From Burkholderia pseudomultivorans (GTDB lineage: Bacteria; Pseudomonadota; Gammaproteobacteria; Burkholderiales; Burkholderiaceae): a stretch of 64,000 nucleotides of DNA. The DNA is taken from the NCBI RefSeq assembly GCF_001718415.1, contig NZ_CP013378.1, positions 4,402,001 to 4,466,000 on the forward strand. Direction: 5' to 3'. Made by a program: the position numbers and the translations under genes. The notes beneath the pieces were generated by a model that searched no databases, was not told the origin of the DNA, and worked only from the letters and a program-made list of their open reading frames with translations. Positions 1-64,000 of the stretch are shown one piece after another (within the stretch, counting starts at the first letter, position 1; the number at the start of each line of letters is the position of its first letter).

Positions 1-1406
1 GGCCGACGATCCGGCTCGGCGTGCTGACCTCGGTCTGCGGTTTCGCGTCGATGCTGTTCTCCGGCTTTCCGGGCCTCGTGCAGCTCGGGCTGTATTCGAT
101 CGTCGGGCTGACGGCCGCCGCACTCGTCACGCGCTTCGTGCTGCCGCACCTGCGCGGCGCGCACATCGCGATCCGCGACGTGTCGCGCGTCGGCGCAGTG
201 CTCGCGCGCGCGGCCGACGCCGCGCCGCGGCTGCGCTGGCCGCTGGCCGTGCTGGTGGTCGCCGCGGCTGCGACGCTCGTGCTGCATCGCGACGCGCTGT
301 GGAGCCGCGAGCTCGCTGCGCTGAGCCCGGTGCCGGCGCGCGCGCAGGCGCTCGACGCACGCCTGCGCGCCGACGTCGGCGCGCCCGACGTGCGCTATCT
401 CGTCGTGATCGGCGCGCCGACCGAGCAGGCCGCGCTCGAACGCGCCGAGCAGGTTGCCGCGCAATTGCAGCCGCTCGTCGAGCGCGGCACGCTCGCGGGT
501 TTCGAGAGCCCCGCACGCTACCTGCCGAGCAACGCCGCGCAGCGGGCGCGCCAGGCGAGCCTGCCCGATGCCGACACGCTCGCCGCGCGAATGCGCGACG
601 CCGTCGCGAACCAGCCGATCGAACTGAAGCCCGGCCTGTTCGCGCCGTTCATCGCCGATGTCGAAGCCGCGCGCCATGCGCCGCCGATCACGCACGCGGA
701 CCTGCGCGGCACGTCGATGGCGCTCGCCGTCGACGCGCTGCTGACCGAACGCGCGGGCCGCTGGAGCGCGATGCTGCCGCTGCGCGCGCCGGACGCCACG
801 CACGCCGTGGAGCCGGCGCCGGGCCTCGACACCGCCACGATCCGCGCGGCCGTCGCGCGCGCGGGCGTGCCGGATGCGCTGTTCGTCGACATGAAGGCCG
901 AGGCCGACCGCCTGTACGTGGACTACGTGCACGAGGACATCCGGCTGTCGCTCGCCGGTTTCGCGGCGATCGCCGTGCTGCTGCTGGTCGCGCTGCGCTC
1001 GCCGCGCCGCGCCGCGCGCGCGCTCGCACCGCTGGTCGCGGCCGTGCTGGTCGTGACGGCCGGCTTCGCGCTCGCCGGCGTGCCGCTGACGATCCTGCAC
1101 CTGGTCGGGATGCTGCTGATCGTCGCGGTCGGCTCGAACTACGCGCTGTTCTTCTGCAGGCGCGACGATGCGCAGCCCGTCACGCCGTACACGCTCGTGT
1201 CGCTGCTGATCGCGAACCTCGCGACGGTCGCGGGCTTCGGGCTGCTCGCGCTGTCGCACGTGCCGCTGCTCGAAACCTTCGGGCTGACCGTCGGCCCCGG
1301 CGCAATCCTCGCGCTCGCGTTCGCGGCGATTCTCGCGCCGCGCACGGTCGCGGCAAGCCCGGACGCACGCACGAGCGGCCATGCTTCGCAGCGAGGTCGG
1401 GCATGA
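1..1406 (+). CDS. MMPL/RND-family exporter, C-terminal part (truncated by window edge)
   Basis: The frame is open to the left edge, so only the last ~465 residues are present. Two blocks of membrane helices flank a soluble segment of about 200 residues: one pair near the left edge (about residues 1-45), a single helix near 75-90, and a bundle at about 305-445. This is the second half of an RND/MMPL-type protein with its periplasmic loop. Such exporters sit in fatty-acid/aryl-polyene clusters, where they are thought to move the lipid product across the inner membrane. The stop overlaps the next start (ATGA), indicating translational coupling with the deacetylase and ketosynthase genes. The family call is solid; the substrate is inferred from neighbours only. 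Confidence 0.8.
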   Translation, partial: PTIRLGVLTSVCGFASMLFSGFPGLVQLGLYSIVGLTAAALVTRFVLPHLRGAHIAIRDVSRVGAVLARAADAAPRLRWPLAVLVVAAAATLVLHRDALWSRELAALSPVPARAQALDARLRADVGAPDVRYLVVIGAPTEQAALERAEQVAAQLQPLVERGTLAGFESPARYLPSNAAQRARQASLPDADTLAARMRDAVANQPIELKPGLFAPFIADVEAARHAPPITHADLRGTSMALAVDALLTERAGRWSAMLPLRAPDATHAVEPAPGLDTATIRAAVARAGVPDALFVDMKAEADRLYVDYVHEDIRLSLAGFAAIAVLLLVALRSPRRAARALAPLVAAVLVVTAGFALAGVPLTILHLVGMLLIVAVGSNYALFFCRRDDAQPVTPYTLVSLLIANLATVAGFGLLALSHVPLLETFGLTVGPGAILALAFAAILAPRTVAASPDARTSGHASQRGRA

Positions 1407-2299
1407 ACGCGCGCCCGGACGTTGCGCCGCACCGGCCCGGCGACCCGCGCCGCTGGAAACCCGCACCGCTGATCACCGGCACGGCCGTGCTGCATGCGGG
1501 CGCGGCCGCCGCCGTCGTCGCCGAGCCCGGCACGTGGCCGTGGGCCGTCGGCGGCGTGGTCGCATCGCATCTCGCGCTGACCGCGGCCGGCCTGTGGCCG
1601 CGCAGCGCGCTGCTCGGGCCGAACTGGACGCGGCTGCCGGCCGAGGCCGGCCGGCGCATCGCACTGACCATCGACGACGGTCCGGACCCCGACGTCACGC
1701 CGCGCGTGCTCGACCTGCTCGACCGCTACGACGCATGCGCGACGTTCTTCTGCATCGGCGATCGCGCGCGCCGCCATCCGCGGTGGATCGAAGCGATCGT
1801 CGCGCGCGGCCATGCGGTCGAAAACCACAGCCAGCGGCACCGGCATACGTTCTCGCTGTCGGGGCCGGCCGCGCTGCGAGGCGAAATCGCGGCTGCGCAA
1901 CAGGCGCTGACCGAGATCGCCGGCACGCGCCCGCTGTTTTTCCGCGCGCCTGCGGGGCTGCGCAATCCGTTTCTCGAACCGGTGCTGTGCGAGCTCGGCC
2001 TGCAGCTCGCCAGCTGGACGCGGCGCGGCTTCGACACGCGCGCGCGCGATGCCGGCAGCGTCACGCGCCGCCTGCTGCGCGGCGGACTCGAACCGCGCGA
2101 CATCCTGCTCGTGCACGACGGTCACGTCGCGCGCGACGCGCGCGGCGAACCGGTCGTGCTCGACGTGCTGCCGACGGTGCTGCGCGCGGCCGCCGACGCG
2201 CAGCTGCGCTGGACCACGCTGCGCGCCGCGCTCGCGCCCGAACCACCCGAACCGCCCGGCACGCCGGCCGTTCGCGTACCCCCGTTTGATAAAATCTGA
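1403..2299 (+). CDS. Polysaccharide deacetylase (NodB-homology, CE4) family protein
   Basis: A 298-residue protein. Two hydrophobic helices near the N-terminus (about residues 20-65) probably anchor it in the inner membrane. The catalytic NodB domain follows, with motif 1 TIDDGPDP (metal-binding Asp pair), motif 2 HSQRH (metal-binding histidines) and motif 3 RAPAG, then a late VHDGH motif. CE4 enzymes remove N- or O-acetyl groups from glycans. The ATG overlaps the stop of the MMPL gene by four bases, so the two are probably coupled. Deacetylases of this type occur in aryl-polyene clusters of Burkholderia, where the substrate is unknown. The fold is certain from the motifs; the substrate cannot be read. 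Confidence 0.85.
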   Translation: MNARPDVAPHRPGDPRRWKPAPLITGTAVLHAGAAAAVVAEPGTWPWAVGGVVASHLALTAAGLWPRSALLGPNWTRLPAEAGRRIALTIDDGPDPDVTPRVLDLLDRYDACATFFCIGDRARRHPRWIEAIVARGHAVENHSQRHRHTFSLSGPAALRGEIAAAQQALTEIAGTRPLFFRAPAGLRNPFLEPVLCELGLQLASWTRRGFDTRARDAGSVTRRLLRGGLEPRDILLVHDGHVARDARGEPVVLDVLPTVLRAAADAQLRWTTLRAALAPEPPEPPGTPAVRVPPFDKI

Positions 2300-2362
2300 C
2301 CATCTTCGGCGCGCCTGCCAGCCCTGCTGCGGCGCCCGTTCCGGCCCCCGGATGCGATCCTC

Positions 2363-3583
2363 GTGAAACCTCTCCTGCTCTCGCACTTCACCGCCACCAG
2401 CTGCCTCGGCCGCGGCCTCGACGCGACTCTCGACGCGCTGCGTCACGCGCGCGGCGGGCTCGCGCCATGCCACTTCGAGCGCGCGGATCTCGACACGTGG
2501 ATCGGCGCGGTGGACGGCGTCGATGCGCAGCCGGTGCGCGCCGATCTCGCCGACTTCGAATGCCGCAACAACCGTCTCGCGCAGCTCGGCCTGACGCAGG
2601 ACGATTTCGCCGCACGCGTGGCCGCGGCCGTGTCGCGCTACGGCGCGGCGCGCGTCGGCGTATTCGTCGGCACCAGCACGGCCGGCATCCTCGAGACCGA
2701 GCGCGCGTACCAGCGCCGCGATCCCGCGAGCGGCGCGCTACCCGCCGAGTTCCGCTACGCGCACACCCACAACCCGTATTCGCCGGCCGCGTTCGTGCGC
2801 GCGTATTTCGCGCTGCGCGGGCCGGCGATGGCGATCTCGTCCGCGTGCTCGTCGGGCGCGAAGGTGTTCGGCTCCGCGCGCCGCATGATCGAAGCGGGAC
2901 TGATCGACGCGGCCGTGGTCGGCGGCGTCGATTCGCTGTGCCTGACGACGCTGTACGGCTTCAATTCGCTCGAACTGCTGTCGCGGCAGCCGTGCCGGCC
3001 GTTCGACGTCGCGCGCGACGGCATCTCGATCGGCGAGGCCGCCGCGTTCGCGCTCGTCGAGCGCCTGCCCGCCGCACCCGCCGACGACGCCGTGCTGCTG
3101 CTCGGCATCGGCGAATCGAGCGACGCGCATCACATGTCGTCGCCGCATCCGGAAGGACTCGGCGCGCGCGTCGCGATCGGGCAGGCACTCGCCTCGGCCG
3201 GCCTCGACGCGACCGACATCGACTACGTGAACCTGCACGGCACCGCGACGCCGAGCAACGACGCCGCCGAGAGCCGCGCGATGGGCGCGCTGTTCGCCGG
3301 CACGCCGTGCAGCTCGACGAAGGGCGCGACCGGCCACACGCTCGGCGCGGCCGGCGCGCTCGAAGCAGTCGTCTGCGCGCTCGCGCTGCGCGCGCAGTTC
3401 GTGCCGGCCGGCGTCAACACGACGCAGCCCGACCCGGCCCTCGCGCCCGACTACCTGCTCGCGAGCCGCGATGCGCGCGTGCGCGCCGTCCTCTCCAATT
3501 CGTTCGGCTTCGGCGGCACGAATTGCAGCCTGATCCTCGGCCATGCCGATCATGCGCGCCGCCACGGCGCCGTCGCTCCATGA
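2363..3583 (+). CDS. Beta-ketoacyl-ACP synthase (FabF/KAS II-like)
   Basis: A 406-residue condensing enzyme with the complete KAS II triad: nucleophile Cys162 in SSACSSGAKVF, His in NLHGTATPSND and His in KGATGHTLGAAGA. It elongates acyl-ACP with malonyl-ACP. The context (MMPL exporter, ketosynthase-like partner, hotdog dehydratase) fits an aryl-polyene or specialised fatty-acid pathway rather than housekeeping FabF. The start is GTG at 2363. The gap of about 60 bases before it is the largest in this run and holds a TAAAAT -10-like hexamer at 2290-2295. The stop overlaps the next ATG by four bases, so the two ketosynthase-type proteins are likely made together as a pair. Confidence 0.88.
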   Translation: MKPLLLSHFTATSCLGRGLDATLDALRHARGGLAPCHFERADLDTWIGAVDGVDAQPVRADLADFECRNNRLAQLGLTQDDFAARVAAAVSRYGAARVGVFVGTSTAGILETERAYQRRDPASGALPAEFRYAHTHNPYSPAAFVRAYFALRGPAMAISSACSSGAKVFGSARRMIEAGLIDAAVVGGVDSLCLTTLYGFNSLELLSRQPCRPFDVARDGISIGEAAAFALVERLPAAPADDAVLLLGIGESSDAHHMSSPHPEGLGARVAIGQALASAGLDATDIDYVNLHGTATPSNDAAESRAMGALFAGTPCSSTKGATGHTLGAAGALEAVVCALALRAQFVPAGVNTTQPDPALAPDYLLASRDARVRAVLSNSFGFGGTNCSLILGHADHARRHGAVAP

Positions 3584-4398
3584 AACTGACCGCCTTCATC
3601 GAAAGCATCGGCCTCGTCGGCCCGGGCCTGAACGACTGGCCGCAAGCGGCCGACGTGCTCGCGGGCCGCGCGGCCTACGCGCCGGCGCGCACCGTGCTGC
3701 CGCCGCCGGCCGGCCTGCCATCGGCCGAACGGCGCCGCACCGGCCCCGTCGTGCGCGTCGCGCTCGCGGTCGGCCATGAAGCGGTAGCCGCGAGCGGGCG
3801 CGATGCGGCGACGCTCGCGACCGTGTTCAGCGCGTCCGGCGGCGACGGCCAGAACTGCCATGCGATCTGCGAAACGCTCGCCGGCGACGACCGCCAGCTG
3901 TCGCCGACGCGCTTCCACAACTCCGTGCACAACGCGCCCGCCGGCTACTGGAGCATCGCGACCCGCGCGATGGCGACCTCGAACGTGCTGTGCGCGCACG
4001 ACGGCAGCTTCGCAGCCGGCCTGCTCGAGAGCCTGTGCCAGGTCGCGGTCGATCGCGTGCCGAGCCTGCTGATCGCCTACGACACCGACTATCCGGAACC
4101 GCTGCACGCGGTGCGGCCGATCGCCGACGCGTTCGGCGTCGCGCTCGTGCTCGCGCCCGATGCGAATGCAACGACGCTCGCGCGCATCGACGTACAGCTC
4201 ACCGATGCACCGGCAACCATGCTTGCACACGCCGAACTCGAAGCGTTGCGCACCGGCAACCCGGCCGCACGCGTGCTGCCGCTGCTCGACGCGCTGGCCG
4301 CGCGGCGTACGACGTGCGTCGTGCTCGACTATCTGGACGATACGCGCGTGCAGGTCGACGTCGCGATGCCGGACGCGTCCCCGGAGCGCGCGCAATGA
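3580..4398 (+). CDS. Beta-ketoacyl synthase-like chain-length-factor protein
   Basis: A 272-residue protein resembling the N-terminal half of a ketosynthase (Ketoacyl-synt_2 type, as in ApeC of aryl-polyene clusters). It keeps the fold signature SASGGDGQN and RFHNSVHNAPAGYWSI. Where the active-site cysteine would sit the sequence reads NVLCAHDGSF, and the C-terminal catalytic histidines are absent because the protein is short. It is probably a non-catalytic heterodimer partner of the upstream KAS, setting chain length or specificity. It overlaps the genes on both sides by ATGA, the usual sign of coupled synthesis of a complex. The partner role is inferred from family behaviour and gene order. 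Confidence 0.75.
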   Translation: MKLTAFIESIGLVGPGLNDWPQAADVLAGRAAYAPARTVLPPPAGLPSAERRRTGPVVRVALAVGHEAVAASGRDAATLATVFSASGGDGQNCHAICETLAGDDRQLSPTRFHNSVHNAPAGYWSIATRAMATSNVLCAHDGSFAAGLLESLCQVAVDRVPSLLIAYDTDYPEPLHAVRPIADAFGVALVLAPDANATTLARIDVQLTDAPATMLAHAELEALRTGNPAARVLPLLDALAARRTTCVVLDYLDDTRVQVDVAMPDASPERAQ

Positions 4399-4892
4399 CG
4401 ATCACGCCGACGCCGCCGCTCGACCACGCCTGGATCGCCGCGCATGTTCCGCACGCCGGTGCGATGTGCGTGCTCGATACGGTCGATGCGTGGGACGCCG
4501 CACGGATTCGCTGCACGGCCACGAGCCACCGCGATCCGCACAATCCGCTGCGCTCGCACGACCGGCTCGCGTCGGTCTGCGGAATCGAATACGCGGCGCA
4601 GGCGATGGCCGTGCACGGCGCGCTGCTCGGCGCGCGGCAGGAGCGTCCGCGGGTCGGCTATCTCGCGAGCGTGCGCAATGTCGACGCGTTCGTCGAGCGA
4701 CTCGACACGTTCGAGCTGCCGCTGACGATCGAAGCCGAACGCATCGGCGGCGACGACCGTTCGGTGCTGTACGGCTTCGCGCTGCGCTGCGGCGAGCGTG
4801 TGCTGCTGAGCGGCCGCGCGACGGTCATGCTCGACGCCGCGGCGGCCGGCGCCTTGCGTGCGCCGCTTGCCGCCGATGAAGCCACCCGATGA
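4395..4892 (+). CDS. 3-hydroxyacyl-ACP dehydratase-like hotdog protein
   Basis: A 165-residue single hotdog-fold protein. The N-terminal segment AAHVPHAGAMCVLDTV matches the FabA/FabZ-like HxxxM/F region around the catalytic histidine, and CGIEYAAQAMAVHGALL is the central hotdog helix. Members of this group dehydrate 3-hydroxyacyl-ACP in the aryl-polyene pathway (ApeI/ApeP type), giving the conjugated double bonds. It starts by ATGA overlap with the ketosynthase-like gene. No ketoreductase follows within the window, so that activity must be encoded to the left or elsewhere. The family call is good; the exact ApeI versus ApeP assignment is not made. Confidence 0.75.
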   Translation: MTITPTPPLDHAWIAAHVPHAGAMCVLDTVDAWDAARIRCTATSHRDPHNPLRSHDRLASVCGIEYAAQAMAVHGALLGARQERPRVGYLASVRNVDAFVERLDTFELPLTIEAERIGGDDRSVLYGFALRCGERVLLSGRATVMLDAAAAGALRAPLAADEATR

Positions 4893-4914
4893 ATCCACTC
4901 GAGGAAACCAGGTC

Positions 4915-5187
4915 GTGAAAATTCGCCCGTTCGTTTGCACCGCGCTCGTGCTCGCGCTGATCAGCCCGCTCGCGCACGCGGACATGTCGGAAGTGAAGCA
5001 GGACATCAAGCGCGACTCGAAGGAAGCTGCGCACAAGACCGGCGAGGCCGCGCGCAGCTTCGGCCATGCGACCGCCAGCGCCGCGAAGACGGTCGGTCAC
5101 GGCATCGCGCATGCGTCGCGCGAAGGCTGGGACGCCACCAAGCGCACGACGAAGCGGATCTTCCACAAGAACGACAGCAACGATTGA
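4915..5187 (+). CDS. Small secreted, amphipathic-helix protein of unknown function
   Basis: A 90-residue protein. The GTG start at 4915 is supported by a GAGGAAA ribosome site eight bases upstream and puts a clean signal peptide at the N-terminus (KIR, hydrophobic run, cleavage after AHA). The mature part is Lys/His/Ala-rich with repeating hydrophobic spacing (DIKRDSKEAAHKTGEAA, ATASAAKTVGHGIA), predicting one or two long basic amphipathic helices. It lies 22 bases after the dehydratase gene and is probably the last gene of the operon, so a periplasmic role linked to the lipid product is possible. No catalytic motif is visible. Proteins like this are often mislabelled as excinuclease subunits; nothing here supports that. 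Confidence 0.75.
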   Translation: MKIRPFVCTALVLALISPLAHADMSEVKQDIKRDSKEAAHKTGEAARSFGHATASAAKTVGHGIAHASREGWDATKRTTKRIFHKNDSND

Positions 5188-5241
5188 GCGCGCACGGCGG
5201 CGCGGTTGACGCGCCGCGCCGCCGCACCGCCGTCCGTCACG

Positions 5242-5451
5242 TCATGCGCCGCGTCGCGTGCGGCGCGCCGGTCTTGCCACCGGTTTGCGCGCGAAGCATC
5301 TGCCGTACGCGACGAGCCAGCAATCGCGGTGATCGAAGTTGCGCAGCAGCCGTGCGCGACGCCGCTCGAGCCAGTGCAGCGCGATCGTCATCGTCAGCGC
5401 GACGGCCAGCGCCGCACCGCCGATCGCGACACCCATCCAGTCTTCACCCAT
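5242..5451 (-). CDS. Small single-pass membrane protein, hypothetical
   Basis: A 69-residue frame on the minus strand starting MGEDWMGVAIGG. The ATG at 5451 is preceded by a strong GGAGGAGG ribosome site, better than most real genes nearby. The protein has one clear hydrophobic helix (about residues 7-27, GVAIGGAALAVALTMTIALHW) followed by a very basic tail, a plausible N-out/C-in small membrane protein. It sits downstream of phaB on the same strand with about 135 bases between. I recognise no family. The arginine-rich tail is also what random GC-rich frames look like, so confidence rests mainly on the ribosome site and membrane segment. Confidence 0.5.
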   Translation of the reverse strand: MGEDWMGVAIGGAALAVALTMTIALHWLERRRARLLRNFDHRDCWLVAYGRCFARKPVARPARRTRRGA

Positions 5452-5586
5452 GCCTCCTCCGGAATGCAAGGCCGACGCGCGTCACGCGACAGGACGACTC
5501 GCGTCGTCGCGTGTGCGCCGCGCCGGCGCTGGATACAGCGGAAGCGCGGCCCGGACGCGCGCGAACGCCGCCCGGGCCGCCGCGCG

Positions 5587-6330
5587 TCAGTGCATGTGCT
5601 GGCCGCCGTTGATCGCGATGTTGGAGCCCGTCACGAAACCGGCGTCCTCCGAGCACAGGTACGCGACCAGCGCCGCGACTTCCTCGGGCTTGCCGAGCCG
5701 GCCCGCGGGAATCTGCGGGAGGATCTTCGAGTCGAGGATGTCCTGCGGGATCGCCGTCACCATCTTCGTCGCGAGATAGCCCGGCGACACCGTGTTCACC
5801 GTCACGCCCTTGCGCGCGACTTCCAGCGCGAGCGATTTCGTGAAGCCGTGCATGCCGGCCTTCGCGGCCGCATAGTTGGTCTGGCCGACCGAGCCCTTCG
5901 AACCGTTGACCGACGAGATGTTGACGATCCGCCCCCAGCCGCGCTCGACCATGCTTTCGCATACCGGCTTGGTCATGTTGAACACGGAGTCGAGGTTGGT
6001 GCGGATCACCGTGTCCCAGTTCACCTTGTCAAGCTTGCGCAGCGTCATGTCGCGCGTGATGCCCGCATTGTTCACCAGGATGTCGACCGCGCCGACGTCG
6101 CGCACGATCTTCTCGACGCACTGCTGGCACGAGTCGTAGTCGGCCACGTCGACCGGATACGCGTCGAACGCGCGGCCGGCCGCGTGCATCTCGGTCAGCC
6201 ACTGATCGGCACCCGTGTTGTTCGGCGAATACGTGACCACCACACGGTGACCCGCGTCGTGCAACCGGATGCTGATCGCCTCGCCGAGCCCGCCCATACC
6301 ACCTGTCACCACTGCAATTCGCTTAGTCAT
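5587..6330 (-). CDS. phaB: Acetoacetyl-CoA reductase (NADPH)
   Basis: A 247-residue short-chain dehydrogenase that reduces acetoacetyl-CoA to (R)-3-hydroxybutyryl-CoA, the second step of polyhydroxybutyrate synthesis. The N-terminal cofactor motif TGGMGGLGEAI, the NNAG motif and the catalytic Ser/Tyr/Lys set (NISSVNGSKGSVGQTNYAAAKAG) are all present. The C-terminus INGGQHMH is typical of PhaB. The ATG at 6330 gives the usual length; a TTG six codons upstream is the alternative. It lies about 225 bases downstream of phaA, so it is probably co-transcribed with it. No phaC is adjacent. Confidence 0.93.
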   Translation of the reverse strand: MTKRIAVVTGGMGGLGEAISIRLHDAGHRVVVTYSPNNTGADQWLTEMHAAGRAFDAYPVDVADYDSCQQCVEKIVRDVGAVDILVNNAGITRDMTLRKLDKVNWDTVIRTNLDSVFNMTKPVCESMVERGWGRIVNISSVNGSKGSVGQTNYAAAKAGMHGFTKSLALEVARKGVTVNTVSPGYLATKMVTAIPQDILDSKILPQIPAGRLGKPEEVAALVAYLCSEDAGFVTGSNIAINGGQHMH

Positions 6331-6555
6331 CCTATTATTTACAGACAAAAAAAGTCATCGATCCGGAACCGCGGCATCGTCGATGCCGCCGCCCCCCGCT
6401 GCGATGCGCTGCCGCCGGTTCCGCTGCCCGACGGGACCGGCTTGCGCACCGGAACATCGCGCTTGTGGTTCGCTGCTTGTGGTGCGCGAAAAACTGCACG
6501 CATCCGCGGCGCCGGCATGCGCCGCGCGCGGATGCGCGGTATCGCCAGATCCTGC

Positions 6556-7737
6556 TCAGTCGCGCTCGACCGCGAGCGCGACGCCCATCCCGCCGCCGAT
6601 GCACAGCGACGCCAGCCCGCGCTTCGCATCGCGCTTGACCATCTCGTGCAGCAGCGTCACCAGGATCCGGCAGCCCGACGCGCCGATCGGATGACCGATC
6701 GCGATCGCCCCGCCGTTCACGTTCACCTTCGACGTGTCCCAGCCCATCTGCTTGTGCACCGCCAGCGCCTGCGCCGCGAACGCCTCGTTGATCTCCATCA
6801 GGTCCAGGTCGCCCGGCGTCCAGCCCGCACGCTCCAGGCAGCGGCGCGATGCCGGCACCGGACCCATGCCCATCACGCTCGGATCGACGCCCGCGTTCGC
6901 GTAGGCCTTGATCCGCGCGAGCGGCGTCAGCCCCAGCGCCTCGGCGCGCCTGGCCGACATCACCAGCACCGCCGCCGCGCCGTCGTTGATCCCCGACGCG
7001 TTGGCCGCCGTCACCGTGCCGTCCTTCGCGAACGCCGGCTTCAGGCCCGCGAGCGACTCCGCCGTCACGCCGTGACGCACGAACTCGTCCGTCTTGAACT
7101 GCAGCGGCTCGCCCTTGCGCTGCGGGATCGACACCGGCACGATCTCGTCGTCGAAGCGGCCGGCCTTTTGCGCGGCCTCGGCCTTGTTCTGCGACAGCGC
7201 CGCGAACGCGTCCTGCTCTTCACGCGTGATCCCGTATTCCTTCGCGACGTTCTCCGCCGTGATCCCCATGTGGTACTGGTTGTACACGTCCCACAGCCCG
7301 TCGACGATCATCGTGTCGACCAGCTTCGCGTCGCCCATCCGGAAGCCGTCGCGCGAGCCCGGCAGCACGTGCGGCGCCGCGCTCATGTTCTCCTGGCCGC
7401 CCGCGATCACGATGTCCGCGTCGCCCGCGACGATCGCGTTGGCCGCCAGCATCACCGCCTTCAGGCCCGAGCCGCACACCTTGTTGATCGTCATCCCCGG
7501 CACTGCGCTCGGCAGCCCGGCCTTGATCAGCGACTGGCGCGCCGGATTCTGGCCCGAGCCCGCCGTCAGCACCTGGCCCAGGATCACTTCGCTCACCTGC
7601 TCGGGCTTCACGCCCGCACGCTCCAGCACCGCGCGAACCACCGTCGCGCCCAGCTCGGGTGCCGCGATCTTCGCCAGCGAACCGCCGAATTTGCCGACCG
7701 CGGTCCGCGCGGCCGATACGATCACTACGTCCGTCAT
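6556..7737 (-). CDS. phaA: Acetyl-CoA acetyltransferase (beta-ketothiolase)
   Basis: A 393-residue thiolase condensing two acetyl-CoA into acetoacetyl-CoA for polyhydroxybutyrate synthesis. The nucleophile Cys88 lies in [18 protein letters not shown] and GHPIGASG carry the active-site Asn and His, and the C-terminal SLCIGGGMG carries the second catalytic Cys. The length matches PhaA exactly from the ATG at 7737, preceded by CAGGAAC; an in-frame ATG five codons upstream is less likely. It lies between phasin (upstream) and phaB (downstream), all on the minus strand. Confidence 0.95.
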
Positions 7738-8042
7738 GTTCAGTTCCTGCATCGAAGTCAGATTGTCGTGTAGACGCCGGTCACGGACGGGCCGTGGCCG
7801 GCAATGACGCACGTCGGGACGCGAACGGCACGCGCTGCGGCCGCTCGCGCGCCCGTTGCACGCAGCACGAACGAAGGCGCGCCAGCCGGCCGCTCCGCCA
7901 GCGTCAGGGGGCGCCGGGCCGCTCGAAACGCGGGCCGGCGCACCGCGGCACACCAGATTGGCGTCGCCCCCCGCGTGGCACACGCGAGGCGTCGCGACAT
8001 CCGGCGCCGCTCACTCGTGTCGCGCCGAGGCGCGACACGCGG
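7738..8042. other. Gene-free stretch between phasin and phaA
   Basis: About 305 bases with no convincing gene. The only frames are arginine/alanine-rich and lack ribosome sites. It contains the hairpin just after the phasin stop (8016-8039) and presumably the phaA promoter and leader, but no clear -35/-10 pair could be picked out in this GC-rich sequence. Confidence 0.5.
8016..8039 (-). terminator. Hairpin directly after the phasin stop codon
   Basis: A perfect nine-base inverted repeat (8016-8024 with 8031-8039, CGTGTCGCG arms, six-base loop) lies four bases beyond the phasin stop on the minus strand. There is no run of U after it, so it may act as an RNA 3' stabiliser or attenuator between phaP and phaA rather than a full intrinsic terminator. 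Confidence 0.4.
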
Positions 8043-8624
8043 TCATTCCGACGATTCGCGCGCGGCCGCTTCCTTGCGGGCCGCGGCGGCCGTCTGCTTG
8101 GCGCTGCGCGCCGCCGTCTCACCGGCTGCCTCGAAGCTGCTTTGCGCGGCCTCGATCGCCTGGCCCGTCGCCGCGCGCACCGAATCGGCCGCCGCGCTCG
8201 CCGCGGACAGCGCCGAATTCAGCGCGGCTACCACCGGCGCCGAGCCGGCCGGCGCGTGCTTCGTCAGCTCGCCGAGCACGTCCTTCAGGCGCTTGTCGGC
8301 CTGCTCGTATTGCGCGTGCACCACTTTCTGCCATTCGGCCTGCGTCGACACCGCGATGTCGAACAGATGGCGGCTGTACGACACGGCCTTGCCGGTCGCT
8401 TCCTGAGGCGCGGCCACCTGCTGCGCGAAACTGGCCGCCGGATTGTTGCTGTTGAACGCGCCCTTCAGCTTGTCCTCGTACTCGGCGAGCGCGGTCTTGG
8501 TCGCCTGCAGGTTGAGTTCGACGACGGCTTCGAAGCCCTGGATTGCCGGACGGGCAATCGCGAACCAGGCGGCGATACCGGATTGATAATCGGCGGCGAA
8601 TTTTTCGGGGGCAAATACGGACAT
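8043..8624 (-). CDS. phaP: Phasin (PHA granule-associated protein)
   Basis: A 193-residue protein beginning MSVFAPEKFAADYQSG, the phasin N-terminus of Burkholderia/Ralstonia. The middle (PAIQGFEAVVELNLQATK and following) is a long amphipathic helical segment, and the tail is Ala/Lys/Glu-rich (TAAAARKEAAARESSE). Phasins coat polyhydroxyalkanoate granules and limit coalescence. The ATG at 8624 has a CAGGAG ribosome site; an upstream in-frame extension reads as leader, not protein. The gene precedes phaA on the same strand. Its upstream region is AT-rich with inverted repeats (8701-8728, 8753-8767), suggesting its own regulated promoter. Confidence 0.92.
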   Translation of the reverse strand: MSVFAPEKFAADYQSGIAAWFAIARPAIQGFEAVVELNLQATKTALAEYEDKLKGAFNSNNPAASFAQQVAAPQEATGKAVSYSRHLFDIAVSTQAEWQKVVHAQYEQADKRLKDVLGELTKHAPAGSAPVVAALNSALSAASAAADSVRAATGQAIEAAQSSFEAAGETAARSAKQTAAAARKEAAARESSE

Positions 8625-8700
8625 CGGGCACGCTCCTGTTAGCAATGCGAGAGACGACGTAAAGAAATTGGAAGTCAAATCGAAGCTGCTTCCTTATCGA

Positions 8701-8728
8701 CATCCCGTGATTCATTCAGAACGGGATG
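8701..8728. promoter_or_regulatory. Inverted repeat in the phaP leader/promoter
   Basis: Arms CATCCCGT (8701-8708) and ACGGGATG (8721-8728), eight perfect pairs with a 12-base loop, 77-104 bases upstream of the phasin start. It could be an operator or an RNA hairpin in the phaP leader; the regulator is unknown. Confidence 0.35.
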
Positions 8729-8752
8729 TGAAGGAAAGCCATTCTAGAGCGA

Positions 8753-8767
8753 TTAATTGTCAATTAA
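8753..8767. promoter_or_regulatory. TTAATTG-T-CAATTAA palindrome upstream of phaP
   Basis: A perfect seven-base inverted repeat with a one-base centre in the AT-rich promoter region of phaP. Read on the minus strand it runs through a TTGACA-like hexamer and lies close to a TAGAAT -10-like element, so a protein bound here would occlude the promoter. Candidate operator only. Confidence 0.35.
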
Positions 8768-9099
8768 ATGTCTTTAATGCTAGGTGCAAACCCTAACTCG
8801 CCGATAGTGGGCCGTCAAGCCCTTTGATACGGCGAGCCCGCCGGGGGGCCGCATCGCAATTTCGTGCCGCGGAATGATTTTCCTGCTGGCAGCATAACCC
8901 GTCATGACCTGGCGCAATATTTTCCGGCCTATTATTTCGACTATTTGAAAATAAGTGCCGGCATGTGCAGAAGATCAAGAAGTCGCCGATGTAATCGTTT
9001 TTTTGAATTTGTATCGAAACCGATTTCGGGATTATTAATAATGGCTTCAATAATCGGATGAAATGCAACGCGCACCGAAGCCGCTGGCGCGCATGATCG

Positions 9100-9864
9100 T
9101 CAGCCGGCCAGTTCGCGATGCAGCGCGCGAAACTCCTGCGCGAGCTTGTGCCCCGGTTCGAGGTGGATGACGGGCGTCGACTGCTGATGCGACTCGCGGA
9201 TCTTCACCGACGACGTCAGGCGCGACGCGAGCACCGGCAGCCCTTCGCCGACGAGTTCGTCGACCAGCCGCTGCGGCAGGCTCGCGCGCGGCTGGAACTG
9301 GTTGATGACGATCCCTTCCACTTCGAGCGCCCCGTTGTGATCCTGCTGGATCTCCTTGACGTTCTCGAGCAGCGTGTACAGCGCGCGACGCGAGAAATCG
9401 TCGCAATCGAACGGGATCAGGCAGCGCTCGACCGCGATCAGCGCGGAGCGCGTGTAGAAATTCAGCGCGGGCGGCGTGTCGATGTAGACGGCGTCGTACA
9501 TGTCGAGCTCGTTCAGCGCGTCGCGCAGCTTGTAGATCTTGTAGCGCGATTCGAGCTTGCCGTGCAGCGCGTCGAGATCGGGATGCGCGGGCATCACGTC
9601 GAGCCGTTCGAACGGCGTCGGATGGATGAACGACGCGACGTCGACCGGACGGAAATTGAACGTCAGCGCGGTTTCGAAGAAATCGGCGACGCCGGGATGC
9701 GCGTCGGCCGCGCGGTCGCCGAGCAGATAACGGGTCGAATTCGCCTGCGCATCGAGATCGATCACGAGCGTACGCAGCCCTTCGCTCGCGCTGATGGCCG
9801 CCAGGTTGCAGACGATCGTCGATTTGCCCACGCCGCCCTTCTGGTTGAATACGACCCGTCGCAT
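9100..9864 (-). CDS. ParA-family ATPase (orphan, no ParB partner)
   Basis: A 254-residue P-loop ATPase with the deviant Walker A box KGGVGKS (residues 9-15), DLDAQANST switch region and DTPPALNF Walker B-like segment. ParA/MinD-type ATPases move cargo (chromosome, plasmid, or protein organelles) over the nucleoid. No parB-like gene or parS-type repeat cluster is next to it, so it is not a standard partition operon. It lies upstream of the phasin-phaA-phaB genes on the same strand. That position invites the idea of a role in spacing PHA granules, as ParA-like McdA does for carboxysomes; this is inference only. Confidence 0.85.
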   Translation of the reverse strand: MRRVVFNQKGGVGKSTIVCNLAAISASEGLRTLVIDLDAQANSTRYLLGDRAADAHPGVADFFETALTFNFRPVDVASFIHPTPFERLDVMPAHPDLDALHGKLESRYKIYKLRDALNELDMYDAVYIDTPPALNFYTRSALIAVERCLIPFDCDDFSRRALYTLLENVKEIQQDHNGALEVEGIVINQFQPRASLPQRLVDELVGEGLPVLASRLTSSVKIRESHQQSTPVIHLEPGHKLAQEFRALHRELAG

Positions 9865-9969
9865 CGCGTTCCCTCCTCGATCAAAACGTCGAAAGGATCA
9901 GCTTAGCCGGACAATAATGGCGTGCTCATGACGCAGATCGATCCTGTGCAACGGACCGACCGCCCGGAC

Positions 9970-10596
9970 TCACGTGCGGTGCCGGACGACACCCGATACG
10001 TGCCGGTTGCCGGGCACCCACCATCGCCACGGCAGGTCCTGGCCGACGCGGATGCCGATGCGCGGCCCGCGCGCCGGCTCCGCAGGCGGCGGCGTGCCGT
10101 CGTCGACGATTGCGAAGCCGTCACCGGCACTCACCAGATCGATACCGTCCTGCGCACCGTCGATGCCCATGGCCTGCGTCAGCCGGGCCGGCCCGCGACA
10201 CAGATCGCGATCGCTCACGCGCGGCGGGCGCGCGGCGCGCATCCGCTCGATCCCGCGCAGCGGTTCGAGCGCGCGGATCAGCACGCCGGTGCCCGCGCCC
10301 GCCGGGCCGCAGACGCAGTTACAGCACCAGTGCATGCCGTAGGTGAAGTAGACGTACAGATGCCCCGGCGGCCCGAACATCGTCGCGTTGCGCGGCGTCC
10401 TGCCGCGATAGGTATGCGCGGCCGGGTCGATCGCGCCGGCATAGGCTTCCACTTCGACGATCCGTCCTGCGCGGCCGTCAGCCGCTGCGAGAATCTTGTT
10501 GAGCAGTTGCGGCGCGGCTTCGGTGGCGGCGCGATCGAAGAACGCGCGCGGCAGCGGCGTGCCTGGCCAGCCCGGCGCGCGCCTGTTTCGGGTCAT
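9970..10596 (-). CDS. DNA-3-methyladenine glycosylase (AAG/MPG family)
   Basis: A 208-residue protein of the mammalian-type alkyladenine glycosylase family, which excises alkylated purines in base-excision repair. Recognisable segments are EVEAYAGAIDPAAHTYRG (catalytic Glu region), NATMFGPPGHLYVYFTYGMH, CGPAGAGTGVLIRALEP and DLCRGPARLTQAMGID. The ATG at 10596 has a GGAG site seven bases upstream. It stands alone, about 105 bases beyond the start of the parA gene and on the same strand. Confidence 0.92.
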   Translation of the reverse strand: MTRNRRAPGWPGTPLPRAFFDRAATEAAPQLLNKILAAADGRAGRIVEVEAYAGAIDPAAHTYRGRTPRNATMFGPPGHLYVYFTYGMHWCCNCVCGPAGAGTGVLIRALEPLRGIERMRAARPPRVSDRDLCRGPARLTQAMGIDGAQDGIDLVSAGDGFAIVDDGTPPPAEPARGPRIGIRVGQDLPWRWWVPGNRHVSGVVRHRT

Positions 10597-10865
10597 GCGG
10601 CGTCTCCGGCAGATGGACGGCAATGGCGGGCGCCGCCATGCGAAGCGGACGGCAGGCATCGATCGACACGATGGCCGGTCACAGGGGCCGTCATGCGGGA
10701 GGTGATCCCGAAGAACAGCATGTCGGGATGCGGGGCGAGGAGATCGGGGAGTGCGTCGGTCACGTTCCGGACGGGTTGAAAACCGCTCGTGGGCCGTCGT
10801 AAGACACCCCGATCGTATCACCGCTCGTGACTTGGAATCGGCATGCAGGTCGTCCTGCGAGACGA

Positions 10866-11147
10866 CTATGTCTCTTCGCGTCGGGACCGGCGAATCAAAT
10901 GCCGTTCCAGAAACGCGTTGTATCCGAACAGAATCGCCGTCGTGAATGCCAGCCCTCCGGCCGTGAGCGCGCCGGGTGCAACGACACAGCTCAGTGCCGC
11001 TATCCCGACCGACATCGGCAGCGTTCTTCCGAACGCGCCGAGCAGGACGGCAAACCATCCATCGCCATATTCCTTGCTGAATCTGTCGGGATAGATGCCA
11101 TACATCAGAAACTTCACAAGCGGCTTTTGAGAACGACGAAAGCGCAT
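10866..11147 (-). CDS. Small hypothetical membrane protein
   Basis: A 93-residue protein starting MRFRRSQKPLVKFLMYG, with a GGAG ribosome site five bases before the ATG at 11147. After a basic N-terminus there are two hydrophobic segments (about residues 33-55 and 58-75) and a short basic C-terminus. No family was recognised. The neighbouring 10597-10865 stretch (about 270 bases) to mpg holds nothing clear. Confidence 0.6.
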   Translation of the reverse strand: MRFRRSQKPLVKFLMYGIYPDRFSKEYGDGWFAVLLGAFGRTLPMSVGIAALSCVVAPGALTAGGLAFTTAILFGYNAFLERHLIRRSRREET

Positions 11148-11363
11148 GAGGACTCCGGACGTCTGAATCTGTTGCACATCGCCGATCAGGCTCGAGAACC
11201 CGCGGATCCGGGCATGCGCGGGGAGGCTCCATCTCCGCGCAACCACGCATACCGTGCACCACGGACACGGATTGATTCGGCATCCATAAAAAGCGAACTG
11301 CAGTCGGCCCCTCTATCCTGGCGTTTAGTGCCGACAACGCACTCTATCCTCAGAAGCGCCGAC

Positions 11364-11401
11364 AAAAAATGTGGATTTCCTCGCGGGTTACGAGGAAACC
11401 C
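11364..11401 (-). terminator. Orphan intrinsic terminator on the minus strand
   Basis: An eleven-pair stem including one G-U pair (11391-11401 with 11373-11383, seven-base loop) is followed on the minus strand, after three bases, by six U (11364-11369). No annotated gene ends here: ssb already has its own terminator upstream at 11552-11580. It may end a small RNA or act as a backup terminator. Confidence 0.55.
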
Positions 11402-11551
11402 CCTCGCCGCCGCCAGCCCACCGGAAATGACTTGCGACCGCACTGTGGCGGACTGTAAAGCGCGGCCTTCGAACCGGACCTCCCCTACGTCGGCGACACG
11501 CCGCCGACCGCCGCGACACGCTGCGGCCAGAAAGCCCGGAATCCTCGCCAC

Positions 11552-11580
11552 AAAAAGAAAAACCCCGCCAAAAGGCGGGG
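11552..11580 (-). terminator. ssb intrinsic terminator
   Basis: Seven G-C pairs (CCCCGCC 11563-11569 with GGCGGGG 11574-11580) close an AAAA loop (UUUU in the minus-strand RNA) and are followed on the minus strand by a T-rich run across 11552-11562. It lies 31 bases beyond the ssb stop. Confidence 0.85.
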
Positions 11581-11610
11581 TTGATCTTCACGGCTTCCGC
11601 GTGCGGGAAA

Positions 11611-12153
11611 TCAGAACGGAATATCGTCATCCATCTCGTCGAAGCCGCCACCGGCCGGCGCGCTCGGACGGCTCTGCCCGCCGCCACCGCCACGCGCCGC
11701 GCCGCCGGCACGACCGCCGCCACCGCCGCGTTCCATCTGCTCGCCGCGACCGCCACCACCACCGTAGCCGCCGCCATAACCGCCTTCGTCACCGCCGCCA
11801 CCGCCGCCGCCCGAACCGCCGCGGCCGCCGAGCATCTGCATCTGGTCGGCGACGATTTCGGTCGAGTAGCGGTCCTGGCCGTCCTGGCCCTGCCACTTGC
11901 GCGTGCGGATGCGGCCCTCGATATAGACCGACGAACCCTTCTTCAGGTACTCGCTGACGATTTCCGCGAGGCGGCCGAAGAACGCGACGCGATGCCACTC
12001 GGTCATTTCCTTGAACTCGCCGCTTGCCTTGTCCTTGTAGCGATCGGTCGTCGCGAGACGGATGTTCGCAACCGCGTCGCCGCTCGGCAGATAACGGACT
12101 TCAGGATCGGCGCCGAGATTGCCGACGAGGATCACCTTGTTGACGGATGCCAT
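11611..12153 (-). CDS. ssb: Single-stranded DNA-binding protein
   Basis: A 180-residue SSB. The N-terminal OB-fold ([21 protein letters not shown] to about residue 110) binds ssDNA. A Gly-rich linker with [12 protein letters not shown] repeats follows, then the acidic tip DEMDDDIPF that recruits replication and repair partners. The ATG at 12153 is the conserved start. Downstream is a clean terminator. It is near uvrA, as in many proteobacteria, but here an MFS gene separates them and no LexA-type box was seen. Confidence 0.97.
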
Positions 12154-12253
12154 GTATTTCTCCAGTAGATTCGATGCCGGGCCGCCCGCGAATGCGTCGG
12201 GGCGGCCCGCCGGGCGAGCCGGCAAGCTGGCCGGCGCCTGCCCGGATAAAGGA

Positions 12254-13441
12254 TCAGGCCTTGCGCGGCGGCGCTTTCATGCTGGCCGCGATTATAAGCC
12301 ACGCGGCAACGAGCCCCGAGCACGCGAAGAACACCGTGTTCGCGCCGCCGTGCTTCAGCAGCCAGCCGCCCACGACGCCACCGAGCGCAAGCCCGACCGA
12401 CTGCGTGGTGTTGTAGACGCCCGTGGCCGCGCCCTTGCGCGAACCGGGCGCCAGCTTCGACACGAGCGAAGGCTGCGACGCCTCCAGGATGTTGAAGCCG
12501 AGGAAGTACACGAACAGGATCGCCGCCACAATCATGATGGTATGCGGCGCGCTGCCGAGCAGCAATTGGCCGATCAGGATAGCCAGGATGCCGCCGAGCA
12601 GCACCGGCTTCATCTTGCCCCGTTTCTCCGCGACGATGATCGCCGGCACCATCATCACGAACGCGAGCCCCATCACCGGCAGGTACACCTTCCAGTGCGA
12701 CGCGACCGGCAGGCCGCCGTCGACCAGCAGGCGCGGCACCACGAGGAACAGCGCCGTCTGCGTCGCGTGCAGCACGAGCACGCCGAAGTTCAGGCGCAGC
12801 AGTTCGGTGTTGTGCAGCACTTCCGCGAACGGCGCAGGCACGTGCACGGGCTTCGCGGCGTTGGGGACGATCCACAGCACGACGCCGATCGCGAGGATCG
12901 ACAGCACGCCGACGATCGCAAAGAGCCCGCTCATCCCGACCCAGTGGAACACGATCGGCGCGCCGACGATCGCCACCGCGAACGACATGCCGATCGAGCC
13001 GCCGACCATCGCCATCGCCTTCGTGCGGTTCTGCTCGGAGGTCAGGTCGGCGATGAACGCGAGCACCGCGGACGATACCGCGCCCATCCCCTGGATCACG
13101 CGGCCGACGATGATCCACGTGATGTCGTGCGCGAACGCGGCGACGAAGCTGCCGAGCGCGAAGATCAGCAGGCCGGTCGCGATCACGGGCTTGCGGCCGA
13201 ACTTGTCCGACGCCCACCCGTAGAAGATGTACAGCAGCGACTGCGTGACGCCGTAGGCCCCGAGCGCGATGCCGACGAGCAGCACGTTGTCGCCGCCCGG
13301 GATGGTTTTCGCGTAGACCGAGAACACCGGCATGATCATGAACAGGCCGAGCATGCGCAACGCGAAGATCGCCGCGAGCGACGTGGTCGCGCGCAGTTCG
13401 GGCGCAGTCATGCGGGAAGACGTGGCGGACGGATTGGACAT
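12254..13441 (-). CDS. MFS transporter (12-TM efflux-type)
   Basis: A 395-residue major facilitator protein with about twelve hydrophobic helices and the loop 2-3 signature [13 protein letters not shown] typical of drug/H+ antiporters. TM1 begins after a polar N-terminus (MSNPSATSS). The ATG at 13441 is supported by length and similarity of the first helix ([17 protein letters not shown]). It ends 100 bases before ssb on the same strand. Two strong palindromes lie in its leader (13471-13488 and 13528-13545). The substrate cannot be told from sequence. Confidence 0.85.
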
Positions 13442-13470
13442 CGGGATTGAATTTCGAATGATCGGAATGT

Positions 13471-13488
13471 CCGCCCGCTGGCGGGCGG
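13471..13488. promoter_or_regulatory. Perfect hairpin in the MFS gene leader
   Basis: CCGCCCGC-TG-GCGGGCGG, eight perfect pairs with a two-base centre, 30 bases upstream of the MFS start. It could be an operator for a local regulator or an RNA structure close to the ribosome site. Confidence 0.35.
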
Positions 13489-13527
13489 CGGAAGATCAGC
13501 GCCGGACGATCGGCAAGGCGTGACGCA

Positions 13528-13545
13528 GGCGGCCTGCAGGCCGCC
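13528..13545. promoter_or_regulatory. 18-base perfect palindrome between the MFS gene and uvrA
   Basis: GGCGGCCTG-CAGGCCGCC without spacer, in the divergent region between the MFS transporter and uvrA, about 90 bases from the MFS start. Such a palindrome could bind a dimeric repressor; no regulator gene is adjacent. Confidence 0.3.
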
Positions 13546-13685
13546 CCGGAACCGCGCGGCGCGGCTGCTTTCCTCGACACGGGAACGCCTTGCTGCCACC
13601 TGCTGCAAAGGCCGGGGGCCCCCAACGACGGTCTCGAAAAGCCGTTATAGTAGCAGGTTTGGTTCCCTCCATTTTCGCCAGGTTC

Positions 13686-16571
<2,886 letters not shown>

Positions 16572-16695
16572 CCCCTCCTCCCCGCGCGGCCGTCCGGCCG
16601 CGCGCGCCTCGTCCGGGCCGCGCCGTCGGCCCCGCGTTTTCCCCTCTGTGTTTACACCACGCGCCAAAGGCCCGCTTGCGGACCATAATGGCGGC

Positions 16696-16701
16696 TATAC
16701 T
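16696..16701 (+). promoter_or_regulatory. -10-like TATACT before the AI-2E family gene
   Basis: TATACT with a TTGCGG hexamer 14 bases upstream (16676-16681); that spacing is short for sigma70, so only the -10 is credible. It lies about 105 bases before the start codon at 16807. Confidence 0.35.
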
Positions 16702-16806
16702 TTACGGTCGTAAGCTTCGCCGCACGCCCCGATCCGGTGCGACGCCGGGCGAGCACCGCTGCACCGCGCATCGGGCGGGACGGCACACGAACGACAGGAA
16801 TCCACG

Positions 16807-17889
16807 ATGGAGAAGCAACAAGAGTCGCGCGACGCGCAAAACCGCGAGCCGCACCTGCGCAGTGTGCGGCTGACGAGCGACTTCAGCCTGCCGAAAATGT
16901 CGGCAATCGAGATCGGCAGCTACGTGTTCGCCATCGTCGCGATGTGGCTCGTCATCGAGCTGAAGCTGCTCGGCGGGCTGCTGGCCGGCCTGCTCGTCTA
17001 TCAGCTGATCCACACGATCGCCCCCGCGATCGAACGCCATACCACCAGCATGCGTGCGCGCTGGGTCGCCGTCGTGCTGCTCGCGATCGCGATCGTCGGC
17101 GGCCTCACCGGCCTGTCGATCGGCATCGTCGAGCATTTCGAGCACACGGTGCCGAACCTGCAGAGCCTGCTCGACCAGCTGATGCAGATCGTCGAGCAGA
17201 CCCGCGCGCGCACGCCGGAGTGGATCGCGAACCTGCTGCCGGTCGACGTCGAACAGATGAAGACGAAGGCCGCGGTGCTGATGCACTCGCACATGGACCA
17301 GCTCCAGCAAGGCGGCAAGAACGTCGCGCGCGGCTTCGGCCACGTGCTGTTCGGGATGATCATCGGCGCGATGATCGCGATCGGCGTCGAGCACGGCAAG
17401 GCGCGCCGCCCGCTGTCGACGGCGCTCGTCACGCGCGTGTCGCGCTTCGCCGACGCGTTCCGCCGGATCGTGTTCGCGCAGATCAAGATCTCGGCGATCA
17501 ACGCGGCGTTCACCGGCATCTACCTGCTCGTCGCGCTGCCGATCTTCCATCAGCGGCTGCCGCTGTCGAAGACGCTGGTGCTGGTCACCTTCATCGTCGG
17601 CCTGCTGCCCGTGATCGGCAACCTGATCTCGAACACGCTGATCGTCGCCGTGTCGCTGTCGGTCAGCATGGGCACCGCGATCGCATCGCTCGCGTTCCTC
17701 GTGATCATCCACAAGCTCGAATACTTCCTGAACGCGAAGATCATCGGCGGCCAGATCGAATCGCGTGCGTGGGAACTGCTGCTCGCGATGCTGATCATGG
17801 AAGCCGCGTTCGGGCTGCCGGGCGTGATCGCCGCGCCGATCTTCTATGCGTACCTGAAGCGCGAGCTGTACATGCTGCGGTTGATCTGA
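16807..17889 (+). CDS. AI-2E family (PerM-like) transporter
   Basis: A 360-residue integral membrane protein of the AI-2E/PerM family. It has a polar N-terminus, two close hydrophobic pairs at about 35-60 and 80-100, a soluble stretch at about 110-165, then a dense bundle of helices to the C-terminus with VTFIVGLLPVIGNLISNT. Family members include TqsA (AI-2 export) and ion exchangers, so the substrate is open. AGGAAT precedes the ATG. A strong bidirectional terminator separates it from purU. Confidence 0.85.
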   Translation: MEKQQESRDAQNREPHLRSVRLTSDFSLPKMSAIEIGSYVFAIVAMWLVIELKLLGGLLAGLLVYQLIHTIAPAIERHTTSMRARWVAVVLLAIAIVGGLTGLSIGIVEHFEHTVPNLQSLLDQLMQIVEQTRARTPEWIANLLPVDVEQMKTKAAVLMHSHMDQLQQGGKNVARGFGHVLFGMIIGAMIAIGVEHGKARRPLSTALVTRVSRFADAFRRIVFAQIKISAINAAFTGIYLLVALPIFHQRLPLSKTLVLVTFIVGLLPVIGNLISNTLIVAVSLSVSMGTAIASLAFLVIIHKLEYFLNAKIIGGQIESRAWELLLAMLIMEAAFGLPGVIAAPIFYAYLKRELYMLRLI

Positions 17890-17910
17890 CGCCCGCAGCC
17901 CGCACGATAA

Positions 17911-17945
17911 AAAAAGCCGCGCCCTTCACGGGGCGCGGCTTTTCC
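17911..17945. terminator. Bidirectional terminator between the AI-2E gene and purU
   Basis: Eleven pairs (17914-17924 with 17931-17941, six-base loop), flanked by an A-run on the left and TTT on the right. It serves the plus-strand transporter and the minus-strand purU transcript. Confidence 0.85.
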
Positions 17946-18003
17946 GTTTGCGGCGGCCTGGCTTGCCGGTCGATCGCCGGTCGGGCACCGGCCGGCCGGG
18001 CGA

Positions 18004-18888
18004 TCAGCGGAACACGACCGTCTTCGTGCCGTTCAGCACGATCCGGTGCTCGACGTGCCACTTCACCGCGCGCGCGAGCGTCACGCACTCGACGTCGCGG
18101 CCGATCGCGGTGAGCTGGTCGGGCGTCATGCTGTGATCGACGCGCTCGACTTCCTGCTCGATGATCGGGCCTTCGTCGAGGTCGGTCGTCACGTAGTGCG
18201 CCGTCGCGCCGATCAGCTTCACGCCGCGGTCGAACGCCTGGTAGTACGGCTTCGCGCCCTTGAAGCTCGGCAGGAACGAATGATGGATGTTGATCGCGCG
18301 GCCGGCGAGCTGCCGGCACAGGTTCGGCGACAGGATCTGCATGTAGCGCGCGAGCACGACCAGATCGGCGCGGTTCTCCTCGATCACCTCCAGCACGCGC
18401 GCTTCCTGCGCGGCCTTCGCCGCCTCGGACGCACCGGCGGCCAGCGGGAAGTGATGGAACGGCACGTTGTAGCTCGCGGCGAGCTGGTAGAAGTCCTTGT
18501 GATTCGACACGATCGCCGCGATCTCGATCGGCAGCTGGCCGGTGCGATAGCGGAACAGCAGGTCGTTCAGGCAGTGGCCGATCTTCGACACCATGATCAC
18601 GACGCGCGGCTTCACGGCCGCGTCGTGCAGTTCCCAGCGCATCGCGAACTGCTCGGCGAGCGGCGCGAACTCCTCGCGCAGCCGCTCGAGCGCCGACGCG
18701 GCATCCGCGCCGCCGCCGTCCTGCTCGAAATGCACGCGCATGAAGAATTCGCCGGTACGGCTGTCGCCGAACTGCGCCGAATCGAGGATGTTGTTGCTGC
18801 GCTCGAACAGGAAGCCCGAGACCGCATGGACGATGCCGTGCCGGTCCGGACACGACAGTTTCAAGATAAAGCTGTGATCGGTCGACAT
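18004..18888 (-). CDS. purU: Formyltetrahydrofolate deformylase
   Basis: A 294-residue enzyme hydrolysing 10-formyl-THF to THF and formate. The N-terminal ACT domain (FILKLSCPDRHGIVHAVSGF) is followed by a formyltransferase-type catalytic domain with INIHHSFLPSFKGA (catalytic His) and HYVTTDLDEGPIIEQ (catalytic Asp). GGGAG lies nine bases before the ATG at 18888. It is the last of a minus-strand run with the NUDIX, LysE and apt genes; a 67-base gap separates it from the NUDIX stop. Confidence 0.96.
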   Translation of the reverse strand: MSTDHSFILKLSCPDRHGIVHAVSGFLFERSNNILDSAQFGDSRTGEFFMRVHFEQDGGGADAASALERLREEFAPLAEQFAMRWELHDAAVKPRVVIMVSKIGHCLNDLLFRYRTGQLPIEIAAIVSNHKDFYQLAASYNVPFHHFPLAAGASEAAKAAQEARVLEVIEENRADLVVLARYMQILSPNLCRQLAGRAINIHHSFLPSFKGAKPYYQAFDRGVKLIGATAHYVTTDLDEGPIIEQEVERVDHSMTPDQLTAIGRDVECVTLARAVKWHVEHRIVLNGTKTVVFR

Positions 18889-18955
18889 GACCGCTACTCC
18901 CTTCGTTTCCGTATTCGTCAAATGGCCCGTTCGCGCCGCCGGGCCGCGCACCGCG

Positions 18956-19813
18956 TCATGCGGCCGTCGCGAACAGCGCGTCGATGCCCGCCGCGTCGGC
19001 CGCCGCGAGCCAGCGATGGCGCAGCAGCGTGTCGAGCATCGCGAGGCTCGCGTCCACCGTCGCGCGGCCGTCGCGCAGCCAGCCGATCACCTCGGGCACG
19101 CCGGCCAGCAGGTGTTCGGCCACTTCGCCGTCCTGGTTGTGCGGCGCGAAGTCGTGCGGCAGCGGCAGGTCGTACACGAAGATCAGTTCGGACTGCGTGC
19201 CCTCCGGCAGCGAGCAGAGCACCTGCACCGCGCGGCCCGCGATCGCGCGCGCCGCGAGCCCGGCCGGGATGCCGGCCTCTTCCCAGCATTCCTTGGTCAG
19301 CGTCTCGTGAACGCCGAGGCCCCAGCCGATGCCGCCCGCGACGACGTTGTCGAGCATGCCGGGATCGGTCGCCTTGGTCGCGCTGCGGCGGCCCAGCCAC
19401 ATCTGCGGCACCGCCGGCGCGTCCGGCGCAGCCGCATATTCTACGATGCCGTTCAGGTGTACCGCATAAGTCTGCGTGCCGAAAAAGCGCGACGCGGCCC
19501 GCTCGATATACGCGAGCGGCGGATCGTCGAAGCGGTTGCGGATCGCGTAGATCTCGTCGCGCCAGCCGGGAATCGCCCCTTCGGCCGCGAGCGCGCCGAT
19601 CGCGCTCGCCAGCGCCATGCTGCGCGCGTCGACCGTGTCGTAGCGCGCCGACAGCACGACGCGCGTGTCGGTCAGCTCGAACACGTCGGGCCAGCGCGCG
19701 AGCTTCGCGATGTCGTGCCGGCGCACCCAGCCGACCGCCTGCCCGGCGATCTCGAAACGCAGGTGCGCGGCCGGATCGAAGCGGCGCGCGGCCGCGATAC
19801 AGGGAAACGTCAT
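18956..19813 (-). CDS. NUDIX hydrolase with DUF4743 N-terminal domain
   Basis: A 285-residue protein with an N-terminal DUF4743-like domain (about 1-120) and a C-terminal NUDIX fold. The NUDIX box reads GIGWGLGVHETLTKECWEEAGI: the Glu pair WEEAGI is intact, though the usual Arg-Glu pair appears as Lys-Glu. Relatives are fused to or resemble thiamin-pyrophosphokinase-associated NUDIX enzymes of fungi and plants, with suggested activity on oxidised thiamin diphosphates. The ATG at 19813 lies five bases after the LysE gene stop, so the two are in one operon. Confidence 0.82.
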   Translation of the reverse strand: MTFPCIAAARRFDPAAHLRFEIAGQAVGWVRRHDIAKLARWPDVFELTDTRVVLSARYDTVDARSMALASAIGALAAEGAIPGWRDEIYAIRNRFDDPPLAYIERAASRFFGTQTYAVHLNGIVEYAAAPDAPAVPQMWLGRRSATKATDPGMLDNVVAGGIGWGLGVHETLTKECWEEAGIPAGLAARAIAGRAVQVLCSLPEGTQSELIFVYDLPLPHDFAPHNQDGEVAEHLLAGVPEVIGWLRDGRATVDASLAMLDTLLRHRWLAAADAAGIDALFATAA

Positions 19814-19818
19814 CGTCG

Positions 19819-20433
19819 TCAGTCCTTCAGCGCCACGCGGATGCCGATCGCGATGAAGGTCGCGCCGGCGAGCCGGTCGAGCCACACGCCGGCCTTCGGC
19901 CGCCGCTTCAGCCACGCGCCGATCATGCCCGCGCCGACGCCGAACAGCGAGAAGATCGCGGCCGTCTGCAGCATGAACAGCGCGCCGAGCTCGAACATCT
20001 GCAGCGTCACGCCCTGCGCGCCGTGCGGATCGACGAACTGCGGCAGGAACACGACGAAGAACAGCGTGACCTTCGGGTTCATCAGGTTGCCGATCACGCT
20101 CTGCCGGAAAATCACGCCGAGCGGCTGCGGCGGGCGCGCATGCGCGTTCGCGAGCCCCTGGCTGCGCAGCGCCTTGATGCCGATCCATACCAGGTACGCG
20201 GCGCCCGCGAGCTTCAGGATCTGGAACGCGACCGGCGACGAGCGCAGCACGGCCGCGACGCCGAGCGCCGCCAGCGTCGTGTGGAACAGGATCCCGGCCG
20301 TGAAGCCGAGCGCGGCGACGAAGCCGGCCGCGCGGCCCTGCGAGATGCCGCGCGCGAGCACCTGCAGGTTGTCGGGACCCGGCGCGAACGTGATCGCGAT
20401 CGAGGTGGCGAGAAACAGCATGAAGTTCGGCAT
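19819..20433 (-). CDS. LysE/RhtB-family amino-acid exporter
   Basis: A 204-residue six-helix inner-membrane protein. The first helix and loop ITFAPGPDNLQVLARGISQGRAAGF are the LysE/RhtB signature, and FRQSVIGNLMNPKVTLFFVVFLPQF is the conserved central motif. These proteins export amino acids or homoserine lactone-like compounds by proton antiport; the substrate is unknown. It starts 26 bases downstream of apt. Confidence 0.9.
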   Translation of the reverse strand: MPNFMLFLATSIAITFAPGPDNLQVLARGISQGRAAGFVAALGFTAGILFHTTLAALGVAAVLRSSPVAFQILKLAGAAYLVWIGIKALRSQGLANAHARPPQPLGVIFRQSVIGNLMNPKVTLFFVVFLPQFVDPHGAQGVTLQMFELGALFMLQTAAIFSLFGVGAGMIGAWLKRRPKAGVWLDRLAGATFIAIGIRVALKD

Positions 20434-20459
20434 CGTGGCCTCGCTGCGTGGGCCGGCGC

Positions 20460-21026
20460 TCAGTGGCCGGCGAATTCGGTAACGGTATAGACCGGCAGCC
20501 CTGCGTTGCGCAGCAGCGCCGAGCCGCCGAGATCGGGCAGGTCGATGATCGCCGCGCCCTCGACGACTTCCGCGCCGAGTCGCTGCAGCAGGTTGCGCCC
20601 CGCCATCATCGTGCCGCCGGTCGCGATCAGGTCGTCCATGATGATCACGCGGTCGCCCGGCTTGCATGCGTCCTCGTGGATCTCGACCGTCGCGCTGCCG
20701 TATTCGAGCTCGTACGACTCCGAGCAGGTCTTGTACGGCAGCTTGCCGACCTTGCGGATCGGCACGAAACCGACGCTCAGCTCGTACGCGACGATCGGCG
20801 CGATGATGAAGCCGCGCGCATCGAGACCGGCCACATAGTCGAGCTTCGCATCGACATAGCGCTCGACGAACAGGTCGACGAGGATGCGCAGCGCCTTCGG
20901 GCTCTGCAGCAGCGTCGTGATGTCGCGGAACATCACGCCCGGCTGCGGCCAGTCGGGCACCGTGCGGATCTGGCTGTGGATGAAGGCGACCGGATCGAGC
21001 GGTGCGCCCGACGACGAATGCGGCAT
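20460..21026 (-). CDS. apt: Adenine phosphoribosyltransferase
   Basis: A 188-residue purine salvage enzyme making AMP from adenine and PRPP. The PRPP loop [14 protein letters not shown] and the [14 protein letters not shown] segment are diagnostic. The ATG at 21026 follows a GGAGAG site; an extension by 13 codons has no support. It is about 80 bases from the antiporter gene on the same strand. Confidence 0.96.
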
Positions 21027-21108
21027 GAAACTCTCCGAAAAAAACGGTGCGCGAAGATCGGGCACCGTTTCTGGTAAATACGGGTCAGGTTATCGATCGA
21101 CCTGCGAC

Positions 21109-23115
21109 TCAGGCCGCCACGGCCGGCGGGTCGCGCCGATGGCGCGACAGCCGCTCCTCCGCGAGCGCGAGCGCCTCGGGCAGCCCGCGCAGCACGACGA
21201 TGTCGCTCGCGCGCAGCTTGGTCTGCGGATCGGGCTCGACGCCGCGAATGCCGTGCCGGCGGATCGCCGTGACTTCGAGCCCGAGCGCGTACAGCCCGAG
21301 TTCCTCCAGCGAGCGCCCGACCGCATCCGCACGCGCGTCGACCGGCACCGATTGTAGCCGCACCTGCTCGTGGTCGTCGTCGTCCGCGTCGTCGGCGCCG
21401 CGGAAATAGCCGCGCAGCAGGCTGTAGCGCTCGTCGCGCATCTCCTCGACGCGCCGCACGACCTTGCGCATCGGCACGCCGACCAGCACCAGCGTATGCG
21501 ACGCGAGCATCAGGCTGCCCTCGACGATCTCCGGAATCACCTCGGTCGCGCCCGCCGCGAGCAGCTTCTCGAGATCGGCGTCGTCGACGGTGCGCACGAT
21601 CGCGGGCAGCGTCGGCTCGAGTTCGTGCACGTGATGCAGCACGCGCAGCGCCGACGGCGTGTTCGCATAGGTGATCGCCACCGCCGCCGCGCGGTGGATA
21701 CCGGCCGCGAGCAGCGACTCGCGGCGCGCCGCGTCGCCGAACACGACCGATTCGCCGGCCGCGCCGGCCGCGCTCACGCGGTCCGGGTCGAGGTCGAGCG
21801 CGACATACGGAATGCCTTCCTGCTCGAGCATGCGCGCAAGGTTCTGCCCGGCGCGGCCATAGCCGCAGATGATCACGTGCCCGCGCTGCTTCAGGCTCTG
21901 CGTCGCGATCCGCGTCATCTGCAGCGACTGCTGCATCCATTCGGTCGACGACAGCCGCATCACGATCCGGTCGGCGTTCTGGATCAGGAACGGCGCCGCG
22001 AGCATCGACAGCAGCATCGACGCGAGGATCGCCTGCAGCAGCGTCGAATCGACGAGGTGCCGGTCGAGGATCAGGTTCAGCAGCACGAAGCCGAATTCGC
22101 CGGCCTGCGCGAGCCCGATGCCGGTGCGCATCGCGACGCCCGGCGTCGCGCCGAACAGCCGCGCGAGCCCCGCGATCATGGTTCCCTTGAACAGGATCTG
22201 CCCGACGAAGAAACCGAACACCAGCAGCGGATGCTCCCAGATCACGCGCGGGTCGAGCAGCATCCCGGTGGTCACGAAGAACAGGCCGAGCAGCACGTCG
22301 CGGAACGGCTTGATGTCCTCCTCCACCTGATGGCGAAACGGCGTCTCGGAAATCAGCATCCCCGCGATGAACGCGCCGAGCGCGAGCGACAGGCCGAACT
22401 TGTCGGTGATGAACGCGGCGCCGAGCGTGACGAGCAGCAGGTTCAGCACGAACAGTTCCTGCGAGCGGCGCCGCGCGACAACGTTGAGCCAGCGCGTCAT
22501 GAACTTCTGGCCGACGATCAGCAGCAGCGCCAGCGCGATCACGATCTTGACGGCCGCGAAGCCGAGCGTGATCGCGAGGTCCTTCGACGATTCGGCGCCG
22601 AACGCGGCGATCACGATCAGCAGCGGCACGACCGCGAGATCCTGGAACAGCAGCACGCCGAAGATGTTGCGGCCGTGCTCGGTCTCGATCTCGAGCCGCT
22701 CGGCGAGCATCTTCGACACGATCGCCGTCGAGGACATCGCGAGCGCGCCGCCGAGCGCGACGGCGCCCTGCCACGTGATGTGCACCCAGCGCTCGAACAG
22801 CATCCCGAGCAGGACCGCAAGCGCCAGCGTCGCGACAACCTGCATCAGGCCGAGCCCGAACACGAGCCGCTGCATCGCGCGCAGCTTCGCGAGCGAGAAT
22901 TCGAGGCCGATCGAGAACATCAGGAACACCACGCCGAATTCCGCGAGATGCTCGGCCCGCTCGAGATCCGCCGCGACGCCGAACGCATGCGGGCCGACCA
23001 GGATGCCGACGGTCAGGTAGCCGAGCATCGGCGGAAGGTTCAGCGAGCGGAACACGACGACGCCCACCACTGAAGCCAGCAGCAGCAGGAGCGTCATTTC
23101 GAGCGGGGAAATCAC
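21109..23115 (-). CDS. KefC-type cation:proton antiporter (CPA2) with RCK/TrkA domains
   Basis: A protein of about 668 residues. The N-terminal half is a CPA2 Na+/H+ exchanger domain of about a dozen helices (FLMFSIGLEFSLAKL, LFFVTTGMLLDP). It is followed by a TrkA-N/RCK domain with the Rossmann motif GHVIICGYGRAGQNLARML and a TrkA-C domain near the C-terminus. Such proteins efflux potassium in exchange for protons, gated by NAD(H) or thiol adducts. The start is uncertain: GTG at 23115 (chosen), TTG at 23121 with GAGGA closer upstream, or ATG at 23097. It is divergent from kdsD. Confidence 0.88.
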   Translation of the reverse strand: MISPLEMTLLLLLASVVGVVVFRSLNLPPMLGYLTVGILVGPHAFGVAADLERAEHLAEFGVVFLMFSIGLEFSLAKLRAMQRLVFGLGLMQVVATLALAVLLGMLFERWVHITWQGAVALGGALAMSSTAIVSKMLAERLEIETEHGRNIFGVLLFQDLAVVPLLIVIAAFGAESSKDLAITLGFAAVKIVIALALLLIVGQKFMTRWLNVVARRRSQELFVLNLLLVTLGAAFITDKFGLSLALGAFIAGMLISETPFRHQVEEDIKPFRDVLLGLFFVTTGMLLDPRVIWEHPLLVFGFFVGQILFKGTMIAGLARLFGATPGVAMRTGIGLAQAGEFGFVLLNLILDRHLVDSTLLQAILASMLLSMLAAPFLIQNADRIVMRLSSTEWMQQSLQMTRIATQSLKQRGHVIICGYGRAGQNLARMLEQEGIPYVALDLDPDRVSAAGAAGESVVFGDAARRESLLAAGIHRAAAVAITYANTPSALRVLHHVHELEPTLPAIVRTVDDADLEKLLAAGATEVIPEIVEGSLMLASHTLVLVGVPMRKVVRRVEEMRDERYSLLRGYFRGADDADDDDHEQVRLQSVPVDARADAVGRSLEELGLYALGLEVTAIRRHGIRGVEPDPQTKLRASDIVVLRGLPEALALAEERLSRHRRDPPAVAA

Positions 23116-23225
23116 GGGCAAAGCGTCCTCGTTCGTCGGTGCCGTCGCGCAGCGGGCGCGGCGGCGTAGCGTGGGATAGGCGCATCGGACGAGTCCGAAG
23201 GGCCGGCGCGGCGAACAAACGCCTT

Positions 23226-23234
23226 TGCTATACT
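23226..23234 (+). promoter_or_regulatory. Extended -10 promoter immediately before kdsD
   Basis: TGC-TATACT, an extended -10 element (TGn plus five of six -10 matches), ends six bases before the ATG at 23241. No ribosome site is present. Transcription starting about seven bases after the hexamer would begin at or next to the A of the ATG, predicting a leaderless mRNA. Confidence 0.55.
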
Positions 23235-23240
23235 CCGCGC

Positions 23241-24224
23241 ATGATAGCGAAAATCAATGATGATCGGGCGCTCGCGCTCGCCCGCGACGTGCTCGACATC
23301 GAGGCGGACGCCGTGCGCGCGCTGCGCGACCAGCTCGACGGCGACTTCGTCCAGGCCGTCGCGCTGCTGCTCGGCTGCCGCGGCCGCGTCGTGGTGTCGG
23401 GCATCGGCAAATCGGGGCATATCGCCCGCAAGATCGCGGCAACGCTGGCCAGCACCGGCACGCCGGCCTTCTTCGTCCATCCGGCCGAAGCCAGCCATGG
23501 CGACCTCGGCATGGTCACGGCCGACGACGTCTTCATCGGCATTTCCTATTCCGGCGAGTCCGAAGAACTCGTCGCGATCCTGCCGCTCGTGAAGCGGATC
23601 GGCGCGAAGCTGATCGCGATCACGGGCCGTGCGGAATCGAGCCTCGGCACGCTCGCCGACGTGAACCTGAACGCCGCGGTATCGAAGGAAGCCTGCCCGC
23701 TGAACCTCGCGCCCACCGCGAGCACGACCGCCGCGCTCGCGCTCGGCGACGCGCTCGCCGTCGCGGTGCTCGACGCGCGCGGCTTCGGCTCCGACGACTT
23801 CGCGCGCTCGCATCCCGGCGGCGCGCTCGGCCGGCGCCTGCTCACCTACGTGCGCGACGTGATGCGCTCGGGCGACGACGTGCCGAGCGTCGGCCTCGAC
23901 GCGACGCTGTCGGACGCGCTGTTCCAGATCACCGCGAAGCGGCTCGGCATGACGGCCGTGGTCGACGCGAACGGCAAGGTCGTCGGCATCTTCACCGACG
24001 GCGACCTGCGCCGCGTGCTCGCGCGCGACGGCGACTTCCGCTCGCTGTCGATCGCCGAGGTGATGACGCGCGACCCGCGCACGATTGCGCCGGATCACCT
24101 GGCGGTCGAGGCCGTGGAACTGATGGAGCGCCACCGGATCAACCAGATGCTGGTGGTCGATGCCGACGGCGTGCTGATCGGCGCACTGAACATGCACGAC
24201 CTGTTTTCGAAGAAGGTGATCTGA
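23241..24224 (+). CDS. kdsD: Arabinose-5-phosphate isomerase
   Basis: A 327-residue KpsF/GutQ-family enzyme converting ribulose-5-P to arabinose-5-P, the first step to Kdo. The N-terminal SIS domain has VVSGIGKSGHIARKIAATL, ISYSGESEEL and SHPGGALGRRLL, followed by two CBS domains (about 205-260 and 270-327). The ATG at 23241 is the only start giving full length, yet it has no ribosome site and lies just after a -10 element. It heads the kdsD-kdsC-lptC-lptA-lptB unit with overlapping or near-touching genes. Confidence 0.96.
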   Translation: MIAKINDDRALALARDVLDIEADAVRALRDQLDGDFVQAVALLLGCRGRVVVSGIGKSGHIARKIAATLASTGTPAFFVHPAEASHGDLGMVTADDVFIGISYSGESEELVAILPLVKRIGAKLIAITGRAESSLGTLADVNLNAAVSKEACPLNLAPTASTTAALALGDALAVAVLDARGFGSDDFARSHPGGALGRRLLTYVRDVMRSGDDVPSVGLDATLSDALFQITAKRLGMTAVVDANGKVVGIFTDGDLRRVLARDGDFRSLSIAEVMTRDPRTIAPDHLAVEAVELMERHRINQMLVVDADGVLIGALNMHDLFSKKVI

Positions 24225-24760
24225 TGAGCGCTGCGCTGACCGCGGCCGAACGCGCAAGCCGCATTAAGCTGATGATTTTCGACGTCGACGGCGTGCTGAC
24301 CGACGGCGGCCTGCTGTTTACCGCCGCCGGCGACGCGATGAAGTCGTTCAATTCGCTCGACGGCCACGGCGTGAAGCTGCTCGGCGAAGCCGGCATCGCG
24401 ACCGCGATCATCACGGGCCGCCGCTCGGAGATCGTCGCGGCGCGCGCGAAGGAAATGAAGATCACGCACCTGTTCCAGGGCGTCGAGAACAAGCTGAACG
24501 TCTTCGCGGACCTGATCGCGTCGCTCGGCCTCGCGCCGGACGCGTGCGGCTACATGGGCGACGACTGGCCCGACCTGCCGGTGATGCTGCGCTGCGGCTT
24601 CGCGACCGCGCCGGCCAATGCGCACCCCGAGGTAATCGCCCGCGCGCACTGGGTTGCCGAGGCCCGCGGCGGCCATGGCGCGGTGCGCGAGGTCTGCGAC
24701 GCGATCCTGCGCGCGCAGCGGCGCTACGACGCGCTGCTCGCGGCCGCCTGCGGAGCCTGA
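24224..24760 (+). CDS. kdsC: 3-deoxy-D-manno-octulosonate-8-phosphate phosphatase
   Basis: A 178-residue C0-type HAD phosphatase removing phosphate from Kdo-8-P. The HAD motifs are MIFDVDGVLTDG (nucleophile Asp), ITGRRSE (Thr) and MGDDWPDLPVM (acidic metal pair). Its ATG overlaps the kdsD stop by one base, so the two Kdo enzymes are coupled; lptC follows after three bases. Confidence 0.95.
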   Translation: MSAALTAAERASRIKLMIFDVDGVLTDGGLLFTAAGDAMKSFNSLDGHGVKLLGEAGIATAIITGRRSEIVAARAKEMKITHLFQGVENKLNVFADLIASLGLAPDACGYMGDDWPDLPVMLRCGFATAPANAHPEVIARAHWVAEARGGHGAVREVCDAILRAQRRYDALLAAACGA

Positions 24761-24763
24761 CGG

Positions 24764-25378
24764 ATGAACGCGCATTTCCGCTGGACCCAGTTGCTGCCGC
24801 TCGCCGCCGTCGCGGCGCTCGCCGGCGTCACATGGTGGCTGCTGCAGGCGACGCTGCCGCCGCCCGGCGAGGGCGCCGTGCAGCCCAAGCGCCACACGCC
24901 CGACTATTTCGCCGACAACTTCTCGGTCACCGAGCTCGACCAGTCCGGCACGACCCAATACCGGCTGACGGCCGCGAAGCTGATCCATTACGAAGACACC
25001 GAGTCGAGCGACCTGACCGACCCGGCGATGCGTGCATTCCAGCCCGGCAAGCCGGTCGTGACGACCACCGCGCTGCGCGGCACGGTCAACGGCGACGTGT
25101 CGATCGTCGACCTGTACGACAACGCGCGGATCCTGCGCGCGGCCGGCGGCGGCGATCCGCAGATGCAGGCCGATTCCCAGCATTTCCGGATCTTCGTCAA
25201 TGACGATGTGATCCAGACCGAAAAGCCGGTTAAACTTCAGCGCGGCCTGTCGCTCGTCAACGCGACCGACGGCATGAAGTACAACAACGTCACCCGGGTC
25301 ATCGAGCTTTACGGCAACGTGCGCGGCACGATCGCCGCGTCGGATGCGTCCGGCGGCTCGAAAGGCCAACCCAAGTGA
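24764..25378 (+). CDS. lptC: LPS export ABC transporter periplasmic bridge protein LptC
   Basis: A 204-residue protein with one N-terminal membrane helix (LLPLAAVAALAGVTWWLL) and a periplasmic beta-jellyroll segment (TPDYFADNFSVTELDQSG, GVLKR-like strands thereafter). It hands LPS from LptBFG to LptA. It sits between kdsC and lptA, as is general in beta- and gammaproteobacteria, and overlaps the next start. Confidence 0.93.
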   Translation: MNAHFRWTQLLPLAAVAALAGVTWWLLQATLPPPGEGAVQPKRHTPDYFADNFSVTELDQSGTTQYRLTAAKLIHYEDTESSDLTDPAMRAFQPGKPVVTTTALRGTVNGDVSIVDLYDNARILRAAGGGDPQMQADSQHFRIFVNDDVIQTEKPVKLQRGLSLVNATDGMKYNNVTRVIELYGNVRGTIAASDASGGSKGQPK

Positions 25379-26064
25379 CGCTTCCCTCACGTGACTGCAT
25401 GAACGAACCGTTCCCTCGACAGAATTCCGGCGGCGCTGCGCGCGCCGTCCGCGCCGCGCTCGCCGCGGCGCTCGTGGCGCTCCCGCTGGCCGGGCTGGCG
25501 CCGCTCGCCCATGCCGAGAAGGCCGACCAGAACAAGCCGATCAACGTCGAGGCGGACAACCTGACCTATGACGACCTGAAGCAGGTCACGGTCGCGACCG
25601 GCAACGTCGTGATCACGAAGGGCACGATCAAGATCACCGGCGACCGCGTCGAAGTGCGCCAGGACCCGGAAGGCTACCAGTACGCGACGTCGTTCGGCAG
25701 CGGCAAGAAGCACGCGACGTTCCGCCAGAAGCGCGAAGGCCTCGACGAGTACATCGACGGCGATTCCGAGCGCATCGACTACGACGGCAAGCAGGACCTG
25801 ACGACGCTGACGACCGCCGCGACCGTGCGCCGCCTGCAGGGCACCTCGACGATCGCCGACACCGTGCACGGCAGCGTGATCACGTACGACGGCCAGCACG
25901 ACTTCTACACCGCGAAGGGCGGCAAGGACGTCGCCGCGCCGGGCAACCCGAACGGTCGCGTGCGCGCGATGCTGTCGCCGAAGAACGGCGGCCCTGCGCC
26001 GCTGAACGGTGCACCGGCCCGGCTGTCGCCGTCGACCGCGATCCAGGGAGCGCCGGGCCAATGA
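25375..26064 (+). CDS. lptA: LPS transport periplasmic protein LptA
   Basis: A 229-residue protein with a signal peptide ([18 protein letters not shown]) and the OstA-like domain [20 protein letters not shown] forming the periplasmic LPS bridge. The GTG at 25375 overlaps the lptC stop and has AAAGG eight bases upstream; ATG at 25399 is the alternative and lacks a ribosome site. The Pro/Gly-rich tail (from about 185) is longer than in E. coli. Confidence 0.93.
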
Positions 26065-26837
26065 ACGCGCTACCCAACCGCCAGCCGGCCGGCACCACGA
26101 GTTCGCTCGTCGTGCGCAACCTGAAGAAGCGCTACGGCTCGCGCACGGTCGTCAAGGACGTGTCGCTCGACGTGAAGAGCGGCGAAGTGGTCGGCCTGCT
26201 CGGCCCGAACGGCGCCGGCAAGACCACCTCGTTCTACATGATCGTCGGCCTCGTGCCGCTCGATGCGGGCGAGATCTCGCTGAACGGCAGCTCGATCAGC
26301 CTGCTGCCGATCCACAAGCGCGCATCGCTCGGCCTGTCGTACCTGCCGCAGGAAGCGTCGGTGTTCCGCAAGCTGACCGTCGAGGAAAACATCCGCGCGG
26401 TGCTCGAACTGCAGCACGGCGACGACGGCAAGCGCCTGTCGAAGGACGCGATCGCGTCGCGCACCGAGGCGCTGCTCGACGAGCTGCAGATCGCTCACCT
26501 GCGCGAGAACCCCGCGCTGTCGCTGTCGGGCGGCGAACGCCGCCGCGTCGAGATTGCGCGCGCGCTCGCGACCAATCCGAGCTTCATCCTGCTCGACGAA
26601 CCGTTCGCGGGCGTCGACCCGATCGCGGTGCTCGAGATCCAGAAGATCGTCAAGTTCCTGAAGCAGCGCAACATCGGCGTGCTGATTACCGACCACAACG
26701 TGCGCGAAACGCTCGGCATCTGCGATCACGCGTACATCATCAGCGACGGCTCGGTGCTCGCCGCCGGCGCGCCGAGCGAGATCATCGAGAACGAAAGCGT
26801 GCGCCGCGTGTACCTCGGCGAACATTTCCGCATGTAA
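26061..26837 (+). CDS. lptB: LPS export ABC transporter ATPase LptB
   Basis: A 258-residue ABC ATPase with Walker [10 protein letters not shown], signature [15 protein letters not shown], Walker [14 protein letters not shown] and the LptB-type C-terminus ([13 protein letters not shown]). It powers LPS extraction with LptFG, whose genes are not in the window. It overlaps lptA by ATGA. Confidence 0.97.
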
Positions 26838-26991
26838 CGCCTTCCTGGCAGCCCCCGCCCGGCCCCCGCGGCGCGGGGCCGCGTCCCGTGCCGCGGCGAT
26901 GCCGCCCGGCGGGGCGCCGCGCCGCGCGTAATCGCGGATGGCTCAATGCGCCTGGGTCGTGGCACACTGCCGGTATGACTCTCTCTCTGCC

Positions 26992-28497
26992 ATGAAAGCC
27001 AGCCTCCAACTCCGCCTGTCGCAACACCTGGCGCTGACGCCCCAGCTACAGCAGTCGATCCGGCTCCTGCAGTTGTCGACGCTCGAACTGCAGCAGGAAG
27101 TGGCGATGGCCGTCGCCCAGAACCCGCTGCTCGAAAACGACGACGACTGGATCGCCAGCCCGCTGCGCGTCGCGGCGGACGGATCGTTGATCGCGCAGAC
27201 GCCGCCCGCGTCGAACACCGAGCCGGCCATCGCGAACGGCAACGGCCAGTCGACCGATCGCGCGGAGCGCGACGAGCCGGCCGGCGCCGACGAATACGAC
27301 GCCTACGCGTCCGGCGACGGCAACGACGGCCCGCAATGGAATCTCGACGAATTCGGCCGCGCGAGCGGCGCGTCGGACGACGACGACCTTCCGCCGCTGC
27401 AGGTGCAGGAAGCCGCGACCTCGCTGCGCGACCACTTGTCCGCGCAACTGCGCGTCACGCAGGCCAGCCCGCGCGACCGCGCGCTCGTGATCTTCCTGAT
27501 CGAATCGCTCGACGACGACGGCTACCTGACCTCGACCCTCGACGAGATCCTCGCCGACCTGCCCCCCGAACTCGAAGTCGACTGCGACGAGCTGAACGCG
27601 GCGCTCGCGCTGCTGCACAGCTTCGACCCGGCCGGCGTCGGTGCGCGCTCGGCGTCCGAGTGCCTGAAGCTGCAACTGCTGCGACTGGATCCGTCCCCGA
27701 CCCGCACGCTCGCGCTCGACATCGTGTCGCAGCATCTCGAGCTGCTGGCCGCGCGCGACTTCACGCGGTTGCGCAAGCACCTGAAGGCGAGCGACGACGC
27801 GCTGCGCGACGCGCACGCGCTGATCCGCTCGCTGGAGCCGTTCCCCGGCGCCGCGTACGGCAAGGCCGAGGCCGACTACGTGGTGCCCGACATCATCGTG
27901 AAGAAGGTCGGCCAGGGCTGGCAGGCCGAGCTCAATCCCGAGGTCGTGCCGAAGCTGCGGATCAACAACCTGTACGCGAACATCCTGCGCAACAGCCGCG
28001 GCGATCCGTCGGCCGGATCGCTGAAGCAGCAGCTGCAGGAAGCGCGCTGGCTGATCAAGAATATCCAGCAGCGCTTCGACACGATCCTGCGCGTCGCGCA
28101 GGCTATTGTCGAACGTCAGAAGAATTTCTTTGCGCACGGTGAAATTGCCATGCGCCCCTTGGTTTTGCGGGAAATAGCTGATACGCTGGGCCTACACGAG
28201 TCGACTGTCAGCCGTGTGACAACCGGCAAGTACATGCTGACCCCGTTCGGGACGCTTGAATTTAAGTACTTCTTCGGATCGCACGTTTCGACCGACACCG
28301 GAGGCGCCGCTTCGTCGACCGCCATCCGTGCCCTCATCAAGCAACTGATAGGAGCCGAAGACCCAAAATCGCCGCTTTCGGACAGCCGCATTGCCGAGCT
28401 GCTGGCAGAACAAGGCTTCGTGGTCGCGCGCCGCACGGTTGCCAAGTATCGCGAAGCCCTCAGGATCCCGGCAGTGAATCTGCGCAAGTCTCTTTAA
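26992..28497 (+). CDS. rpoN: RNA polymerase sigma-54 factor
   Basis: A 501-residue sigma-54. It has the Gln-rich activator-interacting region I ([20 protein letters not shown]), an acidic linker (about 45-145), the core-binding region and the DNA-binding domain ending in the RpoN box [10 protein letters not shown] (about 479-488). It starts 155 bases after lptB, and hpf, ptsN, hprK and rapZ follow. The last 130 codons (from about 28105) switch abruptly to AT-richer, rare codons (ATA, CTA, ACA, TTG), unlike the GC-rich first part. A ten-pair hairpin at 28498-28522 follows the stop without a U-run. Confidence 0.98.
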
Positions 28498-28655
28498 GCC
28501 TGCTGCCTGCCCGGCGGCAGGCGTGTTCCGGCCACCGCGCATACGGGGAACAGGCCGGGCGACCTGTCCGCGATTCGCCGCCTCGCGCGGCACGGGCAAG
28601 TCGACCGGAGCGCCGCCTCGATGCGGCCGGGTGGTCACTCGCTTGGAGAAGCACT

Positions 28656-29015
28656 ATGAACCTGAAGATCAGTGGACATCATCTCGAAGTCACCCCTGCA
28701 ATTCGCGAATACGTGATCACCAAGCTGGACCGGGTGCTACGGCATAGCGATCAGGTGATCGATGGCACTGTGATCCTCTCGGTCGACAACCACAAGGAAA
28801 AGGACAAGCAGCAGCGTGCGGAAATCAATCTGCACCTGAAGGGCAAGGACATCTTCGTCGAAAGTTCGAACGGCAACCTGTATGCGGCGATCGATCTGCT
28901 GATCGACAAGCTGGACCGCCAGGTCGTCAAGCACATGGAGCGCCTGCAGACGCACGCGCATGACCCGATCAAGCTGCAGCCGGCCGTCGAACAGATCGAA
29001 CTGCCGCCGCAATAA
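28656..29015 (+). CDS. hpf: Ribosome hibernation-promoting factor (short HPF/YhbH)
   Basis: A 119-residue ribosome-associated inhibitor ([20 protein letters not shown]) of the short type, lacking the C-terminal dimerisation domain of long HPF. It binds the 30S decoding site and inactivates ribosomes in stationary phase. Its place between rpoN and ptsN is conserved in proteobacteria. An intrinsic terminator follows directly, so ptsN needs its own promoter. Confidence 0.96.
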
Positions 29016-29037
29016 CCGTCACTGCTGCACACACGCC

Positions 29038-29062
29038 GCCCGGTTCGCCGGGCGTTTTTTTT
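29038..29062 (+). terminator. hpf intrinsic terminator
   Basis: GCCCGG (29038-29043), UUCG tetraloop, CCGGGC (29048-29053), one G, then eight U. This is a textbook rho-independent terminator 23 bases after the hpf stop. Confidence 0.93.
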
Positions 29063-29123
29063 GCGGCGCCACGCGGTGCAGTCGATGGTCCGACCGCGCT
29101 GCACCACGTGCGCGGCTGTGTTC

Positions 29124-29129
29124 TATAAT
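29124..29129 (+). promoter_or_regulatory. TATAAT -10 element for ptsN
   Basis: A perfect TATAAT 141 bases before the ptsN start and just after the hpf terminator. No good -35 is visible at the right distance, so an activator or weak basal use is likely. The implied leader is about 130 bases. Confidence 0.5.
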
Positions 29130-29269
29130 GCTCCGGTTATCGCCGGGGGGCGTTGGACGCGGTAGCCGTGCCTTGCGGGTTGCCGATGCCGAACGCCTTG
29201 ATATCGCCGAACATGGAAAATCAGTCTGCCGCCGCAAGGAGACCCCAGGCCGCCCAATCGCCTGCCAAC

Positions 29270-29725
29270 ATGAATCGCCTAGCCAAAATCCTGCCCATAG
29301 AGAACGTCGTCATCGACCTCTCCGTCACCAGCAAGAAACGCGTCTTCGAACAAGCCGGGCTGATCTTCGAGAATCAGAACGGCATCGCCCGCAGCACCGT
29401 CACGGACAACCTGTTCGCGCGCGAGCGCCTCGGCTCGACCGGGCTCGGCGAAGGCGTCGCGATTCCGCACGGGCGCATCAAGGGCCTCAAGCACCCGCTC
29501 GCCGCGTTCGTCCGCCTCGCCGACGCCATCCCGTTCGAAGCGCCCGACGGCCAGCCGGTTTCCCTCCTGATTTTCCTGCTCGTCCCCGAGCAAGCCACCC
29601 AGCAGCACCTCGAAATCCTGTCGGAAATCGCGCAGCTGCTGTCCGACCGCGACGCGCGAGAGCGTTTGCACAACGAAACGGATACCGCCGAGTTGCATCG
29701 CCTGCTCACTCAGTGGCAACCTTGA
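29270..29725 (+). CDS. ptsN: PTS IIA-like nitrogen-regulatory protein PtsN (EIIA-Ntr)
   Basis: A 151-residue IIA protein of the nitrogen PTS, phosphorylated at His67 in VAIPHGRIKGL. It regulates potassium transport and stress responses rather than sugar uptake. The ATG at 29270 matches the family N-terminus (MNRLAKILP); an in-frame ATG at 29213 would add 19 residues, and the AAGGAG at 29235-29240 lies 30 bases away, so the start is not fully settled. hprK follows after about 130 bases. Confidence 0.95.
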   Translation: MNRLAKILPIENVVIDLSVTSKKRVFEQAGLIFENQNGIARSTVTDNLFARERLGSTGLGEGVAIPHGRIKGLKHPLAAFVRLADAIPFEAPDGQPVSLLIFLLVPEQATQQHLEILSEIAQLLSDRDARERLHNETDTAELHRLLTQWQP

Positions 29726-29853
29726 GTTGATCCGGGCGGAATATTTTCCCGTACGTGGCGGCATGTGCCGCCGCCCAGGGCCGCCCGGCGCCGGTCCCGC
29801 ACCGCGACGCCCGTCGCTGCGCGCAGGCACCGGTTCATTGGAGTGACGCAGTC

Positions 29854-30822
29854 ATGGATACGTCCAGCATCAACGCCCAGAGCATCTTCGACGACAACGC
29901 GGCCACGCTGAAGCTGAGCTGGCTGACGGGGCATGAAGGCTGGGAACGCGGCTTTTCCGCCGACACCGTCGGCAACGCGACGTCGAGCGCCGACCTCGTC
30001 GGCCACCTGAACCTGATCCACCCGAACCGGATCCAGGTGCTCGGCGAAGCCGAAATCGACTACTACCAGCGCCAGACCGACGAAGACCGCTCGCGCCACA
30101 TGGCCGAGCTGATCGCCCTCGAACCGCCCTTCCTGGTCGTCGCCGGCGGCGCCGCGGCGCCGCCCGAGCTGGTGCTGCGCTGCACGCGCTCGTCGACCCC
30201 GCTGTTCACGACGCCGATGTCGGCCGCCGCGGTGATCGACAGCCTGCGCCTCTACATGTCGCGCATCCTCGCGCCGCGCGCGACGCTGCACGGCGTGTTC
30301 CTCGACATCCTCGGCATGGGCGTGCTGCTCACCGGCGACTCGGGCCTCGGCAAGAGCGAGCTCGGCCTCGAACTGATCAGCCGCGGCCACGGCCTCGTGG
30401 CCGACGATGCGGTCGACTTCGTCCGTCTTGGCCCCGATTTCGTCGAAGGCCGCTGCCCGCCGCTGCTGCAGAACCTGCTCGAGGTGCGCGGCCTCGGCCT
30501 GCTCGACATCAAGACGATCTTCGGTGAAACCGCCGTGCGGCGAAAGATGAAGCTGAAGCTGATCGTCCAGCTGGTGCGGCGTCCGGACGGCGAATTCCAG
30601 CGCCTGCCGCTCGAAAGCCAGACCGTCGACGTGCTCGGCCTGCCGATCAGCAAGGTCACCATCCAGGTCGCGGCCGGCCGCAACCTCGCGGTGCTGGTCG
30701 AGGCGGCCGTGCGCAACACGATCCTGCAGTTGCGCGGAATCGACACGTTGCGCGATTTCATGGATCGGCAACGACTCGCGATGCAGGATCCCGACAGCCA
30801 GTTCCCCGGCAAGCTCGTATAG
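29854..30822 (+). CDS. hprK: HPr kinase/phosphorylase
   Basis: A 322-residue bifunctional enzyme that phosphorylates or dephosphorylates a serine of HPr-type proteins. The Walker A motif GDSGLGKS spans residues 161-168, and the family signature [18 protein letters not shown] is intact, as is the N-terminal regulatory domain. GGAG sits nine bases before the ATG. In Burkholderia it takes the position where E. coli has no hprK; its substrate should be the NPr/HPr of the nitrogen PTS, not in this window. Confidence 0.96.
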
Positions 30823-30855
30823 CGTCCGCTCGCACCGGCCACCGCGTCGAGCCGG

Positions 30856-30864
30856 TGCTATGAT
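30856..30864 (+). promoter_or_regulatory. Extended -10 promoter for rapZ
   Basis: TGC-TATGAT between hprK and rapZ, giving a predicted start about 19 bases before the rapZ ATG. It would allow rapZ to be expressed separately from hprK. Confidence 0.45.
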
Positions 30865-30889
30865 GAAACGTCAGGATTCTCTGCTTCCC

Positions 30890-31798
30890 ATGCGCATCGT
30901 CCTCATCACCGGCATCTCCGGCTCCGGCAAGTCCGTCGCGCTGAACGCGCTCGAAGACGCAGGCTACTATTGCGTCGACAACCTGCCGCCGCACGTGCTG
31001 CCCGAACTCACCCGCTATCTCGCCGAGGAAGGCCAGCGCCGGCTCGCGGTCGCGATCGACGCACGCTCGAGCGCGTCGCTCGACGAGATGCCGGGCCTGA
31101 TCCGCGCACTGTCGCGCGAGCACGACGTGCGCGTGCTGTTCCTCAATGCGAGCACCCAGGCGCTGATCCAGCGCTTCTCCGAAACGCGCCGCCGCCATCC
31201 GCTGTCCGGCTCGCCGTCGCACGATGCGAACGTCGGGCTGCTGTCGTCGCTCGAGGAGGCGATCGAGCGCGAGCGCGAACTCGTCGCGCCGCTCGCCGAG
31301 TTCGGCCACCAGATCGACACCAGCACGCTGCGCGCGAATGCGCTGCGCACCTGGGTCAAGCGCTTCATCGAGCAGAAGAACAACGACCTGATGCTGATGT
31401 TCGAGTCGTTCGGCTTCAAGCGCGGCGTGCCGCTCGACGCGGACCTGATGTTCGACGTGCGCGCGCTGCCCAATCCGTACTACGACCACGAGTTGCGCCC
31501 GCTCACCGGGCTCGACCAGCCGGTCATCGCCTTTCTCGACGCACTGCCGATCGTCCACCAGATGATCGACGACATCCATGCGTTCCTGATGAAATGGCTG
31601 CCGCACTTCCGCGAAGACAACCGCAGCTACCTGACCGTCGCCATCGGCTGCACGGGCGGTCAGCATCGCTCGGTGTTCATTGCGGAAACGCTCGCCGCGC
31701 GCGTCGCGCACGAGGCGAACGTGATCGTGCGGCATCGTGACGCGCCGGTGGATGTCGACGCGTCGTCGCGGCTCGTCACCGAGGTCGACCGACCCTAG
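30890..31798 (+). CDS. rapZ: RNase adapter protein RapZ
   Basis: A 302-residue P-loop protein with Walker A GISGSGKS (residues 8-15) and the C-terminal RNA-binding/metabolite domain ([16 protein letters not shown]). In enterobacteria it senses glucosamine-6-P and directs RNase E to the sRNA GlmZ. Whether Burkholderia uses such sRNAs is unknown. The ATG at 30890 matches the family start MRIVLITG; a ten-codon extension is possible. It is linked to ptsN-hprK. Confidence 0.94.
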
Positions 31799-31825
31799 CG
31801 ACGGCCCGCCCACCGCCCGCGCGCC

Positions 31826-32464
31826 ATGTCCTCCCTATCGACCACCCTGATCGACCTGCCGCTGTTCCCGCTTCATACGGTGCTGTTTCCCGGCGGCCTC
31901 CTGCCGCTCAAGGTGTTCGAGGCGCGCTATCTCGACATGTCGCGCGCCTGCCTGCGCGACAATGCGCCGTTCGGTGTCTGCCTGCTGAAAAGCGGCCCCG
32001 AGGTCGCGCAGGACGGCGCGGTGTCGGTGCCCGAGACGATCGGCTGCATGGCGCGCATCACCGAGTGCGACACCGGCGAATTCGGCATGCTGTACCTGCA
32101 GGCGATCGGCACGCAGCGTTTCGAGCTGCTGTCTTACCGCGTCGAATCGAACGGGCTGCTGGTCGGCATCGCCGAGCCGCTGCCCGACGACATCCCGCTC
32201 GAAGGCGAACAGGCGCTCGCGCAATTCGGCTCGTGCGCGGAGGTGCTCGAACGCATCATCGATGCGCTGAAGAAGAAGACCGAGCCGGACAAGCTGCCGT
32301 TCGCCGAACCGTTTCGCCTCGACGACCCGAGCTGGGTGTCGAACCGCCTCGCGGAACTGCTGCCGCTCGATTTGCGCGCGCGGCAGAAGCTGATGGAGTT
32401 TCCGGACGTCGGCGCGCGCATCGACGCCGTGCACCACGTGCTCGATCGGCACGGCTGGTTGTAG
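31826..32464 (+). CDS. Lon N-terminal (substrate-binding) domain protein
   Basis: A 212-residue stand-alone LON substrate-binding domain: LPLFPLHTVLFPGGLLPLKVFEARYLDM is the PUA-like Lon-N motif. There is no ATPase or protease domain. Its function is unknown; it may bind unfolded proteins or act as an adaptor. It starts 27 bases after rapZ and ends 30 bases from the convergent mutY. Confidence 0.88.
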   Translation: MSSLSTTLIDLPLFPLHTVLFPGGLLPLKVFEARYLDMSRACLRDNAPFGVCLLKSGPEVAQDGAVSVPETIGCMARITECDTGEFGMLYLQAIGTQRFELLSYRVESNGLLVGIAEPLPDDIPLEGEQALAQFGSCAEVLERIIDALKKKTEPDKLPFAEPFRLDDPSWVSNRLAELLPLDLRARQKLMEFPDVGARIDAVHHVLDRHGWL

Positions 32465-32494
32465 GCGTCTTCGCAGCCAACGCCCTGCCCGTCT

Positions 32495-33604
32495 TTACAG
32501 CAGCGGCCCGCTCAGCGCATCGAGCAGCTTGCGCACCGGCGCCGGCACGCCGTACGCGTCGAGCCCGGCGAGCGGCACCCATGCCGTCTCGGCCTCCTGC
32601 GCATGCACGGCCGCCGGGCCGTCGCCGTCGGCCAGCTCGCTCAGACGCGGCTCGATCTCGAGCCGGAAATGCGTGAAGGTATGCGTGAGCGGCGCGAGCG
32701 GCACCGGGCCGCCGCCGCCGAAGCGGCGCGCGAGATCCGCGAGCGCGGCATCGCCGTCGGCCTGCGGCAGGCTCCACAGCCCGCCCCAGATGCCGGCCGG
32801 CGGCCGCCGTTCGAGCAGCACGGCGTCGCCGTCGCGCAGCACCAGCATCCAGGTCTTGCGCGTCGGCACGGTCTTCTTCGGCCGCGCGGCGGGCAGTTCG
32901 CGCTGGCGGCCCGTCGACTGCGCGACGCAGTCGCCAGCGAACGGGCAGCGCGCGCAGTCGGGCTTGCCACGCACGCACAGCGTCGCGCCGAGATCCATCA
33001 GCCCCTGCGTGTAGGCGCTCACGTCGGCCGCGTTCGCGGCATCGGGCAGCAGCGATTCGGCAAGCGCCCACATGTCGTTCTCGACGCGCTTCTCGCCCGG
33101 AAATCCTTCCACGCCGAACACGCGGGCGAGCACGCGCTTCACGTTGCCGTCGAGGATCGTCGCGCGCGCGGCATACGCGAACGATGCGATCGCCGCGGCC
33201 GTCGAGCGGCCGATGCCGGGCAGTTCGGCGAGCGCGTCCGGCGTGGCCGGAAACGCGCCGCCGTGTTCCGCGACCACGACCTGCGCGCAGCGGTGCAGGT
33301 TGCGCGCGCGCGAGTAGTAGCCGAGCCCCGCCCACAGCGCCATCACGTCGTCGATCGGTGCGGCCGCGAGCGCGGCGACGTCCGGATAGCGTTCGAGAAA
33401 GCGCGTGTAATACGGGACGACGGTCGAGACCTGCGTCTGCTGCAGCATGATTTCCGACAACCAGATCCGGTACGGATCGCGGGTGTTCTGCCACGGCAGG
33501 TCGTGGCGACCGTGCACGCGCTGCCATGCGATCAGGCGCGTGGCGAAGGTGCGGTGCAGCGGCGTGACGGGAAACGGAGCGGGGGCGATGCGGGGCGGCT
33601 TCAA
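32495..33604 (-). CDS. mutY: A/G-specific adenine glycosylase
   Basis: A protein of about 369 residues that removes A mispaired with 8-oxoG. The helix-hairpin-helix LPGIGRSTAAAIASFAY is followed by the catalytic Asp region, the 4Fe-4S cluster pattern C-x6-C-x2-C-x5-C (CVRGKPDCARCPFAGDC) and a NUDIX-like C-terminal domain (GGLWSLPQ) that reads 8-oxoG. No ATG fits the N-terminus; TTG at 33604 (MKPPRIAPAPF) is the best start. It lies directly downstream of mutM, which removes 8-oxoG itself, a natural pair. Confidence 0.95.
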   Translation of the reverse strand: MKPPRIAPAPFPVTPLHRTFATRLIAWQRVHGRHDLPWQNTRDPYRIWLSEIMLQQTQVSTVVPYYTRFLERYPDVAALAAAPIDDVMALWAGLGYYSRARNLHRCAQVVVAEHGGAFPATPDALAELPGIGRSTAAAIASFAYAARATILDGNVKRVLARVFGVEGFPGEKRVENDMWALAESLLPDAANAADVSAYTQGLMDLGATLCVRGKPDCARCPFAGDCVAQSTGRQRELPAARPKKTVPTRKTWMLVLRDGDAVLLERRPPAGIWGGLWSLPQADGDAALADLARRFGGGGPVPLAPLTHTFTHFRLEIEPRLSELADGDGPAAVHAQEAETAWVPLAGLDAYGVPAPVRKLLDALSGPLL

Positions 33605-33629
33605 GTTTTCGGATCGGAAGAAAGGGGGT

Positions 33630-34457
33630 TCAACGCTGGCAGGTCGGACAGAAATAGGTCGACCGCTGGCCCTGCACGATTTGCCGGATCGGCGTGCCGC
33701 AAACGCGGCACGGCGCGCCCGCTCGATCATAGACGAAGCAGTCGAGCTGGAAATAGCCGCTCTCGCCGTTGCTGCCGACGAAATCGCGCAAGGTGCTGCC
33801 GCCGCGCTCGATCGCGTCGGCCAGCGTCGCGCGCACCGCGTCGGCCAGCCGCTCGTAGCGCGGCAGCGACACCCTGCCGGCGGCCGTGGTCGGGCGGATG
33901 CCGGCGCGGAACAGGCTCTCCGACGCGTAGATGTTGCCGACGCCGACGACGATGTCGCCCGCGAGCAGCGCCTGCTTGACCGACACCGTGCGCCCGCGCG
34001 TGCGCGCATGCAGCAGCGCGCCGCTGAACGCCGGCGAGAACGGCTCGACGCCGAGGGTCGCGAGCAGCGGATGCGCATGCACGTCGCCCGCCTCGCGCGG
34101 GTGCCACAGCACGGCGCCGAAGCGCCGCGGATCGCGGAACCGCAGCACGAATTCGTCGAAGATCCAGTCGATGTGGTCGTGTTTCGCGGCGACCGGCACG
34201 CCGGCGGCCGGCAGCACGCGCAGCGTGCCGGTCATGCCGAGGTGGACGATGAACCAGCCCGCGTCGATTTCGAACAGCAGATACTTGCCGCGGCGCTCGA
34301 CGGCGAGCACCTCGCGCGCGCGCAGCTGTTCCGCGAGCCCGGCCGGCACGGGCCAGCGCAGCATCGCGGTACGGACGTCGACACGCTCGACGCGGCGGCC
34401 CGCGACAAAGGGCGCGATGCCCCGGCGCGTGACTTCGACTTCTGGCAACTCTGGCAT
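33630..34457 (-). CDS. mutM: Formamidopyrimidine-DNA glycosylase
   Basis: A 275-residue bifunctional glycosylase/AP lyase excising 8-oxoG. The N-terminus MPELPEVE supplies catalytic Pro and Glu, and the C-terminal zinc finger is C-x2-C...C-x2-C (CRVCGTP...CPTCQR). The ATG at 34457 is fixed by the required N-terminal Pro. It is divergent from the TPR gene, with an 88-base shared promoter region. Confidence 0.97.
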
Positions 34458-34514
34458 GGTTTGCGGGTCTGAAACCCGATGATCACGATCGTGCGTGTAT
34501 TGTAGCGAGCGCGT

Positions 34515-34520
34515 TACAAT
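34515..34520 (+). promoter_or_regulatory. TACAAT -10-like element for the TPR-lolB-ispE genes
   Basis: TACAAT lies 26 bases before the TPR gene ATG in the divergent mutM region. No convincing -35 was found at 16-18 bases, so this is a tentative promoter for the plus-strand run. Confidence 0.35.
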
Positions 34521-34545
34521 CGGTTGAAACATCGAACGGATTTCC

Positions 34546-36369
34546 ATGACCCTGCCCTCGAAGCTGCTTCAGAAGCGCCCCGCCGCCGAGCGCGGCGCGC
34601 GCGCATTCCCGGTCCGCCGTGCGCTCGGTGCCGCGCTGTTCGCCGTCTGGACCCTCACCGCCTTCCCGGCTCACGCGCAGGATCCGGCAACGGACGACGC
34701 GGAGTCGCAGGGTGCGTTCGATCACGTGATGCCGGACGAGAAGAAGGATCTTCCCGGCGTCGCACTGACGAGCCAGATCGTCTACCAGGTGCTCGCCGCC
34801 GAGGTCGCGCTCCAGCGCAACCAGCCGGCGCCGGCGTACCAGACCTACCTCGCGCTCGCGCGCGACACGCGCGATCCGCGCATGGCGCAGCGGGCGACCG
34901 AGATCGCGCTCGGTGCGCAAAGCCCGGCCGACGCGTTGTCCGCCGCCAACCTGTGGCGCCAGTACGCACCCGACTCCAACCGAGCGTCGCAGGTCGATGC
35001 CGCGCTGCTCGTGCTCGCCGGCAAGCCGGCCGACGCGCAGCCGATGCTCGCGCGCGAACTCGCGCGGGCGACCGGCGAGACGCGCGGCCCGGCGATCCTC
35101 GCGCTGCAGGCCTTGCTCGTGCGCGGCCCCGACCGCGTCGGCGGCCTCGCGGTGCTGAAGGACATGCTGAAGAACGACATGAGCCGGCCCGAGGCGCAGC
35201 TCGCGATCGCGCGCCAGCAGCTCGCGGTCGACGACAAGGAAGGCGCCGCGCAGTCGCTGAAGCAGGCGCTGCAGATCCGCCCCGACTACCTGCCCGCGGC
35301 GCTGATGCTGTCGCAGATGGGGCCGGCGGAACGCGCGGCCGGCATCGTGTCGTTCGAGAAGTACGTGCAGCAGAATCCGAAATCGCGCGATGCGCGGCTC
35401 GCGCTGTCGCAGCTCTATCTCGCCGACGATCGCCTCGACGACGCGCAGAAGCAGTTCGAGACGATGCGCAAGCTCGACGCGAAGGATCCGACGCCGCTGA
35501 TGGCGCTCGCGCTGATCAAGATCCAGCAGAAGAAGCTCGACGATGCGAGCGCGTACCTGAAGCAGTACGTGCAGCTCGGCGCGAAGCAGCCCGATCTCGA
35601 CGTCGGCCAGGGCTACATCTACCTCGCGGAAATCGCGATCGAACAGGGCAATGACGCGCAGGCGTCGCAATGGCTCGACAAGGTCGACCAGACGAGCCAG
35701 CACTACCTGCCCGCCCAGATCACGCGCGCGCAGCTGCTGCAGAAACAGGGCAAGACCGACGAGGCGCGCAAGGTGCTCGACGACCTGCCCGTCAGCGACC
35801 CGCGCGACGCGGCCGTGATCGCGCGCACCGACGCGTCGATCCTGTTCACCGCGAAGCGCTATCCGGAGGCCGAAGCGCGGCTCGGACAGGCGGTCCAGGA
35901 CTTCCCCGACGATCCCGACCTGCGCTACGACTACGCGATGGCGGCCGAGAAGACCGGCCACTACGCGACGATGGAAAAGCAGCTGCGCGAGCTGATCCGC
36001 ACGCAGCCCGACAATCCGCAGGCGTACAACGCGCTCGGCTATTCGCTCGCCGATCGCAACCAGCGCCTGCCCGAGGCCAGCAAGCTGATCGAGAAGGCGC
36101 TGTCGCTCGCGCCGAACGACGCGTACATCATGGACAGCCTCGGCTGGGTGAAATACCGGATGGGCGACACGGCCGGCGCGGCGAAGATCCTGCGCCGCGC
36201 GTACGACCTGCAGCCGAACGCCGAAATCGGCGCGCATCTCGGCGAGGTGCTGTGGAAGACCGGCTCGCAGGAAGACGCGCGTTCCGCGTGGCGCGCCGCG
36301 CAGAAGCTCGAGCCGGACAACGAGACGCTCGTGCAGACGCTGAAGCGCTTCCAGATCAACGGTCTCTGA
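34546..36369 (+). CDS. Exported tetratricopeptide-repeat protein
   Basis: A 607-residue protein with a signal sequence ([21 protein letters not shown]) and TPR-type helical repeats through most of its length. The clearest are at about 435-590 ([46 protein letters not shown]). It is predicted to be periplasmic or outer-membrane associated. It overlaps lolB by one base, so a role in outer-membrane lipoprotein or envelope assembly is plausible. It resembles the TPR proteins found before lolB in many betaproteobacteria. No enzymatic motif is seen. Confidence 0.82.
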
Positions 36370-36989
36370 TGCGGATGTTCCCGATGCTTTCCCTGTCTTT
36401 CCGCGCGCAGCGCACGCTGGCCGCGGCCGGCGCGGCGCTCGCGCTCGCCGGCTGCGCGAGCACGCCGCCGTCGGCGCAAGCCCCGGCAGGCGGCGTGCTG
36501 CAAACCGCCGCGACGCATGCCTACCACGGCCGCTTCGCGGTGCAGTACAACGACCGCCTCGGCAAGCCGCAGAACGTGTACGGCAACTTCGACTGGCAGG
36601 AGCACGGCGACGACGTGTCGCTCGAACTGCGCAGCCCGCTTGGCCAGACGCTCGCGGTCGTCAAGTCGACGCCGCAGGTCGCGACGCTCGAATTGCCGAA
36701 CCGCCAGCCGCAGTACGCGACCGACGTCGGCGAGCTGATGCAGAACACGCTCGGCTTCTCGCTGCCGCTCGCGGGCCTGCGCTACTGGCTGCTGCCGACG
36801 CCCGCGCCCGCGACGCCGGCCGAAACGGTACGCGACCCGGCCGACAGCACGCGCGTCAAGCAGATCCGCCAGGACGGCTGGACCATCGACTACCTCGCCT
36901 ACGCGGACGCCCCGGCCACGGGCGTCAAGCGCGTCAACCTCGTGCGCGCGACGCCGCCGCTCGACATCAAGCTCGTGCTCGACCAGTGA
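36369..36989 (+). CDS. lolB: Outer-membrane lipoprotein receptor LolB
   Basis: A 206-residue lipoprotein with signal peptide and lipobox LALAGC (acylated Cys29). The rest matches the LolB beta-barrel-like fold ([35 protein letters not shown]). It inserts lipoproteins into the outer membrane after LolA delivery. It overlaps the TPR gene upstream and ispE downstream (GTGA), and the lolB-ispE-prs order is widespread. Confidence 0.92.
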
Positions 36990-37885
36990 GCACCCACCTA
37001 CGCATGACCGATTCGACCCGCTCGCTGCGCGACTGCCTCGCGCCTGCGAAACTCAACCTGTTCCTGCACATCACCGGCCGGCGCCCGAACGGCTATCACG
37101 ATCTGCAAAGCGTGTTCCAGTTGCTGAACTGGGGCGACACGCTGCACTTCACGCTGCGCGACGACGGCCAGGTGGTCCGCGTGACCGACGTGCCCGGCGT
37201 GCCCGAGCAAAGCGATCTCGTCGTGCGCGCGGCCAACCTGCTGAAAACGCATGCGGGCACCGCGGCCGGCGTCGATATCGAAATCGACAAGCGCCTGCCG
37301 ATGGGGGCGGGCCTCGGCGGCGGCAGCTCCGACGCGGCGACGACGCTGCTCGCGCTGAACCGCCTCTGGAAACTCGACCTGCCGCGCGCCGAACTGCAGT
37401 CGCTCGCGGTCAAGCTCGGCGCCGACGTGCCTTTTTTTGTTTTTGGAAAAAATGCGTTCGCAGAGGGTATCGGAGAAGAATTAGCTGAGGTACAATTGCC
37501 GACTCGCTGGTTCCTGGTTGTGACGCCAAGCGTTCATGTCCCGACCGCTGAAATTTTTTCAGATGAGTTGTTGACAAGAGATTCAAAGCCAGTCACAATT
37601 ACGGACTTTCTTGCACAGCAAAACGTTGATGCGGGATGGCCAGACAGCTTCGGCCGGAACGACATGCAGCAGGTTGTGACAAGGAAGTACGCGGAAGTTG
37701 CGCAGGTGGTCAAATGGTTGTATGATGTGACCCCCGCGAGGATGACCGGCTCCGGAGCAAGCGTGTTTGCAGCGTTTCGCAGCAAGCAGGAGGCAGAAGC
37801 GGCGCAAGCCCGACTGCCTGCCGGTTGGAACGGCGCTGTTGCCGAGAGCCTGAACGAGCATCCGCTCTTCGCTTTCGCGTCATGA
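36986..37885 (+). CDS. ispE: 4-diphosphocytidyl-2-C-methyl-D-erythritol kinase
   Basis: A 299-residue GHMP kinase of the MEP isoprenoid pathway. It shows the [23 protein letters not shown]-terminus, the ATP motif [15 protein letters not shown] and the C-terminal [10 protein letters not shown]. The start is GTG at 36986 (overlap with lolB) or ATG at 37004. From 37431 the composition changes abruptly to AT-rich with rare codons (T7 run at 37432-37438, TTA, GTA, AAA), in contrast to the GC-rich first half. This part contains two sigma70-like promoters for the downstream tRNA-Gln and prs. Confidence 0.96.
37571..37599 (+). promoter_or_regulatory. Sigma70-like promoter inside ispE (P1)
   Basis: A perfect -35 TTGACA (37571-37576), 17-base spacer and -10 CACAAT (37594-37599). 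It is positioned to transcribe the tRNA-Gln and prs. In E. coli prs is also driven from promoters near ispE. Confidence 0.6.
37698..37726 (+). promoter_or_regulatory. Sigma70-like promoter inside ispE (P2)
   Basis: -35 TTGCGC (37698-37703), 17-base spacer, -10 TATGAT (37721-37726). It lies about 210 bases before the tRNA-Gln and could be the main tRNA promoter. Confidence 0.5.
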
Positions 37886-37937
37886 AGTTTCGCTTTATCG
37901 GATGTCCTACCGTCCGGTGAAGTTATCAGTTAAGTGT

Positions 37938-38014
37938 AGGGGAGTCGCCAAGTTGGTCAAGGCACCGGATTTTGATTCCGGCATGCGAGGGTTCGAGTCC
38001 TTCCTCCCCTGCCA
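37938..38014 (+). tRNA. tRNA-Gln (anticodon TTG)
   Basis: A full cloverleaf of 77 bases including encoded CCA. The acceptor stem is AGGGGAG with CTCCCCT, discriminator G. The anticodon stem CCGGA/TCCGG closes the loop TTTTGAT with anticodon TTG, and the T arm is GAGGGTTCGAGTCCTTC. It lies 52 bases after ispE and 45 bases before prs, probably in one transcript processed by RNase P and E. Confidence 0.97.
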
Positions 38015-38059
38015 AAAATTTTCCCGCATTTTCCCGCCTAAGCCCGAAGCAGGTGCATG

Positions 38060-39016
38060 ATGAGCAGCCATGACGGCCTGATGGTTTTTACTGGCAACGC
38101 GAATCCCGCGCTTGCTCAGGAAGTCGTCAATATTCTTGGAATCCCCCTCGGCAAAGCAATGGTCAGCCGTTTCTCCGACGGCGAGATCCAGGTCGAGATC
38201 CAGGAAAACGTGCGCGGCAAGGACGTCTTCGTCCTGCAATCCACGTGCGCACCGACCAACGACAACCTGATGGAACTGATGATCATGGTCGATGCGCTGA
38301 AGCGCGCATCCGCCGGCCGGATCACCGCTGCCATCCCCTACTTCGGCTACGCCCGCCAGGATCGCCGCCCGCGTTCGGCGCGCGTCGCAATCTCGGCGAA
38401 GGTCGTCGCGAACATGCTGGAAATCGCCGGCGTCGAGCGGATCATCACGATGGATCTGCACGCCGACCAGATTCAGGGCTTCTTCGACATTCCGGTCGAC
38501 AACATCTACGCGACGCCGATCCTGCTGGGCGACCTGCGCAAGCAGAACTACGCGGATCTGCTGGTCGTGTCGCCGGACGTCGGCGGCGTGGTCCGCGCCC
38601 GTGCGCTCGCGAAGCAGCTGAACTGCGATCTCGCGATCATCGACAAGCGTCGCCCGAAGGCGAACGTGTCGGAAGTGATGAACATCATCGGTGAAGTCGA
38701 AGGCCGCACCTGCGTGATCATGGACGACATGGTCGATACGGCCGGCACGCTGTGCAAGGCTGCGCAAGTGCTGAAGGAGCGCGGCGCGAAGCAGGTGTTC
38801 GCCTACGCGACGCACCCGGTGCTGTCGGGCGGCGCCGCCGAGCGCATCGCCGCGTCGGCGCTCGACGAACTCGTCGTCACCGACACGATCCCGCTGTCGG
38901 CCGAGTCGCTCGGCTGCTCGAAGATCCGTGCGCTGACGAGTGCGAGCCTGCTGGCCGAAACGTTCTCGCGAATTCGCCGCGGCGATTCGGTGATGTCGCT
39001 GTTCGCGGAATCCTGA
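38060..39016 (+). CDS. prs: Ribose-phosphate pyrophosphokinase
   Basis: A 318-residue PRPP synthase supplying purine, pyrimidine, histidine and NAD pathways. It has the PRPP-binding loop [13 protein letters not shown], the catalytic flexible-loop region [18 protein letters not shown] and the N-terminal [15 protein letters not shown]. Two tandem ATGs (38057, 38060) are possible; the second is better placed behind AGG. It is followed by an intrinsic terminator. Confidence 0.97.
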
Positions 39017-39045
39017 TCGCGCACCGACAAGCAAAAGCATGCGTG

Positions 39046-39074
39046 AAAAGCGAAGCGGCAACGCTTCGCTTTTT
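39046..39074 (+). terminator. prs intrinsic terminator
   Basis: A nine-pair stem (AGCGAAGCG 39049-39057 with CGCTTCGCT 39062-39070), extended by A-U pairs, GCAA tetraloop, then a U-run. It lies 30 bases after the prs stop. Confidence 0.9.
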
Positions 39075-39178
39075 GCACAATCGGACGGGATAGACGAAAC
39101 CCCGGCCGTTTCATCGGGGGCCGCCGTATCGACGGCCCCGTTTTACTGCCTGGTCGCGGGCAGCCATTGGAGAATCAC

Positions 39179-39784
39179 ATGAAAGTCGTCGCTTTCGAGC
39201 GCCAACAGCAAGGTACGGGTGCGAGCCGCCGCCTGCGCAACGCCGGTAAGACCACGGGTATCGTCTACGGTGGCGAAGCTGCCCCGCAAATGATCGAACT
39301 CGATCACAACGCACTGTGGCACGCCCTGAAGAAGGAAGCCTTCCACTCGTCGATCCTCGACCTCGAAGTGGCCGGCCAGTCGCAACAGGTTCTGCTGCGC
39401 GACGTGCAATACCACCCGTTCAAGCAACTGGTGCTGCACGTGGACTTCCAGCGCGTCGACGCGAAGAAGAAGCTGCACACGAAGGTGCCGCTGCACTTCC
39501 TGAACGCTGAAATCAGCCCGGCCGTGAAGCTGTCGAGCGCGATCGTTTCGCACGTCGCGACGGAAATCGAAGTCGAGTGCCTGCCGGCTGCCCTGCCGGA
39601 GTTCCTCGAAGTCGACCTGTCGAAGATCGAAGCCGGTCAGTCGCTGCACGCGAAGGACATCGCACTGCCGAAGGGCGTCACGCTGACGGCCCACGTCGAC
39701 GCGGAAAACCCGGTCGTCGCATCGGCGACGGTCCCGGCTGGCGCCGTGTCGGACGCTGCAGAAGGCGAAACGCCGGCTGCGTAA
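39179..39784 (+). CDS. rplY: 50S ribosomal protein L25/general stress protein Ctc
   Basis: A 201-residue long-form L25 (CTC family). The N-terminal 5S rRNA-binding domain ([32 protein letters not shown]) is followed by the C-terminal TL5-type beta domain. GGAGAA precedes the ATG at 39179. It has its own terminators on both sides, so it is a single-gene unit between prs and pth. Confidence 0.96.
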
Positions 39785-39832
39785 GCGGCTGCCTGCGCGC
39801 CCCATCGATCCGTTTCACGAAACGGTCGACGC

Positions 39833-39868
39833 AACCCGCCGCGGCTTGCCCGGCGGGTTTTTCTTTTT
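39833..39868 (+). terminator. rplY intrinsic terminator
   Basis: AACCCGCC (39833-39840) pairs with GGCGGGTT (39852-39859), eleven-base loop, followed by TTTCTTTTT. It lies about 50 bases after rplY. Confidence 0.88.
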
Positions 39869-39904
39869 CTGCGCCCAGGCGGCCGACGCCGCCTTCGAAA
39901 CGTC

Positions 39905-40504
39905 ATGATCAAACTGATCGTCGGCCTCGGCAATCCCGGGGCGGAATACACCGCAACGCGTCACAACGCCGGTTTCTGGCTGATCGACCAGCTCGCCCGC
40001 GAAGCCGGCGCGACGCTGCGCGACGAGCGCCGCTTCCACGGCTTCTACGCGAAAGCGCGCCTGCACGGCGAGGAAGTCCACCTGCTCGAGCCGCAGACCT
40101 ACATGAACCGTTCCGGCCAGTCGGTCGTCGCGCTCGCGCATTTCTTCAAGATCCTGCCCGACCAGATCCTCGTCGCGCACGACGAGCTCGACCTGCCGCC
40201 CGGCACCGTGAAGCTGAAGCTCGGCGGCGGCAGCGGCGGCCACAACGGCCTGAAGGACATCTCCGCGCACCTGTCGTCGCAGCAGTACTGGCGGCTGCGG
40301 ATCGGCATCGGCCATCCGCGCGACCTGATTCCGGAAAGCGCGCGCGCCGGCGCAAAGCCCGACGTCGCGAACTTCGTGCTGAAGCCGCCGCGCCGCGAGG
40401 AACAGGAGGTGATCGACGCGGCGATCGAACGCGCGCTCGCGGTGATGCCGATGGTCGTCAAGGGCGAACTCGACCGCGCGACGATGCAGCTGCATCGCAA
40501 CTGA
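39905..40504 (+). CDS. pth: Peptidyl-tRNA hydrolase
   Basis: A 199-residue enzyme releasing tRNA from stalled peptidyl-tRNA. Catalytic His20 lies in TRHNAGF, the conserved Asn/Asp residues in QTYMNRSG and [11 protein letters not shown], and [13 protein letters not shown] is the substrate loop. The order rplY-pth is widespread. hisC begins 130 bases on. Confidence 0.97.
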
Positions 40505-40634
40505 CGCGTCGTTGCACCGCCACGGTGCAACGGACGCCGACCTTCGCCTCCCGCCCGCGCAACGCTGCGCATGAACGCGCACCGCGCCGCGCACATGCGG
40601 TAACCTCGCTGTTTTGCCCGTCAGGAGCCAAGCG

Positions 40635-41702
40635 GTGAGCCGTTACTGGAGCGACGTCGTTCAGCAACTCGTGCCTTACGTGCCGGGCGAACAGCCCGCG
40701 CTCGCACACCCCGTCAAGCTGAACACCAACGAGAATCCCTATCCGCCGTCGCCGCGCGTCGTCGCGGCGATCGCGCGCGAGCTCGGCGAAACCGGCGACA
40801 CGCTGCGCCGCTATCCCGACCCGCTCGCGCGCGCGCTGCGCGAGACGGTCGCCGCCCACCACCGGATCCGCCCCGAGCAGGTGTTCGTCGGCAACGGTTC
40901 CGACGAGGTGCTCGCGCACACGTTCCAGGCGCTGCTCAAGCACGACCGGCCGCTGCGCTTTCCGGACATCACGTACAGCTTCTACCCGACCTACGCGCGC
41001 CTGTACGGCGTGCAGACCACGACCGTGCCGCTCGCCGACGATTTCTCGATCCGCGTCGACGACTATCTCGACGACGGCGGCGGCGTGCTGTTCCCGAACC
41101 CGAATGCACCGACCGGGCGTGCGCTGCCGCTCGCGGATGTCGAACGGATCGCGGCCGCGAACCCGTCGTCGGTCGTCGTGATCGACGAGGCCTATGTCGA
41201 TTTCGGCGCGCAGTCGGCGATTACGCTGATCGATCGCCATCCGAACCTGCTCGTCGTGCACACGACGTCGAAGGCACGCTCGCTCGCCGGCATGCGCGTG
41301 GGCTTCGCGTTCGGCGACGCGGCGCTGATCGAAGCGCTGAACCGCGTGAAGGACAGCTTCAACTCGTATCCGCTCGACCGGCTCGCGCAGGTCGCCGCAC
41401 AGGCGGCATACGAAGACGACGCCTATTTCGGCGCCACGTGCCGGCGCGTGATCGACAGCCGCGCGCGGCTCACGCAGGCGCTCGACGCGCTCGGCTTCGA
41501 CGTCGTGCCGTCGGCCGCGAACTTCGTGTTCGCGCGCCATCCCGCGCACGATGCGGGCACGCTCGCGGCGAAGCTGAAGGAACGGGAAATTTTCGTGCGG
41601 CACTTCCGGCTGCCGCGCATCGACCAGCATCTGCGCATCACCGTCGGCACCGACGCCGAATGCGATGCGCTGATCGCCGCACTGCGCGACCTGCTGCGCT
41701 GA
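40635..41702 (+). CDS. hisC: Histidinol-phosphate aminotransferase
   Basis: A 355-residue class I/II PLP aminotransferase of histidine synthesis. It shows [13 protein letters not shown] (substrate arm), [28 protein letters not shown] and the Schiff-base Lys213 in [15 protein letters not shown]. The GTG at 40635 follows AGGAG by seven bases. It stands apart from the main his operon and is probably the second hisC of Burkholderia; aromatic aminotransferase activity is also possible. Confidence 0.93.
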
Positions 41703-41710
41703 AAAGCACG

Positions 41711-41730
41711 CGGGCGGCATGCGCCGCCCG
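41711..41730. terminator. Hairpin between convergent hisC and the ferredoxin gene
   Basis: CGGGCGGC (41711-41718), ATGC loop, GCCGCCCG (41723-41730), eight perfect pairs nine bases after hisC. The U-run is poor on both strands (AAAA at 41702-41705 gives a short one for the minus strand), so termination efficiency is uncertain. Confidence 0.4.
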
Positions 41731-41832
41731 GAAGGGTGTCACGCGACGCGCGCCGGCGTGTCGCCTGCTCTGCCGTGCATCGCCGCCCGTCGCGGCGGGC
41801 GGCTGTGGATCGAAGCCGGCGCCTTTGCGCGC

Positions 41833-42102
<270 letters not shown>

Positions 42103-42146
42103 TCAGGCCGGCGGCCGGCTTCCCGTCGAAACCGGCCGGCGCCGCC

Positions 42147-42755
<609 letters not shown>

Positions 42756-43370
42756 TTATTCATCATTTTCGCGCCGCAGCAAATGATAGTGAACCGCGCC
42801 GGCCTTGCCGCGCTTCACGACCTGCCAGCCCGCGAGCGCTTCGTGTGCGGCCGGGTCGAGCTCCGCGCCGCTCTCGACGTACAGCGCGCCGCCCGCCGCG
42901 ACGAGCGGCGCGCTCAGCGCCAGCGCGCGCGCGAACACGGCTGCGTCGCCGAACGGCGGGTCGAGGAACACGACGTCGAACGCACCCGGCGCGAGGCCGG
43001 CCGCGAGCCGCAGCGCATCGGCCTCGGCGATCTCGACCGTGCGCGCGCCGAGCTTGTCCCGGATCGCGCGCAGCTGCTGCGCGGCGCGCGGATGGCGCTC
43101 GACCATCACGACGCTCGCCGCGCCGCGCGACGCGGCCTCGAAGCCGAGCGCGCCGGTGCCCGCGAACAGGTCCAGGCAGCGCTGGCCAGCCAGATCCTGG
43201 CCGAGCCAGTTGAACAGGGTTTCGCGCACGCGATCGGGCGTCGGGCGCAGCCCGTCGAGGTCGAGCACCGCGAGCGGCGTGCGTTTCCAGTCGCCGCCGA
43301 TGATGCGGACCGTATGCGGCTTGCCGCGACTGGAGGAGGCCGACGAACGGCCGGAATGGGAACGGGACAT
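42756..43370 (-). CDS. rsmD: 16S rRNA (guanine-966-N2)-methyltransferase
   Basis: A 204-residue SAM methyltransferase acting on G966 of 16S rRNA. It carries the N-terminal RIIGGDWKRTPL, the SAM motif CLDLFAGTGALGFEAASRG and the catalytic VVFLDPPFGD. The ATG at 43370 (MSRSHSGRSS) gives a short basic leader before the fold. It is divergent from ftsY. Confidence 0.95.
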   Translation of the reverse strand: MSRSHSGRSSASSSRGKPHTVRIIGGDWKRTPLAVLDLDGLRPTPDRVRETLFNWLGQDLAGQRCLDLFAGTGALGFEAASRGAASVVMVERHPRAAQQLRAIRDKLGARTVEIAEADALRLAAGLAPGAFDVVFLDPPFGDAAVFARALALSAPLVAAGGALYVESGAELDPAAHEALAGWQVVKRGKAGAVHYHLLRRENDE

Positions 43371-43480
43371 ACTCAATATCGAGACGGGGGGAACGGGCGC
43401 GCGCGGGGGCGTGCCGCCAGACAGGCGCACGTTACCACAGCGGCGGCGCACACTGACGCGAGCGCCCCGCCGCGCCTGAT

Positions 43481-43486
43481 AAAATG
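43481..43486 (+). promoter_or_regulatory. TAAAAT -10-like element for ftsY
   Basis: TAAAAT (within TGATAAAAT) lies 97 bases before the ftsY ATG in GC-rich surroundings. No -35 at the right distance is clear. Confidence 0.3.
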
Positions 43487-43583
43487 CACGGTTTCGGCCG
43501 CCGTGCGCCGCATCCGCGCGAACGCAGACGGCCCGTCCGGCATCCCGCCCCCGCGGCAGCCGCCCTCTTCCCGACGCCAGACC

Positions 43584-44738
43584 ATGTTCAGCTTCTTCAA
43601 ACGATTCAAGAAAACGCAGGAGCCCGATCCCGCGGAATCGCAATCGGCCGACGCGCCGCAGCCCGATGCGCCGGCCGAAGCACCCGCGCCGACGGCGCCG
43701 CCCGCGGCCGATGCGCCCCCTGCGCCGGCCCAGCCGGCCGCCCCGGCCGTCGTGATGACGGTCACGCCGACCGATAACGGCCGCGACGAGGTCGTCGAGA
43801 CCGTCGAGATCGTGCCGCCGCCCGTGCAGGACGCGTCCGCGAAGAAATCGTGGCTCGCGCGCCTGAAGACGGGGCTCGCGAAGACGGGCTCGAGCATCAC
43901 GGGCGTGTTCGTCAACACGAAGATCGACGAGGACCTGTACGAGGAACTCGAAACCGCGCTGCTGATGTCCGACGCGGGCGTCGACGCAACCGAATACCTG
44001 CTCGGCGCGCTGCGCGAGAAGGTGCGCGCGGGCCGGCTGACCGACCCGCAGCAGGTGAAGGCCGCACTGCGCGACCTGCTCGTCGAGCTGCTGACGCCGC
44101 TCGAGAAATCGCTGGTGCTCGGCCGCGCGCAGCCGCTCGTGATGATGATCGCGGGCGTGAACGGCGCCGGCAAGACGACCAGCATCGGCAAGCTCGCGAA
44201 GCATCTGCAGAGTTTCGACCAGTCGGTGCTGCTGGCCGCGGGCGACACGTTCCGCGCAGCCGCGCGCGAACAGCTGACGGTCTGGGGCGAGCGCAACAAC
44301 GTGACGGTCGTGCAGCAGGAAAGCGGCGATCCGGCCGCGGTGATCTTCGATGCGGTCAGCGCCGCGCGCGCGCGCAAGATCGACGTGATGATGGCCGATA
44401 CGGCCGGCCGCCTGCCGACGCAGCTGCACCTGATGGAAGAACTGAAGAAGGTGAAGCGCGTGATCTCGAAGGCGCACGACGGCGCACCGCACGAGGTGCT
44501 GCTCGTGATCGACGCGAACACGGGCCAGAACGGCCTCACGCAGGTGAAGGCGTTCGACGATGCGCTCGGCCTGACCGGCCTGATCGTCACCAAGCTCGAC
44601 GGCACCGCGAAGGGCGGGATCCTCGCCGCGATCGCGCGGCAGCGGCCGGTGCCGGTCTACTTCATCGGCGTCGGCGAGAAGGTCGAGGACCTGCAGCCGT
44701 TCAGCGCCGAGGAATTCGCGGACGCGTTGCTCGGCTGA
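43584..44738 (+). CDS. ftsY: Signal recognition particle receptor FtsY
   Basis: A 384-residue SRP GTPase. An N-terminal basic membrane-targeting helix (MFSFFKRFKK) and an Ala/Pro/acidic A domain (about 10-85) precede the NG domain, with [10 protein letters not shown] (G1), DTAGR (G3), TKLDGTAKGG (G4) and GVGEKVEDLQPF. It docks ribosome-SRP complexes at the membrane. The start at 43584 fits the family, and the gene ends with a strong terminator. Confidence 0.97.
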   Translation: MFSFFKRFKKTQEPDPAESQSADAPQPDAPAEAPAPTAPPAADAPPAPAQPAAPAVVMTVTPTDNGRDEVVETVEIVPPPVQDASAKKSWLARLKTGLAKTGSSITGVFVNTKIDEDLYEELETALLMSDAGVDATEYLLGALREKVRAGRLTDPQQVKAALRDLLVELLTPLEKSLVLGRAQPLVMMIAGVNGAGKTTSIGKLAKHLQSFDQSVLLAAGDTFRAAAREQLTVWGERNNVTVVQQESGDPAAVIFDAVSAARARKIDVMMADTAGRLPTQLHLMEELKKVKRVISKAHDGAPHEVLLVIDANTGQNGLTQVKAFDDALGLTGLIVTKLDGTAKGGILAAIARQRPVPVYFIGVGEKVEDLQPFSAEEFADALLG

Positions 44739-44763
44739 ACGCCGCGCTGCGCACCGCACGCAC

Positions 44764-44786
44764 AAGGCGCCTTCGGGCGCCTTTTT
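44764..44786 (+). terminator. ftsY intrinsic terminator
   Basis: AAGGCGCC (44764-44771), UUCG tetraloop, GGCGCCTT (44776-44783), then a U-run. It lies 26 bases after ftsY. Confidence 0.9.
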
Positions 44787-44836
44787 CAATGGCCGGGCCG
44801 GCGCGCCGCGAGCGCGCGGCGCGCGGCTGCGCTGCG

Positions 44837-45481
44837 TTACTCGGCGTCGGGCTGCACGCCGGGCTCGGCCGCCTTGAACGCGTCGAGCGTCGACGCATAG
44901 TCGGCGATCCGCTGGATCGTCGGGTAGACGGTCGTGTCGATCGAAAAGCGGTTCGCGTTGAACACCTGCGGCACGAGACAGATGTCGGCGAGCGTCGGCG
45001 TATCGCCGAAGCACAGCTTGCCCGTGCGCGGATCGCTCGCGAGGCGCGTTTCGAGCGACGCGAAGCCCGACTCGATCCAGTGCCGGTACCACGCGTTCTT
45101 GTCATCCTCGGACACCTTCAGCGTGTGCTTCAGGTACTTCAGCACGCGCAGGTTGTCGAGCGGATGGATCTCGCACGCGATCTGCAGCGCGATCGCCCGC
45201 ACGTACGCGCGATCGACCGGCTGCTTCGGCAGCAGCGCGGGCTCGGGATGGGTTTCGTCGAGATATTCGATGATCGCGAGCGACTGCTGCAGCGTCGCGT
45301 CGCCGTCGATCAGCGTCGGCACGAGCGCATCCGGATTCAGCGCGCGATAGTCGTCCTTCAGTTGCTGGCCGCCGTCGCGCAGCATGTGCACGGGCACGTA
45401 GTCGTACGGCAGCCGCTTCAGGTTCAGCGCGATCCGCACGCGGTACGAAGCGGAACTGCGGAAATAGCTGTAGAGCTTCAT
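44837..45481 (-). CDS. maiA: Maleylacetoacetate isomerase (zeta-class GST)
   Basis: A 214-residue glutathione-dependent isomerase of tyrosine/homogentisate breakdown. The zeta-class motif is SSASYRVRIAL (usually SSCS; here the Cys is Ala), followed by NPDALVPTL and the C-terminal helical domain with TPTLADICLVPQ. The SSCS cysteine contributes to activity in some homologues, so its replacement is worth noting, though the serine pair stays. The other hmg/fah genes are not nearby. Confidence 0.85.
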   Translation of the reverse strand: MKLYSYFRSSASYRVRIALNLKRLPYDYVPVHMLRDGGQQLKDDYRALNPDALVPTLIDGDATLQQSLAIIEYLDETHPEPALLPKQPVDRAYVRAIALQIACEIHPLDNLRVLKYLKHTLKVSEDDKNAWYRHWIESGFASLETRLASDPRTGKLCFGDTPTLADICLVPQVFNANRFSIDTTVYPTIQRIADYASTLDAFKAAEPGVQPDAE

Positions 45482-45623
45482 GGGATGTCTCTCGTAGTCG
45501 TATTCGGCCGGCGGCGCACCGCCGGGAACCAGAGTGTAGCGCGGCCGCGCGGCGGCCCGACGCTTGCGCGCCCGCTGCCCGTGCGATACTCGGTGCATTC
45601 CTGACCGCTCACCGCGCGACCCG

Positions 45624-46619
45624 ATGCCGGCCGCGCCCCACGCTCCGATGACCGCTGCCCACGATTCCGCCACCCCGTTCCCCTGCGCCCGCTTCATCAA
45701 GGAAATCGGCCGCGGCCCGCACGGCGCGCGCGCGCTGTCCGCCGACGACACGTTCGCGCTCTATCGCGCGATGCTCGATGCGCGCGTGTCGGACCTCGAG
45801 CTCGGCGCGATCCTGATCGCCTATCGCCTGAAAGGCGAAACCGCCGACGAGCTGGCCGCGATGCTCGCCGCCACGCATGCGTCGTTCGAGCCGCTGCACG
45901 TGCAGGACGCCGCGTTCCGTCCGGTGTCGATCCCGAGCTACAACGGCGCGCGCAAGCAGCCGAACCTCGTGCCGCTGCTCGCGCTGCTGCTCGCGCGCGA
46001 AGGCGTGCCGGTGCTGGTGCACGGCGTGTCGCAGGATCCGGGCCGCGTGACGAGCGCGGAGATCTTCGCGGCGCTGTCGATCGCGCCGTCGACGTCGCAC
46101 GACGCGATCGAGGACACGCTCGCCGAGCGCCGCGTCGCCTTCGCGCCGATCGACGCGCTGGCGCCGCGCATCGCGCGCCTGCTGTCGCTGCGCGCGGTGC
46201 TCGGCGTGCGCAATTCGACGCACACGCTCGTGAAGCTGCTGCAGCCGTTCGCGCCGGCGGGCCTGCGGCTCGTCAACTATACGCATCCGCCGTACCGCGA
46301 CAGCCTCGCCCAGCTGTTCCGCGACCATCCGGATGCCGCGCTCGGCGGTGCGCTGCTCGCGCGCGGCACCGAGGGCGAGGCGGTCGCCGACACGCGGCGC
46401 CAGGTGCAGGTCGACTGGCTGCACGACGGCGTCTGCGACACGCTGATCGCCGCCGAGCGTTCGTCGGCCGACGCGCCGCCGGTCGAGCTGCCGGAATCGC
46501 GCGATGCCGAGACGACCGCCGCGTGGACCGGCGCCGTGCTGCGCGGCGAGGTTCCGGTGCCCGAGGCGCTCGCGCGACAGGTCGAGACGATCGTGCGAAT
46601 CGCGCGGATCGCGCCCTGA
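45624..46619 (+). CDS. ybiB: YbiB/TrpD2-family DNA-binding protein
   Basis: A 331-residue protein of the anthranilate phosphoribosyltransferase fold, YbiB (TrpD2) branch. It shows FIKEIGRGPHGARALSADDTFALYRAML, IPSYNGARKQPNLVPLLALLLAREGVPVLVHG and VLGVRNSTHTLVKLLQP. Family members bind nucleic acid rather than synthesise tryptophan. The start may be ATG 45624 (used) or 45648; neither has a clear ribosome site. It lies upstream of the leu leader. Confidence 0.82.
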   Translation: MPAAPHAPMTAAHDSATPFPCARFIKEIGRGPHGARALSADDTFALYRAMLDARVSDLELGAILIAYRLKGETADELAAMLAATHASFEPLHVQDAAFRPVSIPSYNGARKQPNLVPLLALLLAREGVPVLVHGVSQDPGRVTSAEIFAALSIAPSTSHDAIEDTLAERRVAFAPIDALAPRIARLLSLRAVLGVRNSTHTLVKLLQPFAPAGLRLVNYTHPPYRDSLAQLFRDHPDAALGGALLARGTEGEAVADTRRQVQVDWLHDGVCDTLIAAERSSADAPPVELPESRDAETTAAWTGAVLRGEVPVPEALARQVETIVRIARIAP

Positions 46620-46663
46620 CGGGCGCTGCCACGGCGACGCGGGCCGGTTTCACCTCCGACCAT

Positions 46664-46693
46664 TTGACACGCGCGGGCATCCTGGCATAGAGT
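46664..46693 (+). promoter_or_regulatory. Promoter of the leu leader-leuA transcript
   Basis: A perfect -35 TTGACA (46664-46669), 18-base spacer and -10 TAGAGT (46688-46693, four of six). Predicted transcription starts at about 46700, at or next to the ATG of the leader peptide. Confidence 0.6.
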
Positions 46694-46700
46694 TGTCGCC

Positions 46701-46775
46701 ATGCGTTCCTTTCCGAACACCCTCCGAATTACCTCCGGCCGCCTAGCGCGGCCGCTATCGCTACGACTAGCCTAA
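46701..46775 (+). CDS. Putative leucine leader peptide (attenuator), 24 aa
   Basis: A short frame reading MRSFPNTLRITSG then RLARPLSLRLA and stop. Five of 24 codons are Leu and four of them (codons 15, 19, 21, 23) are CTA, the rarest Leu codon in a genome this GC-rich; CTA is nearly absent from neighbouring genes. The cluster falls in the last ten codons, just where a ribosome starved of Leu-tRNA would stall. The UAA stop lies in the loop of a strong hairpin (46759-46788). It precedes leuA by about 230 bases. The pattern is that of trp/leu-type attenuation leaders. No strong ribosome site is present, but the predicted transcript begins at the ATG. Confidence 0.75.
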   Translation: MRSFPNTLRITSGRLARPLSLRLA

Positions 46776-46788
46776 GGCTGTCGTAGCG
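46759..46788 (+). promoter_or_regulatory. Hairpin overlapping the end of the leu leader peptide
   Basis: Nine pairs (46759-46767 with 46780-46788), one bulged U, four more pairs (46769-46772 with 46776-46779) and a UAA loop that is the leader stop codon. A smaller upstream hairpin, GGCCGC/GCGGCC, lies at 46737-46753. A ribosome stalled on the CTA codons would cover the 5' arm and release the 3' arm. No clean terminator was found further on; a T5 run at 46844-46848 follows two copies of TTCTCGCAG. Confidence 0.65.
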
Positions 46789-47006
46789 CCGTGTGCTGTC
46801 CGCACGGTCCCTCCCAGCAGTTCTCGCAGCACCCTTCTCGCAGTTTTTACAACCCGAAGTCGTCAGCTTTCGTCCGTCTATCCGTCGGTCGATTCGCGAA
46901 GATCATCCGCATCCGCAGCGCGATCCGGCGCCACGGTGCGAGGCAGCGTCAACCGTCGCTCATGCCGTCCGTCTTCGCTCGCGACTTGAGCCCCGAGGCC
47001 AAGAAG

Positions 47007-48653
47007 ATGAAGCGCAACCCGCAAGACAAGTACCGAGCGTTCGAACCCGTCCGTATCAACGGCCGCAAGTGGCCGAACCGCACGATCGAGCGTGCGCCGG
47101 TCTGGATGAGCACCGACCTGCGCGACGGCAACCAGTCGCTGATCGAGCCGATGAGCATCGAGCAGAAGCTTGAGTTCTTCGAGATGCTCGTCGCGATCGG
47201 CTTCAAGGAGATCGAAGTCGGTTTTCCGTCGGCGTCGCAAACCGACTTCGATTTCGTGCGCAAGCTGATCGACGAGCGGCGCATCCCCGACGACGTGACG
47301 ATCGAAGTGCTCGTACAGTCGCGCGAAGACCTGATCGCACGCACGTTCGAGGCGCTCGAAGGCGTGCCGCGCGCGATCGTGCACCTGTACAACGCGATCT
47401 GCCCGTCGTTCCGCCGCATCGTGTTCGGAATGTCGAAGGACGACGTGAAGGCGCTCGCGGTCGAGGGCACGCGGCTCATCAAGGAACACGCGGCGGCACG
47501 CCCGGACACGCACTGGACCTACCAGTACTCGCCCGAAACCTTCAGCATGACCGAGCTGACGTTCGCGCGCGAAGTGTGCGACGCGGTCGCGCAAATGTGG
47601 CGTCCGACCCGCGACCACAAGATGATCGTCAACCTGCCGGCGACCGTCGAAGCGGCGATGCCGAACGTGTTCGCCGACCAGATCGAATGGATGGACCGCA
47701 ATCTCGCGTATCGCGACAGCATCGTGCTGTCCGTGCATCCGCACAACGATCGCGGCACCGCGGTCGCGGCCGCCGAACTCGCGCTGCTCGCAGGCGCCGA
47801 CCGCATCGAGGGCTGCCTGTTCGGCAACGGCGAGCGCACCGGCAACGTCGACCTCGTCACGCTCGCGCTCAATCTCTATACGCAGGGCATCGACCCGGGC
47901 CTCGACTTCTCCGACATCGACCCGGTGCGCCGCGTCGTCGAGCGCTGCAACCAGATTCCCGTGCATCCGCGCCACCCGTATGCGGGCGACCTCGTGTTCA
48001 CGGCATTCTCGGGCTCGCACCAGGACGCGATCCGCAAGGGCTTCGCGCAGCAGCGCGACGACGCGCTGTGGGAAGTGCCGTACCTGCCGATCGATCCGGC
48101 CGATCTCGGCCGCAGCTACGACGCGGTGATCCGCGTCAACAGCCAGTCCGGCAAGGGCGGCGCGACCTTCCTGCTCGAACGCGGAATGGGCTTCACGCCG
48201 ACGCGGCGCGTACAGATCGAATTCAGCCACGCGGTGCAGACGCTCGCCGACGCCTCCGGCGAGGAAGTGACGGGCGATGCGATCTGCGCACTGTTTGCGC
48301 GCGAATTCTTCGAGACCGACGGCCCCGCCGCGCGCCACAACCACGCTGCGCGCTGGCAGAACCGCGAGATCGGCGGCGCGTTCGCGGCCGACGCGACGCC
48401 CGAGGATGCGGTGCAGCGCGCGGCCGCCGTCTTCGCGGCAGCGGCCGGCGCGACGATCGATGTCGCGTCGTGCGAGCACGTGCGCACGGCGGACGGCCGG
48501 ATCGCGGTATCGGTCGGCTGCTGCGTCGGCGACGCGCCGCTGCGGCACGGCGTCGGCGTGCACGCGGACGCGACGAGCGCCGCGCTCGACGCGGTCGTCA
48601 GCGCAATCAACCGTTCGGCGTGGCACTGCGCCGACCGCCGCGCGGCGGCCTGA
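47007..48653 (+). CDS. leuA: 2-isopropylmalate synthase (long, LeuA2-type)
   Basis: A 548-residue enzyme condensing acetyl-CoA with 2-ketoisovalerate, the first committed step of leucine synthesis. The catalytic HMGL-like barrel shows [51 protein letters not shown] and [16 protein letters not shown]-terminal regulatory domain (about 430-548) mediates leucine feedback. The ATG at 47007 ([15 protein letters not shown]) follows GAGG; an in-frame ATG at 46962 is possible. It is preceded by the CTA-rich leader, so both transcript and enzyme appear leucine-controlled. Confidence 0.95.
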
Positions 48654-48771
48654 GCGCGCCGCAGCGATTCAGGGCCGGTTCGCGTCGATCGCGAACGGCC
48701 TCCGGGACACCCGGTCAGCGAGCGGAGCGCGACCGTCCGTGCGCCGCGCGATCCGCGCCGCACGGGCCAGC

Positions 48772-48795
48772 AAAAAGCGGCCTACGAGGCCGCTT
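48772..48795 (-). terminator. Terminator of the SnoaL-like gene
   Basis: AAGCGGCC (48775-48782) pairs with GGCCGCTT (48788-48795), five-base loop, followed on the minus strand by five U (48772-48776). It may also slow plus-strand transcription from leuA. Confidence 0.75.
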
Positions 48796-48828
48796 CTGTC
48801 GGGACGATAAAAGGAGCGCCACGCGCGC

Positions 48829-49212
48829 TCAGGTCTCGGTCGCGCACCGCGTCGCCTGCCAGGCCAGCAGGCGCCAGCGACCTTTCTCGTGGGTCTGCAC
48901 GGCGGTATAGGCAATCGGGAACACGAGGCCGCCGTTGTTCGTTTCCATCTCGATCAGCGCGCGCCCCGTGACGACGCAGGTGTCGTCGCCGACCGGCAGC
49001 ACGTCCTGCGACTGGATCTCGATCTGGCGATAGCGGCGGCGGCCGGCAGCGATGGCGTCGATGAACTGCTGCTTGGTTTCCCGCTTGCCGTTGGTGTGCA
49101 CGTAGAACACCTTGTCCGACAGCAGCGCGTCGAGCGCCTCGCCGTCGCCGTCCACCATCGCCCGGAACCGATCGCGCTCGAGCGCGCGGATCGCATCGAC
49201 CACCTTCGTCAT
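48829..49212 (-). CDS. SnoaL/DUF4440-like NTF2-fold protein
   Basis: A 127-residue protein of the NTF2-like superfamily: ALERDRFRAMVDGDGEALDALLSDKVFYVHTNGKRETKQQFIDAI is the helix-cone region, and the second half is beta-rich and ends with WRLLAWQATR. Such proteins act as small isomerases or ligand binders; no role can be assigned. GAGGAG lies eight bases before the ATG at 49212. It lies 47 bases from pagL on the same strand and is probably co-transcribed with it. Confidence 0.8.
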   Translation of the reverse strand: MTKVVDAIRALERDRFRAMVDGDGEALDALLSDKVFYVHTNGKRETKQQFIDAIAAGRRRYRQIEIQSQDVLPVGDDTCVVTGRALIEMETNNGGLVFPIAYTAVQTHEKGRWRLLAWQATRCATET

Positions 49213-49259
49213 CGCCTGACTCCTCGGCAACGCGCACGCCGTGCGTGGGCGTGCGGGGA

Positions 49260-49829
49260 TCAGAAGTTGTACTGCACGTAGAACTGGTGGAAATTTACCC
49301 CAGGATTCGGCTCTTTGATACCCGCGTTAGACACATGTTGAAAACGGTAGCCGACCTGATACTGTTGCCGGTCTCCGAACTGTGCGCCGACGCCGGCGAC
49401 CGGTGCGAACTGGAACGCGGTCGACAGCGAGAAATTGTCCGAGATCGTCGGATGCGTCAACAGCCGGACGCCGCCGCCCGCCTCGATGAACGGCCGGATC
49501 TGCCCGGCACTCTTGATGAAGCGGAACATCGGCGTCACGCCGAATTCGCCGATGCTGCTGTGGACGTTGCCGCCGGTGTGCCAGTAGCCGGCGTGCCCTT
49601 CCACCACGAACGAGAAGTGCCAGCCGCCGATCTCCCACCAGTTCCAGCCCGGGTCCCACACGACGCCGAGTTCGCCCATGTCGATCCCGCGGCGATCGGA
49701 AAAGCCGCCGCCCGCCTGGATGCCCCACCGGTCTGCGAACGCTGCCCCCGATCCGCCCAGCAGGGACGCCGCCAGCATCGCGTGCAGCACAAGCCGGCTA
49801 CGCGACCGGCGGTTCTTCTTGTTGTTCAT
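49260..49829 (-). CDS. pagL: Lipid A 3-O-deacylase PagL
   Basis: A 189-residue outer-membrane beta-barrel with a signal peptide (MLAASLLGGSGAAFA) and the PagL active-site motif FQHVSNAGIKEPNPGVN (catalytic His and Ser), ending in the aromatic C-terminus QFYVQYNF. It removes the 3-O acyl chain of lipid A and so tunes endotoxin activity and antibiotic resistance. It is divergent from rpoH across an AT-richer 360-base region. Confidence 0.93.
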   Translation of the reverse strand: MNNKKNRRSRSRLVLHAMLAASLLGGSGAAFADRWGIQAGGGFSDRRGIDMGELGVVWDPGWNWWEIGGWHFSFVVEGHAGYWHTGGNVHSSIGEFGVTPMFRFIKSAGQIRPFIEAGGGVRLLTHPTISDNFSLSTAFQFAPVAGVGAQFGDRQQYQVGYRFQHVSNAGIKEPNPGVNFHQFYVQYNF

Positions 49830-50191
49830 CTGACACTCCAACTTTGTGGGTTGAATGGAGCCTGGCGCAGCGGCCCGGCTCGAGCGAACTGAATGGTATG
49901 GTAAAGGACTTTTCGGATCGGCATCACGAAGCGAAATTGTTTGCTTCCAAATCTACAAAAATCGAAAGCGTCTGCTGATTTCCATCCAAAACAACGGCTT
50001 ACGGAACTCCGCTCACCCAGCCCCTGTCTCAGAACTGGCTATCGGATAACCGGAATCGATAGAAAAACTGGGAACTCCAATGCCCGCGCGCGCTCTAAGG
50101 AATTAGCACTCGGCTTGCGGGAGTGCTAAGATTGGCCTCGGAATCTCGATCCGAGTCCGGGGTTCATCCCTGATTCCAAAGGAGTTTTTTA
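49830..50191. other. AT-richer divergent promoter region of pagL and rpoH
   Basis: About 360 bases with no gene, lower in GC between roughly 49900 and 50100. It must hold the pagL promoter (minus strand, not resolved) and the rpoH promoter with the CIRCE element at 50103-50129. Confidence 0.6.
50103..50129. promoter_or_regulatory. CIRCE operator (HrcA binding site) at the rpoH promoter
   Basis: An exact consensus TTAGCACTC-N9-GAGTGCTAA. It overlaps a sigma70-like core promoter: TTAGCA (50103-50108) as -35, 18-base spacer, TAAGAT (50127-50132) as -10. HrcA bound here would block RNA polymerase. It lies 62 bases before the rpoH start codon. Confidence 0.92.
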
Positions 50192-51127
<936 letters not shown>

Positions 51128-51155
51128 ATTCCCGGCGATTTAGAGTGCTTCATCG

Positions 51156-51188
51156 AAAACCGCTGCCTGCCCGGCAGCGGTTTTTTTT
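51156..51188 (+). terminator. rpoH intrinsic terminator
   Basis: ACCGCTGCC (51159-51167) pairs with GGCAGCGGT (51173-51181), five-base loop, then a U8 run. It lies 30 bases after the rpoH stop. Confidence 0.93.
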
Positions 51189-51247
51189 CGCCTGTTGATT
51201 GACCTTGTTCATCGGGTATTTGGGCGGTTCCCGGGCACCTTCCGCAT

Positions 51248-51269
51248 AAGCTTGATCCACCTCAAGCTT
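51248..51269. promoter_or_regulatory. FNR/Anr-like inverted repeat upstream of cydP
   Basis: AAGCTTGA-N6-TCAAGCTT, eight perfect pairs. It contains TTGAT-N4-CTCAA, one base from the FNR/Anr consensus TTGAT-N4-ATCAA. It lies about 180 bases before the cytochrome bd operon, which is commonly under oxygen control. Confidence 0.5.
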
Positions 51270-51308
51270 TGGCCCGCGGTTCGCGACGGTCTGCCGCAGC
51301 GCAGCACT

Positions 51309-51331
51309 CGGCTTTGCAAAGCCGTCCTTTT
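51309..51331 (+). terminator. Possible terminator/attenuator upstream of cydP
   Basis: CGGCTTT (51309-51315) pairs with AAAGCCG (51318-51324), a very tight loop, followed by TCCTTTT. It may be a second terminator for rpoH read-through or an attenuator within the cyd leader. Confidence 0.4.
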
Positions 51332-51437
51332 AAAATTGGCATGTCAGGCGCAAAAGGATTAAAACAGCTTAACGGCCGTCATAAATCCGACGTAAAGTCG
51401 CCCCAATTCGGTGTAAATCGATTCAGGATTAATTGCC

Positions 51438-51451
51438 TTGATCTCGATCAA
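51438..51451. promoter_or_regulatory. Perfect FNR/Anr box overlapping the cydP start
   Basis: TTGAT-CTCG-ATCAA matches the FNR/Anr consensus exactly. It coincides with the proposed TTG start codon of cydP, so either it acts as a downstream repressor site, or the true start is elsewhere, or the match is chance. Confidence 0.45.
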
Positions 51452-51713
51452 TAAAAATCCGCCGCCGCCTGCGAGATCGCCCGGCCCGCCCGGCTGGCGC
51501 GCGCGCCTCGGCGCCTGGGCACGCGGGCCGACCCTCGCCCGCGACATCACGCTCGTGCTGATCGTCAAGCTGATCCTGTTGATGTCGCTCAAATACGCAT
51601 TCTTCAATCATCCGCAGGCTGAACACATGTCGTTGCCGCCTGCCGCCGTCGCCGAGAAGCTGCTCTCGGTACCGGCGCCCGCTTCTACCGAGGGAGACCA
51701 CCATGATAAGTAG
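51438..51713 (+). CDS. cydP: Cytochrome oxidase putative small subunit CydP
   Basis: A 91-residue protein with a Pro/Arg-rich cytosolic N-terminus, one membrane helix ([21 protein letters not shown]) and a short periplasmic tail ([12 protein letters not shown]) typical of CydP, found before cydAB in betaproteobacteria. The only reasonable start is TTG at 51438, with AGGA nine bases upstream; the next ATG lies inside the helix. The last 11 bases overlap cydA, indicating coupled translation. Confidence 0.78.
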
Positions 51714-53283
51714 CGAAGTCGTCGATCTGTCACGTCTGCAGTTCGGCATCACGGCGCTCTACCACTTCCTGTTCGTGCCGTTGACGCTCGGCCTGTCCTG
51801 GCTGCTCGTCATCATGGAGTCCGTCTACGTGATGACCGGCAAGCAGGTCTACAAGGACATGACGCAGTTCTGGGGCAAGCTGTTCGGGATCAACTTTGCG
51901 ATGGGCGTGACGACCGGCATCACGCTCGAATTCCAGTTCGGCACGAACTGGTCGTACTACTCGCACTACGTCGGCGACATCTTCGGCGTGCCGCTCGCCG
52001 TCGAAGGCCTGATGGCGTTCTTCCTCGAATCGACCTTCGTCGGCCTGTTCTTCTTCGGCTGGAACCGCCTGTCGAAAGTCAAGCACCTGATCGTCACGTT
52101 CCTCGTCGCGCTCGGCTCGAACCTGTCCGCGCTGTGGATCCTCGTCGCGAACGGCTGGATGAACAATCCGGTCGGCGCCGAATTCAACTACGAGACGATG
52201 CGCATGGAGCTGACCAACCTGTTCGACGTGCTGTTCAACCCGGTCGCGCAGGTCAAGTTCGTGCACACGGTGTCGGCCGGCTACGTGACGGCCGCGATGT
52301 TCGTGCTCGGCGTGTCGTCGTGGTATCTGTTGAAGAAGCGCGACGTCGACTTCGCGCTGCGCTCGTTCGCGGTCGCGGCCGGCTTCGGCCTCGCGGCTAC
52401 GCTCTGCGTGATCGTGCTCGGCGACGAATCGGGCTACACGACCGGCGAAGTGCAGAAGATGAAGCTCGCCGCGATCGAATCCGAATGGGAAACGCAGCCG
52501 GCGCCCGCATCGTTCACGCTGATCGGCATTCCGAACCAGGAGGAACAGCGCACCGACTACGCGATCAAGATCCCGTATGCGCTCGGCCTGATCGCGACAC
52601 GCTCGATCGACGAGCCGGTGATCGGCCTGCGCGAGCTCGCGAAGCACAGCGAGGAGCACATCCAGAGCGGGATGATCGCGTACGGCGCGCTGCAGAAGAT
52701 CAAGGAAGGCGACACGAGCGCGGCGACGCGCGAACTGTTCGACCAGCACAAGCAGTATCTCGGCTACGGGCTGATGCTCAAGCAGTTCACGCCGAACGTG
52801 GTCGACGCGACGCCGGAGCAGATCAAGGCCGCCGCGAAGAAGACGATTCCGCCGGTCGCGCCCGTGTTCTTCTCGTTCCGGATCATGGTGTTCCTCGGCT
52901 TCCTGTTCCTCGCGACCTTCATCGCCGCGTTCTGGTTCTGCGCGCGCCGCGAGCTGCTGCAGGACAACCGCCGCTGGTTCCTCCGCTATGCGGTGTGGGC
53001 GATCCCGCTGCCGTGGCTCGCCGCGGAATTCGGCTGGGTCGTCGCCGAGCTCGGCCGCCAGCCGTGGACCATCGCGGGCATCCTGCCGACGCATCTTTCC
53101 GCGTCGAGCCTGACGCCGAGCGACCTGTACCTGAGCCTCGCCGGTTTCATCGCGTTCTACACGGCGCTGTTCGTCATCGAGATCAAGCTGATGTTCAAGT
53201 ACGCCCGCCTCGGCCCGTCGTCGCTGCATACCGGCCGCTATCACCACGAGCTGGCGGCCGCCGGCGAGCGCGCGGCCGTCTGA
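51703..53283 (+). CDS. cydA: Cytochrome bd ubiquinol oxidase subunit I
   Basis: A 526-residue integral membrane subunit carrying hemes b558, b595 and d. The N-terminal [19 protein letters not shown] holds a heme-ligand His, the GRQPW motif near 450 belongs to the quinol site, and the Q-loop between TM6 and TM7 is long (about 250-380), as in E. coli CydA. It oxidises quinol and reduces O2 with high affinity. It overlaps cydP and precedes cydB by 31 bases. Confidence 0.97.
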
Positions 53284-53314
53284 GCGCGCCCCCGCAACCG
53301 AACAAGGAATCGCT

Positions 53315-54451
53315 ATGGACTATGCAACTCTCAAGCTGATCTGGTGGCTGCTGGTCGGCGTGCTGCTGATCGGCTTCGCCGTCACCGACGGCTTCGACAT
53401 GGGCGCGACCGCGCTGCTGCCGTTCCTCGGCAAGACCGACGAAGAGCGCCGCATCATCGTCAATACGGTGGGCGCGACGTGGGAAGGCAACCAGGTGTGG
53501 CTGATCACGGCCGGCGGCGCGATGTTTGCCGCGTGGCCGCTGGTCTACGCCGCGTCGTTCTCCGGCTTCTACTTCGCGATGCTGCTGGTGCTGTTCGCGC
53601 TGTTCTTCCGGCCGGTCGGCTTCGACTATCGCAGCAAGCGGCCCGACCCGCGCTGGCGCGCAGGCTGGGACTGGGGCCTGTTCGTCGGCGGCTTCGTGCC
53701 GGCGCTGGTGTTCGGCGTCGCGTTCGGCAACCTGCTGCAGGGCGTGCCGTTCCAGTTCGACAGCGACCTGCGCGTGACCTACCACGGCAGCTTCTGGGCG
53801 CTGCTGAACCCGTTCGCGCTGCTGTGCGGGCTCGTCAGCCTCACGATGCTGGTCGCGCACGGCGCCGCGTTCATCAAGATGAAGACCGACGGCGTGATCG
53901 CGCGCCGCGCGTCGGTCGCGCTGCGCGTGTCGTCGCTGCTCGCGGTCGTGCTGTTCGTGCTGGCGGGCGTGCTGGTCGCGTCGTATATCGGCGGCTTCCA
54001 CATCACGCGCGCCGCGCCGACCGATACGGTCGCGAACCCGCTGCTCAAGGACGTCGCCGCGGGCTCGGGCCTGTGGCTCGCGAACTACCGCGAGTATCCG
54101 TGGATGATCGCGGCGCCCGTCGTCGGCATCGCGGGCGGCCTGCTCGCGCTGCTGCTCGCCGGTTCGAAGCAGGAAAAGACCGCGTTCTTCTGCACGGGCC
54201 TGATGATCGTCGGCGTGATCCTGACCGCGGGCTTCTCGATGTTCCCGTTCATCATGCCGTCGTCGCTCGACCCGCGCAGCAGCCTGACCGTGTGGGACTC
54301 GACGTCGAGCCAGAAGACGCTGATGGTGATGCTGTTCGCGGTGATCGTGTTCCTGCCGATCATCCTGCTCTACACGAGCTGGGTGTATCGCGTGATGCGC
54401 GGCAAGGTCACGCGCCAGGTGCTCGAAGAGAACAAGCACTCGATGTATTGA
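53315..54451 (+). CDS. cydB: Cytochrome bd ubiquinol oxidase subunit II
   Basis: A 378-residue multi-helix subunit: [25 protein letters not shown] is the CydB N-terminus with the conserved GFDMG, and NEVWL-like [19 protein letters not shown] follows. The C-terminus carries the last helix and a short basic tail. It forms the heterodimer with CydA. Next comes cydX. Confidence 0.97.
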
Positions 54452-54505
54452 ACCCGGCCGGGGCGCGCAGGCGCCCCGCCGCCCCGTTTCGCAAGGAGTC
54501 GGATC

Positions 54506-54628
54506 ATGTGGTATTTCAGCTGGATTCTCGGTATCGGCGTCGCGCTGTCGTTCGGCATCGTCAATGCGATGTGGCTCGAGGCGCGCCAGAAGAAGCAGGA
54601 AGTGCCGGTGCGCACGCAGCGCGACTGA
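54506..54628 (+). CDS. cydX: Cytochrome bd oxidase small subunit CydX
   Basis: A 40-residue protein, MWYFSWILGIGVALSFG followed by IVNAMWLEARQKK and a short tail. The MWYFxWILG start, single helix and conserved Trp-Leu-Glu are the CydX signature. It is required for stability of the bd oxidase in E. coli. AAGGAG lies upstream of the ATG. It ends the cydPABX operon and is followed by a bidirectional terminator. Confidence 0.93.
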   Translation: MWYFSWILGIGVALSFGIVNAMWLEARQKKQEVPVRTQRD

Positions 54629-54707
54629 CGCGCAGTGCGGGCGGCGGCAGGGCGCCGCCGCCGGTGTCGGCGACGCACCTCGCGCGGCCTTTGTGCCGCG
54701 CCAAGGC

Positions 54708-54742
54708 AAAACGGCTTGCGATGCCTCGCAAGCCGTTTTCGT
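54708..54742. terminator. Bidirectional terminator between cydX and nagE
   Basis: Thirteen perfect pairs (54708-54720 with 54727-54739, six-base loop) with A-rich and T-rich flanks. It serves both the cyd operon and the oppositely oriented nag operon. Confidence 0.9.
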
Positions 54743-54790
54743 TTGTGCGCTCACGCGGCCGGCCCGTACCGCCGGGCCGGCCGCGCCGCA

Positions 54791-56554
54791 TCAGGCCGGT
54801 TGCGCGGCCGCGCCGCCGCCGGCGGACGGCAGGCGCGCGCCGAGCTGTTCCGCATAGCGTGCCGCCGCGTTGCCGCAGACGATGTGGAACGTGTCGGGCG
54901 AGATCCACGCGACGTCGAGCGTGCCGAGCCGGTCGCGATCGACCGCCGACGGATCGCGCACGACGACGCGCAGCCGCGTGGTCGCGATCGCGTCGAGCGA
55001 CGCGACGTTGGTCGCGCCGCCGAACACCGCGAGCCAGCGCGCCGGGTCCGGATCGAGCGGGCCGGCCGCCGCGCCGGTGACGGGCTGCGCGGCAGCGGCC
55101 GCGGCGGTCGCCGGCGCGGCGGACGTGCCGCTGCCGATCGCGCTGCGCATCTCGTCGGCGATCAGGTCGGCCTCGGGCCCGATGATCACCTGCACGCTGT
55201 TGCCGCCGCGCTTGAGCACGCCGCGCGCGCCGATCGCCTTCAGTTCGGGCTCCGATACCTGCTCGGGATCGACGACCGTCAGCCGCAGACGCGTCGTGCA
55301 TGCGTCGACGACCGTCAGGTTGCCCGCACCGCCGAGCGCGGCGATATAGCGTTGCGCGCGCGGCGCGGCAGCCGCGGCGCCCGCGGCCGGCGCAACGAAC
55401 CCGCCCGACGCATACGACTCGGTCGCCGCATCGGCCGAGGCCGGCTCACGACCCGGCGTCGCCATGTTGAACTTGCGGATGAAGAAGCGGAACAGCCCGT
55501 AGTACGCGACGCCGTACGCGAGACCGAGCGGAATCGCGATCCAGCCCTTCGTCGACAACCCGTAGTTCAGCACGTAGTCGATCGCGCCGGCCGAGAACGT
55601 GAAGCCGAGCTTCACGCCGAGGATCTGGCAGATCGCGAGCGACAGCCCCGTCAGCACCGCGTGGATCACGTACAGCACCGGCGCGAGGAACATGAAGCTG
55701 AATTCGATCGGCTCGGTCACGCCCGTGAGGAACGAGGTCAGCGCCATCGAGAACAGCAGGCCGCCGACCATCGCGCGGCGCTCCTTCGGTGCTTCGTGCA
55801 GCATCGCGAGGCACGCGGCCGGCAGGCCGAACATCATGATCGGGAAGAAGCCGGCCATGAAGGTGCCCGCGGTCGGGTCGCCCGCGAAGAAGCGGTGCAG
55901 GTCGCCGTGCACGATCTCGCCGCCGGTGGGCGGCGTGAAGTTGCCGAACACGAACCAGGCGAGCGAGTTGATGATGTGGTGCAGGCCCGTGACGAGCAGC
56001 AGCCGGTTCAGGAAGCCGAACACGAACGCGCCGATCGCGCCCGCGGTCGTCAGCCACTGGCCGGCCGCATCGATCGCATGCTGGATCGGCTGCCACACGT
56101 AACCGAACACGATGCCGAGCACCACGCACGCGAGCCCCGTGATGATCGGCACGAACCGTTTGCCGCCGAAGAACGCCAGGTAGTCGGGCAGCTTGATGTC
56201 CTTGTAGCGGTTGTACAGCAGGCCGGCCACCACGCCCGCGATGATCCCGGACAGCACGCCCATGTTCAGCTTCGGGTCGATGTCCTTCATGATCGCGGTT
56301 TCGATCAGGTAGCCGATCGCACCCGCGAGCGCCGCGACGCCGTTGTTGTCCTTCGCGAAGCCGACCGCCACGCCGATCGCGAACAGCAGCGGCAGGTTGT
56401 CGAAGATCGCGCCGCCGGCGTCGGCGATCATCTTGATGTTGAACACGTCCGGTTGCCCGAGCCGCAGCAGGATGCCGGCGACCGGCAACACCGCGATCGG
56501 CAGCATCAGCGCCCGGCCCAGGCTCTGTATCTTCAGAAACGGATTCCCGTCCAT
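54791..56554 (-). CDS. nagE: N-acetylglucosamine PTS permease IIC-IIB-IIB' (NagE type)
   Basis: A 587-residue glucose-family PTS permease. Residues 1-370 form the IIC channel (GRALMLPIAVLPVAGILLRLG, GVTEPIEFSFMFLAPVLY). Residues about 395-475 are a IIB domain with phospho-Cys419 in DACTTRLRL. After an Ala-rich linker a second IIB-like domain (about 500-580) has ATTRLRV, with Ala524 where Cys should be. No IIA domain is attached; that is supplied by the fused protein upstream in the operon. It imports GlcNAc as GlcNAc-6-P. It is the last gene of the nag operon and ends at a bidirectional terminator. Confidence 0.93.
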   Translation of the reverse strand: MDGNPFLKIQSLGRALMLPIAVLPVAGILLRLGQPDVFNIKMIADAGGAIFDNLPLLFAIGVAVGFAKDNNGVAALAGAIGYLIETAIMKDIDPKLNMGVLSGIIAGVVAGLLYNRYKDIKLPDYLAFFGGKRFVPIITGLACVVLGIVFGYVWQPIQHAIDAAGQWLTTAGAIGAFVFGFLNRLLLVTGLHHIINSLAWFVFGNFTPPTGGEIVHGDLHRFFAGDPTAGTFMAGFFPIMMFGLPAACLAMLHEAPKERRAMVGGLLFSMALTSFLTGVTEPIEFSFMFLAPVLYVIHAVLTGLSLAICQILGVKLGFTFSAGAIDYVLNYGLSTKGWIAIPLGLAYGVAYYGLFRFFIRKFNMATPGREPASADAATESYASGGFVAPAAGAAAAAPRAQRYIAALGGAGNLTVVDACTTRLRLTVVDPEQVSEPELKAIGARGVLKRGGNSVQVIIGPEADLIADEMRSAIGSGTSAAPATAAAAAAQPVTGAAAGPLDPDPARWLAVFGGATNVASLDAIATTRLRVVVRDPSAVDRDRLGTLDVAWISPDTFHIVCGNAAARYAEQLGARLPSAGGGAAAQPA

Positions 56555-56633
56555 TCAGTCCTCCAATCCTTGTCTCGCTTCGTTGACCTGATTGCTTTCG
56601 TAGTAAAACGGGCCGCGCGCCCGCCGGCGACGC

Positions 56634-59192
56634 TCAGTCGAGCGGCCAGACCTCGCGGCTTGCTGCCCTTACCGCCTGCGCCGAATCGAGCGCGAGCAGA
56701 TCCTGCGCACGCTGGCGACACAGCTGGTAATCGAGACGGCGCACGCGCGCCTTGATGCCCGGCACCGCGACCGGGTCGACCGACAGCTCGGTCACGCCGA
56801 GGCCGACGAGGATCGGCACCGCGAGCGGATCGCCACCGAGCGCACCGCATACGCCGACCCACTTGCCGTGTTTTTCCGCACCGCGCACCGCGATGTCGAT
56901 CAGGCGCAGCACGGCCGGATGCAGGCCGTCGGCCTGCGCGGCCAGATCGGCCTGGCAGCGGTCCATCGCGAGCGTGTATTGCGTCAGGTCGTTGGTGCCG
57001 ATCGACAGGAAATCCGCGTGCTGCGCGAGCTGGTCGGCGAGCAGCGCCGCCGAGGGCACCTCGATCATCGCGCCAACCTCGATCGGCTCGGTGCGGCCCT
57101 GCGCGCGCGCGAATTCGTCGATGCGCTTTCTGAGCCGCACCAGTTCGCCGGCGTCCGTGACCATCGGCAGCAGGATTCGCACCGCGCCGGCCGGCTGCAC
57201 CGCAAGCAGGCCCTGCAACTGATCGTCGAGCAGGTCCGGGCGCACCTGCGCGAGCCGGATGCCGCGCAGGCCGAGCGCGGGGTTCGGCTCGGGCGGCAGC
57301 GTCAGGTAGTCGACCTCCTTGTCCGCGCCGACGTCGAGCGTGCGGATGATCGCGGTGCGGCCCTGCAGCGCGTCGACGATCGACTGGTAGCTCTGCCGGT
57401 GTTCGGCGACCGTCGGCGCCGCCTGACGGTGGATGAACATCAGTTCGGTGCGCAGCAGGCCGACCGCGTCCGCGCCGTTGTCGACCGCGGTGTTCGCGTC
57501 GTCGAGCGTCGCGATGTTCGCGGCGACCTCGATCGCACGCCCGTCGACGGTGGCGGCGGCCGCACCGGCCATCTGCCGGTTCGCCTCGCGCACGCCGGCC
57601 TGACGCTGGCGCTCGTGCCGCGCGCGCTCCACGTCGAGCGCGGTCGGCGCATGTTCGAGACGGCCCGCGCTCGCGTCGATGACGACCTGCGTGCCGTCCG
57701 GAATCGCATACAGCGCGTCGCCGACCGCGACCAGTGCCGGAATGCCGAGCTGTCGCGCGATGATCGCCGCGTGCGAGGTCGCACCGCCGCGCGCCATCAC
57801 GAGCGCGGTCACGCGCTGGCGGTCGAGCGACGACAAGTCCGATGGCGTGAATTCCTCGGCTGCGAGCACGGCCTCGTCGGGCAGCGCGCGGGTCGCGCCG
57901 CTCGTGTGGCCGAGCGCGCGCAGCACGCGCTTCTCGATGTCGCGCAGGTCGGCCGCGCGCTCGGCGAGCAGCGCGTCGTCGAGCTTCGACAGCGTGTCGA
58001 TCTGCGCGCGGATGGTCGTGCGCCATGCGAAGCCCGCGCTCTTGCCGAGGCTGATCAGGTCGCGCGCCGCATCGATCAGCGTCGGATCCTCGAGCAGCAC
58101 GCGATGCACCGCGAAGATCCCCGCTTCGCCGACCGCGCCGCGCGCCGACGCATTGCGCACCGTTTCGTCGAGTTCCGCATCGACGGCCTTCAGCGCGCGG
58201 TCGAGCTGGCGGCTTTCCGTCGCGGGCGTGCCGGCGGCCTGTTCGGGCGGCACGAGCTCCGCGTCGTCGAGGCGCACCAGCGTGCCGACCGCGATGCCGG
58301 GCGCCGCGCATACGCCTGCCAGCGTATTCGGCGCGAGCGGCGCGCCGCTGTTGTGGACGATCGCCTGCGGCGCGGGCGACTTCAGCCGCGCCGGCTTTTC
58401 CTCGACCTCGCCGTGCGCCTCGCGCAGCAGTTCGTTCGCGACCGCGTCGACGGCCTGCTGCGCCTGCGCGCCACGGCCGACGAGTTCGATCGTCGCGCGC
58501 TCGCCGGCGCCGAGGCCGAGCAGGCCGACCACGCTTTCGATCGGCGCCTTGCGGCCGTCGAAATGCACGTCGACATGCGCGTCGAGCCCGCGCGCGGCTT
58601 CGCGCGCCCGCGCGGCCGGCCGTGCGTGCAGGCCGCCCGGCTGCGTCAGCACGATCTCGCGGCGCACTTCGTTCATGGCTGCCGCGCCGGCCTCGGCCGC
58701 CTGCGCGGCGGCGTCGCCCTTGCCGCGCAGCGTCAGCAGCGAGGTGCTGCCGGCCGTCGCGAAGCCGCCCGCGCGCTCGACCACCTCGAACGCATCGGAA
58801 TTCGCGATCGCGATCACCGACACGAGCGAATGCGCGCTGCGCGCGACCGCATCCTGGTCGAACTCGATCAGCAGGTCGCCCGCTTCGACGCGCGCGCCGG
58901 CCTCGACGCGCGCGGTGAAGCCCTGCCCGTTCAGCTCGACGGTATCGATGCCGATATGCAGCAGCACTTCCGCGCCTTGCGGCGTCGTGATCGTCACCGC
59001 GTGGCCCGTGCGCGCGAGATGCGACACGACCCCCGCGCACGGCGCGACGAGCCGGCCTTCGAGCGGGTCGATGCCGAGCCCGTCGCCGAACATCCCGCCG
59101 GAGAACACCGGATCGGGCACGTCGGCCAGCGCGACGATCGGCCCCGTCAACGGGGCAAGCAGGACGATCGGATCATGGGCGGAACTCTTCAA
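56634..59192 (-). CDS. Fused PTS IIA-HPr-Enzyme I phosphotransferase
   Basis: About 852 residues in three modules. The IIA-Glc type domain (about 1-150) has its active His in VLLHIGIDTV, the HPr domain (about 175-260) has its active His in GGLHARPAA and a Ser46-equivalent in ESVVGLLGLG, and Enzyme I (about 290-850) has its phospho-His in GGATSHAAIIAR and PEP-site motifs (LLRTELMF, SIGTNDLTQY). One protein thus passes phosphate from PEP to NagE. TTG at 59192 has GAGGAG seven bases upstream; ATG at 59216 is the alternative. It lies between the SIS deaminase gene and nagE. Confidence 0.93.
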   Translation of the reverse strand: MKSSAHDPIVLLAPLTGPIVALADVPDPVFSGGMFGDGLGIDPLEGRLVAPCAGVVSHLARTGHAVTITTPQGAEVLLHIGIDTVELNGQGFTARVEAGARVEAGDLLIEFDQDAVARSAHSLVSVIAIANSDAFEVVERAGGFATAGSTSLLTLRGKGDAAAQAAEAGAAAMNEVRREIVLTQPGGLHARPAARAREAARGLDAHVDVHFDGRKAPIESVVGLLGLGAGERATIELVGRGAQAQQAVDAVANELLREAHGEVEEKPARLKSPAPQAIVHNSGAPLAPNTLAGVCAAPGIAVGTLVRLDDAELVPPEQAAGTPATESRQLDRALKAVDAELDETVRNASARGAVGEAGIFAVHRVLLEDPTLIDAARDLISLGKSAGFAWRTTIRAQIDTLSKLDDALLAERAADLRDIEKRVLRALGHTSGATRALPDEAVLAAEEFTPSDLSSLDRQRVTALVMARGGATSHAAIIARQLGIPALVAVGDALYAIPDGTQVVIDASAGRLEHAPTALDVERARHERQRQAGVREANRQMAGAAAATVDGRAIEVAANIATLDDANTAVDNGADAVGLLRTELMFIHRQAAPTVAEHRQSYQSIVDALQGRTAIIRTLDVGADKEVDYLTLPPEPNPALGLRGIRLAQVRPDLLDDQLQGLLAVQPAGAVRILLPMVTDAGELVRLRKRIDEFARAQGRTEPIEVGAMIEVPSAALLADQLAQHADFLSIGTNDLTQYTLAMDRCQADLAAQADGLHPAVLRLIDIAVRGAEKHGKWVGVCGALGGDPLAVPILVGLGVTELSVDPVAVPGIKARVRRLDYQLCRQRAQDLLALDSAQAVRAASREVWPLD

Positions 59193-59231
59193 CTGGGACT
59201 CCTCGGCGCGTCTCATCGGCGGTCTCGGCTA

Positions 59232-60248
59232 TCAGTGCGTTTCGGTGACTTTGTTCAGGTGGCGCGGCGTGTCGGGATTGCGGCCGCGCGCGACGGCGAG
59301 ATCCGCCGCCATCACGTAGAACGAAAGAATGGCGGCGATCGGGTCGAGCGCCGAATGAGAGGACGATGCGAGCGGCAAGCTCGCGCCCGGCGTGCCGGCA
59401 GGCGCCGCGAGCAGCACGGCGGCGCCGCGCGCGCGCATGTCGGCGGCGAGCTGCAGCAGCCCGGCCTGCTCGGGCCCCGGCGGCGCGAACACGAGCAGCG
59501 GGTAGTCGCGGTCGATCAGCTCCATCGGGCCGTGACGCACTTCTGCGCTCGAGAACGCCTCGGCCTGGATCCCGGAGGTTTCCTTCAGCTTCAACGCGGC
59601 TTCCTGCGCGATCGCGAGGCCCAGGCCGCGGCCGATCACGATCATCCGCTCGACGCCTGCCAGCGCGGCGACGGCGGGCGACCAGTCGAGCGCGCCGGCC
59701 TGCGCGAGCACGTCGGGCAGCCCGCGCAGGGCCGTCATCAGCGCCGCGTCGCGCTGCCAGAACGCGACGATCTGCGCGGACAACGACAGCATCGCGATAT
59801 AGCTCTTGGTCGCGGCGACCGACAGCTCGGGGCCGGCCAGCAGCGGCAGCTGGTGCTCGCACGCGTCGGCGAGCGGCGACGGCAGCACGTTCACGGCGGC
59901 GACGGTGCGCGCACCGGCTTCGCGCAGCGCGGCCATCGTGTTGACGAGATCGGGGCTCTGGCCCGACTGGGAAAACGCGATCGCGAGCTGGTCCTGCACC
60001 TTCAGCGGCGCCTGCTGCAGCGTCGCGACCGACATCGGCAGCGACGCGACGGGCACGCCGAGGCGGCTCATCGTCAGGCTCGCGAAATAGCTCGCGGCGT
60101 GATCGGAGCTGCCGCGCGCGACCGTCAGCGCGACGGCCGGCGGATGATCGAGCAGCTGGCCGGCGAGCGCTTCGACGCGCGCGGTATCGGCGAGCTGGGC
60201 GGCGACGACGCGGGCGGACTCGCGCGCTTCGTTAAGCATATTCGACAA
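59232..60248 (-). CDS. SIS-domain glucosamine-6-phosphate deaminase (NagB-II type)
   Basis: A 338-residue protein made of two SIS domains (ARGSSDHAASYFASLTMSRLG, SQSGQSPDLVNTM; IGRGLGLAIAQEAALKLKET, EVRHGPMELI). It lacks the glutaminase domain of GlmS, matching NagB-II, which converts GlcN-6-P to fructose-6-P and ammonia. TTG at 60248 has AAGGAG seven bases upstream and is preferred over ATG at 60239; both overlap the nagA stop. The position between nagA and the PTS genes supports the deaminase role over a transferase. Confidence 0.87.
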   Translation of the reverse strand: MSNMLNEARESARVVAAQLADTARVEALAGQLLDHPPAVALTVARGSSDHAASYFASLTMSRLGVPVASLPMSVATLQQAPLKVQDQLAIAFSQSGQSPDLVNTMAALREAGARTVAAVNVLPSPLADACEHQLPLLAGPELSVAATKSYIAMLSLSAQIVAFWQRDAALMTALRGLPDVLAQAGALDWSPAVAALAGVERMIVIGRGLGLAIAQEAALKLKETSGIQAEAFSSAEVRHGPMELIDRDYPLLVFAPPGPEQAGLLQLAADMRARGAAVLLAAPAGTPGASLPLASSSHSALDPIAAILSFYVMAADLAVARGRNPDTPRHLNKVTETH

Positions 60249-61335
60249 TCGATTCTCCTTCGACGTAGGTCGCGGTGAGGTTCAGGTCGCGATCGAACAC
60301 GGCGAGGTCGGCCCATGCGCCGCGCTCGAGGCGGCCGCGATCGGCGATGCCGAGGTAGTCGGCCGCGTAGCGCGACATCCGGTTCGACACGTCGGCGATC
60401 GGCAGGCCGAGCGACACGAGGTTGCGCAGCGCCTGGTCCATCGTCAGCGTGCTGCCGGCGAGCGTGCCGTCGGCGAGCCGCACGCCGCCGAGGCACTTCG
60501 TCACGTGCTGGCTGCCGAGCCGGTATTCGCCGTCGGGCATGCCGGTCGCCGACGTGCTGTCGGTCACGACGTACAGGCGCGGGATCGCGCGCAGCGCAGC
60601 ACGAATCGCGCCCGGATGGACGTGCAGCAGGTCGGGAATGATTTCCGCGTATTCGGCATGCGCGAGCGCCGCGCCGACGAGGCCCGGGTTGCGGTGATGC
60701 AGCGGCGACATCGCGTTGAACAGGTGCGTGAAACCGCAGGCGCCGTGCTTGAGCGCGGCGACCGCGTCGTCGTAGGTCGCGAGCGAGTGGCCGAGCTGCA
60801 CGCGCACGCCGCGCGCGGCCATCTCGCCGATGATCTCGATGTGGCCGGCGATTTCCGGCGCGAGCGTGACGACGCGGATCGGCGCGATCGACAGGTACTT
60901 CAGCACTTCGTCGAGCACCGCCGAGACGGCCGCGTCGGGCTGCGCGCCGAGCTTGCCCGGGTTGATGTACGGACCTTCGAGATGCACGCCGAGCACGCGC
61001 GCGCCGCCCGGCGTGCGGGTGCGCGCGACGAGGCCGAGGTTCGCGACGACGTTCATCAGCTCGTCGCGCGGCGCGGTCATCGTGGTGGCGAGCAGGCTCG
61101 TGGTGCCGTACTGCGCGTGCGTGCGCGCGATCGTCTCGATCGCGTCGCCGCCTTCCATCACGTCGGCGCCGCCGCCGCCGTGCACGTGCAGGTCGATGAA
61201 GCCGGGCAGGATGTAGGGTGCGTCGTTCTTCGCGGGATCGGCGGGCGTGCCGTCGAGCCGCGTGATGCGGCCGTTCTCGCTATCGAGCGAACCGTGAATC
61301 CAGCCGTCGGGAGTCAGGATGTTTCCAGTCAGCAT
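60232..61335 (-). CDS. nagA: N-acetylglucosamine-6-phosphate deacetylase
   Basis: A 367-residue amidohydrolase. It shows PGFIDLHVHGGGG (metal-site His pair), GVHLEGPYINP, LGHSLATYDD, FTHLFNAMSPLHHRNPG and VTDSTSATGMPDGEY (catalytic Asp region). It produces GlcN-6-P for the downstream deaminase. The ATG at 61335 has an AGAG site; the in-frame extension upstream is non-coding. It is the first structural gene of the nag operon, 90 bases after the regulator. Confidence 0.96.
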   Translation of the reverse strand: MLTGNILTPDGWIHGSLDSENGRITRLDGTPADPAKNDAPYILPGFIDLHVHGGGGADVMEGGDAIETIARTHAQYGTTSLLATTMTAPRDELMNVVANLGLVARTRTPGGARVLGVHLEGPYINPGKLGAQPDAAVSAVLDEVLKYLSIAPIRVVTLAPEIAGHIEIIGEMAARGVRVQLGHSLATYDDAVAALKHGACGFTHLFNAMSPLHHRNPGLVGAALAHAEYAEIIPDLLHVHPGAIRAALRAIPRLYVVTDSTSATGMPDGEYRLGSQHVTKCLGGVRLADGTLAGSTLTMDQALRNLVSLGLPIADVSNRMSRYAADYLGIADRGRLERGAWADLAVFDRDLNLTATYVEGESIVEYA

Positions 61336-61425
61336 GACATTCTCTTGATGATCTGGTGACGCGAGCGTTCGCGTCGTGATGTGCAAATTCGTTTCGCGCC
61401 TGTCGCGCGCGGGCAGTCTCGCGCG

Positions 61426-62160
61426 TCAGCGTTTCAGTTCGGCGACGAAGTCGTAATAGTCGTCGCGGCAATACGTTTCGCTGACTTCGATCGCGCGCTG
61501 ATCGGCGCCGTAGCCGATGCGCGTGATCACCAGCAGCGCCGCGCCCGGCTTTACCGCCATCCATTTCGCGATTTCGCGCGTCGCGTTGACCGCGCGAAAG
61601 TGCTGCAGCGCGCGCACCACGTTCATGCCGCGCGCCTCGAGGTATTCGTACAGCGACGCGCCGAGCGCCTGCGGATCGGGCACCACCGCGGCCGGCAGCG
61701 TCGAATGCTCGACGGCCATCACGATCCCGTCCGCGCGGCGCAGCCGTTCGAGCCGCGCGACCATCGCGCCGGGCGCGAGGCCGAGATGCACGAGCTCGTC
61801 GCGGCTCGCCGGGCGCAGCCGGCGCGACAGCCACACCGAATCGGGCGTGAAGCCGCGCTGCCGCATCTTCGCGGTGAAGCCGACCAGCCGCGACAGCGGA
61901 TCGGCGACGCGCGGCGTGATGAAGCTGCCCGCGCCGCGCGCCCGCTTGATCAGTCCCTGCTCGGCCAGCAGCGCGAGCGCGCGCCGGGCCGTGATCCGCG
62001 ACACGCCGACCGACGCCGACAGCAGCCGCTCCGAGGGCAGCGCCTCGCCGGCGCGCCACGCGCCGCCGTGAATCGCGCCGGCCAGCTTGCGGGCAAGCTG
62101 CAGATAGAGCGGCGTATCGCTGAGCGGATCGGGCGCCAGTTCGGACCAGCCGGTTTCCAT
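61426..62160 (-). CDS. GntR-family (HutC/NagR-type) transcriptional regulator
   Basis: A 244-residue regulator with an N-terminal winged HTH (PLYLQLARKLAGAIHGG, LPSERLLSASVGVSRITARRALALL) and a C-terminal UTRA ligand domain. The HutC subfamily includes DasR, NagR and YvoA, which bind GlcNAc-6-P or GlcN-6-P, so control of the adjacent nagA-deaminase-PTS genes is very likely. GGAGG precedes the ATG at 62160. Two inverted repeats upstream are candidate operators. Confidence 0.9.
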   Translation of the reverse strand: METGWSELAPDPLSDTPLYLQLARKLAGAIHGGAWRAGEALPSERLLSASVGVSRITARRALALLAEQGLIKRARGAGSFITPRVADPLSRLVGFTAKMRQRGFTPDSVWLSRRLRPASRDELVHLGLAPGAMVARLERLRRADGIVMAVEHSTLPAAVVPDPQALGASLYEYLEARGMNVVRALQHFRAVNATREIAKWMAVKPGAALLVITRIGYGADQRAIEVSETYCRDDYYDFVAELKR

Positions 62161-62226
62161 GTGCCTCCGGGTGTCGGACGACGACCGCAAGCCGTCGAAA
62201 GTGAACGCATTATATAACCACCATAA

Positions 62227-62246
62227 TACCAGTCAACGAACTGGTA
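62227..62246. promoter_or_regulatory. Candidate NagR/DasR-type operator 1
   Basis: TACCAGT-N6-ACTGGTA, seven perfect pairs, 67 bases upstream of the regulator start. The ACTGGT half resembles the DasR/NagR half-site family (TGGT...ACCA). Confidence 0.6.
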
Positions 62247-62417
62247 CTAGGGCTGCGAAAATCGCCGGAAGCCTTGCCCGGCAAGCGGTTTAGTGCCGGA
62301 AAAGCCTTTGTTTACAACGCGGGGAAGGATAGGGATTTACCCGGATTGGTATGCAAGGGGACCGTTTCGGCGTCACATCGGTGGACGTTCCGGAGCTGAA
62401 AATGAGACCGAAATAGA

Positions 62418-62436
62418 ACCAGTTCAGCCAACTGGT
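62418..62436. promoter_or_regulatory. Candidate NagR/DasR-type operator 2
   Basis: ACCAGT-N7-ACTGGT, the same half-sites as operator 1 with one more base between them, 190 bases further upstream and near the dnaE2 stop. Confidence 0.5.
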
Positions 62437-62467
62437 ATGCATGCTGGCCGGCACCCGCGCGCCAGCT

Positions 62468-64000
62468 TCAGTGGAACTCCCGGCTCGACGTGCGCAGGCC
62501 GCCGAGCAGCGGCGTCAGGTCTTCGAAATGCTGCGCGACGAGGTGCCGCACGTCGCTCACGACCTGCCAGACGCCCGACGCCGCGAGCAGTTGCGAATCG
62601 AGCGTCGCGCGACGCTGCCGCGCGAGCAGCTCGGGCCGGACAATCACGTTCACGCAGCCCGTTTCGTCCTCGAGCGTCATGAACATCACGCCGTTCGAGG
62701 TGCCCGGCATCTGGCGTGAGATCACGATCCCGCATGCGCGCGCGAGCCGGCCGTCGGGGCGATCGCGCAACTCGGCCGCGGACGACAGCCGCTGCGCGCG
62801 CAGCGCGGGCCGCAACAGCGCGACCGGGTGACGGTTCAGCGTGAGGCCCGTCGTATCGTAATCGGCGAGGATCTCGTCGGCTTCCGACGGCGCGCCGAGC
62901 GCCGGCCGCTGCGCTTCGTCGATCGGCGCGGCCGCGAGCAGGTCGCGATCCGGCGCCGCGGCGACGGCCTGCCACAACGCGTCGCGGCGATGGCCGGCCA
63001 GCGTCGCGAGCGCGTTCGCGGCGGCGAGCGCTTCGAGGTCGCGGCGTTCGAGCTGCGCGCGGCGCGCGAGTGCGTCGACGTCGTCGAACGGGCCGGCCGC
63101 GCGGGCGGCCTCGATGCGCCGCGCGGCCGCTTCACCGAGGCCGCGCACGAGCGACATGCCGAGCCGCACGGCGGGCTGGCCGTGCGGCGGCGGCTGGTTC
63201 GGCAGCGCTTCGAGCGACGCCTCCCAGTTGCTGTGCGTGACATCGATCGGCAGCACCTGCACGCGGTGGCGCTTCGCGTCCTGCACGAGTTGCGACGGCG
63301 GATAGAAACCCATCGGCTGGCTGTTCAGCAGCGCGGCGAGGAAGATCGCCGGTTCGTGGCATTTGAGCCAGCTGCTCGCGTAGGCCAGCTTGGCGAAGCT
63401 CGCCGCATGGCTTTCGGGAAAGCCGTAATCGCCGAAGCCCTTGATCTGCTCGAAGATCTGCTCGGCGAAATCGGGCGGATAGCCGCGTTCGCGCATCCCG
63501 TCGACGATCTTGGCGTGATACTTCTCGAGATTGCCCTTGCGCTTCCATGCGGCCATCGCGCGACGCAGTTCGTCGGCCTCGCCGGCCGTGAAGCCCGCCG
63601 CGATCATCGCGATCTGCATCACCTGTTCCTGAAAGATCGGCACGCCCTTCGTGCGTTCGAGTGCGGGTTTCAGGTCATCCTTCGGGTAACTGATCTTTTC
63701 GAGCCCCTGTCGCCGTCGCAGATACGGATGCACCGCGCCGCCCTGGATCGGCCCCGGCCGCACGATCGCCACCTCGATCACCAGATCGTAATAGGTGCGC
63801 GGCTGCAGGCGCGGCAGCATCGACATCTGCGCGCGCGACTCGATCTGGAACACGCCGACCGTATCGGCGCCGCAGATCATGTCGTAAGTCGCCTTGTCTT
63901 CCTGAGGAATGTGTTTCAGCGTGAACGGCTTGCCGTCGGCCGCCGGCCCGCGCCACGCGGTGCGCATGTCGAATGCGCGATGCAGCGCCGACAGCATGCC
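62468..64000 (-). CDS. dnaE2: Error-prone DNA polymerase DnaE2, C-terminal part (truncated by window edge)
   Basis: The last ~510 residues of a C-family polymerase; the frame continues past the right edge. It contains the palm/fingers end (TYDMICGADTVGVFQIESRAQMSMLP, FQEQVMQIAMIAAGFTAGEADELRRAM, GFGDYGFPESHAASFAKLAYASSWLK), a helix-hairpin-helix (VRGLGEAAARRI) and the C-terminal OB fold (GIVISRQMPGTSNGVMFMTLEDETG). The short C-terminus after the OB fold, lacking the beta/tau-binding tail of DnaE1, points to the mutasome polymerase DnaE2. imuA/imuB would lie to the right. Confidence 0.92.
   Translation of the reverse strand, partial: GMLSALHRAFDMRTAWRGPAADGKPFTLKHIPQEDKATYDMICGADTVGVFQIESRAQMSMLPRLQPRTYYDLVIEVAIVRPGPIQGGAVHPYLRRRQGLEKISYPKDDLKPALERTKGVPIFQEQVMQIAMIAAGFTAGEADELRRAMAAWKRKGNLEKYHAKIVDGMRERGYPPDFAEQIFEQIKGFGDYGFPESHAASFAKLAYASSWLKCHEPAIFLAALLNSQPMGFYPPSQLVQDAKRHRVQVLPIDVTHSNWEASLEALPNQPPPHGQPAVRLGMSLVRGLGEAAARRIEAARAAGPFDDVDALARRAQLERRDLEALAAANALATLAGHRRDALWQAVAAAPDRDLLAAAPIDEAQRPALGAPSEADEILADYDTTGLTLNRHPVALLRPALRAQRLSSAAELRDRPDGRLARACGIVISRQMPGTSNGVMFMTLEDETGCVNVIVRPELLARQRRATLDSQLLAASGVWQVVSDVRHLVAQHFEDLTPLLGGLRTSSREFH

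Follow-up and report, generated by a model that had tools for sequence, protein, structure and literature searches.

The question raised by this locus is whether a short, leucine-rich reading frame in front of leuA lets the cell sense a shortage of leucine and, if so, by which route the signal would reach the gene. In the window, that is, the whole 64,000-nucleotide stretch of Burkholderia pseudomultivorans DNA that was analysed, a 24-codon ORF runs on the + strand from the ATG at 46701 to the TAA at 46773-46775. The predicted leader peptide is MRSFPNTLRITSGRLARPLSLRLA, and CTA is used at codons 15, 19, 21, and 23 (46743, 46755, 46761, and 46767). A preliminary description of the locus had pointed out this frame with four CTA codons among its last ten, and its coordinates hold. 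The comparisons set out here suggest that the ORF very probably lets the cell sense leucine shortage.

The gene behind the leader is leuA of the long class of 2-isopropylmalate synthases (47007-48653, + strand; NCBIfam TIGR00970, leuA_yeast, 716.8 bits with a cut-off of 697.4). Its start is most likely at 47007 (MKRNPQDKY) and not at 46962. The start at 46962, or an upstream extension, was rejected because the ATG is missing in the relatives L015 and L028 and a stop codon is present in L029. A likely Shine-Dalgarno region (GAGG) can be read at 46990-46999 (+ strand). With the start at 47007, leuA lies 231 nt past the leader stop, in line with the distance of about 230 bases given before. The same genome also holds a second leuA-like gene of 514 aa (L002, 880-2424, - strand), the product of which is about 29% identical to the window's LeuA.

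The leader ORF, its promoter and its rare codons

The ORF is preceded by a predicted promoter (46664-46693, + strand) with TTGACA as the -35 hexamer (46664-46669), an 18-nt spacer, and TAGAGT as the -10 hexamer (46688-46693). It was the sole sigma-70-like site found by a promoter scan of 46300-47300, and shuffled sequences gave a mean of 0.0 (sd 0.2). From the position of the promoter, the transcript is predicted to begin at 46701 or at a neighbouring base.

The best 80 of 479 LeuA relatives, fetched without reference to the leader, consisted of 69 from Burkholderia s.l. and 11 from Cupriavidus, Ralstonia, Collimonas, Glaciimonas, and similar genera. The leader was present in all 69 loci of the first group (Burkholderia, Paraburkholderia, Caballeronia, and Trinickia) and in L084, a locus from a sample of the order, and this form of it was absent from the 11 others. 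Together, the window and 70 relatives from these four genera make up the 71 loci compared here. TTGACA was found in 71/71 loci, with the best -10-like hexamer ending 6-9 nt before the leader ATG, and a Shine-Dalgarno-like motif ahead of that ATG was found in 0/71. Both the promoter spacing and the absence of such a motif fit a leaderless ORF in all 71 loci, the 5' end being a predicted one. It had been proposed that the TTGACA promoter places the transcript start at the ATG, and the promoter scan and the spacing agree with this; the reading frame and the CTA codons, the conservation of which had been suggested as a check, are kept in 71/71 loci, and so is the distance from promoter to ATG.

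The use of Leu codons differs between the two parts of the leader. Over the 71 loci, 288 of the 290 Leu codons among the last 12 leader codons are CTA, as compared to 0 of 88 among the earlier codons. CTA is invariant at codons -2, -4, and -6 from the leader stop (71/71), and codon -3, between two fixed CTAs, varies (CGA in 35, CGT in 31, CGC in 4, and AGT in 1). In the leuA genes themselves (69 of the 71 genes) CTA accounts for 2 of 2282 Leu codons, and in the window background for 7 of 1555, counted in 35 gene-like ORFs whose selection for high GC3 favours a low figure. Within the leader it is thus the codon CTA, and not merely leucine, that is kept, and only at the places of the control codons. 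The 24 codons carry their own internal control, with selection for one rare codon seen at the control positions and nowhere else. Within the window, no frame other than the leader has 4 or more CTA among the last 10 codons ahead of its stop, and such CTA-clustered frames numbered 0 on the + strand of 100 order-2 Markov windows. A search of the 7.96-Mb genome with a spaced pattern of CTA codons derived from the leader gave a single match (control 0).

The peptide sequence surrounding the Leu codons, RLARPLSLRLA, is likewise conserved in most loci, which speaks for an alternative in which the peptide acts itself in trans and the control of leuA is secondary, as for peTrpL of Sinorhizobium; a leader peptide with a function in trans does exist, according to the available part of PMC7298713. 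However, it is CTA, rather than any Leu codon, that is fixed, and the N-terminal half of the peptide is more variable. The leader also always adjoins leuA here, but the loci were found through leuA. We regard a peptide acting in trans as very improbable.

Hairpins, conserved element and C-rich tract

The MFE fold of 46700-47010 shows three hairpins in a row, H0, H1, and H2, although the energy of the whole region is only mildly better than that of shuffled sequences (z -2.2; 4 of 100 shuffles as good). H0 (46736-46754, + strand) lies inside the ORF, with the first CTA in its loop region. H1 (46760-46787, + strand) has the last CTA codons as its 5' arm and exactly the UAA stop (46773-46775) as its loop, and is thus the strong hairpin with the stop codon as loop that had been noticed earlier. 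The counts for both use the 41 distinct rows of the 71 loci. H0 has 95.3% of its cells paired and two-sided changes in 3/6 pairs, and H1 has 92.9% paired and two-sided changes in 1/10 pairs, in 12 sequences. One H1 pair alternates between A-U, U-G, U-A, and C-G, three H1 pairs never vary and are therefore uninformative, and the innermost pair is broken in 14 of the 41 sequences. Taken together, H0 and H1 have 93.8% of the cells paired as compared to 90.4% with shuffled partners, and their two-sided changes in 4/16 pairs were reached by 0/500 shuffles, the number of further pair types by 26/500. Compensatory changes had been named as a check on the hairpin, and both H0 and H1 are kept with some of them.

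H2 (46788-46808, + strand) follows directly after H1. Over 30 distinct arm pairs it is 84.8% paired, more than any of 1000 shuffles (mean 81.2%, maximum 83.8%); the pattern that anchors H2, and also the 30-nt tract test below, misplaces some loci (e.g. L030). Further downstream, H3 (46859-46901, + strand) has the conserved flanks GTCGTC and CGCGA and 92.4% of its cells paired in 34 of 42 distinct segments (8 near-duplicate or shortened ones were dropped, and L044, L053, and L055 failed the anchor). The covariation of H3 is mixed: of 500 shuffles, 1 reached its score, 26 its percentage paired, 125 its number of two-sided pairs, and 490 its number of pair types.

A C-rich, G-poor tract on the + strand (46809-46858), with UUUUUACAACC near its end, is a candidate Rho-utilisation region. 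Its excess of C over G is reached by 2.3% of 7510 window positions, and a bias of this kind is met elsewhere too, with an own-flank fraction of up to 16%. For the 30 nt behind H2, in a test chosen post hoc, the median own-locus G-poverty fraction is 0.034 (n=71, highest 0.25). The tract begins about 34 nt past the leader stop, and the ribosome would not cover it.

It was also possible to observe a block, UUUUUACAACC-AGUCGUC (window 46840-46866), that is kept between the hairpins across Burkholderia s.l.; the outer side of H3 accounts for its AGUCGUC only in part. A pairing of the downstream AGUCGUC with ACGACU of the leader codons fits Burkholderia by eye and was rejected, the downstream copy being unchanged when the Arg codon changes.

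A conservation profile of 21 sequences less than 85% identical has values of 0.23-0.28 upstream of the promoter. Between 46661 and about 46910 they are mostly 0.5-0.98, the promoter spacer having 0.36, and between 46921 and leuA they are 0.22-0.54. The first profile shortened the longer relatives, and when it was repeated with longer stretches the drop past 46910 was less sharp. Since the profile is high from 46664 to about 46910, the conserved element covers about 240 bases and extends beyond the ORF and H1. Chance, or a conservation that is not regulatory, is hardly credible as an explanation in view of the rarity of the CTA cluster, the conservation of the paired hairpins, the promoter layout in 71/71 loci, the codon choice, and the conserved block.

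Leucine leaders in other families of the order

A match to this LeuA at E 1e-80 was present in 48 of the 150 genomes that made up the order sample, and loci were obtained for 30 places, the window's included, of which 29 were read. Leu-rich ORFs upstream of leuA are also present in other families, by a rule of 3 CTA or 6 Leu in the last 18 codons that was applied without a shuffled control. In Collimonas and Glaciimonas a distal ORF rich in CTA (7-9 CTA) is accompanied by a second Leu leader, which is proximal, and in Cupriavidus and Ralstonia the proximal leader was the only one seen. The core of the proximal leader is CGGTTGCCnGGCC...GTGGC...GGCAGCC...GCCAC, the first part of which was found by pattern in 20/40 loci, and the leader lies upstream of leuA in L073-L083, L085-L087, L091, L093, L098, and L100-L102. 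Its two stems share a region, and could be mutually exclusive or form a pseudoknot; in L080 and L082 a T run follows the second stem. Five of the proximal-leader loci were scanned with Rfam and gave no match.

Distal and proximal leaders stand in tandem, as judged by eye, in 12/40 loci (L076-L079, L081, L083, L087, L091, L093, and L100-L102), and the distal one looks leaderless. The distal peptide ends in L-L-R-x-(A/S)-R, at times with one residue more, in 12/29 loci of the order sample (by eye). Since TTGAC is placed 34-39 nt before the ATG in 9/14 of the distal leaders of this sample, and a Shine-Dalgarno-like motif was found in 0/14, many distal leaders in other families look leaderless too. 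Fourteen of the 29 loci were read as having a distal Leu leader without a terminator, and in these the 30 nt past the leader stop are G-poor, with a median fraction of 0.022 (Fisher p 2.5e-12, calculated post hoc and with related loci included); L088 (0.25) and L095 (0.12) do not stand out.

Not all loci follow this arrangement. In L104, L105, and L112 there is only one Leu leader, and the strong GC hairpin with a T run behind it resembles a textbook attenuator. Neither kind of leader was found in 7 of the 29 loci (L089, L090, L094, L106, L107, L108, and L111); these loci, and the 11 fetched relatives that lack the Burkholderia form, count against the explanation favoured here. In L096 the Leu codons of the leader are complementary to the leuA start region (z -2.42), resembling the base stem of the actinobacterial LEU element. 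Pairing between the Leu run and the Shine-Dalgarno sequence was rejected as a general rule elsewhere, L096 being the only one of the 14 other-family loci clearly below shuffles.

In Paraburkholderia and Caballeronia, the stretch between H3 and leuA contains CGCGAGGGTCA(A)ATGCAC and, behind it, a short ORF that reads MHVAWAS.. or MHAA.. (L027, L030-L036, L038, L041-L045, L047-L053, L056-L059, L061, L062, L064, L067, L068, L070, and L071). The start of this ORF is conserved and the remainder varies in frame and length; it is perhaps what is left of the proximal leader. The loci of Burkholderia s.s. and Trinickia gave no match to the pattern, and the window has no such ATG at this place.

A wider reading, which we offer tentatively and with some doubt, is that the long-class leuA of many Burkholderiales is controlled by a distinct leaderless Leu leader without intrinsic terminator, with Rho or a new route as its output. 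It would originally have stood in tandem with a proximal Leu leader that bears a terminator of competing hairpins, and Burkholderia would have kept only the leaderless one. If true, two leaders that sense the same amino acid via different outputs would give a graded control of leuA. The Burkholderia version, in which the rare codons are invariant and a second leader was not observed, would offer a simple setting in which to find the output.

Output of the leader and comparison with known systems

In the proposed mechanism, transcription would start at the AUG, and a ribosome would begin on the very 5' end and translate the 24 codons. A shortage of the Leu-tRNA that reads CUA would stall the ribosome on the CUA codons clustered towards the end of the ORF, and with an ample supply the ribosome would reach the UAA and leave. 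This sensor is supported since the frame, the CTA choice, and the hairpins are kept and the downstream gene makes leucine, and on these sequence comparisons we consider it highly probable that the ribosome position on the CUA cluster, set by Leu-tRNA, governs the amount of leuA mRNA or protein. The earlier suggestion that leuA is controlled by the supply of the Leu-tRNA for CTA thus gains support from 71/71 loci.

With regard to the output, nothing terminator-like was found in 46300-47300, and among the 71 loci 3 had a terminator-like match, which was weak; the caution expressed earlier about a missing intrinsic terminator was justified. A competing antiterminator fold was rejected, as no partner for the 3' arm of H1 was common to the clades in consensus folds made with the leader left out. 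When a stalled ribosome on the last CTA was simulated (20 of the 71 loci folded), the unpaired fraction of the H1 3' arm rose from 0.07 to 0.47, that of H2 went from 0.06 to 0.08, and that of the tract behind H2 was 0.64 when free, 0.61 when stalled, and 0.59 with the ribosome at the stop. With H2 and the C-rich tract hardly altered by the simulated stall, an RNA switch does not account for the output; the near-constancy of H2 was also a reason for rejecting a competing fold.

One alternative is classical trp/leu attenuation with an intrinsic terminator that was missed by simple rules, e.g. H2 or H3 without a U run. The conservation of H0-H3 is in keeping with it, as are the terminator-like hairpin and T run behind the different, proximal Leu leader of neighbouring genera (L080, L082) and the strong terminator-like hairpins of L104, L105, and L112. 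However, there is no competition between H1 and H2 for bases, the consensus folds show no other pairing of the H1 3' arm that the clades have in common, and the tails of H2 are not U-rich; classical attenuation is in our opinion quite improbable.

Another possibility is translational or mRNA-stability control, in which no termination takes place and a ribosome stalled at the 5' end alters the access to the leuA ribosome site or shields the mRNA from RNases. That neither a terminator nor a competing fold was found speaks for such control, and so does the unusually good pairing of the L096 Leu codons with the leuA start. Furthermore, in the actinobacterial LEU element the run of Leu codons has been proposed to pair with the Shine-Dalgarno sequence of leuA (Seliverstov 2005; available part of PMC1262725). 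On the other hand, the leader was no more complementary to the leuA start region than to shuffled start regions (mean z +0.32 over 71 loci), and pairing between the two was rejected; among the 14 other-family loci only L096 was clearly below zero. We find this type of control unlikely.

Rho is favoured since there are almost no intrinsic terminators and a G-poor tract lies behind H2 and after the leader stops of other families. After release of the ribosome, Rho would load on the exposed C-rich tract behind H2 and end transcription before leuA, and a stalled ribosome would hinder Rho, although no fold shows how. Taken by itself, Rho as output via this tract has slightly less than an even chance. 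The best joint reading, to which we give a probability of about 0.62, is that a leaderless leucine leader controls leuA via Leu-tRNA, with Rho as the first choice of output. E. coli tnaC is a leader ORF that acts through Rho and lacks an intrinsic terminator. The mgtA and mgtC leaders of Salmonella also combine a leader ORF with the lack of an intrinsic terminator; in the available part of PMC3641672, Rho is cited as shown for mgtA and raised as a possibility for mgtC, and here we only infer it.

No report of a leuA leader in Burkholderia or other betaproteobacteria was found in the literature among the matches listed, and the available main text of a paper on start sites in B. cenocepacia (PMC4603805) gave no match for leuA, leucine, or isopropylmalate. 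Rfam 15, searched at gathering score with the window and nine relatives, gave no match to the leader, the window's only match being a tRNA, and a search at E up to 10 gave two matches, at E 1.6 and 8.9.

As a sensor the leucine leader is ordinary in kind, and its predicted leaderless start and missing terminator make it a variant. Like the classical attenuator, it has a leader ORF in which codons for the product of the downstream pathway, leucine, are clustered, but an intrinsic terminator with a U run and a mutually exclusive antiterminator pairing were not found; because of these two differences, we do not place the leader among the classical attenuators. The classical leu leader of Salmonella and E. 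coli, leuL, has a Shine-Dalgarno sequence and an intrinsic terminator, whereas the Burkholderia leader is without a Shine-Dalgarno-like motif in 71/71 loci and has only the 3 weak terminator matches. The likeness to leuL lies in the rare CUA control codons of a leucine leader. The preliminary description had called rare CTA control codons unusual, but CUA also serves in the leu attenuator of Salmonella, which became less sensitive when CUG was put in its place (Carter et al. 1986, according to the available part of PMC1183508). As in trpL of Sinorhizobium meliloti, the RNA would begin at the ATG of a small attenuator ORF; trpL differs in that it concerns tryptophan, has a different sequence, and is described as acting by transcription attenuation (available part of PMC7298713).

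The Burkholderia leader would sense leucine with neither a ribosome binding site at its start nor a textbook terminator, and it is conserved throughout a large group made up of soil, plant-associated, and opportunistic bacteria. The leuA of Actinobacteria is presumably of the same long enzyme class as that of the window. LeuL1 of Streptomyces lividans is a leaderless Leu-codon ORF before leuA (available part of PMC8079986), and a leaderless leader is therefore less unusual than first held. The leuA leaders of Actinobacteria are described, in the available parts of PMC1262725 and PMC8079986, as having no typical Rho-independent terminator, and their mode of regulation was called unknown in 2005 (PMC1262725). 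There are also differences: the base stem between Leu codons and Shine-Dalgarno sequence was not found in the 71 loci, the actinobacterial leader peptides seen in these texts are 15 and 16 aa as compared to 24 codons in Burkholderia, and the CTA codons and H0-H3 are not described in the parts available. What the actinobacterial LEU element has in common with the Burkholderia leader is a Leu-codon leader ORF upstream of leuA and no typical terminator, and as far as these sources go, Actinobacteria have the same leaderless, terminator-less combination before leuA.
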